The notes under the pieces were generated by a model, which saw only the letters and a list, made by a program, of their open reading frames with translations, was not told the origin of the DNA and did no database searches. A program made the translations under genes and the position numbers. From positions 14,832,849 through 14,896,848 of the forward strand of contig OZ014412.1 in the NCBI GenBank assembly GCA_963965975.1: DNA of 64,000 nucleotides, read 5' to 3'. This stretch comes from Xestospongia bergquistia (taxonomy: Eukaryota > Porifera > Demospongiae > Haplosclerida > Petrosiidae). The stretch's first letter is position 1, and every line of letters starts with the position of its first letter. This document shows positions 1 to 64,000 of this stretch, piece by piece.

Positions 1-1877
1 ATGAAATTTATTGGATACCCATTCTTTTGTAGAGCCTGAAAGATAAGAGATTCTTCCTCAACCTGTTGTACAAGGGAGGATGAGTGTGTTAAGGCCCTGG
101 AAAATAAAGAGCGACAAACAGATAGTTTGTGAGAGGAAGGGTGGTGGGATGAGAACTGAAGATATTGGTCAGTATGAGTCTGTTTCCGATAAACTGCAGT
201 TGATAGTGACCCATCACTATCTCTAGTGATGAGGATGTCCAAAAAGGGTAAACAGCCATTGCTTTCCATCTCTACTGTAAACTGGATTGACGGTTCAATG
301 GAGTTGAGATGTTGATGGAAACTCCCAACCATCGAAGGTAGTAGGGCAACACAGGTGTCATCTACATACCTTTTCCAGAAAATAGGAGGGTGTGAAAAGG
401 ATGTTAAGGCCCTTTGTTCTATATTCTCCATCACCATATCTGCTACAATCACTGACACAGGGGAACCCATAGCAGTTCCAAAAATTTGTTGATAAAACTG
501 TCCTCTAAATGAAAAGTAAGTGGCTTTGAGACAGAACTCAAGAAGCTGTATGATGTCATTAATAGATAGGGCAGTTCTGTCCTCTAAGGTGTTGTCTTCT
601 TGTAGACGTTCCCTCGCAACATAAATTGCCAACTCAATTGGTACTTTAGTGAAGAGAGAGACTACATCAAAGGATACAAGTATTTCTTCTCCTAAATGTT
701 GTGTGTTGATGAAGGTGGAGAACTCACTAGAATTTCTGATATGGGTGGGAGTGTTCCCAACCAAAGGTGAAAGTAGACGGCATAAATGTTTTGATAGTTG
801 GTAGGAAGGTGAGGAATAAAAAGATACAATAGGTCTGAGGGGGACATCTGGTTTATGAATTTTCGGTAGCCCATACATTTGTGGAATGATTCCATTGGAG
901 CTATGTAGGAGAGAATAAAGATTAGGAGACAGTTTTTCTTGCTTTTTTAGAGACAGCAAGATAGCATTCATCCTATTCTGCAGAGCAGGAGTAGGGTCAG
1001 CTTTTAGGATTTTGTAGGTATTTCGGTCGCCAATAATATTCAGAATTTTGTTGTCATAATCTTTTGCGTTCAAAATGATGGTGGCACGACCTTTATCTGC
1101 TGGTAGAATAACAATGCTAGGATCTCTACGTAATTCCTTCAATGCTTTCATCTCCAAAGGAGTGAGGTTGTTGTGTACATGATTAGGTTTGTTGAGTACT
1201 CCTACAATTTTGGCTCTGATGTTATTTGCAGTGTCTTGGTCGACTTTCTGGTGGTTAAGAGCACTTTCCACTTCTGCAATAACAGTTGGGGCATCAAACT
1301 TTTTTGGTGCGGGAGCAAATTTCATTCCTCTAGACAATAGGGTTTTTTGAGGTGTACTCAACCTCTTTGAAGATAGGTTGACCACCCATTTGTTGGATTT
1401 AGATAGGTGATTGTCTTTATATTTTCTGAGGAGTGAGTCAAATTTGCTCATTTGTCTTTCTTTGCACTTGTTGGTGGTATTTAGCTTCACTTTATCGGAA
1501 TAGTCTATTAATGAGGATAGATGGGAGGGGCTAAAGATGTGCTGCAGTTCACGTAGTTGGAAGAACTGGTCATGTTTTAGTGTTCGTAATCTATAGCGAT
1601 CAAGTTTTATCCTGGCAGAAAGATATTTGAAGCCTGCATTACGAGCAATTTTGTATCCACCAGCGGAGGGGACCAGAGGCTTCTGATGTAGATATCGTGG
1701 AAGGATATGGTAGCGCTGGCACCTCTGGTTGAAGGCTAAGTGTTGGCAGAGACAAGCGATCTTTTTTGCTGTCTTGATGTATCGCCGAGATGCTTTCAAT
1801 GCTTCTACTCCATATAGTTTGTTTATAATGAGAAAAAGACCTGGGTGTTTTGGTAGATTAGTGTTTTCAATATTCAT
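1..1877 (-). CDS. Penelope-like element reverse transcriptase (C-terminus beyond left edge)
   Basis: I translated the minus strand by hand from an ATG at 1877-1875, with an in-frame TGA six bases upstream, and found it open for 625 codons to the left edge. Penelope-like hallmarks appear in order: DKGRATIIL, GLPKIHKPDVPLRPIVS, motif A SFDVVSLFTKVP, FGTAMGSPVS, the catalytic YVDD box in FWKRYVDDTC, then LPFLDILITRD and HKLSVCRSLFSRA. The protein would copy its RNA at a nicked chromosomal target. The GIY-YIG endonuclease expected in this family would lie past position 1, so it cannot be checked. No stop or frameshift is visible, unlike most other elements here, so the copy may be recent. The N-terminal 280 or so residues are basic and family-typical. 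Placement in the Penelope-like class is secure; the clade is not determined. Confidence 0.93.
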   Translation of the reverse strand, partial: MNIENTNLPKHPGLFLIINKLYGVEALKASRRYIKTAKKIACLCQHLAFNQRCQRYHILPRYLHQKPLVPSAGGYKIARNAGFKYLSARIKLDRYRLRTLKHDQFFQLRELQHIFSPSHLSSLIDYSDKVKLNTTNKCKERQMSKFDSLLRKYKDNHLSKSNKWVVNLSSKRLSTPQKTLLSRGMKFAPAPKKFDAPTVIAEVESALNHQKVDQDTANNIRAKIVGVLNKPNHVHNNLTPLEMKALKELRRDPSIVILPADKGRATIILNAKDYDNKILNIIGDRNTYKILKADPTPALQNRMNAILLSLKKQEKLSPNLYSLLHSSNGIIPQMYGLPKIHKPDVPLRPIVSFYSSPSYQLSKHLCRLLSPLVGNTPTHIRNSSEFSTFINTQHLGEEILVSFDVVSLFTKVPIELAIYVARERLQEDNTLEDRTALSINDIIQLLEFCLKATYFSFRGQFYQQIFGTAMGSPVSVIVADMVMENIEQRALTSFSHPPIFWKRYVDDTCVALLPSMVGSFHQHLNSIEPSIQFTVEMESNGCLPFLDILITRDSDGSLSTAVYRKQTHTDQYLQFSSHHPSSHKLSVCRSLFSRALTHSSSLVQQVEEESLIFQALQKNGYPINF

Positions 1878-1920
1878 TTTATTTCACCAAACAAAAATAG
1901 CTATAGCAAAAGGTAAAATT

Positions 1921-2440
1921 TATTTTTAGTTATAGTATTAGTTATAGTATTAATACTAATTTTAATTTAGTAGTATTAGTTATAGTATTAATGTGAAATT
2001 TAATTTAGTTATAGCATTAGTTATAGTCATATTTAATAAGCAAACACTTTTGTTTTCTTCAGGAAGATACATACTCCACTTTTTCTTGGCCTGCCAGGAC
2101 CAGCTGCTATACTAGCTGTAAGCGTGCTTTCTAGTTAAGCTTAACTATAATAACTAGAAAATCACTCATGCATGGAAGGTTAAATCCACAAACAACTCAG
2201 GTATGCACTACCTAACATGATAATTATGTTAAATGCTTTACACATTCTATGTGGTTAGTAACTAATATAATTGAGGTTATTTAATATAGAATTAGTTATA
2301 GTTCAAAGGAAAGTTTTAATTTTAGTTTAGTTATAGTAACATTTGAAAAAAATATTAGTTAAATTTTTAGTTATAGTTAACTAAAATTTTTACTCTCTAC
2401 TAAAAATATTTTAGTATTAGTTATAGTTAACTAAAACAAC
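1921..2440. repeat. TAGTTATAG-rich low-complexity repeat
   Basis: The stretch is built from irregular reiterations of ttagttatag and close variants, mixed with ordinary A+T-rich DNA. The same motif family recurs at 7981-8026 and 10843-10980, on both sides of the piggyBac element, so the element appears to have landed inside another copy of this repeat. No coding signal is seen. Confidence 0.7.
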
Positions 2441-3069
2441 ACTAGAGACAATGAACATCCAAATAGGTGTTTTGGCAAAAAAAATTAATGTTAATTTTAA
2501 TTGTCACTCAAGCTCAGGCAACAATTTGAGACGTCAAGGTGAGTACAATTATACTTGAACCAATTACTCAAGTCACTATAATACAGTAGTATTAGCATTA
2601 TAGACTTGTGACATGCTACAAATAAATCTATTGAGTATCTAATCTTATCGTACCTTTCAGAATATCTGTGATAACGCTTAAAAGTGTGGTCGAATAATCA
2701 TAGCAAATTTTACTTAGCAAATTTCCTCTGAAAAATAACGATGTGTTAGCAGATTTAAAAAGTTTGATTATACTATTGCAGTTCCATTGTTACTTGATAA
2801 CAACAGCCATAGCCTTCTCGCTTTGCTTGGTTATTGAAGGAGTTTTGGCGATTGAACGATTTTACATCATACTTGTCCGCTTACTGCTGCCTCCAAAAAT
2901 TTTTTTCAAAACCTTGTCGCTATTCACAGAAGCTTCCTAAAACTTTCAAAGCACTTGGTATATTAATTAATCAGGTCGTAGTTTACAACAGTAAGTTAGA
3001 AATGCCAGTTTTCATGGTAGTTTATCTTGCTAGATGCGGCCGAAAGTGATACGTCCGTTCTTGTGTAAT
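2441..3069. other. A+T-rich stretch without recognised gene
   Basis: Only short chance ORFs of 65-71 codons, overlapping in different frames. None resembles a protein I recognise. Confidence 0.5.
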
Positions 3070-3290
3070 TTACTCTAGTACTTTATATTGTCTTTCAATT
3101 GTGTTTCCAGATGGAAGCTATATGAGAAACTTGTGAATTTTCTATAGAATTTTGTTCAGAAATCTAATGTTTCCTGATGAGAGGAAATTTAAGAAAATTT
3201 CAAAATTCTTTATGGAAATTTAGAATGGAATTTTGGCTATTGTATTTCCACAAAGATTTTCTCATGGAAATGTTTAGGAAATATATAATT
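3070..3290 (+). repeat. Dispersed repeat, partner inverted at 17075-17290
   Basis: This block reads tactctagtactttatattg onward through a run of fragments around ggaaat/atttcc. Its reverse complement, with scattered mismatches, is found at 17075-17290. Landmarks shared in inverted order are the gtgtttccagatgg-like segment, the cagaaatctaatgtttcctg-like segment and the ggctattgtatttccac segment. It is an unclassified dispersed element about 215 bp long. Confidence 0.65.
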
Positions 3291-3339
3291 TTTCATAGTG
3301 GGAAATGATAAGTATAATTTATTTAAACTACTGTCATCA

Positions 3340-4030
3340 CTAAAGATTTGTTTTATAAGTTGTTGAGTTGTGTTTATTGACAAACAATATTAGCATAATT
3401 TCTCATGTATAAAGACACCTAAAGATTCTTTGTCAAAGTTACAAAACTTGATGATAGCCTATTGTCTAATAATACCATTATTGCATTAATTAACTGAACC
3501 TGTTTTTTGGCAGTTTTTAATTGTTAATATCATGTTCACAGATACTTGTGACACTTACACAATAATGTAAACATAGCCACGTATAGTCATCTTTGCTTCT
3601 GCTATATATAAACAAAGCAATGTAGCAAGTATGTTAATTAATGGCATATTAAATATATATGCATATAGTTAATTTTAATATAGGTCCTATCAGAAATCAA
3701 AACATAGGTTATTACAGAAAATGCTTAATACAAGTTAGCAGATCTTTCTATCATGAGCCACATTATGTACATCTGTACTACCAAAAAATCAAGACTTATT
3801 GTCTACAATTATTATCTTGTTCCTTTCAACAATGTATTCTACTATTTGTATGAATGCATAGATATAGACAGATTGAAGGATTTAATAGATAGTTGAATAA
3901 ATTTAATATTTGAAATAAGTACAGAAACAGATAAAGATAGTGAGCAGTTGATAAGTGTCATTGATTGATAAAGATAATTGAAATAATTTTTGATAGTTAA
4001 ACAATCAGAAATTGAATAGTTTAATAATTT
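3340..4030 (+). repeat. Direct repeat copy 1 (partner 5840-6520)
   Basis: About 690 bp from cactaaagatttgtt to gaatagtttaat recur in the same orientation at 5840-6520 with a few percent mismatches and small indels. The region is A+T-rich and has no convincing ORF. The P2X7-tail relic and the LINE relic lie between the two copies, so this may be a direct duplication or a pair of dispersed repeats. Confidence 0.8.
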
Positions 4031-4769
4031 ATTTATATAACTGATCAACTATAAATCTTTTTTGTGCTCGAAAAACAAATGCACAAGTAGCAGCTGGTAC
4101 ATCAACATCAACTCCTGAGAGTTCTACAAACATCAAAGAATATATTAAAAATTGAACCTGAATAATGATTATAAATAGGACTGTTTTTATTGTGTACCAT
4201 ATTATGTAGCCACTGATGATAACAATTAAACTAGTTGTTGAAGTGTTTGTTAAAAAAATTATTTGGTGAATAGTAAAACATGAATCCTACTACTACTACT
4301 ACTTATAGAACAGATCAACCTAGCTGTAAAGAACAATTTAATAATACTACAACACAATATCTATAGTTTATAAACTTTCGTGATGTCCATATTTTGTCAG
4401 AGCTTTTCGTTATAAGTGAAAACTCAATGACATGGATGATGATATCTTGCATTGAACCTCACAAGAATATAAAGGACACAGAAATTATTATGATATAAAA
4501 TAGAACAGTGGAATATTTCACTGCAAAAAAAATACAATAAGTGTAAAGTACATTAGCTAATTTATATTTCTTGATTTTAATAACTTCAGTTTCATAGTAT
4601 TCATGGTTATGATAATATTTTAATATAATTATAATACATTGACACACAAGTTGCCAGTTGAGCACTGAGATTATTACAAAATAAAGATTACTTCCTGTGG
4701 TGGGTGTAACCACACAATGATGTAGAAAGGGGCTTTGCAGACTAGACATGCATTGGTGAGAGTGCTATA
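4031..4769. other. A+T-rich stretch without recognised gene
   Basis: I see no exon, RNA gene or terminal repeat here. A 96-codon minus-strand ORF (4459-4749) is hydrophobic, low-complexity and probably chance. Confidence 0.5.
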
Positions 4770-5205
4770 ATGACTGACATTGTCTAAAAAGAAAGTGATT
4801 CTGATACTGAAACTTCCTGTTTGGATTTGTCATATTCTTCTTCAGAATTTGAAGATGATAACAACAGTAAATATGATGATAGGCTGGATGGTGGAATACA
4901 ATCATACTTTATGAACCAATGGAAGACACTATATCAAGTAGCAGCAATGATAATGACAGATCTGAAGAAGAGAATCTCGAGAGGCTTTCAAATTTGAGCT
5001 AGTATGCTTCTCTATACTTTATATTACATTTACAAAACTATGATAGGTGTTCATGTGGAAACTGCAAGATAATGCCAACCATCACAAAATGTTTGTGCTT
5101 CATGAAATTGAAGTAGTTACAAAGAAAAAGGAAGGAATAGCTCAATGCATAGTTCAGCATCCTGGATTTGATGGTGTTTGTTTGAATACATGGGTGTTAC
5201 TGTAA
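4770..5205 (+). pseudogene. P2X7-C-terminal-like domain gene, N-terminal half, broken
   Basis: An ATG at 4770 begins an acidic serine-rich leader (SDSDTETSCLDLSYSSSEF) followed by YEPMEDT. After a probable short intron (acceptor before 5045) comes CSCGNCKIMPT, then EIEVVTKKKEG and HPGFDGVCLNTWVL, stop at 5203-5205. The Cys pattern CxCGxC..MPT..CxC and the HPGF..CLN box match the cytosolic zinc-binding ballast domain of P2X7 receptors (P2RX7_C), a domain also found without the ion channel in invertebrate proteins. Damage: an in-frame TAA at 4785, a frame change near 4910, a stop across the splice junction where a Trp is expected before CSCG, and a one-base loss near 5098. The domain call is mine from motifs only. 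Confidence 0.68.
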
Positions 5206-5349
5206 TAGTATGGCTCATGCTCTAATGAAGGAAATCTTAACTTAAGTTGTGGTAGATTATTGCAATTTTAAGAAATCAATGGTTTGTTCTTCTGAAGCGA
5301 CTAACTATCACAGCTCTGATTTCTATTGTAGACAATTATTAATTTATTA

Positions 5350-5700
5350 TAACCTTTTGGACTCAAATCTTTAATTTGCCCTGTATCCTTTGACCTAACG
5401 AAAGCTTGCAACATAATACCACCTCCAACTTTACTACTCAAACTTAAAACATGGTGCTTAATTTGTTATTATTTTATTATCTGGTCATGTACATATATTT
5501 TTACTAAAGGTGTTTGTTCAAAAAAACTACTAGTCACTTCAAGAGTTCCTCAATGGTCAGTACTTTATCCTTTATTTGTTACTTCTAATTTACATAGATT
5601 ATATTACTAATCTTCCATTCTTGTCTAAAAGCATAACCATCTCTATACCTATGACAAACAAAAAATCATTAAAGCCAATTAATATATGTAATATAGTTTA
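5350..5700 (+). pseudogene. Decayed LINE (CR1/jockey-like) reverse transcriptase fragment
   Basis: In one frame the DNA reads ICPVSFDLTKACNIIPPP, TLLLKLKTW and, downstream, TSRVPQWSVLYPLFV. These correspond to the LINE reverse transcriptase segments usually written D.SKAFD..PH..LL.KL and SGVPQGSVLGPLLF. Several stops follow (near 5586). It is a short dead fragment. A relic with related segments lies at 32795-33245. No tail or target-site duplication is visible. Confidence 0.55.
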
Positions 5701-5839
5701 TAAACTTGTAATCTAATTTAAGGGGCAAACAGCAACTTTAAAATAATAATTATTGTTAAAGTTGGTGAAAATGATTCTTATAAAGTTGCGTACTGAACAC
5801 TTCATATATTTGTGTTTGCAAGTCATTACAAACTACTGG

Positions 5840-6520
5840 TATCACTAAAGATTTGTTGGGTTGTGTTTTTTGACAAACAATATTAGCATAATTTCTCATG
5901 TATGGAGACACCTAAAGTTTCTTTGCCAAAGTTGCCAAACTTTGATGATAGCCTATTGTCTAATAATACATATTTACCCTTATTGCATTAATTAACTGAA
6001 CCTATTTTTTGCAGTTTTAAATGTTAATATCATGTTCACAGGTACTTGTGACACTTACACAATAATATAAACATTGCCATGTATAGTCATCTTTGCTTCT
6101 GCTATATAAACAAAGCAATGTAGCAAGTACATTAATTAATGACATATTAAATATATATGCATATAGTTAAGAGTTTAACATAGGTCCTATCAGAAATCAA
6201 AACATAGGTCATTACAGAAAATGCTTAATACAAGTTAACAGATCTTTCTATCATGAGCCACATTATGTACATCCTTATTACCAAAAATCAAGACTTATTG
6301 TCTACAATTATTATCTTGTTCCTTTCAACAATGTATTCTACTATTTGTATGAATGTATAGATATAGACAGATTGAAGGATTTAATAGATAGTTTAATAAA
6401 TTTAATATTTGAAATAAGTACAGAAACAGATAAAGATATTGAGCAGTTGATAAGTGTCATAGATTGATAAAGATAATTAAAATAATTTTTGATAGTTAAA
6501 CAATCAGAAGTTGAATAGTT
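5840..6520 (+). repeat. Direct repeat copy 2 (partner 3340-4030)
   Basis: Same-orientation copy of 3340-4030, with small indels (for example tataaagacacc versus tatggagacacc). It is non-coding as far as I can see. Confidence 0.8.
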
Positions 6521-8026
6521 TAATTAATCATCGATGTGGTATGTTAATAATAATTAATTAATTAATGAACTTTAACTACATGAGTATTTTAATGGTACAT
6601 AATTGAGATATACTTCTATTTGTGTTTGTAGACAATGTAATGTTTAAAAACAAGGTTGATAGATGAAGTTATATATTCATACATGTAGACTGGTAACTTT
6701 TTTATTAGTAACAATGTATATAGCCAGTACTGTACACTATCATGACAGTAATATCATAGTTCTAAGCTTGTCAACTTTTCTTGACTTCTACTGTATAAAT
6801 GATGGATTGTGTACATATGTTTTTTGATAAATAGATGAAATGATAAGTCAAATTTATTCATTAATTCATTCATGACTTCAAGTATAAAGGTACAACTGAT
6901 CAACAATAGAATGTAAAAGATCAAACTCTAACATTAATAAAGTGGCTATGTATGTACAATATATATAACAATAAGAGTGATGATAAAATAACAGGGAAAT
7001 AATTGTTAACAAAATGTAATAATTATTATTAAAAAATAATAAAGCGATAGTGAATAACAGAAAATGCAATATAACAAAAAAAAAAGAAATAGTGCATAAA
7101 AGTAATGTAATTTAGACAAAAACTAAATTCAAAAATATTAAGAACTTCAACTCAACAACATTGAGTAATCAACTATTTCACTCCATAATTTGACTTTACC
7201 TCTGTTTTAGCTAAAAATTAAATGTGACAATTGGATTAATAAAGACTTTTACTTATAACTTTATCAATTTATCAAATAATATATATTCCACAATCTATCA
7301 TGTATAATGTAAAGTTGAAAAATTAAAATCATTAAAATTATTTTGAGTTTTAACTATACTTCCTTTTTATTTTATATTATTCTCTTTCAGTCCACCCTCT
7401 CAGTAACTGACCATTAACACAAGAATCATTTTAACTTTTGCATACTCATCAATTTTCAATAATCGGTATTTAAAGTTGCATTCATAATTACCACTATAAG
7501 TTAAATTTTTACAGTTATAATATTATTACTCATTACTAGTTGTTCACTGTGGTACAAGCTGTAAGTAAGAAAGCAACTTTAGTATGTATAAATGAAATAA
7601 ACACAAACAGATATTAGAAAGATATAAAGTGGTAGTTACATTTATTTGATATAATACTCTATATTATAATGAAGAGTTATTAGGCAAAGGTATATTTTAA
7701 AGTAACAGTTCATTAATGTGTTACAACTTCAGTTCTGTTGTATTAATTGAGTGATGTTTGTTGTAATGTGCCATAAAATAGCTGATCATGATATGTGTGT
7801 CATCTTACAAATAATATTAACTTCAACTTAAGGTAATTTGTTCTAGAAGTGAAATAACAGCTCTCTCTATTGAATAAAATATTTGGATATACTACAACTG
7901 GCAACTACTTATCAAAATATGTATTGCCAAAATCACGAGCTGTAATTTGAACTACATTCTATAGCTATTTATTAGTGTTGTTTTAGTTATGAAATTTAGT
8001 TTTAATTTAGTTATAGTTATTTTTAT
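6521..8026. other. A+T-rich stretch without recognised gene
   Basis: I see nothing in 6521-7980 beyond A+T-rich DNA. From about 7981 to 8026 it turns into TAGTTATAG-type repeat, the landing site of the piggyBac element. Confidence 0.5.
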
Positions 8027-8049
8027 AGTCTAACCCTTACATGACCATT

Positions 8050-8140
8050 GACACGAATTCGTGACAAAACAATTTTTATGCGTGGACAGTTGTCACAATT
8101 TTTTGACGTGCGGGATACAGTTCGTGGTACAGTTGTCACA
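8050..8140 (+). promoter_or_regulatory. Left subterminal repeats of the piggyBac element
   Basis: The palindrome cacgaattcgtg starts at 8052, followed by two copies of acagttgtcacaat, each preceded by a gtgg-type sequence. Such subterminal repeats commonly serve as transposase-binding sites; that role is inferred here. Confidence 0.4.
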
Positions 8141-8317
8141 ATATTGTAACAAGTAATGCAACTAGAGTCATTATATTCACTTACCAATTCTTTCTTTTGA
8201 AACAAATTTTTAAACACAAAAAGTGAACCAGGATTCCATTTTTTTAAATAATAAAATCAATTATCAATTAAATAACGTAATTAAACGCGCAATTACTTCC
8301 TGCTGGCTTGTGTAAAA

Positions 8318-10395
8318 ATGAGTAGGCTGTCAGTTGATGATGTTTTGGGGATTATGGGATTGATGTCAGGAGATGAAATGGATATTGGAATGGATATGGC
8401 AATAGGTGCAGACAGTGATATTGACAGTGATGACGATGAATATAGTAGTGTCGATGAAATGATGGATAGCTCAAGTTCTAGTGAAAGCGATGACATGGAG
8501 TACAGTAATGACACTACAGGATATGGAAGAGGGCGTGGTAGGGCAACAGGTTGTGGTAGAGCCAGTGGTCGTGGTAGAGGACAAGGTTGTAGTAGAGGGG
8601 TTACTAGTGCAGCTGCTACACGAATGAAAAAAATGAAGTAGATTATAAGTGGAAACTTTTGGGTGAAGCTAAAGCAATTATTTACATTTACTCTGATATT
8701 TACATTTAGTCTATTCACTACTATATTACTTTCGTAACTAGATGACATTCCTAGACCAGCCATGACTTTCAGTGAGCAAACAGGCTATGTATTGCAAAAG
8801 CCATGCAACACACCAGCAGAGTGTTTTGCTCTATTTTTCACAGAGGAAGTGTGGCAATTCATTACGGACAACACTAACAAGTATGCTTTACAAAAGCTGA
8901 ACAATCGTACTGTAAGTGACCAGAATTACCACAAATGTAGCTAAATAGAATTCTTACTTTCAGACTTCTTCCAAATCTCTGTATCACAAGTGGCAACCTG
9001 TAACCAAAGATGAAGTAAAAGCATTCGTAGGCACAGTTCTAAATATGGGGATTGTACAACTACCAAATTTGAAAGACTACTAGGCTCGCAGTAGTACAAC
9101 CAACATACCATTGTTTCGTTCAGTGTTCTCTCGTAACCGGTTCTTTCAGATCTTTGGGACCCTTCATGCTGGTGATATTGACAGTACTATACGACGGAAT
9201 AAAATACAACCCTTTCTAGATTTACTGTGCCCTTTATTTGAATACACATACACACCTAGACAACAGGTTGCAATTGATGAATCAATCATTTCGTTTCGAG
9301 GAAGGGATGGCTTCTTGCAGTACCTCAAGGGTAAGCCCAATCCTTAGGGAATAAAATCTTTCATCCTAGCAGACAGTGTATCTGGATACCTACATAAAGT
9401 AAGGATTCACTTTGGTAAGGACACGCAGCTCATAAAACCAACATTACATCACACAATCCGAGTCATTTTGACGCTTACTGAGGATCTTTATAACAAAGGG
9501 TATGACTTGTACGTAGAACGTTTCTATTCAAGTCTGCTACTAGCAAGATGTTTAACAGACATTGGAATCTCAGTAACTGGTAAGAAACCTATATAAAAAT
9601 GATGATACTTTTATTCCACAATATTAGCCACAATAGTTTCCAATCGTAAGGGAGTTCCCTCAGGGTTGAAATCAAAAAAGAAACAACCAAAGGGGACAGT
9701 GGAAGCCTTTCGCTCTGACAATGGGAGGGAAAATATTCTAGCACTCTCTTGGTATGACAAACGAAAGGTGCTAATGATCACAACAAAATAAGAAAGGACA
9801 TGGTGCAAGTCCCAATAAGGTACGTTACATGTAGATGTTGTGATACTTTAGTAACAATACTTTGTCTTCAAAACACAGAGGATCTACTAGTCAAACATAT
9901 AAGAAGCCAAAAGTGGTTGCTGAATACAACAAATATATGCTTGGTGTTAACAAGCTAGACCAACTGGTCAGTTACTACAGTTTCCCTCACAAATCCTTGA
10001 AGTGGTGGAGGAAGGTATTCTTTTGGTTGGTGGAAGTAGCTGTTGTCAATTCCTATGTGATATACAAGGAACAAAAACTGAAACATAATGAACGGCCAAT
10101 CACTCACCTTGCATACCAGCGTTCACTAATTGACATGCTCACCAAGTCAGTAAGGTCCACTCTGAGATGTCAAGTCGGTCCAAGGGTCCCACCTACAGAG
10201 AAGCGACTCCAAGACAAACCACACTTTCTAAAAAAAGACGAAAAGCGTACAGAGTGCATTGTATGTAGTGATTGAAAGGAAGGTCAACGACATCTTACAC
10301 ATTTCCATTGTTGTACATGTACTGACAATCCTCCTTTATGCCCCACCGAGTGCTTCAAAATATACCACACACAAAAGAACTACAAAAAGGAGTAA
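8318..10395 (+). pseudogene. piggyBac transposase (DDE_Tnp_1_7), decayed
   Basis: The ATG at 8318 opens an acidic, Ser/Asp-rich leader followed by a GRGRG-rich basic run (8318-8640). An exon at about 8741-8911 (with MTFSEQTGYVLQ) joins across a 52-bp GT-AG intron (8912-8963, phase 0) to TSSKSLYHKW. The core follows: RSVFSRNRFFQIFGTLH, AIDESIISFRGR, FILADSVSGYL, GYDLYVERFYSS, then after another intron NRKGVP, and finally YNKYMLGVNKLDQ, KWWRKVFFW and a Cys-rich tail ending at 10395. In-frame TAG stops replace expected Trp codons at 9081 and 9345, and a TGA is at 10273. Two catalytic Asp positions also differ: the DN of the usual DNxxTS box is ER, and GVD is GVN. The first Asp (IDES) is kept. 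The protein is dead. Confidence 0.92.
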
Positions 10396-10849
10396 TATAC
10401 CCTAGTCACTCTACTTTTCATTTATTTCAACATATATAATTATACATAGCATGCTTTCCTGCTAACAATAGTAGCAGGTAGGCAAATATACTTTCATTCT
10501 ATAGGATGTATATAAAAATATATAATTATATACATACCTGAGGCAAACCAACAACAAAGACTGGAATTCTCAACAAACATGTGACAGAAACGTAGTAGCG
10601 TTAGACAACGATACAATTTGATACGATAAGATCTGCTACACAAATTTCTAGTACATTAGCCATAAGAGCTGTTCATAGAGTACTTCTTTCTGCCGAGAAT
10701 CAGATCAAAAACGTCTTATTTTAGCGCCATCAAGAGCAAAAGTAATGTCAGGCATTTTTTGAAATTACCGTCACGTGATAAGATTTTTAAATCAATTAAT
10801 TATTTCGAATAACGTGGTTAATTAATAATGGTCCTGTAAGGGAGTCTAA

Positions 10850-12249
10850 GTATAATATTTTTGTTAGTTATAATTATTTTTTTTATTGCTCATCTACTTT
10901 CAGTTTAGTTTTAGTTATTTAACTATAAATCTATAGCAATTTAGTTAGTTATAGTTATTGGCTTATAGTTTTATTTTTTTATCATTTTTTCTTTGGGAAT
11001 AATACCCCATTTTATTATTATGTCACTAAAAATAGTTTAATAAGATATTTTCTGCTGTATGACAATCTAAATATTTCTTACATCTAAGGTAGCTTTTGTC
11101 TCTGATTCCTCGCAAAAAATATACTAAAACACCAATGAAAGATTCTGTCATTCCTTTTTTAGGTCCAGATGTCACAACTGATTTGCTGCATGATATTACT
11201 TTTTAGTCTAGCTACTACTTCAAATATCTCCTCTGTAATTTTACCCCTTCCTGGTAAGGTATATCATGGTTCTAATTCTATATATCAATAATAGCAATGT
11301 CTATGAAGCAAATAATTGTTGAAGCAGTCAATTAATTATTTCCAGTGCATGCTAATTTTATTCAAGACACGTTATTGATGTTTACTTTGCTCTCAATGTC
11401 TACCTCTGATGTAGTATGAATAAAATATGGTCATATAATAATTTGATTATAACATGTTAGTCAAAACAGTAGTAATGGAGTAATAGCATCCTCTTTAATA
11501 ACGAAACAAGAATGTAATTGTAAATAACTATTAAAAATTACTTAAGTAAATTGAGCATTTTTCATGAGTAATATCAATGTCATACAATGATATTATATGT
11601 TTGCTATAGATGAAGAAAACTATACAGTTATCAGATACTGCTTTAACTCTATTTGATAATAATACTATAGGTTACATTAAGTACATTCTATAACATTTCT
11701 TTGCTGGTATCAAAAATAGTTGACAAAATCTAATAATGAATACAGCAAAAATAATTTTAGTCAGACATTGAAGGTGTTGCTTGCTACAGAATATTTTTTA
11801 GAGCTAATATAATCCGCCAAAAATCAGAGAGCTATACATGACATTTAATAATGGTCATAAGGTATTCCAGTTTTTCTTTGAATAATGCAGTAATGGTTTA
11901 TCTTGTGATGATTTATCTTGTGAGTATGTCCACATTTAGAATACATGTCAACATCTTTTGTTCACTTCATTAATCAGTATTACTTCTATTATTAATAGTG
12001 TTACCTTACTAAATTATTTATTTATAAAATATCTATTTTTAAAATAAGTAAAGTAGCTAAACAATAAATACTGTCATGTTCACACTAAAATCAAGGTACA
12101 ATGAAAAATAAATTGTATCACAAAAACACACATTTAAGTAGGAAGTTTCATAATCATTATTAATGTAACTGTGCGTAATGAAGTAGAAATACTTATTATC
12201 TAAAGGATGGACAGAGATATCATTAGAGTTCATTAATAATTATAAGTTG
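10850..12249. other. Intergenic, no recognised gene
   Basis: 10850-10980 continues the TAGTTATAG-type repeat that flanks the piggyBac element. The rest is A+T-rich with no exon, RNA gene or inverted repeat that I can support. Confidence 0.5.
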
Positions 12250-12428
12250 TATAACCATGAATATTGAAGTCATTGTTTATATGGTACAGGAGTGCATACT
12301 CCAATGCGAAATTAATCCATTAGAATTTATTTTTTAGGATCTAGAATATAGTATTAATGTCTCATTACAGTATGTGCTTTCTATGCTGTAAAAATACTTG
12401 CTACCTATATATTGTATATCACAGAATA

Positions 12429-12897
12429 CCGTATAGCGGGTTTTTTTCGTGGGACAAAATTTTCGTGGATGTCAAAAATTTGGTTGGTTCGTGGTAAAAA
12501 TTTCGTGGTCGAGCGATCTAGTCTAACCACACCCCTTATACACGTGGTGTACAAATGGCGTACACCACGTGTACAGCAGCTCTCTTTCCGATCATAGACT
12601 TCTGTTCAGGAGTGTACTTTGCATATTGGCCTCTCTTTTTGTTGTTCTGTGACTCTATAACAGAGCGAACTTCTGAGTTGGCAATTGATGGTACAGATTG
12701 TGCTAAAGGCCATGAGGATTGGGTAGGTTGTTCTTTTCCCTCTTGAAGTATCGAAATAAGGCGTTCAACCACGTGTACGTATTGATGGGCGTGGCACATT
12801 GCAACTAATTAACTTTCGTGGGTAAATATTTCGTGGTTTGTTGCTCAACCACGAAAACCACGAAAATTTAACCCCCCGAAAAAAACCAGCTATACGG
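12429..12897. mobile_element. MITE with 20-bp-plus inverted repeats, TA flanks
   Basis: The left end starts CCGTATAGCGGGTTTTTTTC; the right end, reversed, starts CCGTATAGCTGGTTTTTTTC. Arms continue as interrupted repeats of tttcgtgg for about 70 bp. TA lies on each side (12427-12428 and 12898-12899), and the paralogous site near 28948 lacks the element, supporting insertion with TA duplication as in Tc1/mariner-like elements. Inside, the minus strand encodes KKRGQYAKYTPEQKSMIGKR within an 87-codon ORF (12536-12799), which looks like a scrap of a larger transposon protein. Another short hairpin (12538-12573) abuts that scrap. Confidence 0.85.
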
Positions 12898-13887
12898 TAC
12901 TTAGCCTTTATTTTGCATCCAATCTAGTTATATGGAACTAATACTGTTGATACTAATAAAGACTGGTATATGTACTATCAATATTAGAAGTGCATATCCT
13001 TAAGTTATTGACTGGTGTTGTGCCATGTGTGTTATTACAATTTCCCTATTCATCATACCTTTAATTGCTTTCAGTAGTTTAGAAATGTTTAATGACATTT
13101 TAAGTATCTTTATGAAAAATTGTGAATACTCAATTACCCATAAGTACCTATTTATTTAGTACAACCAGTACTAGTGGATTACTATAAAATAACTTCTTTA
13201 GCTTTGCCGTGTTTAAATATGTTAACTTTAAATTGCTAAATAATATAGGGTTAAGCAGAAGATGGTAATATGTTCAAACATACACTTCTAAAACTATAAA
13301 GATGACTATTTGACACTACAAATTTTTTAAATTGAAACAATACATGTACTTCAGATCATAATATATCACATTGTCAGGACAATAAAAAGAATGGGTTGTT
13401 GTAAAGAACTTTGTTTTATTTGTTTTTTTTTAAATACTAAATTAGAAAGAATAATGTCATTATTGGAATAAATATTGTGTAAACATGATTGTTATATGAA
13501 TATGATTCATATATTTTGTGATTTTATCTATCATGATGAAACATCAAAAGAAGACTAAGGTTGAGAATATAGTTGACAAAGTAATTGTATAATTACTAAA
13601 TTTACTACTACTAATTTTGAGGCATTAATTGATCCTGCTACATGTTATTGGAGCAAAAAATACTGTAGTATTTGCTATTTACTTCAATAATAAGACCAAA
13701 TTTCCACCTAAGATATCTTTTTTAATACAAGTATGTATAAATAGCTCAATATGTTCTTGTCTACCTTGTGTCATAGTATATATAATTATAAGAGCTAATA
13801 GATGAGATAATAGACTAATGTATTCTCATATTTAGACAGTGTTATAATACAATATGAAACTAACTTAGTCTTACATCTAGAGGGACT

Positions 13888-13955
13888 ACAAATCTCTTTG
13901 TAAAAAGGTAAGATAAGTTATATTATTTACCATACCTTTTTACAAAGAGATTTGT
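13888..13955. repeat. Perfect inverted repeat, 23-bp arms, 22-base loop
   Basis: Arms at 13888-13910 and 13933-13955 are exact reverse complements, starting acaaatctctttgtaaaaag. No coding sequence is nearby. It lies in the part of the segmental duplication missing from the second copy, and may be a small foldback element. Confidence 0.85.
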
Positions 13956-14479
13956 AAGTAGCAGCTAAAACACCAACTCAAATTGTGCTAGACGTGTATA
14001 CCTATAGTTATACTGAATGCATCATGATCAGATTGATGTAATAATTTTGCTTTTGACTGCTGTTGTTACGTAATCAATATTTGATATCACATAACGTTAT
14101 ATTGCATGAGTCTTTGTGGTTTATCTATTTGATCAATGGAATGTTCATTATCTTCACACAATATCCATGACAGATTTATTAATATATTCATGCTTACTGA
14201 TGATATCAGTAACATCAAAAGGAGTCATTTCTTAGTCCATTTCGATAACTTTTTTCTTAAATACCTGTAGCTGATTATAAACTGCTACTACATCATCAAA
14301 GCCATTTCTTATAAGACTGACATGACAAACAAATATTATAGTTTCATTACTTCATAATATCGGACAAAGTTTAGTACTAACTAAGGTTGAAGTCTGTATA
14401 ATATAATACAAAAATTCTTATCGCGAATTACGTATGGCCTAATAAACTTTATAGTAAAATATATTAGCTATCAGTTTCA

Positions 14480-15388
14480 TGACTATATATAGAGTAAACT
14501 ATTGATATTAGGACACCGTGTACGTTCGGACGTCTTCCCTCTTCAGTAGAAAAGAAAAGCAGTGAAACTGGTATATATTAATGTAGGTCATAGATAGGTA
14601 AAACACTAGATGTGGAGAGCCGTCGTTTTCAACTTTGCTCTTAGCCCCAACAATCAGATAACGAAGCATTTCGGACACGTCTAAGTTCGGATAAAATATT
14701 ATATTGTCGTAGACTTGGCTCTTTTCACTGAAGGTGAAATAAAAACGTTGGCAAGTAATAGTAAACAAATGTCCTACTAAACCTCTACAGATTCTGCTAC
14801 AGAACATTTAAATTTATTAATGGCTTTCGCTGTGTCCCATGATCCGAAAGTAGGAGGCGTGGCATGTATATTCGTCCATATTTAAACACGAGTTAGCACA
14901 TGGTAAGTGAAACGTCGAGATAGTCTTGGCTCAATCGTGTTTTTAGAGTTCTCTATTTCAACTTACAATACGAAGTGAATAAATTTGACAACTATTCAAC
15001 TACTCCTACTATTTTTTGTTTTCATGGAGACTCTGAATTGGATCTTTTGCTACGACCACAGACTAGAACCACAATTATCCTGACTTTTTATCACAATTTG
15101 TTATGGTAAGTCAATCTGTTTCTTTCTAAGTTACAAATTAAAATAATCTCTACATCAGACAGTGTTTTTTATGATGATCTTGATTTATTTACCACTGTTG
15201 TCTGTGTCAATTCTATAGTTATTTTTAAGGTAAGCAAAATGTACCTGTTAGTGAGTATAAAGCAGCTACTGATAAAAGAATACATTTTTATGATGTATTT
15301 ATGTTGCTATTAGGTAAACAAGTTGCATCTCGTCCCTCTGTTAGAGAGACTAGAGTCACATCTACTACTCATAAATGAATAAATAATA
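14480..15388. other. Intergenic with CGGAC repeats, no intact gene
   Basis: Three ttcgga(c) motifs (about 14523, 14668 and 14687) and an aggcgtggc motif (14854) resemble the CGGACA motifs and the aggcgtggc motif in the flanks of the pogo element at 33.3-39.2 kb, so this could be the end of a related element. A 99-codon minus-strand ORF at 14508-14807 has no features I recognise. Confidence 0.35.
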
Positions 15389-15422
15389 GTTTACCTATAT
15401 TTCTTAAGAAATATAGGTAAAC
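15389..15422. repeat. Perfect 34-bp palindrome
   Basis: The half gtttacctatatttctt (15389-15405) is followed directly by its exact reverse complement. With no loop it would form a cruciform or a tight hairpin. It immediately precedes the P2X7-tail relic. Confidence 0.85.
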
Positions 15423-15424
15423 TG

Positions 15425-15567
15425 CTTATCGTCATCTAGCACAATTGTTGGTGTTGGGGATTGCATGGACGAACAGTGAGAGTAACTCTTCCAAGCATGT
15501 GCTGTTTCAAAGATAAGGAGTGTCTTTCCATCAGAACACTACACAGAATTTCAGTTGCCAGACTTGT
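15425..15567 (+). pseudogene. P2X7-C-terminal-like domain, C-terminal fragment
   Basis: Split over three frames the DNA encodes TAYRHLAQ, then WGLHGRTVRVTLPSMCCFK, then IRSVFPSEHYTEFQLPDL followed by TAA. These match the end of the P2RX7_C domain, usually of the form AYR.....WG.LG..VRV.LPSCVV..IR..FP...Y.GF. It is the opposite end of the domain seen at 4770-5205, 10 kb away, so I treat the two as separate relics. At least two frame changes show that it is dead. The assignment rests on motif resemblance alone. Confidence 0.6.
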
Positions 15568-15984
15568 AAATTATATAGTATTTGTAATTTGTGTACATAA
15601 ATTAAAATTAGGCTAATAACTATTACAGCTTAAATCTACTAGTATGCTGTCTGATTGCTTCTGTTTTCTCAGGACTTTCAAATACTTTAGAGAGTGGAGG
15701 CAGTGGAAGTGGAACTAAACTCCTCTCTTCACTCTTACATAGTTGTAATGTCACCTCAATCAATTCAGATACATAATCTGTTAATAAAAATGGGATAAAA
15801 GGGCCAGTCCTACAGGTACTTTATAATAGCTTACAGAAAGTTTTTCTTCTAAAACCTTGTTAACAATATGTCTGCCTTTTCTGTAACATCATCTTGGAAC
15901 ACCATCAGATGTTGTAACTTGCTCACGTTTACAATTGTCATTATAATGTAAAGCTACCAATACATGTACTAGTTCTCACAAAAA

Positions 15985-16244
15985 ATGTTGGAATGACACC
16001 AGGCTTCAAAAACAAATTTCGCTTCATTCCAAGTCTGGTAGCTGTCAAGGAGCCGGGTTAAAACAATTCTCTCTGAAATGATCGCTGTATAAGCACGAAT
16101 TTTCTGTCAGTCATTACTAGCTGTTGTTCTTTGAACTTGTTTTGTCCATTGCTGTCTGATTTCTTTATCAGTAGAAAAAAGGAATAAGCTAACGTCATCA
16201 GAGTGCTTGTTGCTGCATCTGGCTGCAATGCACTTCTTCCCCAT
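15985..16244 (-). pseudogene. THAP-type zinc finger domain, broken
   Basis: From ATG at 16244 the minus strand reads MGKKCIAARCSNKHSDDVSL, then IRQQWTKQVQRTTASND, then TGA. Other frames continue with YSDHFRENCF and GMKRNLFLKPGVIPTFF. This follows the THAP plan: an N-terminal CxxxxC pair, a central Trp, an S.HF...CF box and a terminal motif ending in P. One nonsense codon and at least two frame changes inactivate it. THAP domains bind DNA and occur in P-element-like transposases and their domesticated descendants. Downstream on the same strand (15640-15800) a proline-rich, coding-like stretch (LVPLPLPPLSKVFES) may be the rest of the protein. Confidence 0.6.
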
Positions 16245-16371
16245 ATTTCAACACATTCAAGATCAACCTTTGCTTGTCATTGTGAACCACGCCCTTTACA
16301 GGAAGTAAATTTTCATATTCAGGAAACTGTCTTTAATTAATTTCTTAGATTATTTTGAAAACGAGATTTTG

Positions 16372-16995
16372 AACTATTGTATCAATAAAATTTTATTTAA
16401 TTTAAATTTTATCATGACCTTTTTGAAGTTTGAAAAATACACTGTAGGTACTTCTTCAATCCAATACATCTAATGACATTGGTCTGGTGTATTAATTATG
16501 ATCTCAATATTTTGTTGTACTACAATAAATGTATCCATGTACTTGATCTTTTACCTTTTAGTTTGTTATTACGCATCATATATGATGACATCACTACCTG
16601 TCATTTAATGATGATGTCATCAGAGTGAAGTTACACCAAGAACCACCAGTAATTACTTTATCTACTTTAATATCTTATATAGGAATGTTCATTTTTGGTA
16701 AATGAAATATTGTATCAATAAAAGTTTAAAAATTTTATTTAATTTAAATTTTTTCAAGACCTTCTGTTTCATCATTTGTAAACAGCTTCAGTCTAATTGG
16801 TAGATCCTATTATTGTAAATATGAGATAAAAGTACATGAAGTTTGAAAAATACACAGTAGGTACTTCTTCAATCCAATACATCTAATGACATTTGTCTGG
16901 TGTATTAATTATGATCTCAATATTTTGTTGTACTAATTATAAACAATAAATGTATTTATGTACTTGATCTTTTACCTTATAATTTGTTATTACTT
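16372..16995 (+). repeat. Local direct duplication; third copy at 30553-30785
   Basis: 16372-16575 and 16705-16993 are two head-to-tail copies sharing ttgtatcaataaaa, gtaggtacttcttcaatcca, tctggtgtattaattatgat and tgtacttgatcttttacctt. The second has an extra stretch of about 85 bp that the first lacks. A more diverged third copy lies in the segmental duplication at 30553-30785. Non-coding. Confidence 0.8.
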
Positions 16996-17074
16996 TATCT
17001 ACTTTAATATCTTATATAGGAATATTCATTTTTGGTAAATAAGTGCTTTTATCCTCACTATGAAAAATCACATA

Positions 17075-17290
17075 TTTCTTATACATTTCCATGAGAAAAC
17101 TCTTTGTGGAAATACAATAGCCAAATTTCATTCAAATTTCCATATACAATTTTGAAATTTTTTCAAGTTTTCTCTTATCAGGAAACATCAGATTTCTGAA
17201 CAAAATTCCATAGAAAAATGCACAAGTTTGTCATATAGTTTCTATCTGGAAACACAATTAAGTGACAATATAAAGTACTCTATAAGCACG
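17075..17290 (-). repeat. Inverted copy of the dispersed repeat at 3070-3290
   Basis: Reverse complement of 3070-3290 with scattered mismatches. No terminal repeats or coding sequence recognised. Confidence 0.65.
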
Positions 17291-17549
17291 AACAAGCACA
17301 AATTCTAAAATTAAACTGATTTCCGAGTCAACTTTAATTAGGACATTGACCTCACATAATCATAAGTTACAATGTATTTAGAACAATAGTTATGAGGAAT
17401 TTAATCAATTAATAAATACTTGGCACAGTAATAAGGACAGGTTTCTCGGAGACTTTGTAATGAGACTCAAACAAAAAACGAAAATTTAATTTTTCAATAG
17501 ATATTAGAGTAATAGTTAGTCCAAGTCATCCATTATTCTGCTGTAAAGT

Positions 17550-19350
17550 TCTTATTTCAATCTTACAGTGTCCACAGAAAGTGTGGTCGAGAAAGACAAA
17601 AGTCACTATCACTAGCTATTGTATATACATAATTATGTTTCACAGGTCCTCCCATAATGAATGAAGTGGTTGGTTTTGGCGTGCTGAATGTTAGAGACTT
17701 ATAATTTTTCTTGCTTTCAGACTCCATAGCTTCGCTTCTGTGTCGAAAACGAAACTTTTTATGGTTACTAGTAATAGTAATCCCATCATCTCCTAAGAGG
17801 AAAAGTTGTAGTCGTTTATTTACCAATGATGAAAGTATCTTTGGGAATCAGTTAACTGAACCACCTCGATGGGTAAAAGAAGTCAATTGTAAGGAAAGGA
17901 CCTCAAGTAGCGATCAAATCTCAAATTGTGATGAATCACAGATCGAAAAAGGAAGATCTACAATTGAACATAAGCACTAAATACAATTCGATCTGTTTTC
18001 AACCAAACTGCCTGTCTCAAGTTCCTAGTTATGACTGTCAAACTAGTACCAGGACTGAAAATGATGATTTAATAGCAAGTGGTATGTTGCTAAGTATGAA
18101 TAAAATGTATTAAACACAATAAACAGCCTATTCATCTTACCTGCTAGTTTTTGCATAATTACTTAATTTGTTGGAATGTATATTTAATTAATGGCTTTCC
18201 TAATACAATGTGAGTAGTTTATTACCCTTGTTATATATATATATATATGTATGTATGAGTTGTTCATAGAGTTAATTAAGAAATATTACTTAAGTTCATA
18301 CTTTGTGTTCAATAAGTTAGAGGTAACTATATATAATACTTATATAGAACTTTTGACAAAATTAGTGAAAGAGTTGGAATATAATTATCAAACAACTAAG
18401 AAGATAGATGGAAGAATCTTTACAGGAAATTAAAAGACATCAAGAAATAGATTCTGACCCTAATAATCATTCTCTTTAAATTGTCAAGCCTACAACAAAA
18501 CATAGAGTAAGTTGTTTCATTTATAGTGATACATTAATTTTAAAATGATGTTATTGATGTGTACAAGTCTACTGAAGAGTGTGATGACTTTGATGGTAAT
18601 AATTTGTGAGACACTAATTCGTAAATATTATCTGTGAAGTTAATGTGATAGATTTTCTTACTTTATAGCAAATCAAAGAAGTGTAAACACAATCAGACAA
18701 TACTAAAAAAGATCACAGAGGTAAAAGGATCATTACCAAAGGCTTTGACAGAAATAATTTTGAGTGAGTTCTTAACAGTAGTAATTCTCTGATTAATTAC
18801 TTATTGTAAATAGTGGCTGCTCAAGTGTACTACACTAGTCTGGCAGTTCAATATAAAATGAGCAAACACAGATAAGAGAATACATTGTTACACAGGTAAT
18901 TGTTTGCTCATGTTATTATTATTGTAGTCATTATCACATCACCAGAAGTGATGATGGCATAAGAATGCTCTTAAAAGAATGAATGCTATAACTCCAAATG
19001 ATAAAAGGAATTGGCTCTTGTATCTTGTCCCAGAACTGATTAGTTTGGAATATAGTGAAACTGAGTTATACAATGGAAAGCTTCAAAGAAGATTACAGTC
19101 AGACTGTTGCCTTGGAGGAGTGAGGTGACATTACTTTTTATGAGTATGGACAAAACCCACCTTCACTTAATGTCTTGTAAAGGCTAAATGATGATGTTCC
19201 AACATCTAGTTGGACTACTATCTGATCGACATTGCCTAGAAAATGAAAACTGCCAACATGAGCATTCAATTGAAGGAAAGTGAGAAAAGTTATCATTGAT
19301 TCTGTTACCATTGTGTTTATATTGCTTATTTTATATATCACTTATCACAA
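17550..19350 (+). other. Coding-like scraps of an unrecognised gene
   Basis: Several short stretches look more like protein than the surrounding DNA. They are an 89-codon ORF at 17711-17980 (with GNQLTEPPRWVKEVNC), an overlapping ORF to 18113 in another frame, a stretch at 18406-18478 starting MEESLQEIKRHQEID, and one near 18990-19110 with NDKRNWLLYLVPELISLEYS. They are separated by stops and by possible GT/AG sites, suggesting a decayed or many-exon plus-strand gene. I do not recognise the family. Confidence 0.3.
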
Positions 19351-19689
19351 AATGATGATCATATTTATTTAACTATTATTAATGTACCTAGAGTTTTCAC
19401 TTTTTATTTCAATAATTGAGATCTTTGGAAAGTTGATAATTCAAATAAATTTACATTATGTATACATTATAGAAACACTCTTGTATCTTCAAATTTCATC
19501 ATAATTTCCATTTAATAGAATTATGCCGTGTACAATATTTCCAATCATAACAAATATCTAAGTTTCCTTATAAAAGACACACATATAAAACTTTATGAAA
19601 ATATGACATTCTATGCAGAATTCCATAATTGGAATTATTTTTTTAACACAGTGCATTCCTATCTATGCATTAATCTTTTTAGACTTATG

Positions 19690-20445
19690 AAGGTGTGACT
19701 GATTCCAAAAAGGGTTGAGCCCATATTTTATATTTTATATTTATTTTCAGCAGGAAGGGTCAATACGTAATTATAGAAATTAAGCAACAAAATTACAAAA
19801 AAAGTATTGAAAGATCAATATGTCAACCAAACTGCTTTTTAATGTTGTTGACGAAAGTTACACAAATTTTAAGACTGCCCAAGCTTACTACATTGCAAAC
19901 TAACAATGGTTTACAAAAACAGCTTAACATCTAAGAAAAGGCAGTATTAAAAAATAACTTACAACATTTAGAGAAAAAATACTCAAATCAGTAAACGTAA
20001 TAGCCAAAAATTACAGAACAAACTAACAACCAAAATCATAAATTTTAAGGTAGTCCTAATATAAAGGTTAATAAACTATAGAAATACTTGAAGCAAAATG
20101 TTCAATGTCGGACAAAGTCTTTCTTACGGAGATATTTCGTACGTACGTCTGGTTTAGCTAAAAACTCTTTCATTTTCATTGCAGTAGAATTGTGAGCTAC
20201 TATAGGGCTTTCTACTGCAGCAATAATATTCTTCCAAGTCACATCAGTAGGCATAGTGTCTACCCAACTGTTGACTACTGTCATAAGCTTAATGCCATCA
20301 TCTTGTGGGTTATTACTACAACTTTCTAAGACACAACGTTCCACTTCAAGGGCTTGACCAATTTTTTTCCATTCATATTTTATATCACATAGGAAGTGAA
20401 GAACGTCATTAATGCTAGGTTCCTTCTTAAGGACTCCTGATATAT
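19690..20445 (-). repeat. Segmental duplication, block containing the Death exon (copy at 31200-31950)
   Basis: The 3' flank and last exon of paralogue 1 recur at 31200-31950 in the same orientation. Matching landmarks are gtcaatacgtaattatagaa versus gtcaatatgtaattatagaa, aactctttcattttcat and ccatcatcttgtgggtta. It is the last of the collinear blocks linking 12.25-20.45 kb with 28.8-31.95 kb. Confidence 0.85.
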
Positions 20446-23400
20446 CTATAGTAAGAGAAAAAAAGATTAAGTGTATGGTTCTGAAAATCAGCGATCTGAC
20501 ATGAATGAATTTTCATTCACAGTTATATGAACAAGGAATGAATAAAGTCTAGACTATCTTATTTAAATGCTCTTACCAAGTTTACTTGTTACTACAGTAG
20601 CGGCATTTTTATCAATCCAGGGAAGTTGCCGTATCTCATTGATATCCTTTGTTGACATGTTGTCTTTACAACAAGTAAGTACCATTTTGTCTTCATTTGG
20701 ACGACACAGATGATCTGTTGAAAGTGGACATACGGAGCAAAGAAAACGTTCTTGAGGCATTGAGAGAAATGGCTTATATTGAAATTTCTTGACTACATCT
20801 TCAATCGCTTCAAAAATGACAGCCTTGATAGTGGAGCACTTTGTAGAAGGGCCAGAATAGTATACCTCCATCCAGCAGATAGCATCGACAAGTAAAACTG
20901 CTCCTCCAGTACCAATACATGCTAAACGAATAGCATTACGATACTGCATTTCAGACTCTGATGGACAATGTAGGTTAAAATGTGGGGGATCGTGTCGTTT
21001 AAGGAGACCCACAACCAAAGCAGGAAAAAGACCTTGAGGAATTGGCTTTGTATCCCACGTGAAAACAAAACAATCAATGTTTTTAATAAATGGAACTCTA
21101 ATATTTTCTAATAGAGAAGTTGTGGGCAAAACACTCGGTAGAAAGAATTTCCCTTTTTCAGGCAATGGTGCAATAACTAAAATATTCTCCATTAACTTCA
21201 AGAAATCATCTGCAGTAAAATCAGGTGAAAAACCATCAGGAAGACGATCAAGTAGCTCTCGTGTAAAAATACCTTCAGCCTTGAGTTGAAGATGTGCATT
21301 TCCAGGAAGAACTATATTCATTTCCTCTAATTGGTTAACAGCATCAGCAAAAGAAATGCTGATTATTTCTGAGAGCTTGTTAAAAAGGGGTTGTGGGTGT
21401 AGAAAAACCACATCAGACAATACGGCTGGAAAGTACAAGAATATGGTTAAATCGTGAAAGTACAGTAACGAAGATTCGATATCTTTGTGATCCATCTCAA
21501 GCGTCAAGCCTATTCTACAGCATTCCCTTTTACTGATGACCATTGACTTGTTTTTTTTCTGAAGATCCTCTAATTCAAGCTTAAACAAGAACCATCGTGC
21601 TGGAATTTCTGCCTCTATGTAAGATTGACTAACAATTGTACGAATCCTCTCAGCAATTTTCATTTCTGTCTCACCTCTGGCTGTTGTGTTGACAGGAAAT
21701 ATTATCTCCTTTTTGGCTTGACGGTAATTCATACACACACCTCTGAATTGACTTAGGGTAGACCACAAACGAACATTTTTTTCCTCCAAAGATTCGCCCA
21801 CGCATTCTGCAATTTTATCAAAAAATGTACCAAGAACGAGCAATGAAGGCTCAGGATGTGAAAACTTGATGTGAATACCGCGCAAGTCAGGCTGATCTAT
21901 GGATGCTAGCGAACGAAAAGAAGACTCGAGTAGTTGTAAATTGGTAATTTCTCGCTCTACAGGGGCTCCAATTTGTTGACCCTTAAAGCTAAAAAAAAAT
22001 TGGGGCTTACCGTCAAGCTTCTCATTTAACTTTTGTGTAAGGATATTAACTGGACTGTAGCCTAATATTGCCGGAGCAATGTCTAAAAAGGCTGCTTGTC
22101 CACCTGAATCTACACAGTAAATCCAATGAGAGTTGAATAGCTCAGGAGATTCCTTTACAGTAGGCATAATCTCAGCAATCTCATTTGCTGTTTGTGAAAC
22201 AGGTGGAGGTGTTGGCTTTGAAGGAGTAACTGAGGTAACTTCATTGAGGTCTGGTGGTGTTTCTTCTCCTGAACCATCATCATCAGATGAACTATTGCTA
22301 TCCTCATGTTGTGTAGTGGATTCAGCAGGAGAAGATGGGACTCCAATTTTAATGGCTTTGGCAATCATATGTTTTACATATGGAGTATTAACTTCTTCCC
22401 AAAATTGACTGGTAAAAGAAGAATCAGTTGACTCACTTCCTGCTATGAGACTTGCAGTCTCTACTCTTCTTACTTCAGGAGTAGTGGCTACAGAGGTGCT
22501 GTGATGATGTGTAGGTGGTGGGAGATTTAATAACAATTTCAGGATAGACGACTTTCCTGTCCCAGGTGCTCCAGACAGTGATAACTTTGAGTATTTACAT
22601 CGAATTCGACCTTCTTTCAGTGCCTTATGAAGTAAACCAGTATAATCTATAAAACAAAAGAGAAAATATTTATGTAACTAACTAGTGCTGTGATACTGTA
22701 TAACATTCTATGTTAGCCTTCAAACTGGTACAGTAATACATAATAAATGATACATGATAACATTATACTCTATGAGTCCTTGTGGTTAATAAATTAAAAC
22801 AATGGAATGTCAATTATCTTCAAAGATGATAATAATCTTTTATGTGCAACAGTTAAAACAATGATTTCTTAACTTTCAATAATTTAGAAAAGTATCAATA
22901 GTTAATAATTTGTTTGATCTGTATTAATACAGTATATTTTTATATGACTACTTTCAATATAATCTTTACATACATATGTTATTAGTGAAGTCAACACAAG
23001 TATTTGAAAATAGCACTGAGTGTTCCTTGTAATGATTTATTATGAGTTTGTACAGATTAAATAGACATGACACTGTTATTACTAGCAGTATACATCATGT
23101 TACTAGGTTACATTATATCATTGTGTTGATATTTATTGTATGTACATTCTAATGTAAAGAATATAACAATGAAGTACATTACAATAGAAATATACACTGA
23201 CCATGTAGTGACTTGTCAATTAACTGTAGTATTTTGTCTTTATTGACATCATCAAATTCTACCCTGTCAGCAGGTGTTTGGCCCTTGTTATTCTTTTATG
23301 TTGGCATCTGCACCACATAACAATAATACTTCAACACATTCTACTTTCCCTTCACTGCAGGCATCATGTAAGGGGCTATCTCCATCCTATGTGATAAAAG

Positions 23401-26400
23401 AAATTATAGTGAGACAAAAATGAAAGAAACTTTACATTATAGAGCTATAAGATAATCATTATTATAATAATGTAATAAAGATAATGTGGAGAATATACTA
23501 AATTGATATAATGCTAATATTTATGTTGTTCCAGTCATATTATTACAATTATCCAACATATGATGATCTATACTATGTGTTATGATTGTAATAACTACTG
23601 TATATGAATTCAACATTGATGATATCTGTTATATTTGTTATTAATATTATCTATAATAAACATATCTTATGATAGTGATTGATTAGTGGGAAGGGTATTC
23701 AAAAATATATTGACAACAAGTAATACATACTACTATTACAATGTTACAAGGATTATGACATAAAATAAATTAAAATATCATACTAAATATCTGGTTGTAA
23801 CAATATTGAGTTAACTAATTTGTAATTGATATTTACACTGACTATACAAGCAGGAGAAATTAGTTATCATTACAACAGATGTCAGTATAGTTATATAAAA
23901 TGTTAGGATTAATACAAGTAGTTTGTAAAGATTCACTTATGCGTCACGAATAATCAGAAAGAATCTATTATACAAGTCTAATTATTCTCTCTGTGATGGA
24001 CTCATTGATATGTTAGTTGTTATTGTGTGTGATAAGTGTTTAATATATTATTTTAGTTATCATTTATTGGGTTAGTATTAATAACTGTTACTTGCACCTC
24101 TATTGTTCTTGTAATTTATGTTAAGTGTGTTGATGTATATTTCTTGGCGCTAGTTTCACTAGTGATACTTTTTCATTTACACTATTCTTTGTTTTGTACA
24201 CTATTTAAACTGTGTTCTTTTTGTAATAAATTAGTCTTTTTGTGATATTAAAATTACCCTGTCAACTTGGTGACTAGCTGTGCTTGTGTAGCACCAGACC
24301 TCTTCTATCTAATCCTTCACACTCTCAATATCAATACTAGACCATACTTCTGCAAGTAATTAACAGTATCCTGGTATATTCACTATGTTAATACTTTCAA
24401 TGTCAAACCATTTAACTTATCATTATCATGGAATAAACATAGTGATGACAGTGACTATAATTACACTTAGTACTAGGATTATATACAGACATGTTGTTTA
24501 TATTGTGTGATATGTTAGCTTTGGAAAGGTGGAGATAATTTCATTCTAGCTTATATCAGTTATTACTAGCACCTCATATATTGTAGTAGTAGGTAGTAGT
24601 TGTATGTACATAAACAAATAGACAGAGCTCAAGTGATATGCTGTCATTGTTCTTCTTGTTACTTAATTTTCCATATCTGTTTCTTAATGATTGCTCTTAC
24701 ATCTTTTAGATCACAAAGCCATTTACTGTCTTTGGAATTATAAGAAATTTAAGTCAAAAACTACAAAATTCGTAATGCTAACATGTAAACTTATTCAAGT
24801 CACTAACAATAAGAAATTCTAGTATACAAATCTTTCAAAATAAAATAACAGAGCATAATTAGTATTCCAAGTTAACAATATCCTGGTATATTAGCTTTGT
24901 TGCCACTGAGAGTGTAAAACAATTCATCTTATATAATGGACTAAAAGTAATTAAGACACTGTCTAGTTAGTGTTAGGACTATAGTAAATGTAGGCTTGTT
25001 GTTTATATTGTGATGATATGTAGGCTTTTCAAACTTAGAGATAATTTCATTCTAACTAATTGTAGTCACTAGGTCAGTGGAGTTAACCCTCACATACACA
25101 ATTATAAGCATATTAGCACTTACTACACACTACAACAATGCTTTCTTTATGATCTCTTACATCAACCAACAATTTAAATATATATATTAGCACTGTATAT
25201 TACAGACACTATGTAATTATAATATAACAACATAGTGTCTGTAATATACAGTGCTAATATAGGTGACCTAATTTGGGGAAAGGGACCACTTCTGTCAAAT
25301 AAAAGAAATCTCAGTAGAGACAGAAAAGTGATGATTTCAATATTTTGAATTTGAGTTAAAACAAAAAAAGAATAGTACCTGACAGTCATTTTGAAGCGTC
25401 TATAAAGACAAAGTTCTCTCAAGATTAGTGCGTAGAAGCATTCGCGTTCTCATATATTATACGGTATGCGGGGGTGGAAAATTAAATTCCACTTTTCTCA
25501 AAATTAATTTTGGTAGTAGCCACTGTATTTCTGTTTATATCTTGTTTCTTTAGTAATGTATGCATTTATCCAAGGTATCAAACAAGTCAGCATTATCTAT
25601 ATTTTAAAATGGTGTGAAAATGTGAAAATGACAGAAATGACTTTTTGCATATCCAGGCACATATATTAATTAAGATATTATCTTAATTATAGCTACTAAA
25701 ATAACAAGTTTTGTCTTTGAAATTACATTAAGAGTGCATATACATATAAAGTTATATGAGACACAACTATATTCACACAATTACAAACACATTACTACTA
25801 TACTACATACTGAAAGAATGACTTCTTCATATTATCTGACACTAGCAAACACATTTTAATTATATCCCATAGTGGCCAGATGTGATGAATACACGACAAT
25901 AATAATCATTTGGAAAACCTAATGCTACAAATATACAACACAGTCTATAATGTAACCTTCTCTAGCTGTAACTATTAAAGAGTACATGTGTTAAGCTTCA
26001 ATTATTTATAATAAATTAAGGTACTACTTGTCTATTTAGAGCAACCAAATTAATTTGTTCTATGAATAGCAAATCTGTTAAAGTCCTCCCAATATTGAGC
26101 TGAGTCGATGATCATCACTAAATTTGAGACATAGAGATGCACTGTGATGTTTCTTGGAGATAAATCTCACCTATAATAACTACAGCTACATGAGAAGTTT
26201 TAAGCTTGTAACATTAAGATTTCTGTCAAAACAAACTTTTTTTGACATCCGAGGTTTCTTAGCCATGCTGAATTTTGAAGTCACATTGAGCTTTTGTCAC
26301 ACAATATTTTAACCTATGCTATTTTTTGTCCAAGGCCAAACAACTGCTAGAAACGTTTTAATCCCACCATTCAATTTTGTTTTTGTCAAGATTAAGCTGA

Positions 26401-27529
26401 AAAGTAAGTATGAATGAGTAATTAATGAAGCATTTCTTTATGTGTATGAGAAGAAATATCCAGATGGAGCCAGAATAACTAGTAAAAAGTAGTTATCATA
26501 TTATCTCAGCCCTCAATTAATATAATTGTGACCGGATATGCAAAAAGTTCCAGCTGACGTATATTGTATCATACCAAATATCATGGTGAACATTTGATAG
26601 GTCGACTGCAAATGCTACGTGACCTCTTCATAACCTGACTGCAACAGCCAGTCGTCATTCTCCCTCTGAAAGACATGTTCTTTTGACCTATACACATTAA
26701 TAAATGAATATAAGCTTGAAGGCCAAAACCATGTAAACCAGCTTGATGAAAAGGAAGCTTTCAAATGCCTTACTGCCAAAACAAGTCCTGGATTGCCAGT
26801 AATATCCAGAGCAAATGTCAACAGCAAAAAAATAAACAATTAGATAAAAAAAGACTAAAACATTACTAGATGACAAATATGGGCAAAGAAGTCCAAGAAG
26901 AAAGAGTTACTTCAGCTTAAAAAGGTGCTACAATTTTGATTATCAACATCCATAAAAGTAATCCTTATTGAGTAGGTATCACTTTAGAAGGATTTGTATG
27001 ATCATACTAATAGTGACAATAACTTTGTAACAACAAGAAGGCTATAAAAAATCAATATTCATTATCCACTTTTGGCTATATTTTTTACTAAACGTTTCAA
27101 ATGAATTTATAGAACCATCACACACTAATACAAGACTGATTTGCAACTATAACTGCATGTCTTGTTTAAAAAAAAGATGAAACGTCTAGGACAAAATTTT
27201 GTATTAACTAAAATGGAGAAAAATATTGCCTTCTCTGTTGTTGTTAAACACACCTAATAAGAAGTTATAGCAATGTAACAATGACTAGGAGTCATGTTTG
27301 TTATACACACAAGAGTATTTTTATTTTATATACTAGTATGACACCTTGTAAAGAGGAGGTCCCACAACAAGATTATATTTACATGATGACATTAAATGTT
27401 ATGTATGAAGCAAATTTATATGTTACTAACTTCATCAACAGAATCTAGGTTAGCTCCGTTGTTAACCAAAAGTGTAGCAACTTCGGTTTTTCCATTACTT
27501 GCAGCATCATGCAAAGGAGTTCTCTTGTA
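20102..27529 (-). CDS. Ankyrin / Roc-type GTPase / COR-like / Death domain protein, paralogue 1 (one frameshift)
   Basis: Minus-strand exons: 27431-27529 (one ankyrin repeat, TPLHDAASNGKTEVATLLV), 23202-23386 (ankyrin TPLH-type repeat plus helix), 20577-22646 and 20102-20445, stop TGA 20104-20102. The big exon opens with the P-loop LSLSGAPGTGKSS, has DSGGQ as the G3 motif and GTFFDK where Roc proteins have a THxD-type G4. A COR-like region (ARWFLFKLELE, then LTIFLYFP) and a Cys-rich end (SVCPLSTDHLC) follow. The last exon is a Death domain (YEWKKIGQALEV, TWKNIIAAVES). The architecture resembles DAPK1 and other ROCO proteins, so a nucleotide-switched scaffold in death or immune signalling is likely. 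Oddities: exon 23202-23386 carries one extra base after AACATAAAA, shifting frame inside the last ankyrin repeat, and no start or upstream exon was found. It lacks two introns present in paralogue 2. It could be a pseudogene or hold a sequence error. Confidence 0.85.
23992..24321. mobile_element. Solo LTR, 330 bp, with 5-bp target duplication
   Basis: The segment begins TGTGATGG and ends CCTTCACA, a short imperfect inverted repeat with TG...CA ends. CTCTC flanks it on both sides (23987-23991 and 24322-24326). The related copies at about 45885 (CACTC) and 61165 (CTCTC) are uninterrupted at this point, which gives the empty site. Inside are tactatttaaact and aataaa-like signals, consistent with an LTR promoter and polyadenylation region. 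It is unrelated to the LTRs at 47822 and 56538. A solo LTR is what recombination between two LTRs leaves behind. Confidence 0.85.
25183..25261. repeat. Perfect inverted repeat, 32-bp arms, in block A
   Basis: Arms 25183-25214 and 25230-25261 begin tatattagcactgtatatta and are exact reverse complements round a 15-base A+T loop. The same hairpin, with identical arms, is at 46750-46828 in block B, although the flanks differ at several percent of positions. It is probably a miniature foldback element or a sequence homogenised by gene conversion. Confidence 0.9.
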
Positions 27530-28789
27530 CTAAAAAATATAGACAATAATACAAAGTAACACATGGAAATAGACTGTACTGGTACACTAAGACAACATGT
27601 TTACTATTATTAATGCATCACAGAATAACTGTTAATTACTATAATGTGGTTGTAGTATGGTACAAGTTCTATACAACCAGCTTGCTTATATAATACATTT
27701 TATGCACTATGACTGTATGATAAAGTTCATGTTAATGTTGTTTATGTTATCAAATAAAATAAGATATTAATTTCCCGTAATGACCACACCCTTCTATTTC
27801 TCCTCTAAAGAAAGACAAAGTACTTCTTCATTAAGTTCATTTCTTTCAAAAACAGTCACTTTCTCTTTCTTTGTACTAGTGTATTATCAACTACAACCTA
27901 TAGAAGACATTATAGTTATTTTACATATACATTGTATAACGATATCATATAAAAACACAATGATCTCTCCAGATTAACTTAATATTCTTTACTGGTGAGT
28001 ACTTAAAGTGGTTGAAAGCAATGAACACAGTAATGACCACACCCTACCTACTTTAGTAGTAGTTATAAGTGAAATCTCAATGATGTTGATGATTATATCT
28101 TATGTTTAACCAGATAATATATAGAAGAGACAGTAATTATTATGTTAACACAATGATAATAGAACAATGAAATATCTCACAACACAAAAGGTCATAATTT
28201 TACAACAGTCTAATATACAATAACTAATTTTAACAATTTTAGTAACTACTCAATTAATGTGTCCTCCTTTATTTCAGAGTATTAAATAACTTTTATCTAT
28301 TATTTAATATATAAAACACATCTCTACTAGGCTTCACTTATCATATCATAATGATGTATAAAGTCAGTCACAACTGCTGCCAGCTAAATCATATAGTGAG
28401 ATGTGTTCATTAATAGATTAATAATATTCAGATAATATACATACTCAAATCTAATAGTGAATGAGACACACAATATAACAAGTAGGTTGATAATATAATC
28501 ATCTGTAAAAATTTGTTATTCCATAGACTGTTATAATCAATACATCATTTTTGCAATGAAGACTATCAAGACAATGTTCCTTTTTAGTATATTCATTATT
28601 GTTATCTATATATTATCAGATCTAGTGCTATGTTTTAAATGTTTATATCTTCTACTTCTTTCTGATCTCCTTCTATTACTTGACATTTTATTCCAAACAT
28701 CAATGGAGACATTGAATTTGGTTCTACTTACCATTATTTTATTGTTTTGAGTTGATTAGAATAGGTTGTATAATTATATATATTATGAT
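27530..28789. other. Upstream of paralogue 1, no exon found
   Basis: I looked on the minus strand for another ankyrin exon or a start exon for paralogue 1 and found none. The stretch is A+T-rich, with only short hydrophobic chance ORFs (27780-27977 and 28556-28750). Confidence 0.45.
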
Positions 28790-31700
28790 GGTTATTTATT
28801 TGGTAGAGGAAGTACATACTCCAATTTGTAATTACTAATTATTAATATTTTTGTTTAGGGTCTAGAATATTGTGTTAATTTCTAATTGCAGTATGCACTT
28901 CCTGTGCTGTTACAAACAGCCACTACATATAGATTGCAAATTACAAAATTCTTAGTCTCCATTATGTATATATTCTGGTTACATAGACAATAGATATTGG
29001 AGTGTCTACACACAGACATACAGTTGATGTTAATAAAGACTGTTATATATACTATTAATATTACAAATGGATATCCTCTATGTTATTGCTTGATGTTTTA
29101 ATATCCTCCTTCGAATAACTAAGTATTAAAGCACTTTGTGGATGACTGGAGTGTTTAATTGTAATTGTAACATAGTCAATTGTATCAACATGTACTTAAA
29201 TTTCCAAATATGGCAATGAAATGAGCAATGGTTTTTTCCTTTTTAGTTAGTAATATCATCAACGTAAACTATATTCAGTTATGTCCGTGTAGAATGTTTG
29301 ATAATGTAACATTTATTTATATTACAATTACCCTATAACCATACTTTCACTACTTTCATTGTTTTATATAATCGTATAATGATTTTGTAAGTGTTCTTGA
29401 CATTTTAAGTATGTTTATGGAACATTCTCTATGCTTAATTACCTGTGATTGTATTCATAGAAGATGACATTAACAGTAAAACATTTTAACATTAATATCT
29501 ATTTACTTAATATGACCAGTACTAGTGAATTACTATGAATTCTTTAGATTTGCTGTCTAGACATTCTATATTTAAAATTGGTATGTTATATAGGGTTGAG
29601 CAGGAGATTAAAATATATTAAGGCATATATTTCCAGAACTACAAAGATGACTATTTGACACTTAAAACTTTTGAATGGAAACAGTATATGTACTTAAGAT
29701 TATACTATATCACATTGTCAGCACAAGATAAATTAAGAATAGCTTGTCAAAGATATGTGCATTTGTTTTATTTTTTAATACTAAATAAGAAAGAATAATG
29801 AATTGTTGGAATAGAAATTGTCAGGTTAGTAGTTGAAACATATTTTATAGTTTCATTACTTCATATATATATATATCAGATAAGGCGTAGTTCTAATAAC
29901 GAAGCTACAAGTCTGAATATAACATAACAAATCCCTACTGCAAGTTATGTATGACTTGAATAAAATTTATAATAAATATGTATAAATATGCAAACATTGA
30001 TTCTAGTAGATAATTGCTTGAGAAATAGTTCCGCGACTTTTTAAAGTTGCAGTAAGTAAAACTTCATCTATAATAGTTTGTTAAGGCTTTTTAACTTAGT
30101 TTGTAGTAGCTATATGTTAAGTAATACTTACAGTCATTTTTATTAGCTATTTGTAAATTCAAAATGGTTAGAATTATAATATTAGTCAGACCAAGAGCAA
30201 TAGAACAGATGTCATGTTAAGTGAATCATATAATTCACCTAGTTAATTTAAAACAAGAGCTACCTCATATATGGAGATAGCTAGGAGTGAAGTGAATAAA
30301 TGGGCTCTTTAAAAAGTAAAAACCATTTACAAATAAACACAATCTAATAAAGATATTATCTTATGGCTGCATATATGTGCTTTTTATTTACTTACATTTT
30401 ACAACAATATCCTCAAAACATTCAGAAATCACTCTTTTAATGAGTAGTCATAACACAATACTTGAATACTAATGTAATGTTGATGTTAAAATGTTTTGCA
30501 TCAATAGTAATAAGTTTTGCAATTTCTTAAATTGAGATTATATATATTTAGCATGACCTTCTGTTTTATCATTGGTAAACAGGTTCAGTCTAATTGACAG
30601 ATCCTTTTGTTGTGAATATATGAGATAAGAATACATTAAATTTGAAAATTACACAGTAGATACTTGATCCATCTACCTCTAATGACATTTGTCTGTTATG
30701 TTAATCATGATCTCAATATTCTATTGTACTGATGACAAGTTATCCATGTACTTGACCTTCTATTTTATAATTTTGTCATTGCTTTATGTTGTCTTTTTAA
30801 CTACTTTGTAAATACCTAAGTTAAATTTGCAACAAACTACAATAATAATATAATATCAGGAACAATTCATTAAGGATAGTCTGTAGTAAGAAAATGGCAA
30901 CTTATTAAGGAAGAAACAACTTAAATTATCTCTTAATTGTTTGTTTTGTTTCTATTATTTGTTTCATTAAACTTCTCTATAAATGTTACATGTTTCTGTT
31001 ACAGTTATATACATTAATTTGTGAGTAATGACATACACAATACATCATCTATTTGCATTCTGTCCAAAGAAAGTGTACTTACTTAAAAACAACTTAACTG
31101 AAGTTCAACATATCTATTTTGTATCAACATGTCAATCAATACATGTACATTTGTTTGCGGTAAATAATAAGGGTAGAGGTTCCCCTTTTCAAATCTATTC
31201 CATTAACTATTTCCAGATTTACAAAGGTGTGGCTGGATCCCAAAAGGGTGGAGCTCATGTCGTATATAGCTTATATTTATTTTCAACAGCGAGTGTCAAT
31301 ATGTAATTATAGAAATTAAGCTACAATGGACGTCAACAAAATTGCTCTTATTCTAGTTAGCAAAAATTACACAAATTTTAAGAATGCACAAGATTACTAC
31401 TACATTGGAAAGTAACAATAATTGGAAAAAATAGCATAAAATCTTAGGGAGGACACTACTAAGAAATTACTCCAAAATTTACCAACAAATACTCAAAACA
31501 ATAAATGAAACATAGTCAAATTATAATACAATTACAGAACAAACTAATAAGAACAATTATATATATTTTAAACTAGTCTAAATATAGACACTAATAAACC
31601 ATAGAAAAGCCATAAATACTCATTGTCAGAAAAAGTCTTTCTAACAGAGTTATCTGGTATGTAAGCCTGGTTTAGCTAGAAACTCTTTCATTTTCATTTC

Positions 31701-31950
31701 ATGCAGTAGAATTGTGTGCTGCCATAGGGCTCTCTTTTGCAGCAATATCAATATCCCAAGTGACATCAGTTGGCATCATGTCTAGTAGATTATTGTCATA
31801 AGCCTATTTCCATCATCTTGTGGGTTACTACTACAACTTTCTTAGACATTGTGTTCCACTTCAAAGGCTTGAGTTGTCTTTTTATGCATATTTTATATCA
31901 GATAGAAGGCCAAGAAGATCCATGATGCTGGGTTCCTCCTTAAGGACCTA
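28790..31950 (+). repeat. Shrunken collinear copy of 12250-20445
   Basis: Four blocks match 12250-13470, 14336-14462, 16745-16995 and 19690-20445 in the same order and orientation, but in only 3.2 kb instead of 8.2 kb. Missing from this copy are the MITE, the 13490-14335 segment, the P2X7-tail and THAP relics and the coding-like scraps at 17.5-19.3 kb. It ends with the dead Death-domain exon. The simplest account is duplication of the paralogue 1 downstream end, followed by insertions in one copy and loss in the other. Confidence 0.8.
31620..31950 (-). pseudogene. Dead Death-domain exon, copy of 20102-20445
   Basis: The sequence aligns to the last exon of paralogue 1 along its whole length, with many substitutions and several indels; for example, bases are missing in the middle where paralogue 1 encodes VVNSWVDTMP, and cat is inserted in the ttttcatttcatgcagtaga segment. 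No open frame spans it and the splice acceptor region has been lost. No Roc or COR exon lies upstream, so only the 3' end of a third gene copy survives. Confidence 0.85.
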
Positions 31951-32159
31951 TTCATTTTGGAAGAAATCATCAGTCGAGTTACTGCCAGTAGACAGTAGAA
32001 CATCCATTGGGATTGTCTAACCAAATGCAATGGTATCTATTAGGAATGATTAAGCAATTTTTTGTCTTTAATGCATGAACTGTGTTTTTTTGTTCTCTCT
32101 TTTAGCTAATGTCCTCTGTGCAATTGTGAGCTGTCATTTTACATTTATGTGTGGCATAT

Positions 32160-32562
32160 ATATTTTGTTGTAAACCCTTTATGAAAATGAGTAATACAAC
32201 AATCATCCAATTACTTACAGCATCTACTCTCTTCTTATTTAACTAACGAATTACACATATATACTGTGTTACTAACCAGGACCTTCCATTGCCCTCATTA
32301 TTGTACATGAACTCACTTTTTTATGTTGCCAATCCATGCACTAGGTTATACAAACTATAAAGAAATTCAATCAACAGGTCTGAGTTCTAATGAAACCAAT
32401 TGAATGGACACAATGTTGATATTTTAGTTACAATATTGTCTATCACTGCTGCTAGTAACACAGTATGTGTAATTCATTAGTTAAATAAGAACAGTAGTTG
32501 CTGTAAGTAATTGGATGATTGTTTTATTACAATCATCCAATAAGGGTTTACAACAAAATATG
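32160..32562. repeat. Inverted repeat with about 110-bp arms (foldback element)
   Basis: The left arm 32160-32272 and the right arm 32453-32562 are imperfect reverse complements. Both contain attttgttgtaaaccctt, caatcatccaattacttaca and tatttaactaa, around a central spacer of 180 bp. Neither a clear target duplication nor an ORF is visible. It could be a foldback transposon or a local inverted duplication. Confidence 0.75.
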
Positions 32563-32794
32563 TATTACAAACATATTCAATATATCTATATCAAATTGCT
32601 CAACTTTTGCTTGTAAGATGACTCCTTGTACCTATACCAAAGTAAATGCAGTTGACTCTGTCGATAAATTTTATCTTATTTCTCTGTTACCATCGGTTGC
32701 AAGCTACATAATAAATCTGTTGTTATGATTATAAGTGATTGCCTTCAAGTGAATTTAAATAATAAGTAGGGTGTTCTCACAGAGAGATCAACTA

Positions 32795-33245
32795 CTGCAG
32801 CTCTTATTTCTATTCTAGATGAATGTACAACAATTTGGTCTAGAAATCTTCAATTTCTCATGTATTCTTTGACCTAATAAAAACTGGTGACAGTATACTG
32901 CATAAGATTTTACTTCTCAACTTCAAAATATAGGGCTTGATTTGTAACGATTTTTCACAATGATATACAATATGTTGTTACTAATGATGTTTGTTCAAAA
33001 AATTAACAAGTCAGTTTAAGATGATCTTAATGTTCAGCACTGGTTTTTCTTAATTAATTTTTCTAATCTGCATTAAGTTGAATTGTTACTGATCTTCCCT
33101 TCTTTAGTTTGAACTCTTCTAAGTCCAAGGATATGATAATTACCCTTAAAAATTTCAATCAATTTTTACATAAATAAGCTGCCTTAGAAGTAGTTAGTAA
33201 CATCAAGTATTTTGGTGTACTATATAGCTGTATATTTCTTACACG
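32795..33245 (+). pseudogene. Decayed LINE reverse transcriptase fragment
   Basis: Broken frames encode STTAALISILDE, NLQFLMYSLT and, downstream, SKSKDMIITLKNF and SNIKYFGVLYS. The last two match the segment after the LINE reverse transcriptase core, usually KT..M.IT...L and .KYLG..LS. Stops are frequent. A relic with similar segments is at 5350-5700; together they suggest an old family of CR1/jockey-like LINEs. Confidence 0.5.
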
Positions 33246-33659
33246 AGACCATGTTTAGTTTATGTTGTCCTGTTTGCAACCCCTAAGTAAAAGGACGTTG
33301 AGCTTTTGAATTAGAGTAGAAAATCAATGGACGGACAAATCTATTTTCGGACACTTTTTCTTCTAAAAATTTGAAGACAGCTTATTGCTTCCGGGCTCTT
33401 GGTTATGCTCAATGAATACACTTTCCTTGCACAGTTTCCTAACTAAACTCCGCGTTGTGAATGAGCTCCGTTTTTGGTGCTTTTACGGACACGTGGTATG
33501 TTTTGGCGGACAACACAACCTCAAGTCTTGACGTTAGCTAGGAGTTTTCTGTCAGTTTCTGAGTCTTTCTCTTTCTATCAACTAAATCTACCTCAAGTTA
33601 AACCTTAGCCAGGACTCTCTTGTATTAACTATTGTGGAAAGAATCAAACATGGTAATTT

Positions 33660-34626
33660 GTGAATCGTGATAATGTATAGATGTCCATGGCTTGAGCTAT
33701 GTGTTAGCAATACCTTAGTCAACCCTGGCCATTTTTGTGATTAGTAAATATGTCTGTAATAACAGAGTCAGTTCACTTTTTTAATAATAAGAGTGTTGTA
33801 CTAAGGCTTATAGCTGCTTGACTTTATGACTAACTTTGCTGTAAGTAGGTAAACATGTGATAGATATTTGAATTATAATAATCTGAGTGATATAAATTTT
33901 TAAATGATAATCAATTAACAATATGACAATATTATTGTTTTTAATACCTTTGAGGAAATAAGATAAAGTCATCGCATAAACTAAAATATGTCATAGACCA
34001 TCTATTATACTATAGGTATGGTGTTATAGTCACAAGAATAGGAGGAAGGGTAGGCAGATAACATGTTAAAGTCACTAGTCATTATTTTGATAGAGAAATG
34101 AGTTCTAATGAGTTGCTTATTCAAAATTCATGATATGATCAAAGGCTCTAAATAATTGCAGTATATAGTTATATCACATGTAGTCATTGGTGCAATGTAT
34201 AGTCTTTGTTATGTAGTAGAGAAGAGATGTATACCTTCAAGCATACTAGTAGACATATCTGCCTTACTTATTTGTTTTCATCTGGTCTTATTGAATCTTC
34301 AGAATGCAGTAGTCCACTACAATGAGCTAGAGTCTTTCTATCTTTTATACATAACTAGGAGTCTCTATACAAAGCTATGACAATTAGTATAAGATTGTGA
34401 AAAACCTTTGTACAAATGACTTATTGCAAACCATAAAGTTTATGTGCTTTAAGTGGGTGCTGAGACAATTAATTGTTTGAAAACATGCAAGTCCTTTTTA
34501 AGTGCCCCTGACATGAGTCTATTTTTCTTTGTTTATATATGATTTATTATGTTATAGTTACATCTTTAATAGCCTAGGGTATCCTCTGGAGGAAAAAAGC
34601 CAAGGGATAGGCACTACAATCAGTAG
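33660..34626. other. Presumed 5' untranslated/intron region of the pogo gene
   Basis: No exon is certain. At 33651 an ATG is followed directly by GTAATT, which could be the end of a first exon, and candidate AG acceptors occur shortly before 34657. A 74-codon ORF at 34156-34380 has no recognisable features. Confidence 0.3.
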
Positions 34627-36435
34627 AGTGAGACCCAGTTATGTATAGCAGCAAAGGACGTGGCTAAAGGACGATTTACTCTTAGAAAAGCTGCTGAAAT
34701 GTATAATGTGCCAAAGTCAACATTATGGGATCGAGTGTCTGGTAATGTCTCTTTTGGTGCTCACAGTGGACCCCCTCGATACTTAAATGACATTGAAGAA
34801 GAAGAACTAGTAACATTTTTGGTAGGTTCAGCTAAAATTGGCTTCGCTCGGACAAAGGAACAAGTTCTTTGTATTGTTAGAGCAGCACTAGCAAAGAAAC
34901 GTCAATGTGAAGTTGAAGATGTCAATGTCACTACTGGTTGGTGGGGCTCATTTGTGAAGCAGCATCCAAAACTACGATTAAGATATGGATCCAAATTAGC
35001 ATATCGTAGAGCTATTGCAGCTAACCCAGATGTCATAAATCGATATTTTGACTTGCTTGAAGAAACATTGAAGTCTAATAATTTGCTTGAATCACCAATG
35101 CTGATTTTTAACTGTGATGAGAGCGGGTTCCCATTGCAACATAAACCTGGCAAAATAATTGGAGTACAAGGTCAGAGAGATATTTCCTGTATTACTAGTG
35201 GTGATAAAGCCCAAATTACTGTTTTGTCAGCATGCAGTGCTTCTGTTTACCTTTTACCTCTGATGATAATTTTTGATCAAAAAAAGACAAGCCCAATTTC
35301 ACAACAGGAGAAATCCCAGGTACTGCATATGGGATGTCTATGGATAGATTCCAAATTGTTTCAGGAATGGTTTACTAATCACTTCTTACTTCACATCCCT
35401 CCACACCGAGCCATCTTGTTACTCCTGGATGGACATTCTTCACATTACCAACCTCAATTGATCAGGACAGCTGCTGCAAATCAGATCATCTTATTTTGCT
35501 TGCCACCTCATACAACTCATTTGTGTCAACCACTGGACAGGTCATGTTTTAGCCCCTTAAAAAAGTCATACAATAATGAGTGTCATCTCTACATGTCCTG
35601 TAATCCTGGGAAAGCCGTTAATAGATTTAATTTCACCGAAATTTTTAGTCGAGCCTGGACAAAGGCAATGACACCAGCCAATATTGTTGCTGGGTTTAGA
35701 TCCACTGGTATATACTCCCTCTACAGGTATGCAGTATTACGTTACTTGCAACTTGAGGAGGATGGGAAAATAGATATGATAGCCTCCAAGATGGGACTGT
35801 TTCTTCCACTGTATTGCCCAGCTAAGTCTCATCCTCGTGCCTGTATTACTTCCGATAGTGAAAGCATTGATTATTATGAGGAACACACTTGTAGTGAAGA
35901 CAGTACCTGTGGTTACTATGGTAACTTTTCTGAAGATGAAGATTACATTACAAAAGTTCAGCCATCTACTCTTCATGATTTTCTTACTTTACCTCAGCTA
36001 CCAAGTAATGAGAAAAAAACAAACCACAGTGCTCGTGTTTTAATAAGTTCTGAAAATCTTCAGTTGATAAGAGAAAAAGAAACGAAAAAGCAGATGGACT
36101 AAAAGCTAAAGATCTTAGAAAGTAACAGCGAGAAAGGAAGGCAATGGAACAAGAACAGAAAAAGAAGGAAGTAGAGGAGAGAAAACTTAAAAGAGCAGTT
36201 GAAAAGCCGAGAAAGAGAGACAAAAGAAAGAAAAAAAAACAAAAGTGAACAGAGTACATCAAAATTTGATTTTACAGAAGAAGAGCACAGTCGGTTTTCT
36301 AGGAGGTATAAGAATGGTTATGATCTACCTGACATCAGATATGAAAAATGGAAAAAAATATTCCATCCTGAAGAATTATCTTTCACGCTACAGCATGTAA
36401 ATCCAGTGGTGGAGACATCAGTCTCAGTGATGTAG
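34627..36435 (+). pseudogene. pogo-type transposase: HTH_psq + DDE_1, frameshifted C-terminus
   Basis: An open frame from about 34627 to 36102 begins in a helix-turn-helix of the psq/CENP-B kind (GRFTLRKAAEMYNVPKSTLW). A second DNA-binding region follows, then the DDE nuclease with all three acidic positions visible: IFNCDESGF, LLLLDGHSSHY and HLCQPLDRS. It would cut and paste the element at TA sites. The start codon is unclear: there is no ATG before the HTH in this exon, so an upstream exon is expected. After the stop at 36100-36102 the expected Lys/Glu-rich coiled segment continues in other frames. It then returns to a family-typical stretch (FTEEEHSRFSRRYKNGYDLP, HPEE) up to a donor site near 36450. 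At least two frame changes and one stop indicate that this copy is dead or needs RNA-level repair. Confidence 0.9.
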
Positions 36436-36500
36436 ATGAGAATAGTAAGTGATACAGCCTGAGGTTAATTATACTTTGAATTTATGGCTTGCTATTTTAG

Positions 36501-38480
36501 AAAGTGCACTAGAACAGTCACCCAAAAGTTCTCAATTTTCCAATATGTGTAATGTATATATATATATATTGAAGTATTTTTGAGTTAATTATCCTTGTTA
36601 CAGGGAGTAAGAGATGTACCAGAAATACTTGCAAGAGAAGTGAAGAAGAGATAGGACTCAGTGAATATGACAAGAATGAACTCAGTGATAATGGTATGTG
36701 ATATTATATTATAATTAACCCTTGAATAGTGGCTTGCCATTTTAAAAACTACACTAGAACAGTCAAAGAGATTACCTAAAAATTCTCAAATTTCCAGTAT
36801 GTGTGATGTGTATATATTGAAGTATTTTTGAGTTAATTATCATAGCTACAGGGAGGAAGAGATGTACCAGAAATACTAGCAAGAGAAGTGAAGAAGAGAT
36901 AGGACTCAGTGAATATGATAAGAATGGACTAAGTGATAATGGCATGTGATATTATATTATAATTAACCCTTGATTAGTGGGTTGCCATTTTAGAAACCAC
37001 ACTAGAGCAGTCAAAGACATTACCTAAAAATTCTCAAATTTCCAGTATGTGTAATGTATATATATTGAAGTATTTTTGAGTTAATTATCCTTGTTACAGG
37101 GAGGAAAAGATGTACCAGAAATACTAGCAAGAGAAGTGAAGAAGAGATAGGACTCAGTGAATATGACGAGATTGGACTCAGTGATAATGGTATGATATTA
37201 TATTATAATTAACCCTTGAATAGTGGCTTGCCATTTTAGAAACTACACTAGAGCAGTCAAAGACATTACCTAAAAATTCTCAAATTTCCAGTATGTGTAA
37301 TGTATATATATTGAAGTATTTTTGAATTAATTATCATAGCTACAGGGAGGAAGAGATGTACCAGAAATACTAGCAAGAGAAGTGAAGAAGAGATAGGACT
37401 CAGTGAATATGATAAGAATGGACTAAGTGATAATGGCATGTGATATTATATTATAATTAACCCTTGATTAGTGGGTTGCCATTTTAGAAACCACACTAGA
37501 GCAGTCAAAGACATTACCTAAAAATTCTCAAATTTCCAGTATGTGTAATGTATATATATTGAAGTATTTTTGAGTTAATTATCCTTGTTACAGGGAGGAA
37601 AAGATGTACCAGAAGTACTAGCAAGAGAAGTGAAGAAGAGATAGGACTCAGTGAATATGACGAGATTGGACTCAGTGATAATGGTATGATATTATATTAT
37701 AATTAACCCTTGAATAGTGGCTTGCCATTTTAGAAACTACACTAGAGCAGTCAAAGACATTACCTAAAAATTCTCAAATTTCCAGTATGTGTAATGTATA
37801 TATATTGAAGTATTTTTGAATTAATTATCATAGCTACAGGGAGGAAGAGATGTACCAGAAATACTAGCAAGAGAAGTGAAGAGATAGGACTCAGTGAATA
37901 TGACAAGAATGAACTCAGTGATAATGGTATGTGATATTATATTATTATAATTAACCCTTGAATAGTGGCTTGCCATTTTAGAAACTACGCTAGAGCAGTC
38001 AAAGACATTACCTAAAAATTCTCAATTTTCCAGTATGTGTGATGTATATATATTGAAGTATTTTAAAGTTAATTATCATAGCTACAGGGAGGAAGAGATG
38101 TACCAGAAATACTAGCAAGAGAAGTGAAGAAGAGATAGGACTCAGTGAATATGATAAGAATGGACTAAGTGATAATGGCATGTGATATTATATTATAATT
38201 AACCCTTGATTAGTGGGTTGCCATTTTAGAAACCACACTAGAGCAGTCAAAGACACTACCTAAAAATTCTCAAATTTCCAATATGTGTAATGTATATATA
38301 TATATATATAAGTATTTTTGAGTTAATTATACTTGTTACAGGGAGGAAAAGATGTACCAGAAATACTAGCAAGAGAAGTGAAGAGATAGGACTCAGTGAA
38401 TATGACAAGAATGAACTCAGTGATAATGGTATGTGATATTATATTATAATTAACCCTTGAATAGTGGCTTGCCATTTCAG
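36501..38480 (+). repeat. Tandem exon array: eight 246-254-bp units with symmetric 90-bp exons
   Basis: Each unit holds an exon A between an acag acceptor and a gt/gc donor: 36604-36693, 36852-36941, 37100-37189, 37346-37435, 37594-37683, 37840-37926, 38088-38177 and 38342-38428. All are 90 bp (two 87 bp), phase 1 at both ends, encoding near-identical peptides such as RKRCTRNTSKRSEEEIGLSE followed by YDKNGLSDN. Between them lies a likely exon B (about 51 bp, also phase 1), after gccattttag, reading TTLEQSKTLPKNSQIS. Donors are GC in units 2, 4 and 7 and GT elsewhere. Units 2-3 and 4-5 are almost identical, showing a dimeric higher-order repeat. The array sits inside the pogo gene, before its PHD exon. 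Confidence 0.9.
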
Positions 38481-38670
38481 AAACTACACTAGAACAGTCA
38501 AAGTATAACCTGACAACCAAACTATCAGCATGTTCTAATAATTTATGTTTTCACACTAAAGCGACTAATTGGGTGAATGTGAAAAATGTTTCCAGTGGTA
38601 CCACATGATATGTGATGGGATCAAGAAAGAAAAATCACTAAATTTTGTTTGTTTTATGTGTGAACTATAA
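38481..38670 (+). pseudogene. Last exon of the pogo gene: PHD-type zinc finger, one base missing
   Basis: After the acceptor gccatttcag the exon starts like exon B of the array (TTLEQSK), then reads CSNNLCFHTKATNWV. From there a one-base frame change leads to ECEKCFQWYHMICDGI, FVCFMCEL and TAA at 38668-38670. The Cys/His/Trp spacing (C..C, W.H..C, F.C..C) fits a PHD finger, a domain that reads histone H3 tails and is known at the C-terminus of some pogo-like transposases in invertebrates. The frame change lies near 38580. In the phase set by the array the frame hits TGA about 25 codons early. Confidence 0.75.
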
Positions 38671-39841
38671 TAATTAACTACTAGACTTTTTTGTAGTAAA
38701 AATATTTCTTCATGCACAGTGAGTTTGTATAATAATTAATAAACAGTATTTGTGATTTTCAAATTTAAGTTAATAAATATCAAGAACTTATCACCTACTT
38801 TAGAAAAGCACTTCTCCTTAAATGTCCGTTTATTCGTCCATGAGTTCATGTTTTCAAAGAGATGTATATTCAGAACTGTATGTAGAAATTTCTCCAAATT
38901 TTGACGGTTAATTCTTTACGTATTACATAGTGTTCAAAAGCAGAGAAAACGTTCAAGCTATAATAATTATTGTTACCAAGATATGGTCATCGTTCGAATC
39001 TACATAAGAATGTCCGTATTATCATTATCTCAAGTGTACATACAGGATATATGCTTGTAAATTGTGCAAAGAGATTTCTTTTTCACTATATTTTTTGCAA
39101 TAACTATATGACGGATTGGGCACTCGAAGCTGGTGTCGAAAGTCTGCTTCGAACGATCCGTTTGTTTAAAAACAGTAAAAACACCGATTGAGTGTCCGAT
39201 CATTGAGCCACGCCTCTAAATATAACAGACTGAAAAACTTATTAGTCATTTATTTCACTCAAATTAACTAATAACCAGTACAAAATTAAGTAGGAAAATG
39301 TTAAATTGCTTAAGAGCAATGTTTTAATTGATTGTCACAGTTACTATCTAGATTATAATGCATGGGAATAGGTCCAATGTGTATCTACAGAAGAAAAAGA
39401 AAATAATTATATTATTTGTTAATCAGTGCTCTTAATAATGTTTGGTGTCATGAACATTGTGACATGAAAAAAATATTTCATACTGAATTTGGTCATTGAG
39501 ATGTATGAATAAAGACAGTATGTACAATGTACTGTACTGACAATTAGATTATCATTCTTTATAGTTTTTATATTATGAACTTTCATTTATGTATTATGCA
39601 TTTTTAATTATCATTATTTCATTTTCATACTAAATTTTCTAAATATACCTTTACATATGTAGTTGTAGCAGCTATTATGAAGTACTGCTTGGAGGATCAT
39701 CTAAAAATATAATAATTGTAATAATATGATAGAAGTTATGATAACTATAGTATATACTACAACAAGCTATTTGTTTTAATTGATTAGCTTAATTTAGCAT
39801 CTATATTATACTATGATGTATGTATTACTGCTGTAAATATT
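38671..39841. other. Right flank of the pogo element and intergenic DNA
   Basis: To about 39205 the DNA belongs to the element's 3' region with TGTCCG motifs. The rest to 39841 is A+T-rich, downstream of paralogue 2, with no gene recognised. Confidence 0.45.
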
Positions 39842-40545
39842 TCAAAACAGACCTGACATTATGCCAACAAATTTGTACATTTCATTAGCAACTGATTTCT
39901 TTTGTAGAGGACCCTCAATAACACTGATGATATTACCCCATGTTGCTGGAGTAGGCTCATTATCCAACCAGCTCTGTAACATTTTTGACATTTTCACCTC
40001 ATCAGTGAAATTAGAGTAACACAGCCCATCAATAGTGTTAGAGTCAACTCCAAGTAAGCCTCCCATCTCTTGCCATTTTGCTGTCACAGAAGAAAGCATT
40101 CTTAACAGAACATATTTCTCTGGTTTGCTAGCTATAAATATAAAGATATTGTAATTGTAATTAAGGTAGATGTATACATAAATTGCTGACAGAGTGGTGA
40201 TAAATACAACATTTAATAATAAGTAGTTATATACCAAATGCTACATGTAATCTGTGTTAACTAATCTATTGATTGTCATCATTAAATTGCATGGTGACAA
40301 GAGAGAAAGGTTCTTTTAAAGATTCAGATCGACACATAAAATATTAAAGGGTTGATAAGCATTCTAGTTAATAGCTTTATCAAATAGTATTTTTTTAATT
40401 TTGTCAGTGGAGTTGTGCACAGATCTCCAGTCAAAGCAATCAATGTTATTTCATAAAGACATTGTATAAAACTATAAAAGAATTCAAGTTGAAATAATGT
40501 TTAAGTGGAAGAGAGATCTGATTTTTTTACAAAATACAATGCTAA

Positions 40546-40591
<46 letters not shown>

Positions 40592-43500
40592 ATTAACTTA
40601 CCTAAAGTAATTGGAACACGAGTCATCATTTCAGAATTTGAATTTGAATAAGATCCTTGATTATCTACATTAAGAAATATAAGTCATTAATAATTATTTT
40701 CAAAATAATATTGTCCCAGTTGTCTATATTGTTATCTTGATAGAATAGATATAATTTAAAAACACTGTTCATACCATGTGTATCCAGAATAGGAGGGACT
40801 TGAACTAATTGGATTTGACAAGCTGATGTCTGATCTATAATTAAAATAACAAATAAGATATATATGTTGAAAACAGCATACCTTTGTATCCAGTAAACCA
40901 ATGTCCCTCTTTCTCTGTATCAAGTTGTATTGGTTCTAATTGTCTCATTATTGTGCATTGAACATATTTAGAGTAAATTAACTTTGCTGGATGTGGTTGT
41001 ATATTTAAATCTGTCATGTGATCAGGATGTCTACACAACAGACTAACTGTAAACTTGAGAGCGGAAGGATCATAGGACAGGGGATCAGCACAGGACGATA
41101 CAGCTTCATCTAGTGTATCGCGTATGATACTACAATTACTGATAGGAATTCCAGAAAAGTAGACTTCCATCCAAGAAAGGGAATCAACCAGCAAAAGTAA
41201 TCCCTCTAAATCATCAGAAACTAATTTCACTCCATAGCGTAGCTGATTTGATAATTTTGATGATGAACTGTATAACTTAAAGGTTGGATAAGTCTTCCTA
41301 TTTAGTAAAGCTACTACAGTAGCAGGGAACACACCCTATAACATAACAATAATTGTAGAGTTATGACTAACATGTATGACATCACTTACCTGAGGTACAA
41401 CTTTGTTTTCAAATTGAAGCACCATTGGATGACATGTTTTCTTAAAATGCTTCTTTTCTTTCCCTGTAATATGCGTACTAGGAAGAACTGCTGGTATAAA
41501 ATACTGCTGAGCTGATGAAGTAGATGTTGCCTCTGTTAGATTCCTTAAAGGACTGATAATGCAAAGATGTGCCATTAACTCAAGGAAGTTATCCTTGGTG
41601 AACAAACCCTCAACAAATTGGACATCCAGGAGAGCATCGAGCAATTTACTTTCAAATATGCCTTTGTTTCGAAGCTGTTGATTCCAGCCTGGGTAGGGAG
41701 CACAATCTTTGAAAATTTTACACTTCACTGGGTCAACAAATGAAGCTCTAATGATGCTAGTGACCAAGTTAACTAGGTACTGTGGATTAGTGAATATAAC
41801 GTTATCGATTACGTCAGGAAAGTAGAGAACTAAAGACAAGGAGTTGAGGTATTCAATACAGAGTGTTGTATCTGAAGCTTTCATTTTTAGCTCTTGCCCT
41901 ATCTCCACACAGCTGTTAAGAGATACCATACCATGATCCACCTTCTCTGCTACTTCTTTCATACGTAATTCAAAGACATACCATCGAATTGGTATTTCTA
42001 TTTCAGCAGCAATATTTTCATAACTTGTAATACGCGAGCGGATATCTTCGGATATTTGCTTTCTATTCCTTTTGCATGTATTGTCAACAGGAAAAATTAA
42101 TTCATCCTCTGATTCATTATAAAATATGAAGTGATCGCGAAATTCATGCAAAGCATGCAGCAGCTGAGAATTTTTTTCATGCAATGGCTCTAATTCCTTG
42201 AACAGAGTAGTGATTCCATATGTGCGATCATAATTTGTACCAACAATACAGAAGAGAGGCTTAAAATCAATTTTGTCGAGACCTTTGGCAACTGTGTGCT
42301 TGGCTGATGCTATAGAACGGACAAAGTATTCTATTAGCTGAAGATTGGTCATCTGAAGCAAACTAGGCTGATGTACAATTTGACCATTGACAGAGTATAG
42401 AAACTTAGGCTTATCACTGAGAAAATCATTCAATTTTGTGACAATAACATTGAGGCAATTTCCATGAAGAAAAGCCCGTGATACATCAGCAAATTGAGGC
42501 TGACCTCCGCTATCAAGGACATGTATCCATGTTGATTCGTGCAGCTCTTTTGACCTTTTTCCTTTTGCCAAAACATCAAGTATTTGGTCAGAGTAATAAG
42601 GAGCATCTGAATCAATAATATAATTGGGATCTAAATTAGTGGCACCAGAGGAAATTTTGTGGGTCAGAGGCTCAAGAGAAGTAATATCTTGTTCATCGGT
42701 ACATTGGTCTTCCATAAGTGATGTGGGTACATTGCCACATTTTTCAATACTAGAAGTGGTACTAGGAGTAGACTCTTTATCAATTTCTTCAGATTCAAAA
42801 AATTTAGGAAATACTTCCATTACTCTCTTCAACAATTCTATCCCCTCCATTCTCTCCCAAATACTTCCATGCTTCTCTCCAACTATACGCTCAATTGCAC
42901 GGATAGGTCTACTGGCAATAGCTGTGCTGTTGTGATGCTTTGGAGCTGGCCAATTGAAAAGCAAATGTAGAAAAGATGTTTTCCCTACACCTGGAGGACC
43001 CATTAGCACCAACTTTATAATTTCTACAATAACAGACCCTTCTCTTAAAGCTTGCACAAATGATTTAGCTGAATCTGTATAAGAGAAATATAGATCAAGA
43101 ATAAATAATGAAAATGAAGTAATGTCTTTAATACAAAACTAATTTGATGAAATTATCTTTTCATTAAACAGATTACATCATCTTATGCAACGTGTAATTA
43201 GTATAAATGTGCTATTATAATAGCACATTTATACTGATTAAATATTTCACAACAATGTGACTATTACATAAAAGAATGGATATTGATTATTTAAGAAGAC
43301 ATGCAAACAATAAAATTAATAAAATTATTAATTTTATTAGGAAAAAAATATTATTTGGCAATACTATTATGAATCCACAACAATTTTATGATAACAGAAT
43401 TGAAGCAAATATAGATAGCTTAAACAATGTTCTTTTCTATACACAATGATAACACTAAAGTCATATTTGCTGTCAAAGATATCTTTGACAATGAAGTGGT

Positions 43501-44764
43501 GCTACAAACAAACTCGATTTAACTAACCTGAATACAAGCATTGTCTAATGGCTTGAGTCGACATGTAAGCCAGATCAGCAGGTAATTTTCCTTCCTAAAA
43601 GCAAGCACTGAATAATTATATATGTAATGTATGACTTACCTTGTCTGGTATATTAAAGTCAGCTCCAAATTGATGTAATAACTTTACTACTTCCATTTCT
43701 TCTTCCATAAATGCAAGATGAAGTGGAGTTCGTCTTTGCTATAAATATAAATATGTATCTATTAAAACACCTTTTTGTCAAATGAGATGCTATGAAATTA
43801 ATCTTTAAAAAAAATTTAGTGATTATCTGAAAAAGATTTAGATTCTGTTACTTAATGTCAAACACTTGCATATATAACTAGTTTAATATTTTGCTATATG
43901 AAGTTTTATATTAAGTTTTTTAGAGGTCAACTAGTCAGACCAACGTTTCTATGCTGGATATGAAACTGTTGTGTGTGTAATGTAATTTTGTAGGAAGTGA
44001 CACAAACTGGAATGATTATGTACATGTATCATATCAAAAGTGGTTGATACATTTCATCAGTATATTAATCATACAGAGAAATAAGAAAAGCTCAATTCAG
44101 TAACCTTGGACTTTCTTATGATTAGTCTCATCTGGTGAAATATCTAACAAGTAGGTATAGACAAATACAAACACTAATAAAATGCTAATATGACTCATTT
44201 TAAGAGGTACAGACTTTGCTTGGTGTTAAAAAAATGTGTGATATCAACAACATGTATAATTGTAAGTTCATCATAACAATGTACTGTTCATTCTTATTAA
44301 AGAATTTTAAATACTGATGTAATGAATTACTTGAAAATAGAAGCAAAGAGAATCTATACACAAAGCTAGAAGATTCTATTTTAGGCTAATAGTTAAATTA
44401 GTTGGACTACTAACATATTTTGTCTCCTTAAATGTGTATGAATATACTGTAATCATTAAGAATATAATTGTTTTGATGAATTAGACCTATTCTAATAAAA
44501 TTATTGTCTCAAATAATTTGACAAAATGAACATAACTTGAACTAACACTGATTTCCCATAATTGTTGACCACACCCTCATGAATAATAATATTTTAGAAT
44601 ACATCACTGTATTAATTTTAGAAAGCTAATAACGAAGACATTCACCAATGTATATAGACAGTTACCTTATTGAGAGCATCAAGGGTTGCTCCACTTCGTA
44701 TAAGTAGTTGAACCATTTCAGTGTATCCTTTAGATGCAGCATCGTGTAATGGTGTATTCTTATC
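39842..44764 (-). CDS. Ankyrin / Roc-type GTPase / COR-like / Death domain protein, paralogue 2
   Basis: Minus-strand exons: 44666-44764 and 43640-43738 (ankyrin repeats, TPLHDAASKGYTEMVQLLI and TPLHLAFMEEEMEVVKLL), 43528-43594 (end of the ankyrin stack, EGKLPADLAYM), 41390-43074, 40882-41335, 40775-40834, 40602-40664 and 39842-40131, stop at 39844-39842. With the ankyrin exon at 61652-61750 these total 2916 bases, exactly 972 codons, and every splice phase agrees. The large exon carries the P-loop LMGPPGVGKTS, G3 motif DSGGQ and GTNYDR at the G4 position, then a COR-like region (IRWYVFELRMK, LSLVLYFPDV). The last exon is a Death domain (AKWQEMGGLLGVDSNTIDGL, TWGNIISVIEG). It is likely a GTP-dependent cytoplasmic switch passing a Death-domain signal, as in DAPK1-like ROCO proteins. 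No stop or frameshift is seen. The 5' end is not in this set. Confidence 0.9.
40549..40587. repeat. (TA)n microsatellite
   Basis: An uninterrupted run of about 19 TA dinucleotides in the last-but-one intron of paralogue 2. Confidence 0.95.
43200..43235. repeat. Perfect 36-bp palindrome in a paralogue 2 intron
   Basis: The half agtataaatgtgctatta (43200-43217) is followed at once by its exact reverse complement. A second A+T palindromic stretch is at about 43315-43340. Both lie in the intron before the P-loop exon. No function can be read from the sequence. Confidence 0.85.
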
Positions 44765-45227
44765 CTGGATAATGAAAGTGTTAAAATTATGCAAAGTGTT
44801 AAGATAATTTAATTTATAGTACAATGACAAATCAAGTATACTACACTAGTTTCAACAGAAACTTTATTGCAAAAGCAACAGCTGGTACCATTGATCAAAG
44901 AGAGTTATTAGTGTAATCATTTAGTTGATCACACATTATTAGAGATTGGACTTTGGAGCTAGCATGTTATTGCAAGTTCAGTATACAATAACATATAGGC
45001 ATATTCTTATTAACAAAGAAGATATAGTTGGACCTTACAGAAGCATTTTTAAGAACAAGCAACATATCACAGCAGTTCTGTTTTATACTTTGATTTGCTC
45101 ATTGATATGACTGCATGTATATAGTTTAATTATTTAGGATCTCACATATAAATACAGACACTTTACGTAATACCTTAAATACAGTATTTTGTAAGAGATT
45201 TTTACCTTACAAAAATTATTGAATTAT

Positions 45228-47821
45228 TGAAATAACAATGTAATAAAAGATAATGTAGGGAATATGCCAAATTGATATAATGCTAATATTTATGTTCTTC
45301 CAGTCATATTATTACAATTATCCAACAGAATAATTATGATGATCTATACTATGTGTTATGATTGTAATAACTACTGTTTATGAATTCAACATTGATGATA
45401 TCTGTGATATTTGTCATTAAAATTATCTATAATAAACATATCTTAAGATAGAGCTTGATTAGTGGGAATGGTATCCAAAAATATATTGACAACATGTAAT
45501 TCATACTATTTTTGCACACATAGTGTACAACACTAGTTCAGGAAAGTATATGATTTATTACATATTAAAAATTTTATATAAGCAAATTACTGAAATGTAT
45601 AAATGTATACAGTTACAAGTGATATGACATAATATAAATTAAATTAGCACAAAAATTATCTGGTTGTGACAATACTATGTGAACTATTTTGCAAGCAATG
45701 TTTGTTGTTGATTTTGCTGATTAGTAGGAGGAGGAATAAGTTATCATCACAACAGAGATGTCAATATATCTAAATAAAATGTTAGGATTAATACAAGTAG
45801 TAGATTGTAAAGATTCACTCATATGTCATGTTCTAAGAAGTGACTAACAATCAGAAGAATTTATTATACAAGTCTAATTATTCACTCAATGTAAATGTCA
45901 GAGCATGTTTCTACAAGTAATTAACAGTATCCTAGTATATTCACTATGTTAATACTTAGAATGTCAAACCATTTAACTTATTATTATCATAGAATAAGCA
46001 TAGTGATGACAGTGACTATAATTACACTTAGTACGAGGATTATAGTAAATACAGACATGTTGTTTATATTGTGTGATATGTTAGCTTTGGAAAGGTGGAG
46101 ATAATTTCATTCTAGCTTATATCAGGTATTACTAGCACCTCATATATTGTAGTAGTAGGTAGTAGTTGTATGTACATAAACAAATAGACAGAGCTCAAGT
46201 GGTATGCTGTCATTGTTCTTCTTGTTACTTAATTTTCCATATCTGTTTCTTAATGATTGCTCTTACATCTTTTAGAACACAAAGCAATTTACTGTCTTCG
46301 GAATTATAAGAAATTTAAGTCAAAAACTACAAAATTCATAATGCTAACATGTAAACTTATTCAAGTCACTAACAATAAGAAATTCTATTATACATATCTT
46401 TCAAAATAAAATAACAGAGCATAATTAGTATTCCAAGTAAACAATACCCTGGTATATTAGCTTTGTTGCCTCTGAGAGTGTAAAACAATTTTTCTTAAAT
46501 AATAGACTAAAAGTAATTAAGACACTGTCTAGTTAGTGTTAGGACTATAGTAAATGTAGAGATGTTGTTTATATTGTGATGATATGTAGGCTTTTCAAAC
46601 TTAGAGATAATTTCATTCTAACTAATAGTAGTCACTAGGTCAGTGGAGTTAACCCTCACATACACAATTATATACATATTAGCACTTTACTACACACTAC
46701 AACAATGCTTTCTTTATGATCTCTTACATCAACCAACAATTTAAATATATATATTAGCACTGTATATTACAGACACTATGTTATTATAATATAACAACAT
46801 AGTGTCTGTAATATACAGTGCTAATATATGTGACCTAATTTGGGAAAAGGGACCACTTCTGTCAAATAAAAAAAATCTCAGTATGGACAGAAAAAGTGAT
46901 GATTTCAATATTTTGGAGAATTTAAGTTAAACCAAAAACAATGAGAATAGTACCTGACAGTCATTTTAAAGCGTCTATAAAGACACTCAAGATTAGTGCG
47001 TAGAGCATTCGCGTTCTCATATATTATACGGTATGCGGGGGTGGAAAATTAAATTCCACTTTTCTCAAAATTAATGTTTTGTAGTATCCACTGTATTTCC
47101 GTTTATATCTTGTTCTTTAGCAACGCATGCATTTATCAAAGCTATCAAACAATTCAGCATTATCTATATTTTAAAATGATATGAAAATGTGAAAATGACA
47201 GAAATGACTTTTTGCATATCCAGTCACATATATTAATTAAGATATTATCTTAATTATAGCTACTAAAATAACAAGTTTTGTCTTTGAAATTACTTTAGGA
47301 ATGCATATACATATAAAGTTATATGAGACACAATTATATGCACATAATTATAAAGACATTACTACTATACTACATACTGAAGGAATGACTTCTTCATATT
47401 ATCTGACACTAGCAAAAACATTTTAATTATATCCCATAGTGGCCAGATGTGATGAATACACGACAACAATAATCATTTGGAAAACCTAATGTTACAAATA
47501 TACAACACAGTCGATAATGTAACCTTCTCTAGCTGTAACTATTAAAGAGTACATGTGTTAAGCTTCAATTATTTATAATAAATTAAGGTACTACTTGTCT
47601 ATTTAGAGCAACCAAATTAATTTGTTCTATGAATAGCAAATCTGTTAAAGTCCTCCCAATATTGAGCTGACTCGATGATCATCACTAAATTTGAGACATA
47701 TAGATGCGCTGTGATGTTTCTTGGAGATAAATCTCACCTATAATAACTACAGCTACATGAGAAGTTTTAAGCTTGTAACATTAAGATTTCTGTCAAAACA
47801 AACGTTTTTTGTCATCTGAGG
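45228..47821. repeat. Duplicated intron block, copy B (continues 52374-52660)
   Basis: Same-orientation copy of 23460-26525. It is cut at the TGAGG site 47817-47821 by the young Gypsy element and resumes at 52374 with tgaggtttcttagccatgct. It lacks the solo LTR present in copy A. Upstream, 44765-45227 has no recognised feature. Confidence 0.9.
46750..46828. repeat. Perfect inverted repeat, 32-bp arms, in block B
   Basis: Arms 46750-46781 and 46797-46828 are exact reverse complements and identical to those at 25183-25261; only the first loop base differs. Confidence 0.9.
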
Positions 47822-48095
47822 TGTTGTGTCCGTAGCCCAGCTTAGAATAGAAAGTGGAATAGTACAGCAAAGCCGAGCAGAGTCTCGAGTAGTGTGGATA
47901 GTATGAAAAAGGGAATCTGATCTAATCTAAAAACATACATATTATATAGTACAGAAACAGGAAATGAATAAGAACAGGAAATAATAATTAAGTGCATACA
48001 CACATATAATAACCATAATGATAATAATAGTAATAACAATACATACCATCTAATAAGTGTTGTACATGTACATAATGTAAAGTATAGTTACCACA
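47822..48095 (-). repeat. 3' LTR of the young Gypsy element
   Basis: 274 bp, TGTTGTGTCC to GTTACCACA on the plus strand; read on the minus strand it runs TGTGGTAACT to GGACACAACA. No difference from the partner LTR was found by eye. Confidence 0.95.
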
Positions 48096-48105
48096 CTCCT
48101 CCCTG

Positions 48106-51100
48106 CTAAGATGAGAAATACATAGTCGGTTCGAAACGATCCACCGGACGGTGAGGGCGTGTTGAACGACGTATGACTGGAGGTGGGGCAGGGGATGGAG
48201 CTGGAGGTAGAGCTTTAGGCATTAAAGGAAAATCCTCAAAATCGTCGCTGAGAGAATCGGGAGGACGATCAATTGAGCAATAACGAGGACGTAATTGATC
48301 AACATGTCGACGTAGAATTGAACCGTCTTGTTTCTTTACATGATATGACAAAGGACCAGTAATTGCAATAATAGTTCCTGGGGTCCATTTATCAGTGCCT
48401 GAGTAGTTCCTTGCAAAAACATGATCATCAACATTGAAATATCTTTGTTTCTTTCTAGCTTGTGTGTCCTGCAATTTATCATTTTTAGTAGCAACTTTCT
48501 TATGCACATCAGGATGTAGTAAATCGAGTAAAGTACGGGGTTTGCGATTAAATAGGAGTTCAGCAGGAGAAAGTCCTGTCGTAGAGTGAGGTGTAGTACG
48601 ATAAGTTAGTAGAAATTGTGAAAGGTTTAAATCGATCGATCCCTTGAGCTTTTTCATTGCCAATTTGAACGTTTGAATAGCTCGTTCTGCTAAACCATTC
48701 GTGCGAGGATGGTAAGGTGATGAAGTAGTATGTTTAATACCATTACGTGACATGAATGATTGGAATTCGTGACTAATGAAGGATGCACCATTGTCGGATA
48801 CTAAATGATCTGGTAAACCATGAGTAGCGAAAATTTGTCTCAGTTTAGCAATTGTAACATCTGTGGAAGTAGAGTTCACTTTGAGAACTTCGAGCCATTT
48901 TGAATAGGCATCGATTAGTACTAGAAACATATGACCTTTGAATGGACCTGCATGATCTATGTGTACTCTTTGCCAAGCACGGGTAGGGTATTCCCAAGGG
49001 TGAATTGGAGCTTGTGGTGGATCAGGTCGATGTAATTGACATGTAGAACATTTTTTGACAGTTTCTTGAATATCTTTATCAATACCTGGCCACCAGACAT
49101 AGGAACATGCAAGGGCTTTCATCTTATTAATACCAGGGTGAGTGTCATGTAGGAGCTGTAGAACATATTGTCTACCTTCAGAGGGAATGACAACTCTCGA
49201 TCCCCAGAGAATGCATCCGTCAATCACACTGAGTTCAGAGTGACGTTGCATGTACGGGCGAATAGTAGGATCAGTCTCTGAATCGGATAATGTCGAAGCT
49301 GTTTGAATTGAATGTCGAATACGTGAAAGTAGTGGATCTTTGTCTATCCAAGTCTTGATGTGATTAGCCTGTATAACTGATTCAGACAAATGGTTAAGCA
49401 ATAATATAATATCACCTGGGATGGGTACATATGGTAGTGTTACCGGTAGGGGTAATCTACTTAAAGCATCTGCATTGGCCAATTGAGTACCTGGTTTGTG
49501 TTTAATAGTGTAGGAATATGCTGCAAGTGTAAGTGCCCATCTCTGAATTCGGGATGATGCGAGAATTGGAATTTGACGTGATTCATCCAGTAGGTATTGT
49601 AGTGGCTTATGATCAGAGTAAAGAGTGAAATGTAGTCCATAGAGATAATGATGTAACTTTCGCACAGCAAATACAATAGCGAGAGCTTCTTTCTCTAGCT
49701 GTGAATACTTCTTTTCAGCTAGGTTTAAAGTGCGAGAAATAAAAGTAATGGGTTTCTCGGTTCCGTCAGGCATTTGGTGACTTAGGACTGCGCCTAGACC
49801 GTAAGGTGATGCGTCACATGACAGTAGTAATGGTTTGTTACGATCGTAGTGTACTAATAAGGATGAAGACTGAAGGAGTGATTTAGCTTCCTTAAATGCA
49901 GTGTCTTGTTCTTCTGACCATGTCCAAGGCGTGTTTTTGTGTAACAGTTTATGTAACGGAGCTAAAGTAGTAGAGAGGTTTGGGAGAAACTTGTGATAGT
50001 AGTTTAAGAGTCCCAAGAATGATTTCAGCTCAGTAGCGTTTGAGGGAGCTGGGGCTTGACTAATGGCTTTTATTTTAGAAGTGGCTGGATGTAGGCCTTG
50101 GGCGTCGATAACATGACCCAAATATTCCACGGATGATGCTCTGAAAGTGCACTTGGATTTCTTAAGGGTGAGTCCGGCTGATTCTAATCTGGTTAGGACT
50201 GAGTCTAGATTGTGTAAATGATCTTCTTCTGTAGTACCTGATACCAGAATGTCGTCGATATAAACACATACGTTTGGAAGACCACTTAGAAGTGATTCCA
50301 TTGTTCTTTGGAAAATGGATGGAGCTGATGCGATCCCAAAAGGGAGACGTTCGTATTGGAAAAGACCCTTGTGTGTACTGATGGTTGTATAAGGTTTAGA
50401 AGCATCATCTAGAGGTAACTGGAGGTATGCATGACTAAGGTCCAGTTTAGAGAAGACAGTACCACCTGATAGAGCAGAGAATAGGTCTTCTACACGAGGT
50501 AGTGGATAAGTGTCCAATATGAGAGCTCGATTGATAGTGACTTTGTAATCACCACAAATTCTGATGGAGCCATCTGCTTTGACTACTGGGACGATGGGAG
50601 CTGCCCATGCTGAGTATGTTACCGGAGTAATGACCTTTAAAGCTTGTAAACGTTGCAATTCTGCTTCGACTTTATCTCTGAGAGCGTAAGGTACTGGACG
50701 TGCTTTGAAGTATCGAGGTTGTGATTGCGGCTCAATTAGTATAGAGGCGGTTGTTTCTTCTAGTAACCCTAGTTCTTCACGAAATAAAATGGTGTGTTTG
50801 TTGAGCACTTTGTCGAGTTCAGAGGTAATAGGAGCATGGAGATGATGAATTTCAGACCAGTTGAATTTAATGCGCTCCAGCCAGTTGCGACCTAAAAGAC
50901 TAGGACCAGTGCCCTGTACCACTAATAAGGGTAGAGTGAAACATTGAGAGTTATACTGGACTTGTACATTGAGGGATCCTAAAACTTTGAGCTTTTCACC
51001 GGTGTATGTAACTAAATTAACATTAGAGGGAGTGAGGGGGCCTAGTACTAGGGACAGTTCATTATAAGTGTCTTCACTTACAATTGATAAGGATGCTCCT

Positions 51101-52068
51101 GTGTCAACTTCCATTTTTAGTTCAGACTTGTTGACAATGACAGTGACTGTGATTGGGTTGACCTTCCCAGGTAATGTAAACAGAGGGTAGGCTTCTGTGG
51201 TTGGAGAGGGAGTCCTGGGAGGAGTTGAGGTTTGTGAACCAGACAAAGGGGAATCCTCTAAGGCATGAGCATGGTGTCGTGGTTTACTCTGTCCATTGTT
51301 TGAGGATGTTGCTTTCTGATTAGTATGCCCATGGCTTTTGCCACTGCTTCTACACACTTTCGCTATGTGACCTTTCTTTCCACATGCACGACATATAGCA
51401 TCTAAGAATTTACATTGAGGGGCTAGGTGTTGTCCTCCACAACGATGACATGTTGGGGGTTTAGTATGTTTCCTGACCAAATGAACCGGTTCCTGTAGTG
51501 ATGATGATGATGGTCGGTTGTGAGGTCTTGACTGAATATCGTTGATGTCTCGTGCTGCTATTTCCATAGCTTGCGCTGTTTCGAATGCGGTTTGGAAAGT
51601 AAGAGAGTTCTCTTGTAGTAATCGTCTCTGGATTCTAGAATCCCTGATGCCACACACCAGACGATCCCGAAGCATCTCTTCGAGTAGTGTGCCGCTGGTA
51701 GGTGCTGCAAACTTGCAATGTTCACCAATAGACTTGAGTTCAGCAACGTATGAAGCTACTGACTCTCCTGGGTTTTGGTTGCGTGAATGAAACTTGTATC
51801 GTTGGACGGTAACCGATGGAGCAGGACTGAAGTAGTTTTGAAGAACAGTACATAAGGTGTCGTACGATTTAGTAGCAAGCGTATCTGGCTGAACAAGACT
51901 CTTTACGGTTTGGAATGTCGCTGAACCACATACTGTAAGTAGGACTGCTCGCTTCTGCTCAGCTGTCGTAATATCGTTTGCCGTAAAGTAGAATTCTAGA
52001 CGTTCCTTGTAAGTCGACCATGGTTCTTGACTCGCGTTGAAAGGAGACATTTTACCATGAGTGGCCAT
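48106..52068 (-). CDS. Ty3/Gypsy Gag-Pol polyprotein, single ORF of 1320 residues
   Basis: I place the start at ATG 52068-52066 (MATHGKMSPFN). The frame is open ten codons further, but that part is the primer-binding site and begins with TTG. Domains in order: Gag (about 1-190, with WSTYKERLEFYF); two zinc knuckles near 210-245 (CHRCGGQHLAPQC, CRACGKKGHIAKVC); an aspartic protease near 320 (VDTGAS, LLGRNWL); reverse transcriptase about 430-640 (FSKLDLSHAY, active site YIDD); RNase H from about 730 (LSCDASPYGLGAVL); integrase from about 950 (HHCC finger, then HIDHAGP and SDNGASF). Gag and Pol share one frame, with no stop or shift between them. It makes the particle, copies the RNA to DNA and integrates it. 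It resembles Mag-type Gypsy clades; the clade is not proven. Confidence 0.96.
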   Translation of the reverse strand: MATHGKMSPFNASQEPWSTYKERLEFYFTANDITTAEQKRAVLLTVCGSATFQTVKSLVQPDTLATKSYDTLCTVLQNYFSPAPSVTVQRYKFHSRNQNPGESVASYVAELKSIGEHCKFAAPTSGTLLEEMLRDRLVCGIRDSRIQRRLLQENSLTFQTAFETAQAMEIAARDINDIQSRPHNRPSSSSLQEPVHLVRKHTKPPTCHRCGGQHLAPQCKFLDAICRACGKKGHIAKVCRSSGKSHGHTNQKATSSNNGQSKPRHHAHALEDSPLSGSQTSTPPRTPSPTTEAYPLFTLPGKVNPITVTVIVNKSELKMEVDTGASLSIVSEDTYNELSLVLGPLTPSNVNLVTYTGEKLKVLGSLNVQVQYNSQCFTLPLLVVQGTGPSLLGRNWLERIKFNWSEIHHLHAPITSELDKVLNKHTILFREELGLLEETTASILIEPQSQPRYFKARPVPYALRDKVEAELQRLQALKVITPVTYSAWAAPIVPVVKADGSIRICGDYKVTINRALILDTYPLPRVEDLFSALSGGTVFSKLDLSHAYLQLPLDDASKPYTTISTHKGLFQYERLPFGIASAPSIFQRTMESLLSGLPNVCVYIDDILVSGTTEEDHLHNLDSVLTRLESAGLTLKKSKCTFRASSVEYLGHVIDAQGLHPATSKIKAISQAPAPSNATELKSFLGLLNYYHKFLPNLSTTLAPLHKLLHKNTPWTWSEEQDTAFKEAKSLLQSSSLLVHYDRNKPLLLSCDASPYGLGAVLSHQMPDGTEKPITFISRTLNLAEKKYSQLEKEALAIVFAVRKLHHYLYGLHFTLYSDHKPLQYLLDESRQIPILASSRIQRWALTLAAYSYTIKHKPGTQLANADALSRLPLPVTLPYVPIPGDIILLLNHLSESVIQANHIKTWIDKDPLLSRIRHSIQTASTLSDSETDPTIRPYMQRHSELSVIDGCILWGSRVVIPSEGRQYVLQLLHDTHPGINKMKALACSYVWWPGIDKDIQETVKKCSTCQLHRPDPPQAPIHPWEYPTRAWQRVHIDHAGPFKGHMFLVLIDAYSKWLEVLKVNSTSTDVTIAKLRQIFATHGLPDHLVSDNGASFISHEFQSFMSRNGIKHTTSSPYHPRTNGLAERAIQTFKLAMKKLKGSIDLNLSQFLLTYRTTPHSTTGLSPAELLFNRKPRTLLDLLHPDVHKKVATKNDKLQDTQARKKQRYFNVDDHVFARNYSGTDKWTPGTIIAITGPLSYHVKKQDGSILRRHVDQLRPRYCSIDRPPDSLSDDFEDFPLMPKALPPAPSPAPPPVIRRSTRPHRPVDRFEPTMYFSS

Positions 52069-52085
52069 GCTGCGTTTTCCGTTGA

Positions 52086-52099
52086 CCCTCGTCGCCAAG
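52086..52099 (-). promoter_or_regulatory. Primer-binding site of the young Gypsy element
   Basis: CTTGGCGACGAGGG directly follows the 5' LTR on the minus strand. The dead Gypsy at 56538 has nearly the same sequence (TTTGGCGACGAGAGG) after its LTR, supporting the call. The priming tRNA is not identified. Confidence 0.6.
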
Positions 52100-52373
52100 T
52101 GTTGTGTCCGTAGCCCAGCTTAGAATAGAAAGTGGAATAGTACAGCAAAGCCGAGCAGAGTCTCGAGTAGTGTGGATAGTATGAAAAAGGGAATCTGATC
52201 TAATCTAAAAACATACATATTATATAGTACAGAAACAGGAAATGAATAAGAACAGGAAATAATAATTAAGTGCATACACACATATAATAACCATAATGAT
52301 AATAATAGTAATAACAATACATACCATCTAATAAGTGTTGTACATGTACATAATGTAAAGTATAGTTACCACA
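52100..52373 (-). repeat. 5' LTR of the young Gypsy element
   Basis: Identical by eye to 47822-48095. It should hold the promoter for the minus-strand transcript; no individual elements can be assigned with certainty. Confidence 0.95.
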
Positions 52374-52660
52374 TGAGGTTTCTTAGCCATGCTGAATTTT
52401 TGAAGTCACATTGAGCTTTTGTCACACAATATTTTAACCTATGCTATTTTTTGTCCAAGGCCAAACAACTGCTAGAAACGTTTTTATCCCACCATTCAAT
52501 TTTGTTTTTGTCAAGATTAAGCTGAAAAGAAAGTATGGATGAGAGAGGTGATGTAATTAATGAAGCATTTCTTTATGTGTATGAGAAGAAATATCCAGAT
52601 GGAGCCAGAATAACTAGTAAAAAGTAGTTATCATATTATCTCAGCTCTCAATTAATATAA

Positions 52661-54189
52661 TTATCATTATTTCATACAGTAGGATCTTGTATTGTTATTC
52701 TAACTACTCAAAGAAAAGTCTTGCTTAAGAATGCCAAAATAATAATAGAATTATTATGGCATGAACAATAAGATTCAATTCATCCAAATTTTGAAGTTGG
52801 AGTCGAAGTTATGAAAAAGTATTTTTGATAATTTTTATCTTAGGATGACATATTACAAGCAGATTTTTATCCTAACATAAAATATTGCAAAGCATTTTGA
52901 ATTCTAGGACGAAATATGGCACCATAAATATTTTGTCCTAGGATAAATTTTGTGCTGTTATTTTGTTATTTTGTGCTTTTATGTTACTTTGTTCAGTTGT
53001 TTTTTTTATAGTCTTTGATCACTAAATTAGGTTGTGAACTAAAGGCAGAGTTAATCAAATGTGACTTTGTTGTTTGTTAATTGTAAATTTACTAACAGAC
53101 CAATTGAAACAATCAACAGTCATGATCAATTGTCAGTCATTTCACAATATTACTGATAATTGTCATTGACACAGTTATAACTAAGGAAGTTACAAAAACA
53201 CACAAAGATCTGTTACTTGAATTTTGAATTTGTTATAAACATCATTTATGTTTTGTGACTTCATGTGTTCCTACATGTGTTAATTCATCATATAATATAA
53301 TGTTCTTAACATAAAATATATACTTAATATCAAATATGTTCATAATATGAAATATGTTGTAATGTATCTTTAATAATAATCACACTAGATATTACATACA
53401 ATAAAAATATATTTTACTTTTACACTAAATCCTCAGTTATATATACAAATTTCAACTATTGGAAAGTGACTTTGCAAAGCCACACATTAAATAATAAACT
53501 ATATATAGTAACTGCTTCTAATCTGCTGTCCATGTTGACTATAACTGTGTGTGAAAATGACATTGCTTGAACCACAATAAAAATAGTTGTTTAATGATTC
53601 ATTTTACTTATCTGAACAAATCCACTATCTGTACACTTATAAAGAATATCATAAACAAAAATTTTGGATAACTCAAGATGTACTGTACATAAATGGAGTG
53701 TCTAAAGTAATAACACTGACAAATAATAAGACCGTATGTGACCAAAATACAAAGATGGTATGTAACACAAATAAACTTCAAGTGAGTGCTTGCACATAAA
53801 TGGTTGCATTGTGGCCCCCTTGAATACAAATCACTAAATTTAATATATGAGATGTTTAATATTTGGTCTTATGGTTAACAAATTCCATGACTTCTTGTTC
53901 AAGATGAACATGTAGCAGTTGTTTTAATGCAAGCACTTGTTTGAAATTAGTTTGCACATTAGGTACCATTTTCCTATTTTTAGTCACAAGTCTCAGTTGT
54001 ATGTTTAATAATAATTTATGAAATGTTCATTCATTTTATACATGAAGTTTTGCATATGTAATGATAGTACCATACAATATATCTGGTTGTGCAATGCTGT
54101 GTTAATGATTTTGCAAATGATATATTCTATAACTTATTGTAGTTAATTGCTATTAATACATTACCATAATGAATGATATGAATGGAGTT
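52661..54189. other. A+T-rich stretch without recognised gene
   Basis: No gene is seen. At 52833-52949 a motif like tatcctaggacaaaatatt occurs about four times in both orientations, the outer copies forming an imperfect inverted repeat of about 20 bp, possibly a degenerate miniature element. Overlapping ORFs at 53587-53829 look like chance. Confidence 0.4.
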
Positions 54190-54330
54190 TGAAGAAAACT
54201 TCTTACGTAAACTTATTCAAGTCACTAACAATAAAAATTCTATTACCAAAATTTTTCAAAGTAAAATAACAAAATAATTAGTATTTCAAGTAATAAACCA
54301 TATCCTAGTATATTAATTTTGTTTAGTGGA
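54190..54330. repeat. Fragment of the duplicated intron block (copy D)
   Basis: The run from cgtaaacttattcaagtcac to ctagtatattaattttg matches 24784-24900 in block A and 46350-46465 in block B, with more divergence than A and B show to each other. Confidence 0.7.
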
Positions 54331-54606
54331 CCCACGAATGTATTCCCAAAATTGTCATGGTGACGTAACTTTCGATTCTACAGCATATCCTTAAGATTTT
54401 TGCACTAAATGATAGCACGTAATGAGCTCTGTAAATATAATATTTAAGTATTGCCTGATGATGTTTTGTATTTGCCAACCTAATTTTGTGCATATTGTAA
54501 AATTTTACACGATTATGACGTCATAAATTAATTTCCTTCACCTCTTCCTGGAGTTCACATGATCAACTTCTTTGTGATTTAAGTCTATCTTTCTATCTCT
54601 TTATCG

Positions 54607-55000
54607 ATGTCATCAAAGTCGAAGACACAAAGGCAACGCGAGGAATCATTAGTACTAGCAAGAGAAAGTAAAATGAGACGTTGTTCTAGTCAGGAGGAGT
54701 CAATAATGGAGGGTCAGTTTAGTGGAACGACCGACGAGGTAAGAACTGAACCTGAAGGACTTGCTGAATTGTTGGTGATGTCTGGTGATGCCTTAGACAT
54801 GGAGGATGAAGACGTCGACCCATCATTTGATTTAGGCTCAAGCTTGAAGTCTGATAAGAGATCATATGATCGACAAACTTTTGTGACAAATGGGTCACTC
54901 ATCTTAACCATGAAGATAGAGTTTCTCGTGGCCTCCTTCTCTGCTTTCAACTTAGACCTGTACTTAGAAAGGGTGTAACAGAATCAGCAGAGTTTTCTTC
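54607..55000 (+). pseudogene. N-terminal fragment of a transposon-type ORF
   Basis: An ATG at 54607 starts a hydrophilic leader (MSSKSKTQRQREESLVLARE, then acidic MEDEDVDPSFDLGSSLKSD). A one-base frame change near 54870 then gives FCDKWVTHLNHEDRVS and GLLLCFQLRPVLRKGVTESA before TAA at about 55000. The motif W(V)..L..(E/D)D.VS.GL.L.FQL...L......A recalls the N-terminal part of large transposon-encoded proteins seen repeatedly in sponge and cnidarian genomes, which continue with a helix-turn-helix and a nuclease. Here the sequence breaks off and the Gypsy fragment begins at about 55118. I cannot name the family securely. Confidence 0.45.
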
Positions 55001-55117
55001 ATAAAAACCAGCATTAGATTCAATATCCCTCCAAAGAATCCAGAAACATTTTGAAAGATACACCATTACATGCTTACTTATCTTGAAGATATACCAAAAG
55101 GCTGAGACTTAGAGATG

Positions 55118-56545
55118 TTAGGAAGAAAGTTCAAAATATATTCAGACCACCAGCCACTCAAATATTTATTCAGTGAAACCCGTCCGATACCGGTGATGGT
55201 TGTATCGAGGATTCAACGTTGGTCACTACTCCTCAGTTCTTATGAATATGAGATTGAATATTGACCAGGATACAAAGTAGCAAATGCTGATGCTCTCAGT
55301 AGACTCCCTTTACCAGAGATCACACCTGAGTCAAGTAAAGATGGATCGGTAGAACTATACATTCATCAACTCTCAGAAGTAATTGTCATCATATCTACAC
55401 CTGCTCAGTCACTGGTGTTGAATCAACTACATGACACTCATCTTGGAGTCAGTGAAATGAAGAGTCTTTGTCGTTCATATGTCTGGTGAACAGATATAGA
55501 CAGTGATATTGTGACTAGAGTGAGAGGATGTAATATGTGTCAAATGAATAGACCTTCTCCTAGTAAAGCTTTTCTCCACACATGGGAGTATCCCTCCAGA
55601 CCTTGGGCGTGGATACACATTGACCATGCTGGTCCCTTCATGGGAAAAATGTTTTTAGTGGTCATAGACGCTCATTCCAAAAGAATTGATGTTGAAATAC
55701 TGAACTCTACTTCTGCCGTGTGCACCATTATTAAACTTCGTTCATTATTTGCTACACACGGCATACCAGAAAAGTTGGTGTCAGATAATGGATCAGATTT
55801 TCAAAGCGAGGAATTCAAGCAATTCACAACTCAGAATGGTATTAAACACATATTCATATCACCTTACCATCCCTGGATTTGCTTAAAGGGCAGTTCAAAG
55901 TTTCAAGAGTACAGTTGTTAAAATGGATGGTCCAATTGATGTACGTTTATCAAGATTTTTACTTCAGTATAGGGTAACACCCCAGACTACTACTGGACTT
56001 TCCCCGTCTCAACTTCTAATGGGAAGGAAGATAAGAACATGTTTAGATGCACTACATCCTGATATGTCAGAAGATGTCGAGAAGAAACAGGAGAAACTCA
56101 TCTCTGGCAAGGAACCTTGAAAGTTTAAACTGGATGATCTATTGTTTGCAAAAACTTTCATGAATCTATGTGGATACCGGTGAAGGTAACTAAAATAACT
56201 GCACCTTTATCGTATGAAGTTACAACTGAAAGTGGCATGACTTTACGACGTCATGTTGACCATCTTCGAAGATTTTCAGAAGAGTCACAAACTACATTAT
56301 CAACTCAAGAGGATTGGTCAATAATAGATACCACACCTCAAGGAAGACCTCAACCTAATCAGGTAGAAGTTTCAGAAGCTCAAAAAGATCGTGTAGAAAC
56401 AACAGAGCCTACCCAATCAACACCTGAAAATCCAACACCAGTAGTGCATTCACCAGTTGGAAGATCAAGTCAAAACGAAAATCATCTGAAACATTTGCTC
56501 CACTCATTCGAACTTAAAAACTTAAAAAATGGGAAAATGTGGTAA
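55118..56545 (+). pseudogene. Truncated Gypsy pol (RNase H end, integrase, tail)
   Basis: The fragment starts within the RNase H region (aggaagaaagttcaaaatat, as at 59070-59090). It keeps integrase pieces (RGCNMCQMNRPSPSKA, IHIDHAGPFMGKMFLVVID, LVSDNGSDFQS) and the C-terminal tail (LRRHVDHLRRFSEES). Stops and frame changes fall near 55488, 55917 and 56118. It is nearly identical to 59070-60650, so the two units are related by a recent recombination or duplication. Confidence 0.9.
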
Positions 56546-56705
56546 CTTAAATAAACCTATGATGTAATGTTTATATAAATGTTCTGGAACTGCACTATAT
56601 ATTGTCATGTAAATTCAGTTTTGTTCAGTCTACAGTTGTTGAGTTATTGTTCTTTTAAATATATATGTTGTATTGGTAAGCTTGTTCACTAGTAGAATTA
56701 CAACA
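56538..56705 (+). repeat. LTR of the dead Gypsy (shared, central)
   Basis: 168 bp, TGTGGTAACTTAAATAAACC to AGAATTACAACA, followed by tatTTGGCGACGAGAGG as the primer site. It differs at about three positions from 60673-60840. Confidence 0.92.
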
Positions 56706-56730
56706 TATTTGGCGACGAGAGGTAAAAGAG

Positions 56731-59700
56731 ATGGCAATGCTTATCAGTGGACTATTGGAACCGTTTGACCCATCAAAATATATACAATGTTTCAAACTAT
56801 TGGTGAAGGCCAATGACAACCCAGAGGAGAGGAAGAAGTCAGTCTTTCTCACAGCCATTGGCTATGACTCGTACGAAGTTCTGGCAAACATTTTTGAGAA
56901 ACCGGAGCAAGACACTCTCGAGACACTCGAAGCTGAACTAGAGAAGCATTTCAACTCCAAGTCTTCGGTTATAGCAAAGCAGTACAAATTTGGTTGTCGA
57001 CACCAGAAAGAGTCAGAAAGTATATCAGATTTTGTTGTGGACTTATGTAAGTTGGCAGCACGCTGTAACTTTAAGTAGGCATCATTAGATGAAACTCTTC
57101 GTGACAAATTCGTGTGTGGTCTACAGCACGAATATATCAGAAGTCGTCTACTTACAGAGAAAGATAATCTTACCTTCGATCGATCAGTCGACATAGCTAC
57201 AGGATTAGAAGGTGCCAAGAAGCATGCTCACTTAATGCAGCAAGAAACTAAGAAAGAAGAAGTCCATCGCACTACAAGACGACACAGTACATTCAACCCA
57301 AGGTCGTCCACCATTGTATGTTTTCGTTGTGGAGGTCTGCATGTGGTGTGATCAAAGAAAAATGCCACAATTGCGGCAAGACTGGCCACATCTCTAATGT
57401 GTGTCAGAGCCCTACCACAATGTCTCAGAAGTCTAAAGGAAGACCAGCAAAGGGCCTGGACTCTGTAAACATGGAGGAGTCATCACCTCTGGAAAAACTC
57501 ACTCCAGAAGAATCTAATAATTTATTTATGATTTATTCTTTTTCCTCTAGGTCTGATCCAATCAAGCTAGCTGTGGAAGTAAACGGTCACAAGTTAGACA
57601 TGGAGTTGGACACAGGTGCTTCAGTCACCGTCATTAGTGAAGACACCTTCAATTCAGGGCTGTCCTCCTCAGTTCAGCTCCGACCTAGTAATGCATCTCT
57701 CACTTCGTATTCAGGGCACTTGTTAGAAGTGCTAGGAAGTGCAAACGACAAGGATAAATACCAGACACAAACAGTCACACTTCCAATTTTTGTAATCAAG
57801 GGCAAAGGCGTGAGTTTGTTCGGTCGTAACTGGTTGCAGAGGAACAAACTGGACTGGCAGATTATCAAAAGCTTTCGTATCAACTCACCATTGGATGAAG
57901 TCATTGAGAAACATTCTTGTCTTTTCAGATCCGAGGTAGGGAAGTTGAAGGGTATAGAAGCCAAAATCTGTGTCCCCAGCAAAGCTCAACCACGTTATTT
58001 TAAACCTCACCCAGTCCCCTACCCGTTACATGACAAGGTAGATCAAGAACTAGAACGTCTACTCAAAGCTGGAGTTATCTCACCAGTTCAATTTTCTGAT
58101 TGGGCTATCCCAATCATACCAGTTGTCAAGTCAGATAGGAGTGTACGTATTTGTGGAGATTATAAGGTGACAGTCAATGCAGTCTCCAAACTAGACTAGT
58201 ATCCTCTTCCCCAAGTGGAAGATCTATTAGCAGCCCTTTCTGGAGGAAAGGTATTCTCTAAACTATACCTTTCTCATGCTTATCAACAAATTGTACTAGA
58301 AGAGGATTCCAAAAAGTTTACTATCATTAACACTCAGAAGGGTTCATTTCAGTTCGAACGACTTCCTTTTGGTATCTCTTCTGTCCCTGCCATTTTTCAA
58401 CGAACAATTGAAAGTTTGTTGCAAGGGTTACCAGCGGTGGTTACATGTATTAATAACGTTTTAGTAACCGGAAAAAGCCAACAGGAGCACCTTGAGAACC
58501 TGACAAGAGTACTGAATTGTTTAGAAGAGGCTGAAGTAACATTGAAGAGACACAAATGTGCATTCGCTGCACCGTCAGTTGAATACCTAGGTCACGTTAT
58601 CGATCAAGAGGGTTTGCATCCATCAGAGGAGAAAGTCAGAGCAATCATACAAGCCCCATGTCCTCGAAATGTGACAGAATTAAAGTCATTTTTAGGTTTG
58701 CTCAATTATTACTCTAAATTCTTGCCTCACTTATCTACTGTTTTATCTCCACTGTATCATTTACTTAGGAAAGATGGAAACTGGTCCAGTAAGAAGTTGA
58801 AAGAAGATGCATTTAATAAAGCCAATCAGTTGCTTCAATCATCCACACTCCTCATGCATTATGATTGTCAGAAGGAGATCATACTTTCGTGTGATGCTTC
58901 ACAGTATGGTTTAGGAGCAGTCTTAGCTCATAAGATGGATGATGGATCAGAGAACCCAATTGCATTCATTTCTAGAACTCTCTCACCAGCTGAGAAGAAG
59001 TACTCACAATTAGAAAAAGAAGGCCTAGCAATTATTTTCGCTGTGAAGAAACTACACCAATACTTAACAGGAAGAAAGTTCAAAATATATTCTGACAACA
59101 AAACCACTTAAATATTTATTCAGTGAAACCCGTCCGATACAAGTGATGGTTGTATCAAGGATTCAACGTTGGTCACTACTCCTCAGTTCTTATGAATTTT
59201 GAGATTGAATATTGACCAGGATACAAAGTAGCAACTGCTGATGCTCTCAGTAGACTCCCTTTACCAGAGACCACACCCGAGTCAAGTAAAGATGGATCGG
59301 TAGAACTACTCATTCATCAACTCTCAGAAAGTAATTGTCACTGCTAATCAAATAAAGAATTGGACAGAAAAGGATCCAATCTTATCTCGAGTTCATCGTT
59401 TTGTATTACACAAATGGCCAAACATTGTTGACAATGAAGATCTCAAGCCATACTTTAACCGTCGAGATGAACTCAGCATCGTCAAAGGGTGTGTCTTGTG
59501 GGGATCACAAGTAATCATACCTCCACCTGGTCAGTCACTGATGTTGAATCAACTACATGACACTCATCTTGGAGTCAGTCAAATGAAGAGTCTTAGTCGT
59601 TCATATGTCTGGTGGCCAGGTATAGACAGTGATATTGTGAAGAGAGTGAGAGGATGTAATATGTGTGAAATGAATAGACCTTCTCCTAGTAGAGCTTCTC

Positions 59701-60645
59701 TCCACCAATGGGAGTATCCCTCTAGACCTTGGGCGCAGATAAACATTGACCATGCTGGTCCCGTAATGGGCAAAATGTTTTTAGTGGTCATAGACGCTTA
59801 TTACAAATGGATATATGTTGAAATAGTGAACTCTACTTCTGCTGTGAGCACCATTATTAAACTTCGTTCATTATTTGCTACACACGGCATACCAGTACAG
59901 TTGGTGTCAGATAACTGATCAGGTTTTCGAAGCGAGGTATTCAAGCAATTCACAACTCAGAATGGTATTAAACACATATTCACATCACCTTACCATCCCT
60001 CCTCCAATGGATCTGCTGAAAGGGCAGTTCAAACTATCAAGAGTACAGTTGTTAAAATGGATGGTCCAATTGATGTACATTTATCTAGATTTTTACTTCA
60101 GTATAGGGTAACATCCCAGACTACTACTGGACTTTCCCTGTCTCAACTCCTAATGGGGAGGAAGATAAGAACATGTTTAGATGCACTACATCCTGATATG
60201 TCAGAAGATGTCGAGAAGAAACAGGAGAAACTCATCTAGCAAGGAACCTTGAAAGTTTAAACTGGATGATCTGTTGTTTGCAAAAAATTTTCATGGATCT
60301 ATGTGGATACCAGTGAAGGTAACTAAAATAACTGGACCTTTATCGTATGAAGTTACAACTGAAAGTGGCATGACTTTACGACGTCATGTTGACCATCTTC
60401 GAAGATTTTCAGAAGAGTCACAAACTACATTATCAACTCAAGAGGATTGGTCAATAATAGATACCACACGTCAAGAAAGACCTCAACCTATTCAGGTGGA
60501 AGTTTCAGAAGCTCAAGAAGATCGTGTGGAAACAACAGAGCCTACTCAATCAACGCCTAAAAATCCAACACGAGTATTGTGTTCACCAGTTAGAAGATCA
60601 AGTCGAAAACGAAAACCGCCTGAAACATTTGCTCCACTCATTTGA
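56731..60645 (+). pseudogene. Gypsy gag-pol with destroyed catalytic residues
   Basis: Gag starts at ATG 56731 and is interrupted by TAG at 57076. A CCHC knuckle (CHNCGKTGHISNVC) and a protease (LDTGASVTVISED, LFGRNWLQ) follow after a frame change near 57350. Reverse transcriptase is split by TAG at 58197. Its motif A has Tyr (KLYLSHAY, 58266) where Asp is needed, and the YxDD box is CINN (58446-58457). RNase H ([14 protein letters not shown]) breaks near 59111. The integrase frame (59496-59918) ends at TGA within the DN(G) box. The tail ORF 60274-60645 is open. Order and motifs match the young element, so both belong to related Gypsy clades. No function can remain in cis. Confidence 0.93.
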
Positions 60646-60672
60646 ACTTAAAAAACTTAAAAAGGGGGAAAA

Positions 60673-60840
60673 TGTGGTAACTTAAATAAACCTATGATGT
60701 AATGTTTATATAAATGTTCTGGAACTGCACTATATATTGTCATGTAAATTCAGTTTTGTTCAGTCTACAGTTGTTGAGTTATTGTTCTTTTAAATATATA
60801 TGTTGTATTGGTAAGCTCGGTCACTAGTAGAATTTCAACA
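60673..60840 (+). repeat. Right LTR of the dead Gypsy
   Basis: 168 bp, preceded by the purine tract aaaaagggggaaaa and ending AGAATTTCAACA. Confidence 0.92.
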
Positions 60841-61009
60841 TAGTTACCTGGTATGATTGGTATTATAATATCAAAAAGGCTATATTTTGCATTTTCCTTT
60901 TGAAATTATTTCCCAAAATGTAACATCCCAAAAATCTGGAAGAAATGATTTCAAGAAAACACTTTTCGGAAAAATGGAATGTTACAAACATTATGCTGAC
61001 CATTAACAT

Positions 61010-61490
61010 GTGGAATCAGTTATTATCACAACAGAGATGCCAGTATAGTTATATAAAAATGTTAGGATTAATACAACCAATAGTTTGTAAAGATTTACTC
61101 ATATATCATGTTGTAAGAAGTGACTAACAATCAGAAGAATGTAATATACAAGTCTAATTATTCTCTCAATGTAAATGTCAGAGCATATTTCTACAAGTAA
61201 TTAACAGTATCCTGGTATATTCACTATGTTAATACTTAGAATGTCAAACCATTTAACTTATATCATGGAATAAACATAGTGATGACATTGACTATAATTA
61301 TAGTTAGTGTTACTGTTATAGTAAATAGAGACATGTTGTTTATATTGTGTGATATGTTAGCTTTTGAAAGGTGGAAATAATTTCACATTATATATGTTAT
61401 TAGCAAATATAAAATACAATTCATATGTTGTAGTAGTAGGTAGTAGTTGTATTTACATAAACAATCACATTTTTTCTTCTTATTTAATTT
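61010..61490. repeat. Duplicated intron block, partial copy C
   Basis: Matches 23866-24620 (without the solo LTR) and 45738-46180 from atcacaacagagatgccagt to gtagtagtaggtagtagttg. It retains the uninterrupted CTCTC site into which the solo LTR inserted in copy A. Confidence 0.85.
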
Positions 61491-61651
61491 TGTATTTTGT
61501 TTGTGTATTTATTTTAGGAGTGTCTATGTAACAACTTATAGATAATTAAATCACAAATAACTACATAATTACATGTATTAATAACAACATTATATACAAA
61601 ATACAGTCATGTATAGTAATGACAACATGTTTAATTAATGGAGATACTTAC

Positions 61652-61750
61652 TTTGTCAATGGCATCCAGTGATGCACCAGCTTTAATTAGTGTATGAGCT
61701 ATATCAGAATAGCCATTGTAAGCAGCCCAGTGAAGAGGAGTATTATTGAA
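61652..61750 (-). CDS. Ankyrin-repeat exon, probably 5' part of paralogue 2
   Basis: Between a tgtag acceptor and a GTAAGT donor the minus strand encodes one 33-residue ankyrin repeat: NNTPLHWAAYNGYSDIAHTL, then IKAGASLDAIDK. It is 99 bp and phase 0 at both ends, exactly like the ankyrin exons at 44666 and 43640, and nothing else on this strand lies between. I therefore assign it to paralogue 2 across a 17-kb intron filled with retroelements. It could instead belong to a separate gene extending past the window or be an orphan exon. Confidence 0.85.
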
Positions 61751-62198
61751 CTACATAAAGGAGATGTCAGTATTTATGATCAATTCACTTTAAATATACA
61801 GCTACATTTAATGATACATTATAAAGGATAGGTAAAATAATTCAATATCTTTTCACTAATGTGTATAGAGAGGTTAATACTTTATTTGATGTCAGCAGTA
61901 GTATTCATAATAACTAGATATTATCATATTTGGAGATTAAAGTGTTTGTCCTATTATGTCACATATCTTTTATCTATAGGTTTACAATATAGTCTTATAA
62001 TATAATACATGACAGTAATTAAGTCATTTGTTAAATACATGCTCTATAGAACTTATATTATTAATTAACAAGTTATAACTAGTATATATCATTATTATAC
62101 AACAGTTGTAAAATAGCTAAACATGATATTAACATAATAACATTAAGTGTACACAATATCAGATTTGAAATGGAAACAAATATTAAAATTATCAACAT
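61751..62198. other. A+T-rich stretch without recognised gene
   Basis: Presumed intron or upstream DNA of paralogue 2. I found no second ankyrin exon or start here. Confidence 0.45.
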
Positions 62199-62551
62199 CC
62201 CTTAGAGGACTACGCCATTTTAAAATATTTCATCACTTAAAAACATTGAGATTAAGTTGAAAACAGAGAATACGAATTTACTGATGAAACAACCAGCTCA
62301 TTATGCTTTAATTTCTGTTCTCTTAATGGCAAATTGATTAGACTATCAACCACTATGGTATGTTTGTTCTAGAGACCATTATCATTGGACACTTGAACGC
62401 ACATGATGTCCTTAACAAATTAACAAATTAACAGCAAAACTTATAAGATCAGGTAAATAAGAAACATTTTTAATTAGCATTCCACGTGTCACAAAATTAG
62501 TTTTAATGAAGGTGGGCGTATCACGAATTTGTGATAGTGGTCCTCTAAGGG
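62199..62551. mobile_element. MITE of 353 bp related to the piggyBac element
   Basis: Terminal inverted repeats CCCTTAGAGGAC at 62199-62210 and 62540-62551 (reversed). Read inward, the right end is CCCTTAGAGGACCACTAT followed by CACAAATTCGTG. The piggyBac element's left end is CCCTTACATGACCATTGA followed by CACGAATTCGTG, so the palindrome has the same 18-base spacing. No ORF. No convincing target duplication: the flanks are caacat and atatat. Confidence 0.8.
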
Positions 62552-62975
62552 ATATATATCAGGTAACCTATACTATCCAATAATGAGAGCATTGACATCA
62601 TTCTATTGTATTGATTGTATTGCTAAATGAGTTTACTGCACATATTAACATATTAACATTACGTAATAAATAACTTGTAATGTTTAAATTTTATGTAACA
62701 AAGACTAGAAACTAAATATCAAAACATATTCAAGTCTTCATATAATATCTGACTTGTCTTCACAAGCTAGGACACTTCCAACATACTACTAAGCTATAGG
62801 ATGAGTAATCTGTACTGGAAGCTTATGAGGATAATACACAAATAAATCACAATTTATAGTGTTTGACAAAAAAGAAACACAGTGGCTATAGATCTAGCAG
62901 CCGGATGCAATAACTATAGTTATTAATCCGGAAATTATTAAGTAAGTAACTAACTATTAATAAACATTAATAAAA

Positions 62976-63655
62976 ATGGCGACGAAGCAGGTGCTGTCAC
63001 GTTGGAGAGTTCCACAGACCTTCCTTTGAACGACACTTCGATAGATCTTGTGTGCTTACCGTTGGAGAAAGGTTCTCCTCGTATCACCATTTGAAAGAGA
63101 AAGTTACAGCATACGTTGAAGGCGAAATCAGTTCAATTGAGTCACAGTAACTCAAAGACACTTCAGGCTACCAGTAAAAGAACTCCACTTAAGGCTGCAA
63201 AAGCTAATAAAGACTTAGTTTACTACTACATCAATCTTTCCTGTGTGTTTGGTGGTAAAAACTATCAGGATAAAGGAAAGAGACCTAATCAGAGGTCAGT
63301 ACTGATACGTTAGTGTAGTTTGTATAGTTAGGTCTAAACTTCACAATGTTTTTTATAGTACTATTAAGCAAGAATGTAAGGTGATGATCAAACTATCTCT
63401 AAGTGATGACGGGCAGCATTTGGTTGTCACTGATGTTAATGAAAACCACACACATGATGTTAGCAAAGTGAGAAGCAGTCATTACCTGATTATTACTATG
63501 ATAACTTGATTAAATAGGAAATATATGATCACCTTCCTCATCATTGGATGCTTGACTGTGAAACCAGGAAGGAAGCAGAAGGGTTTTTAACCCTTTACGC
63601 GCATGCGCAAAATGATGTCATTAATTGTCAAAGCCACGCGTTTTTGAAGTATTAA
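62976..63655 (+). pseudogene. ZSWIM3-like N-terminal region, three exons, truncated
   Basis: Exon 1 (62976-63294) has broken frames: VGERFSSYHHLKEKVTAYVE, then in another frame LSHSNSKTLQATSKRTPLKA and YYINLSCVFGGKNYQDKGKR. Exon 2 (63359-63467) continues across an agreeing phase: STIKQECKVMIKLSLSDDGQ and VTDVNENHTHDVSK. Exon 3 (63518-63655) begins EIYDHLPHHWMLDCETRKEA and soon ends at TAA. The order FSSY..L...V..Y, FGGK.Y...GKR, C....I...SDDG..L.VT.VN..H.H.VS...Y.HLP matches the N-terminal DNA-binding-like region of ZSWIM3/SWIM-domain proteins, related to MULE transposases. The MULE core and the SWIM finger are absent, and exon 1 has two frame changes. Confidence 0.68.
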
Positions 63656-64000
63656 ACAGTTTGGAAAGAAGATACTTATATCAATGTAAATCTCTAGTTT
63701 GAAGTATTTGCTGATTGTCTTTTATATGTAGAAGTGTTCACTAGACCTCTTATTGTGTTTTAGATGTCTTACTTGTTGTTTACAAAGGTTAGTTACGTAC
63801 ACATTCATCACATCAATCTGTCTATATTACAAGTGACTTTATTCCTTTTTTTCATGAGATTCAAAGACTGTTAAGAGCTTTTAGCATTTTAATATACTTT
63901 TACAAATACCTAATATTTATAGAGCAATATCATATATACATATTTACAGATTATTATAATTTATAATTAATTATTTCATGGTATCGTTCGAAACAAGTAT
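63656..64000. other. A+T-rich right edge, nothing recognised
   Basis: No exon, repeat end or RNA gene is visible. Confidence 0.5.

Follow-up and report, generated by a model that had tools for sequence, protein, structure and literature searches.

Arrays of predicted phase-symmetric mini-exons between the transposase and a PHD-like finger in pogo elements of a sponge genome

The window element and its exon array

The window, i.e., the whole stretch of 64,000 nucleotides of Xestospongia bergquistia DNA that was analyzed, harbors an entire pogo-superfamily element (Table 1). Both element ends are common to relatives with different flanks, as seen by BLAST. The dinucleotide TA is present at the 3′ end in 26/26 copies of this family, here called P1, and at the 5′ end in all 21 copies that include that end. 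The TIR is imperfect, and the test of TA and TIR applies to P1 only. DDE_1 (PF03184) scores 77.9 to 100.6 bits against a cut-off of 22 in four proteins (from the window and from the loci L030, L034, and L035). HTH_psq lies above its cut-off in all four of them, and HTH_Tnp_Tc5 additionally in L035. The DD35D motif is found in six of the nine sequences scanned (window, L030, L034, L035, L038, and L039), with no match in L029, L043, and L044, the last two of which are partial sequences. The combination of HTH_psq and DDE_1 with DD35D spacing places the transposase in the pogo superfamily. The window additionally contains retrotransposon remains (48109–52119, 57252–59915, and 3–1883), among them two polyprotein frames of the Gypsy type, one open and one fragmented, and a reverse-transcriptase frame. 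Two frames with matches to COR-A, and weak ones to Roc, flank the element on the minus strand (20566–22677 and 41339–43138), and only the former exceeds the curated cut-off.

Eight units of 246 to 254 bp are arranged in tandem in positions 36501 to 38519, each constructed from an exon A of 90 or 87 nt and an exon B of 51 nt (ETTLEQSKTLPKNSQIS). Both exons fit phase 1 at either end. Tandem Repeats Finder places the array at 36553–38503 with a period of 248, 7.9 copies, and 92% matches, and detects an additional higher-order period of 494 bp. Together with the eight exon A starts, which are spaced 246 to 254 bp apart, this result confirms the eight near-identical units described in an earlier note on this DNA. 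Phase 1 on both exon sides, as proposed there, holds as well: all eight exon A copies (lengths in order in Table 1) are open in phase 1, and each is preceded by an ..ACAG acceptor and followed by a GT (five copies) or GC (three copies) donor. The second symmetric exon of about 51 bp that had been suspected turns out to be exon B, which is complemented by a 42-nt first copy, B0. A chance repeat is ruled out by the Tandem Repeats Finder result and by 115 kb of flanking DNA (the rest of the window and the flanks of 11 copies), in which no array with a period of at least 80 and at least three copies is present, except for one 143-bp satellite.

The transposase frame of the window copy is ended by a stop codon at 36100–36102 and its PHD exon is frameshifted, which characterizes the copy as a pseudogene. 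Splice-site losses in the array concern one acceptor (B1) and two donors (B0 and B7, with AT for GT). In the other P1 copies, the last exon B extends 39 nt to its donor; in the window copy it is fused with the PHD exon. The intron ahead of the PHD exon, which is present in 25/25 other P1 copies, is missing at 38519, where the junction has the sequence predicted for the spliced form minus AAA and stays in frame. Judged from the sequence, the intron may have been lost via an RNA intermediate or deleted by chance. As the window copy is broken, the significance of its array rests on its relatives.

Table 1. Features of the pogo element, with positions in the window
Feature	Position	Strand	Remarks
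Pogo-superfamily element, entire (5.9 kb)	33312..39218	+	Flanked by TA; BLAST ends and TA flanks common to copies
5′ TIR, imperfect	33314..33338	+	About 16–17 of 24 positions match the 3′ TIR (hand count)
Transposase frame, 491 codons	34627..36099	+	HTH_psq and DDE_1 (DD35D); premature stop here
Exon B0, 42 nt	36501..36542	+	Phase 1-1; donor AT
Exon A1, 90 nt	36604..36693	+	
Exon B1, 51 nt	36746..36796	+	AG acceptor lost (AA)
Exon A2, 90 nt	36852..36941	+	GC donor
Exon B2, 51 nt	36994..37044	+	
Exon A3, 90 nt	37100..37189	+	
Exon B3, 51 nt	37240..37290	+	
Exon A4, 90 nt	37346..37435	+	GC donor
Exon B4, 51 nt	37488..37538	+	
Exon A5, 90 nt	37594..37683	+	
Exon B5, 51 nt	37734..37784	+	
Exon A6, 87 nt	37840..37926	+	
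Exon B6, 51 nt	37982..38032	+	
Exon A7, 90 nt	38088..38177	+	GC donor
Exon B7, 51 nt	38230..38280	+	Donor AT
Exon A8, 87 nt	38342..38428	+	
Last exon B and PHD-finger exon, fused	38481..38669	+	Frameshifted; without intron
3′ TIR	39192..39216	-	Compared with the 5′ TIR

Copies of family P1

The genome searched comprises 146 Mb in 21 contigs, and all families come from this one genome. P1 is represented by 26 copies (the window and 25 others) that correspond to 17 distinct insertions, as ten copies (L019–L028) share one flank and are counted as one insertion. All 26 copies follow the order B0-(A-B)n, with n copies of exon A and n+1 copies of exon B. One insertion has n = 1, four have n = 2, nine have n = 4, one has n = 5, and the window has n = 8; in the satellite-borne insertion, n is 2 or 3 depending on the locus. 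An exon array with a variable number of units between transposase and PHD finger, as claimed by the earlier note, is thus found in 26/26 P1 copies (n = 1 to 8), with no copy among the 26 lacking it.

In the 17 insertions, for which the two-unit locus L020 represents the satellite-borne group and L027 is left out, exon A takes on lengths of 87, 90, or 99 nt and exon B of 51 nt. B0 measures 42 nt in 15 insertions and 41 nt in two (the satellite-borne copy and L032), and the shorter form disrupts the frame. Within the units, intron lengths of 52 nt and of 55 or 57 nt predominate. Donors are GT or GC in 117/120 cases and acceptors AG in 118/120, one of the misses being a parsing error. The third exon A carries a stop in 8/8 three-unit satellite-borne loci; an additional stop in L027, where the exons are misparsed, is disregarded. 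In L029 and L030, the transposase frame is open to a phase-1 donor (phase read by hand), and the array and the PHD exon are open too.

A broken P1 copy with an identical flank recurs mid-contig on seven contigs (C4, C5, C6, C7, C10, C13, and C15). The ten loci L019–L028 of this recurrent copy lie on C4, C5, C6, C7, C13, and C15, and the gaps are mostly 109 to 224 kb (range 16–541). L020 sits within the 143-bp satellite, and a satellite probe from this locus gave 4819 candidate matches, of which 40 were scored, on at least 11 contigs. The arrangement looks like a centromere satellite in which a pogo copy is embedded as part of a giant higher-order repeat.

The frame used by the P1 exons is open, and the two alternative forward frames are closed in 59 to 60 of 60 exon A and in 43 to 60 of 60 exon B sequences. 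Between insertions, the exons diverge half as much as the introns (p 0.031 and 0.025 versus 0.063 and 0.061). In exon B, 7/11 distinct changes are synonymous versus 27.5% expected (p = 0.013); in exon A, synonymous changes amount to 5/26 versus 22.5% expected, which is neutral. The sole stop among the changes in the 17 insertions is a glutamine-to-stop change in one exon B of L014. The synonymous counts show that exon B of P1 is under purifying selection and that the other array exons are not, by which purifying selection on all array exons is rejected.

Arrays and PHD-like exons in six further families

Further pogo loci were obtained by a protein search of the genome; those opened are 44 to 48% identical to the window transposase, and two families were added via a DDE_1 search. 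The pairwise identity of the transposases varies from 24% (P1/P6) to 64% (P2/P4), over unequal stretches. Nine loci from six further families (P2–P7) were inspected downstream of the transposase, and 9/9 harbor an array of their own that precedes a PHD-like exon, positioned as in P1. The seven families are the first ones reached, a non-random sample with P1 as its starting point; further pogo families lie outside of it, e.g., C1:23880793, a possible array-free outgroup.

P2 (L034+L036 and L039) uses an exon of 66 nt with an intron of 49 nt, and P3 (L035+L037, L040, and L042) exons of 60 and 84 nt with introns of 42 and 40 nt. In P4 (L038, and L046–L049 as arrays alone), exons of 54 and 60 nt are accompanied by an intron of 49 nt, in P5 (L041) an exon of 54 nt by an intron of 42 nt. 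P6 (L043) has an exon of 60 nt with variants of 66 and 69 nt and an intron of 50 nt, and P7 (L044) an exon of 57 nt with variants of 60 and 48 nt and introns of 46 to 49 nt. The main exon types of all seven families are multiples of 3 and fit phase 1; the 41-nt B0 and, at locus L045, exons of 67 nt deviate from this in length. In-frame stops occur in 0/44 exons of P3, 0/47 of P4, 0/9 of P7, and 1/20 of P2, and in 1/4 of P5 in a separate count. P6 has no usable match in the exon pattern count and contributes two units to the synonymous-change test. The exon models include some matches outside the arrays and odd divergent end exons (63 and 51 nt in P4, 56 nt in P6), and report each 84-nt P3 exon as two matches, so that the pattern counts are more reliable.

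The peptides encoded by the units are unrelated in a shuffling test, P2 versus P4 included: the lowest shuffled fraction among the 28 pairs is 0.028, and none stands out after 28 tests. A single ancestral unit shared by all families finds no support in these comparisons. Judged from the peptides, the units may have a common origin with fast turnover or separate origins. Viral contigs searched with a pattern gave 10 matching stretches, with no relative among them.

Length variants across the families, tallied by hand after removal of divergent end exons and of exons of 67 nt, are in frame in 9/10 exons versus 3/10 introns (Fisher p = 0.02). In P2–P7 without P5, 11/79 distinct exon changes are synonymous versus 23 expected (p = 0.001). 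Many of the changes in P2–P7 convert arginine to cysteine or histidine, the pattern of CpG decay; after removal of the CpG-type arginine changes, the count is 11/63 (p = 0.02). The array exons vary more than the introns in P2–P4, and the reverse is found in P7. Taken together, the frame and splice sites are kept and the residues mostly are not. This would agree with a linker in which composition and length count more than sequence, or with one that is simply tolerated.

With regard to putative zinc ligands, the PHD-like exons share a Cys/Trp pattern, with five invariant columns across six sequences. The Pfam PHD model (PF00628) scores 25.3 bits in P1 against a cut-off of 24, and 18 to 22.6 bits, under the cut-off, in P2–P5 and P7. 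P6 gives no PF00628 match and has a stop in the PHD frame, and its PHD is assigned by the residue pattern only. The P5 sequence matches solved plant ALFIN-like PHD fingers (2.3e-6). Within the PHD exon of P5 (L041, 1438–1557), four in-frame 30-bp repeats (GLDDTEIDNV) are present. The acceptor of the PHD exon, read by hand, is phase 1 in P1, P3, P4, P5, and P6 and not clearly so in P2; in P7 it is phase 1 with a frameshift further on. Phase 1 also applies to the upstream donor in P1–P4 (P3 by splice-site scan, the others by hand). Among the matches listed, a hand count gives at least 12 pairs of DDE_1 with a PHD downstream within 6 kb on the same strand, versus 0.47 expected, and two of these pairs are P1 copies.

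Splicing, unit turnover, and the predicted linker

In P1, a crude splice-site scan places the predicted introns at ranks 1 and 3 among 105 candidates; the ranks are 1 of 25 in P4, a tied 2 of 32 in P6, and 2 of 40 in P7. One P3 intron ranks 3 of 119, and the other P3 intron and the introns of P2 and P5 fall outside the top five. Processed copies with joined exons, which would serve as proof of splicing, are not found: junction patterns of P1, P4, and P2 give 0 matches with up to three mismatches. The splice sites, which match the consensus weakly in P2 and P5 and are broken in part in the window copy, and the lack of purifying selection on most of the array exons would agree with a noncoding intronic minisatellite that resembles exons, around which the transposase is spliced or upstream of which it ends. 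This reading is very unlikely, as all main exon types are open and multiples of 3, the frame is kept by the length variants of exons and not of introns, and exon B shows a synonymous excess. It is further opposed by the window copy, which lacks the last P1 intron and, apart from three missing A, shows there the junction expected after splicing. If the exons are spliced in, isoforms could arise by skipping of symmetric exons, giving many transposase lengths per copy, of which short forms perhaps repress transposition. Symmetric exons can be skipped freely, and some units carry weak or mutated splice sites (GC or AT donors); there is no sequence sign of regulated skipping, however, and we regard such isoforms as improbable.

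Closely similar P4 copies, one truncated copy left out, differ in the span of their listed matches (about 1015, 1124, 1130, 1233, and 1335 bp), which sets them about one to three units apart. Five P4 arrays each count 9 or 10 units by a strict pattern, which misses divergent end units. The unit number varies in broken copies as well, as in the satellite-borne P1 loci with 2 or 3 units. A P2-type array of about 49 units lies in L045 (C1:17597900–17604300), where 12/50 modeled exons are 67 nt long and out of frame; the analysis of this copy covers the array. The out-of-frame exons indicate that the repeat is able to expand even with the frame lost.

The explanation that we consider probable from these comparisons is that the mini-exons are translated as a variable linker, being spliced in, gained and lost like a minisatellite, and filtered by frame. 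The phase-1/phase-1 mini-exons would encode a long, low-complexity, and probably disordered linker that leads from the pogo (DD35D) transposase to the C-terminal PHD finger. The array exons would be spliced into the transcript, and unequal exchange or slippage would add or remove exon-plus-intron units in the fashion of a minisatellite. Any unit number would be tolerated, as each complete unit contributes an integral number of codons, and selection in active lineages would purge frame-breaking units while being largely indifferent to residues. Finally, the PHD finger would reach histone tails while the DDE domain grips the element ends or the target. That the unit number sets the reach of the PHD finger, taken by itself, is a real possibility to which we give somewhat less than even chances.

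Up to this last step, the explanation agrees with one in which the exons are translated and the length of the linker has no function, the array being a neutral minisatellite in a disordered tail that survives because its units are frame-neutral. Its chances likewise lie a little below even. Broken copies change their unit number (the satellite-borne 2 or 3 units and the 49-unit array with 12/50 exons out of frame), the residues are mostly unconserved, and close P4 copies are already about one to three units apart in listed-match span, which all speaks for a neutral repeat. It is less compatible with the constraint on exon B of P1 and with the finding of an array at one place in 7/7 opened families, when 115 kb of flanks harbor none save the satellite. 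The recurrence in 7/7 pogo families opened suggests an enzyme with a freely variable linker length. It is rather unlikely that the lineage repeatedly evolves an expandable array from unrelated sequence and tunes the reach of the PHD finger with it, which would make the array an evolvable length dial that changes between sister copies, with exons perhaps under diversifying selection. The length-variable spacer proposed in the earlier note is upheld in part, by variable phase-symmetric exons in 26/26 copies and in six more families. The eight units of the window have to be withdrawn as evidence for a functioning spacer, since this copy is broken and the unit number changes in broken copies too.

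In host genes, symmetric exons are tandemly duplicated, e.g., in titin-like and other repeat proteins. The arrays resemble these cases in that exons can be added with the frame unchanged, and differ from them by residing in a mobile element with an unrelated unit per family. To our knowledge, variation in the repeat length of proteins has mostly been studied in single host genes. No account of an array of this kind within a transposase came up in searches of open-access PMC articles. The main texts of two articles on the pogo superfamily of IS630-Tc1-mariner contain no text on PHD, introns, or tandem repeats by term search (PMC7386202, PMC7325037); compared with the superfamily as presented in these main texts, the elements described here stand out by an array of exons and a PHD finger at the C-terminus.

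Chromatin-reader-type zinc fingers are known from other transposon or transposon-derived proteins. Ginger1-9_HM contains a PHD-like finger (PMC2836005), as does RAG2 of the RAG transposon lineage (PMC4411706), and the cysteine-rich domain of PiggyMac binds histone H3 (PMC8086355). These proteins belong to other superfamilies, and a repeated-exon array is not seen in the passages that describe them. A variable number of repeats within a DNA transposon is shared with Tetris, in which the repeats measure about 220 bp, and with Galileo (PMC4079207). In contrast to the arrays, the repeats of Tetris and Galileo are located in the TIRs, and the Tetris copies described lack conserved ORFs (PMC4079207). 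Binding of the transposase by tandem repeats is discussed there for Galileo and suggested for Tetris (PMC4079207), which would favor a device at the DNA level, with the repeated units serving as internal sites to which the transposase or a host factor binds. We give this reading hardly any credence, as the Galileo and Tetris repeats are terminal and the units here intragenic, and as the units differ wholly in sequence between families yet keep their coding phase.

If the translated linker is true, annotation of transposons by ORFs overlooks the C-terminal region of these proteins, since that region is spread over many exons of 50 to 90 nt. Sister copies in one genome would provide the same enzyme with different linker lengths, repeated by seven families with unrelated units. 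They would offer a natural test bed for the effect of the length of a disordered linker on a DNA-cutting enzyme that is coupled to a chromatin reader. The same would apply to the origin and turnover of exon arrays, in which the introns give the register and phase symmetry acts as the filter.
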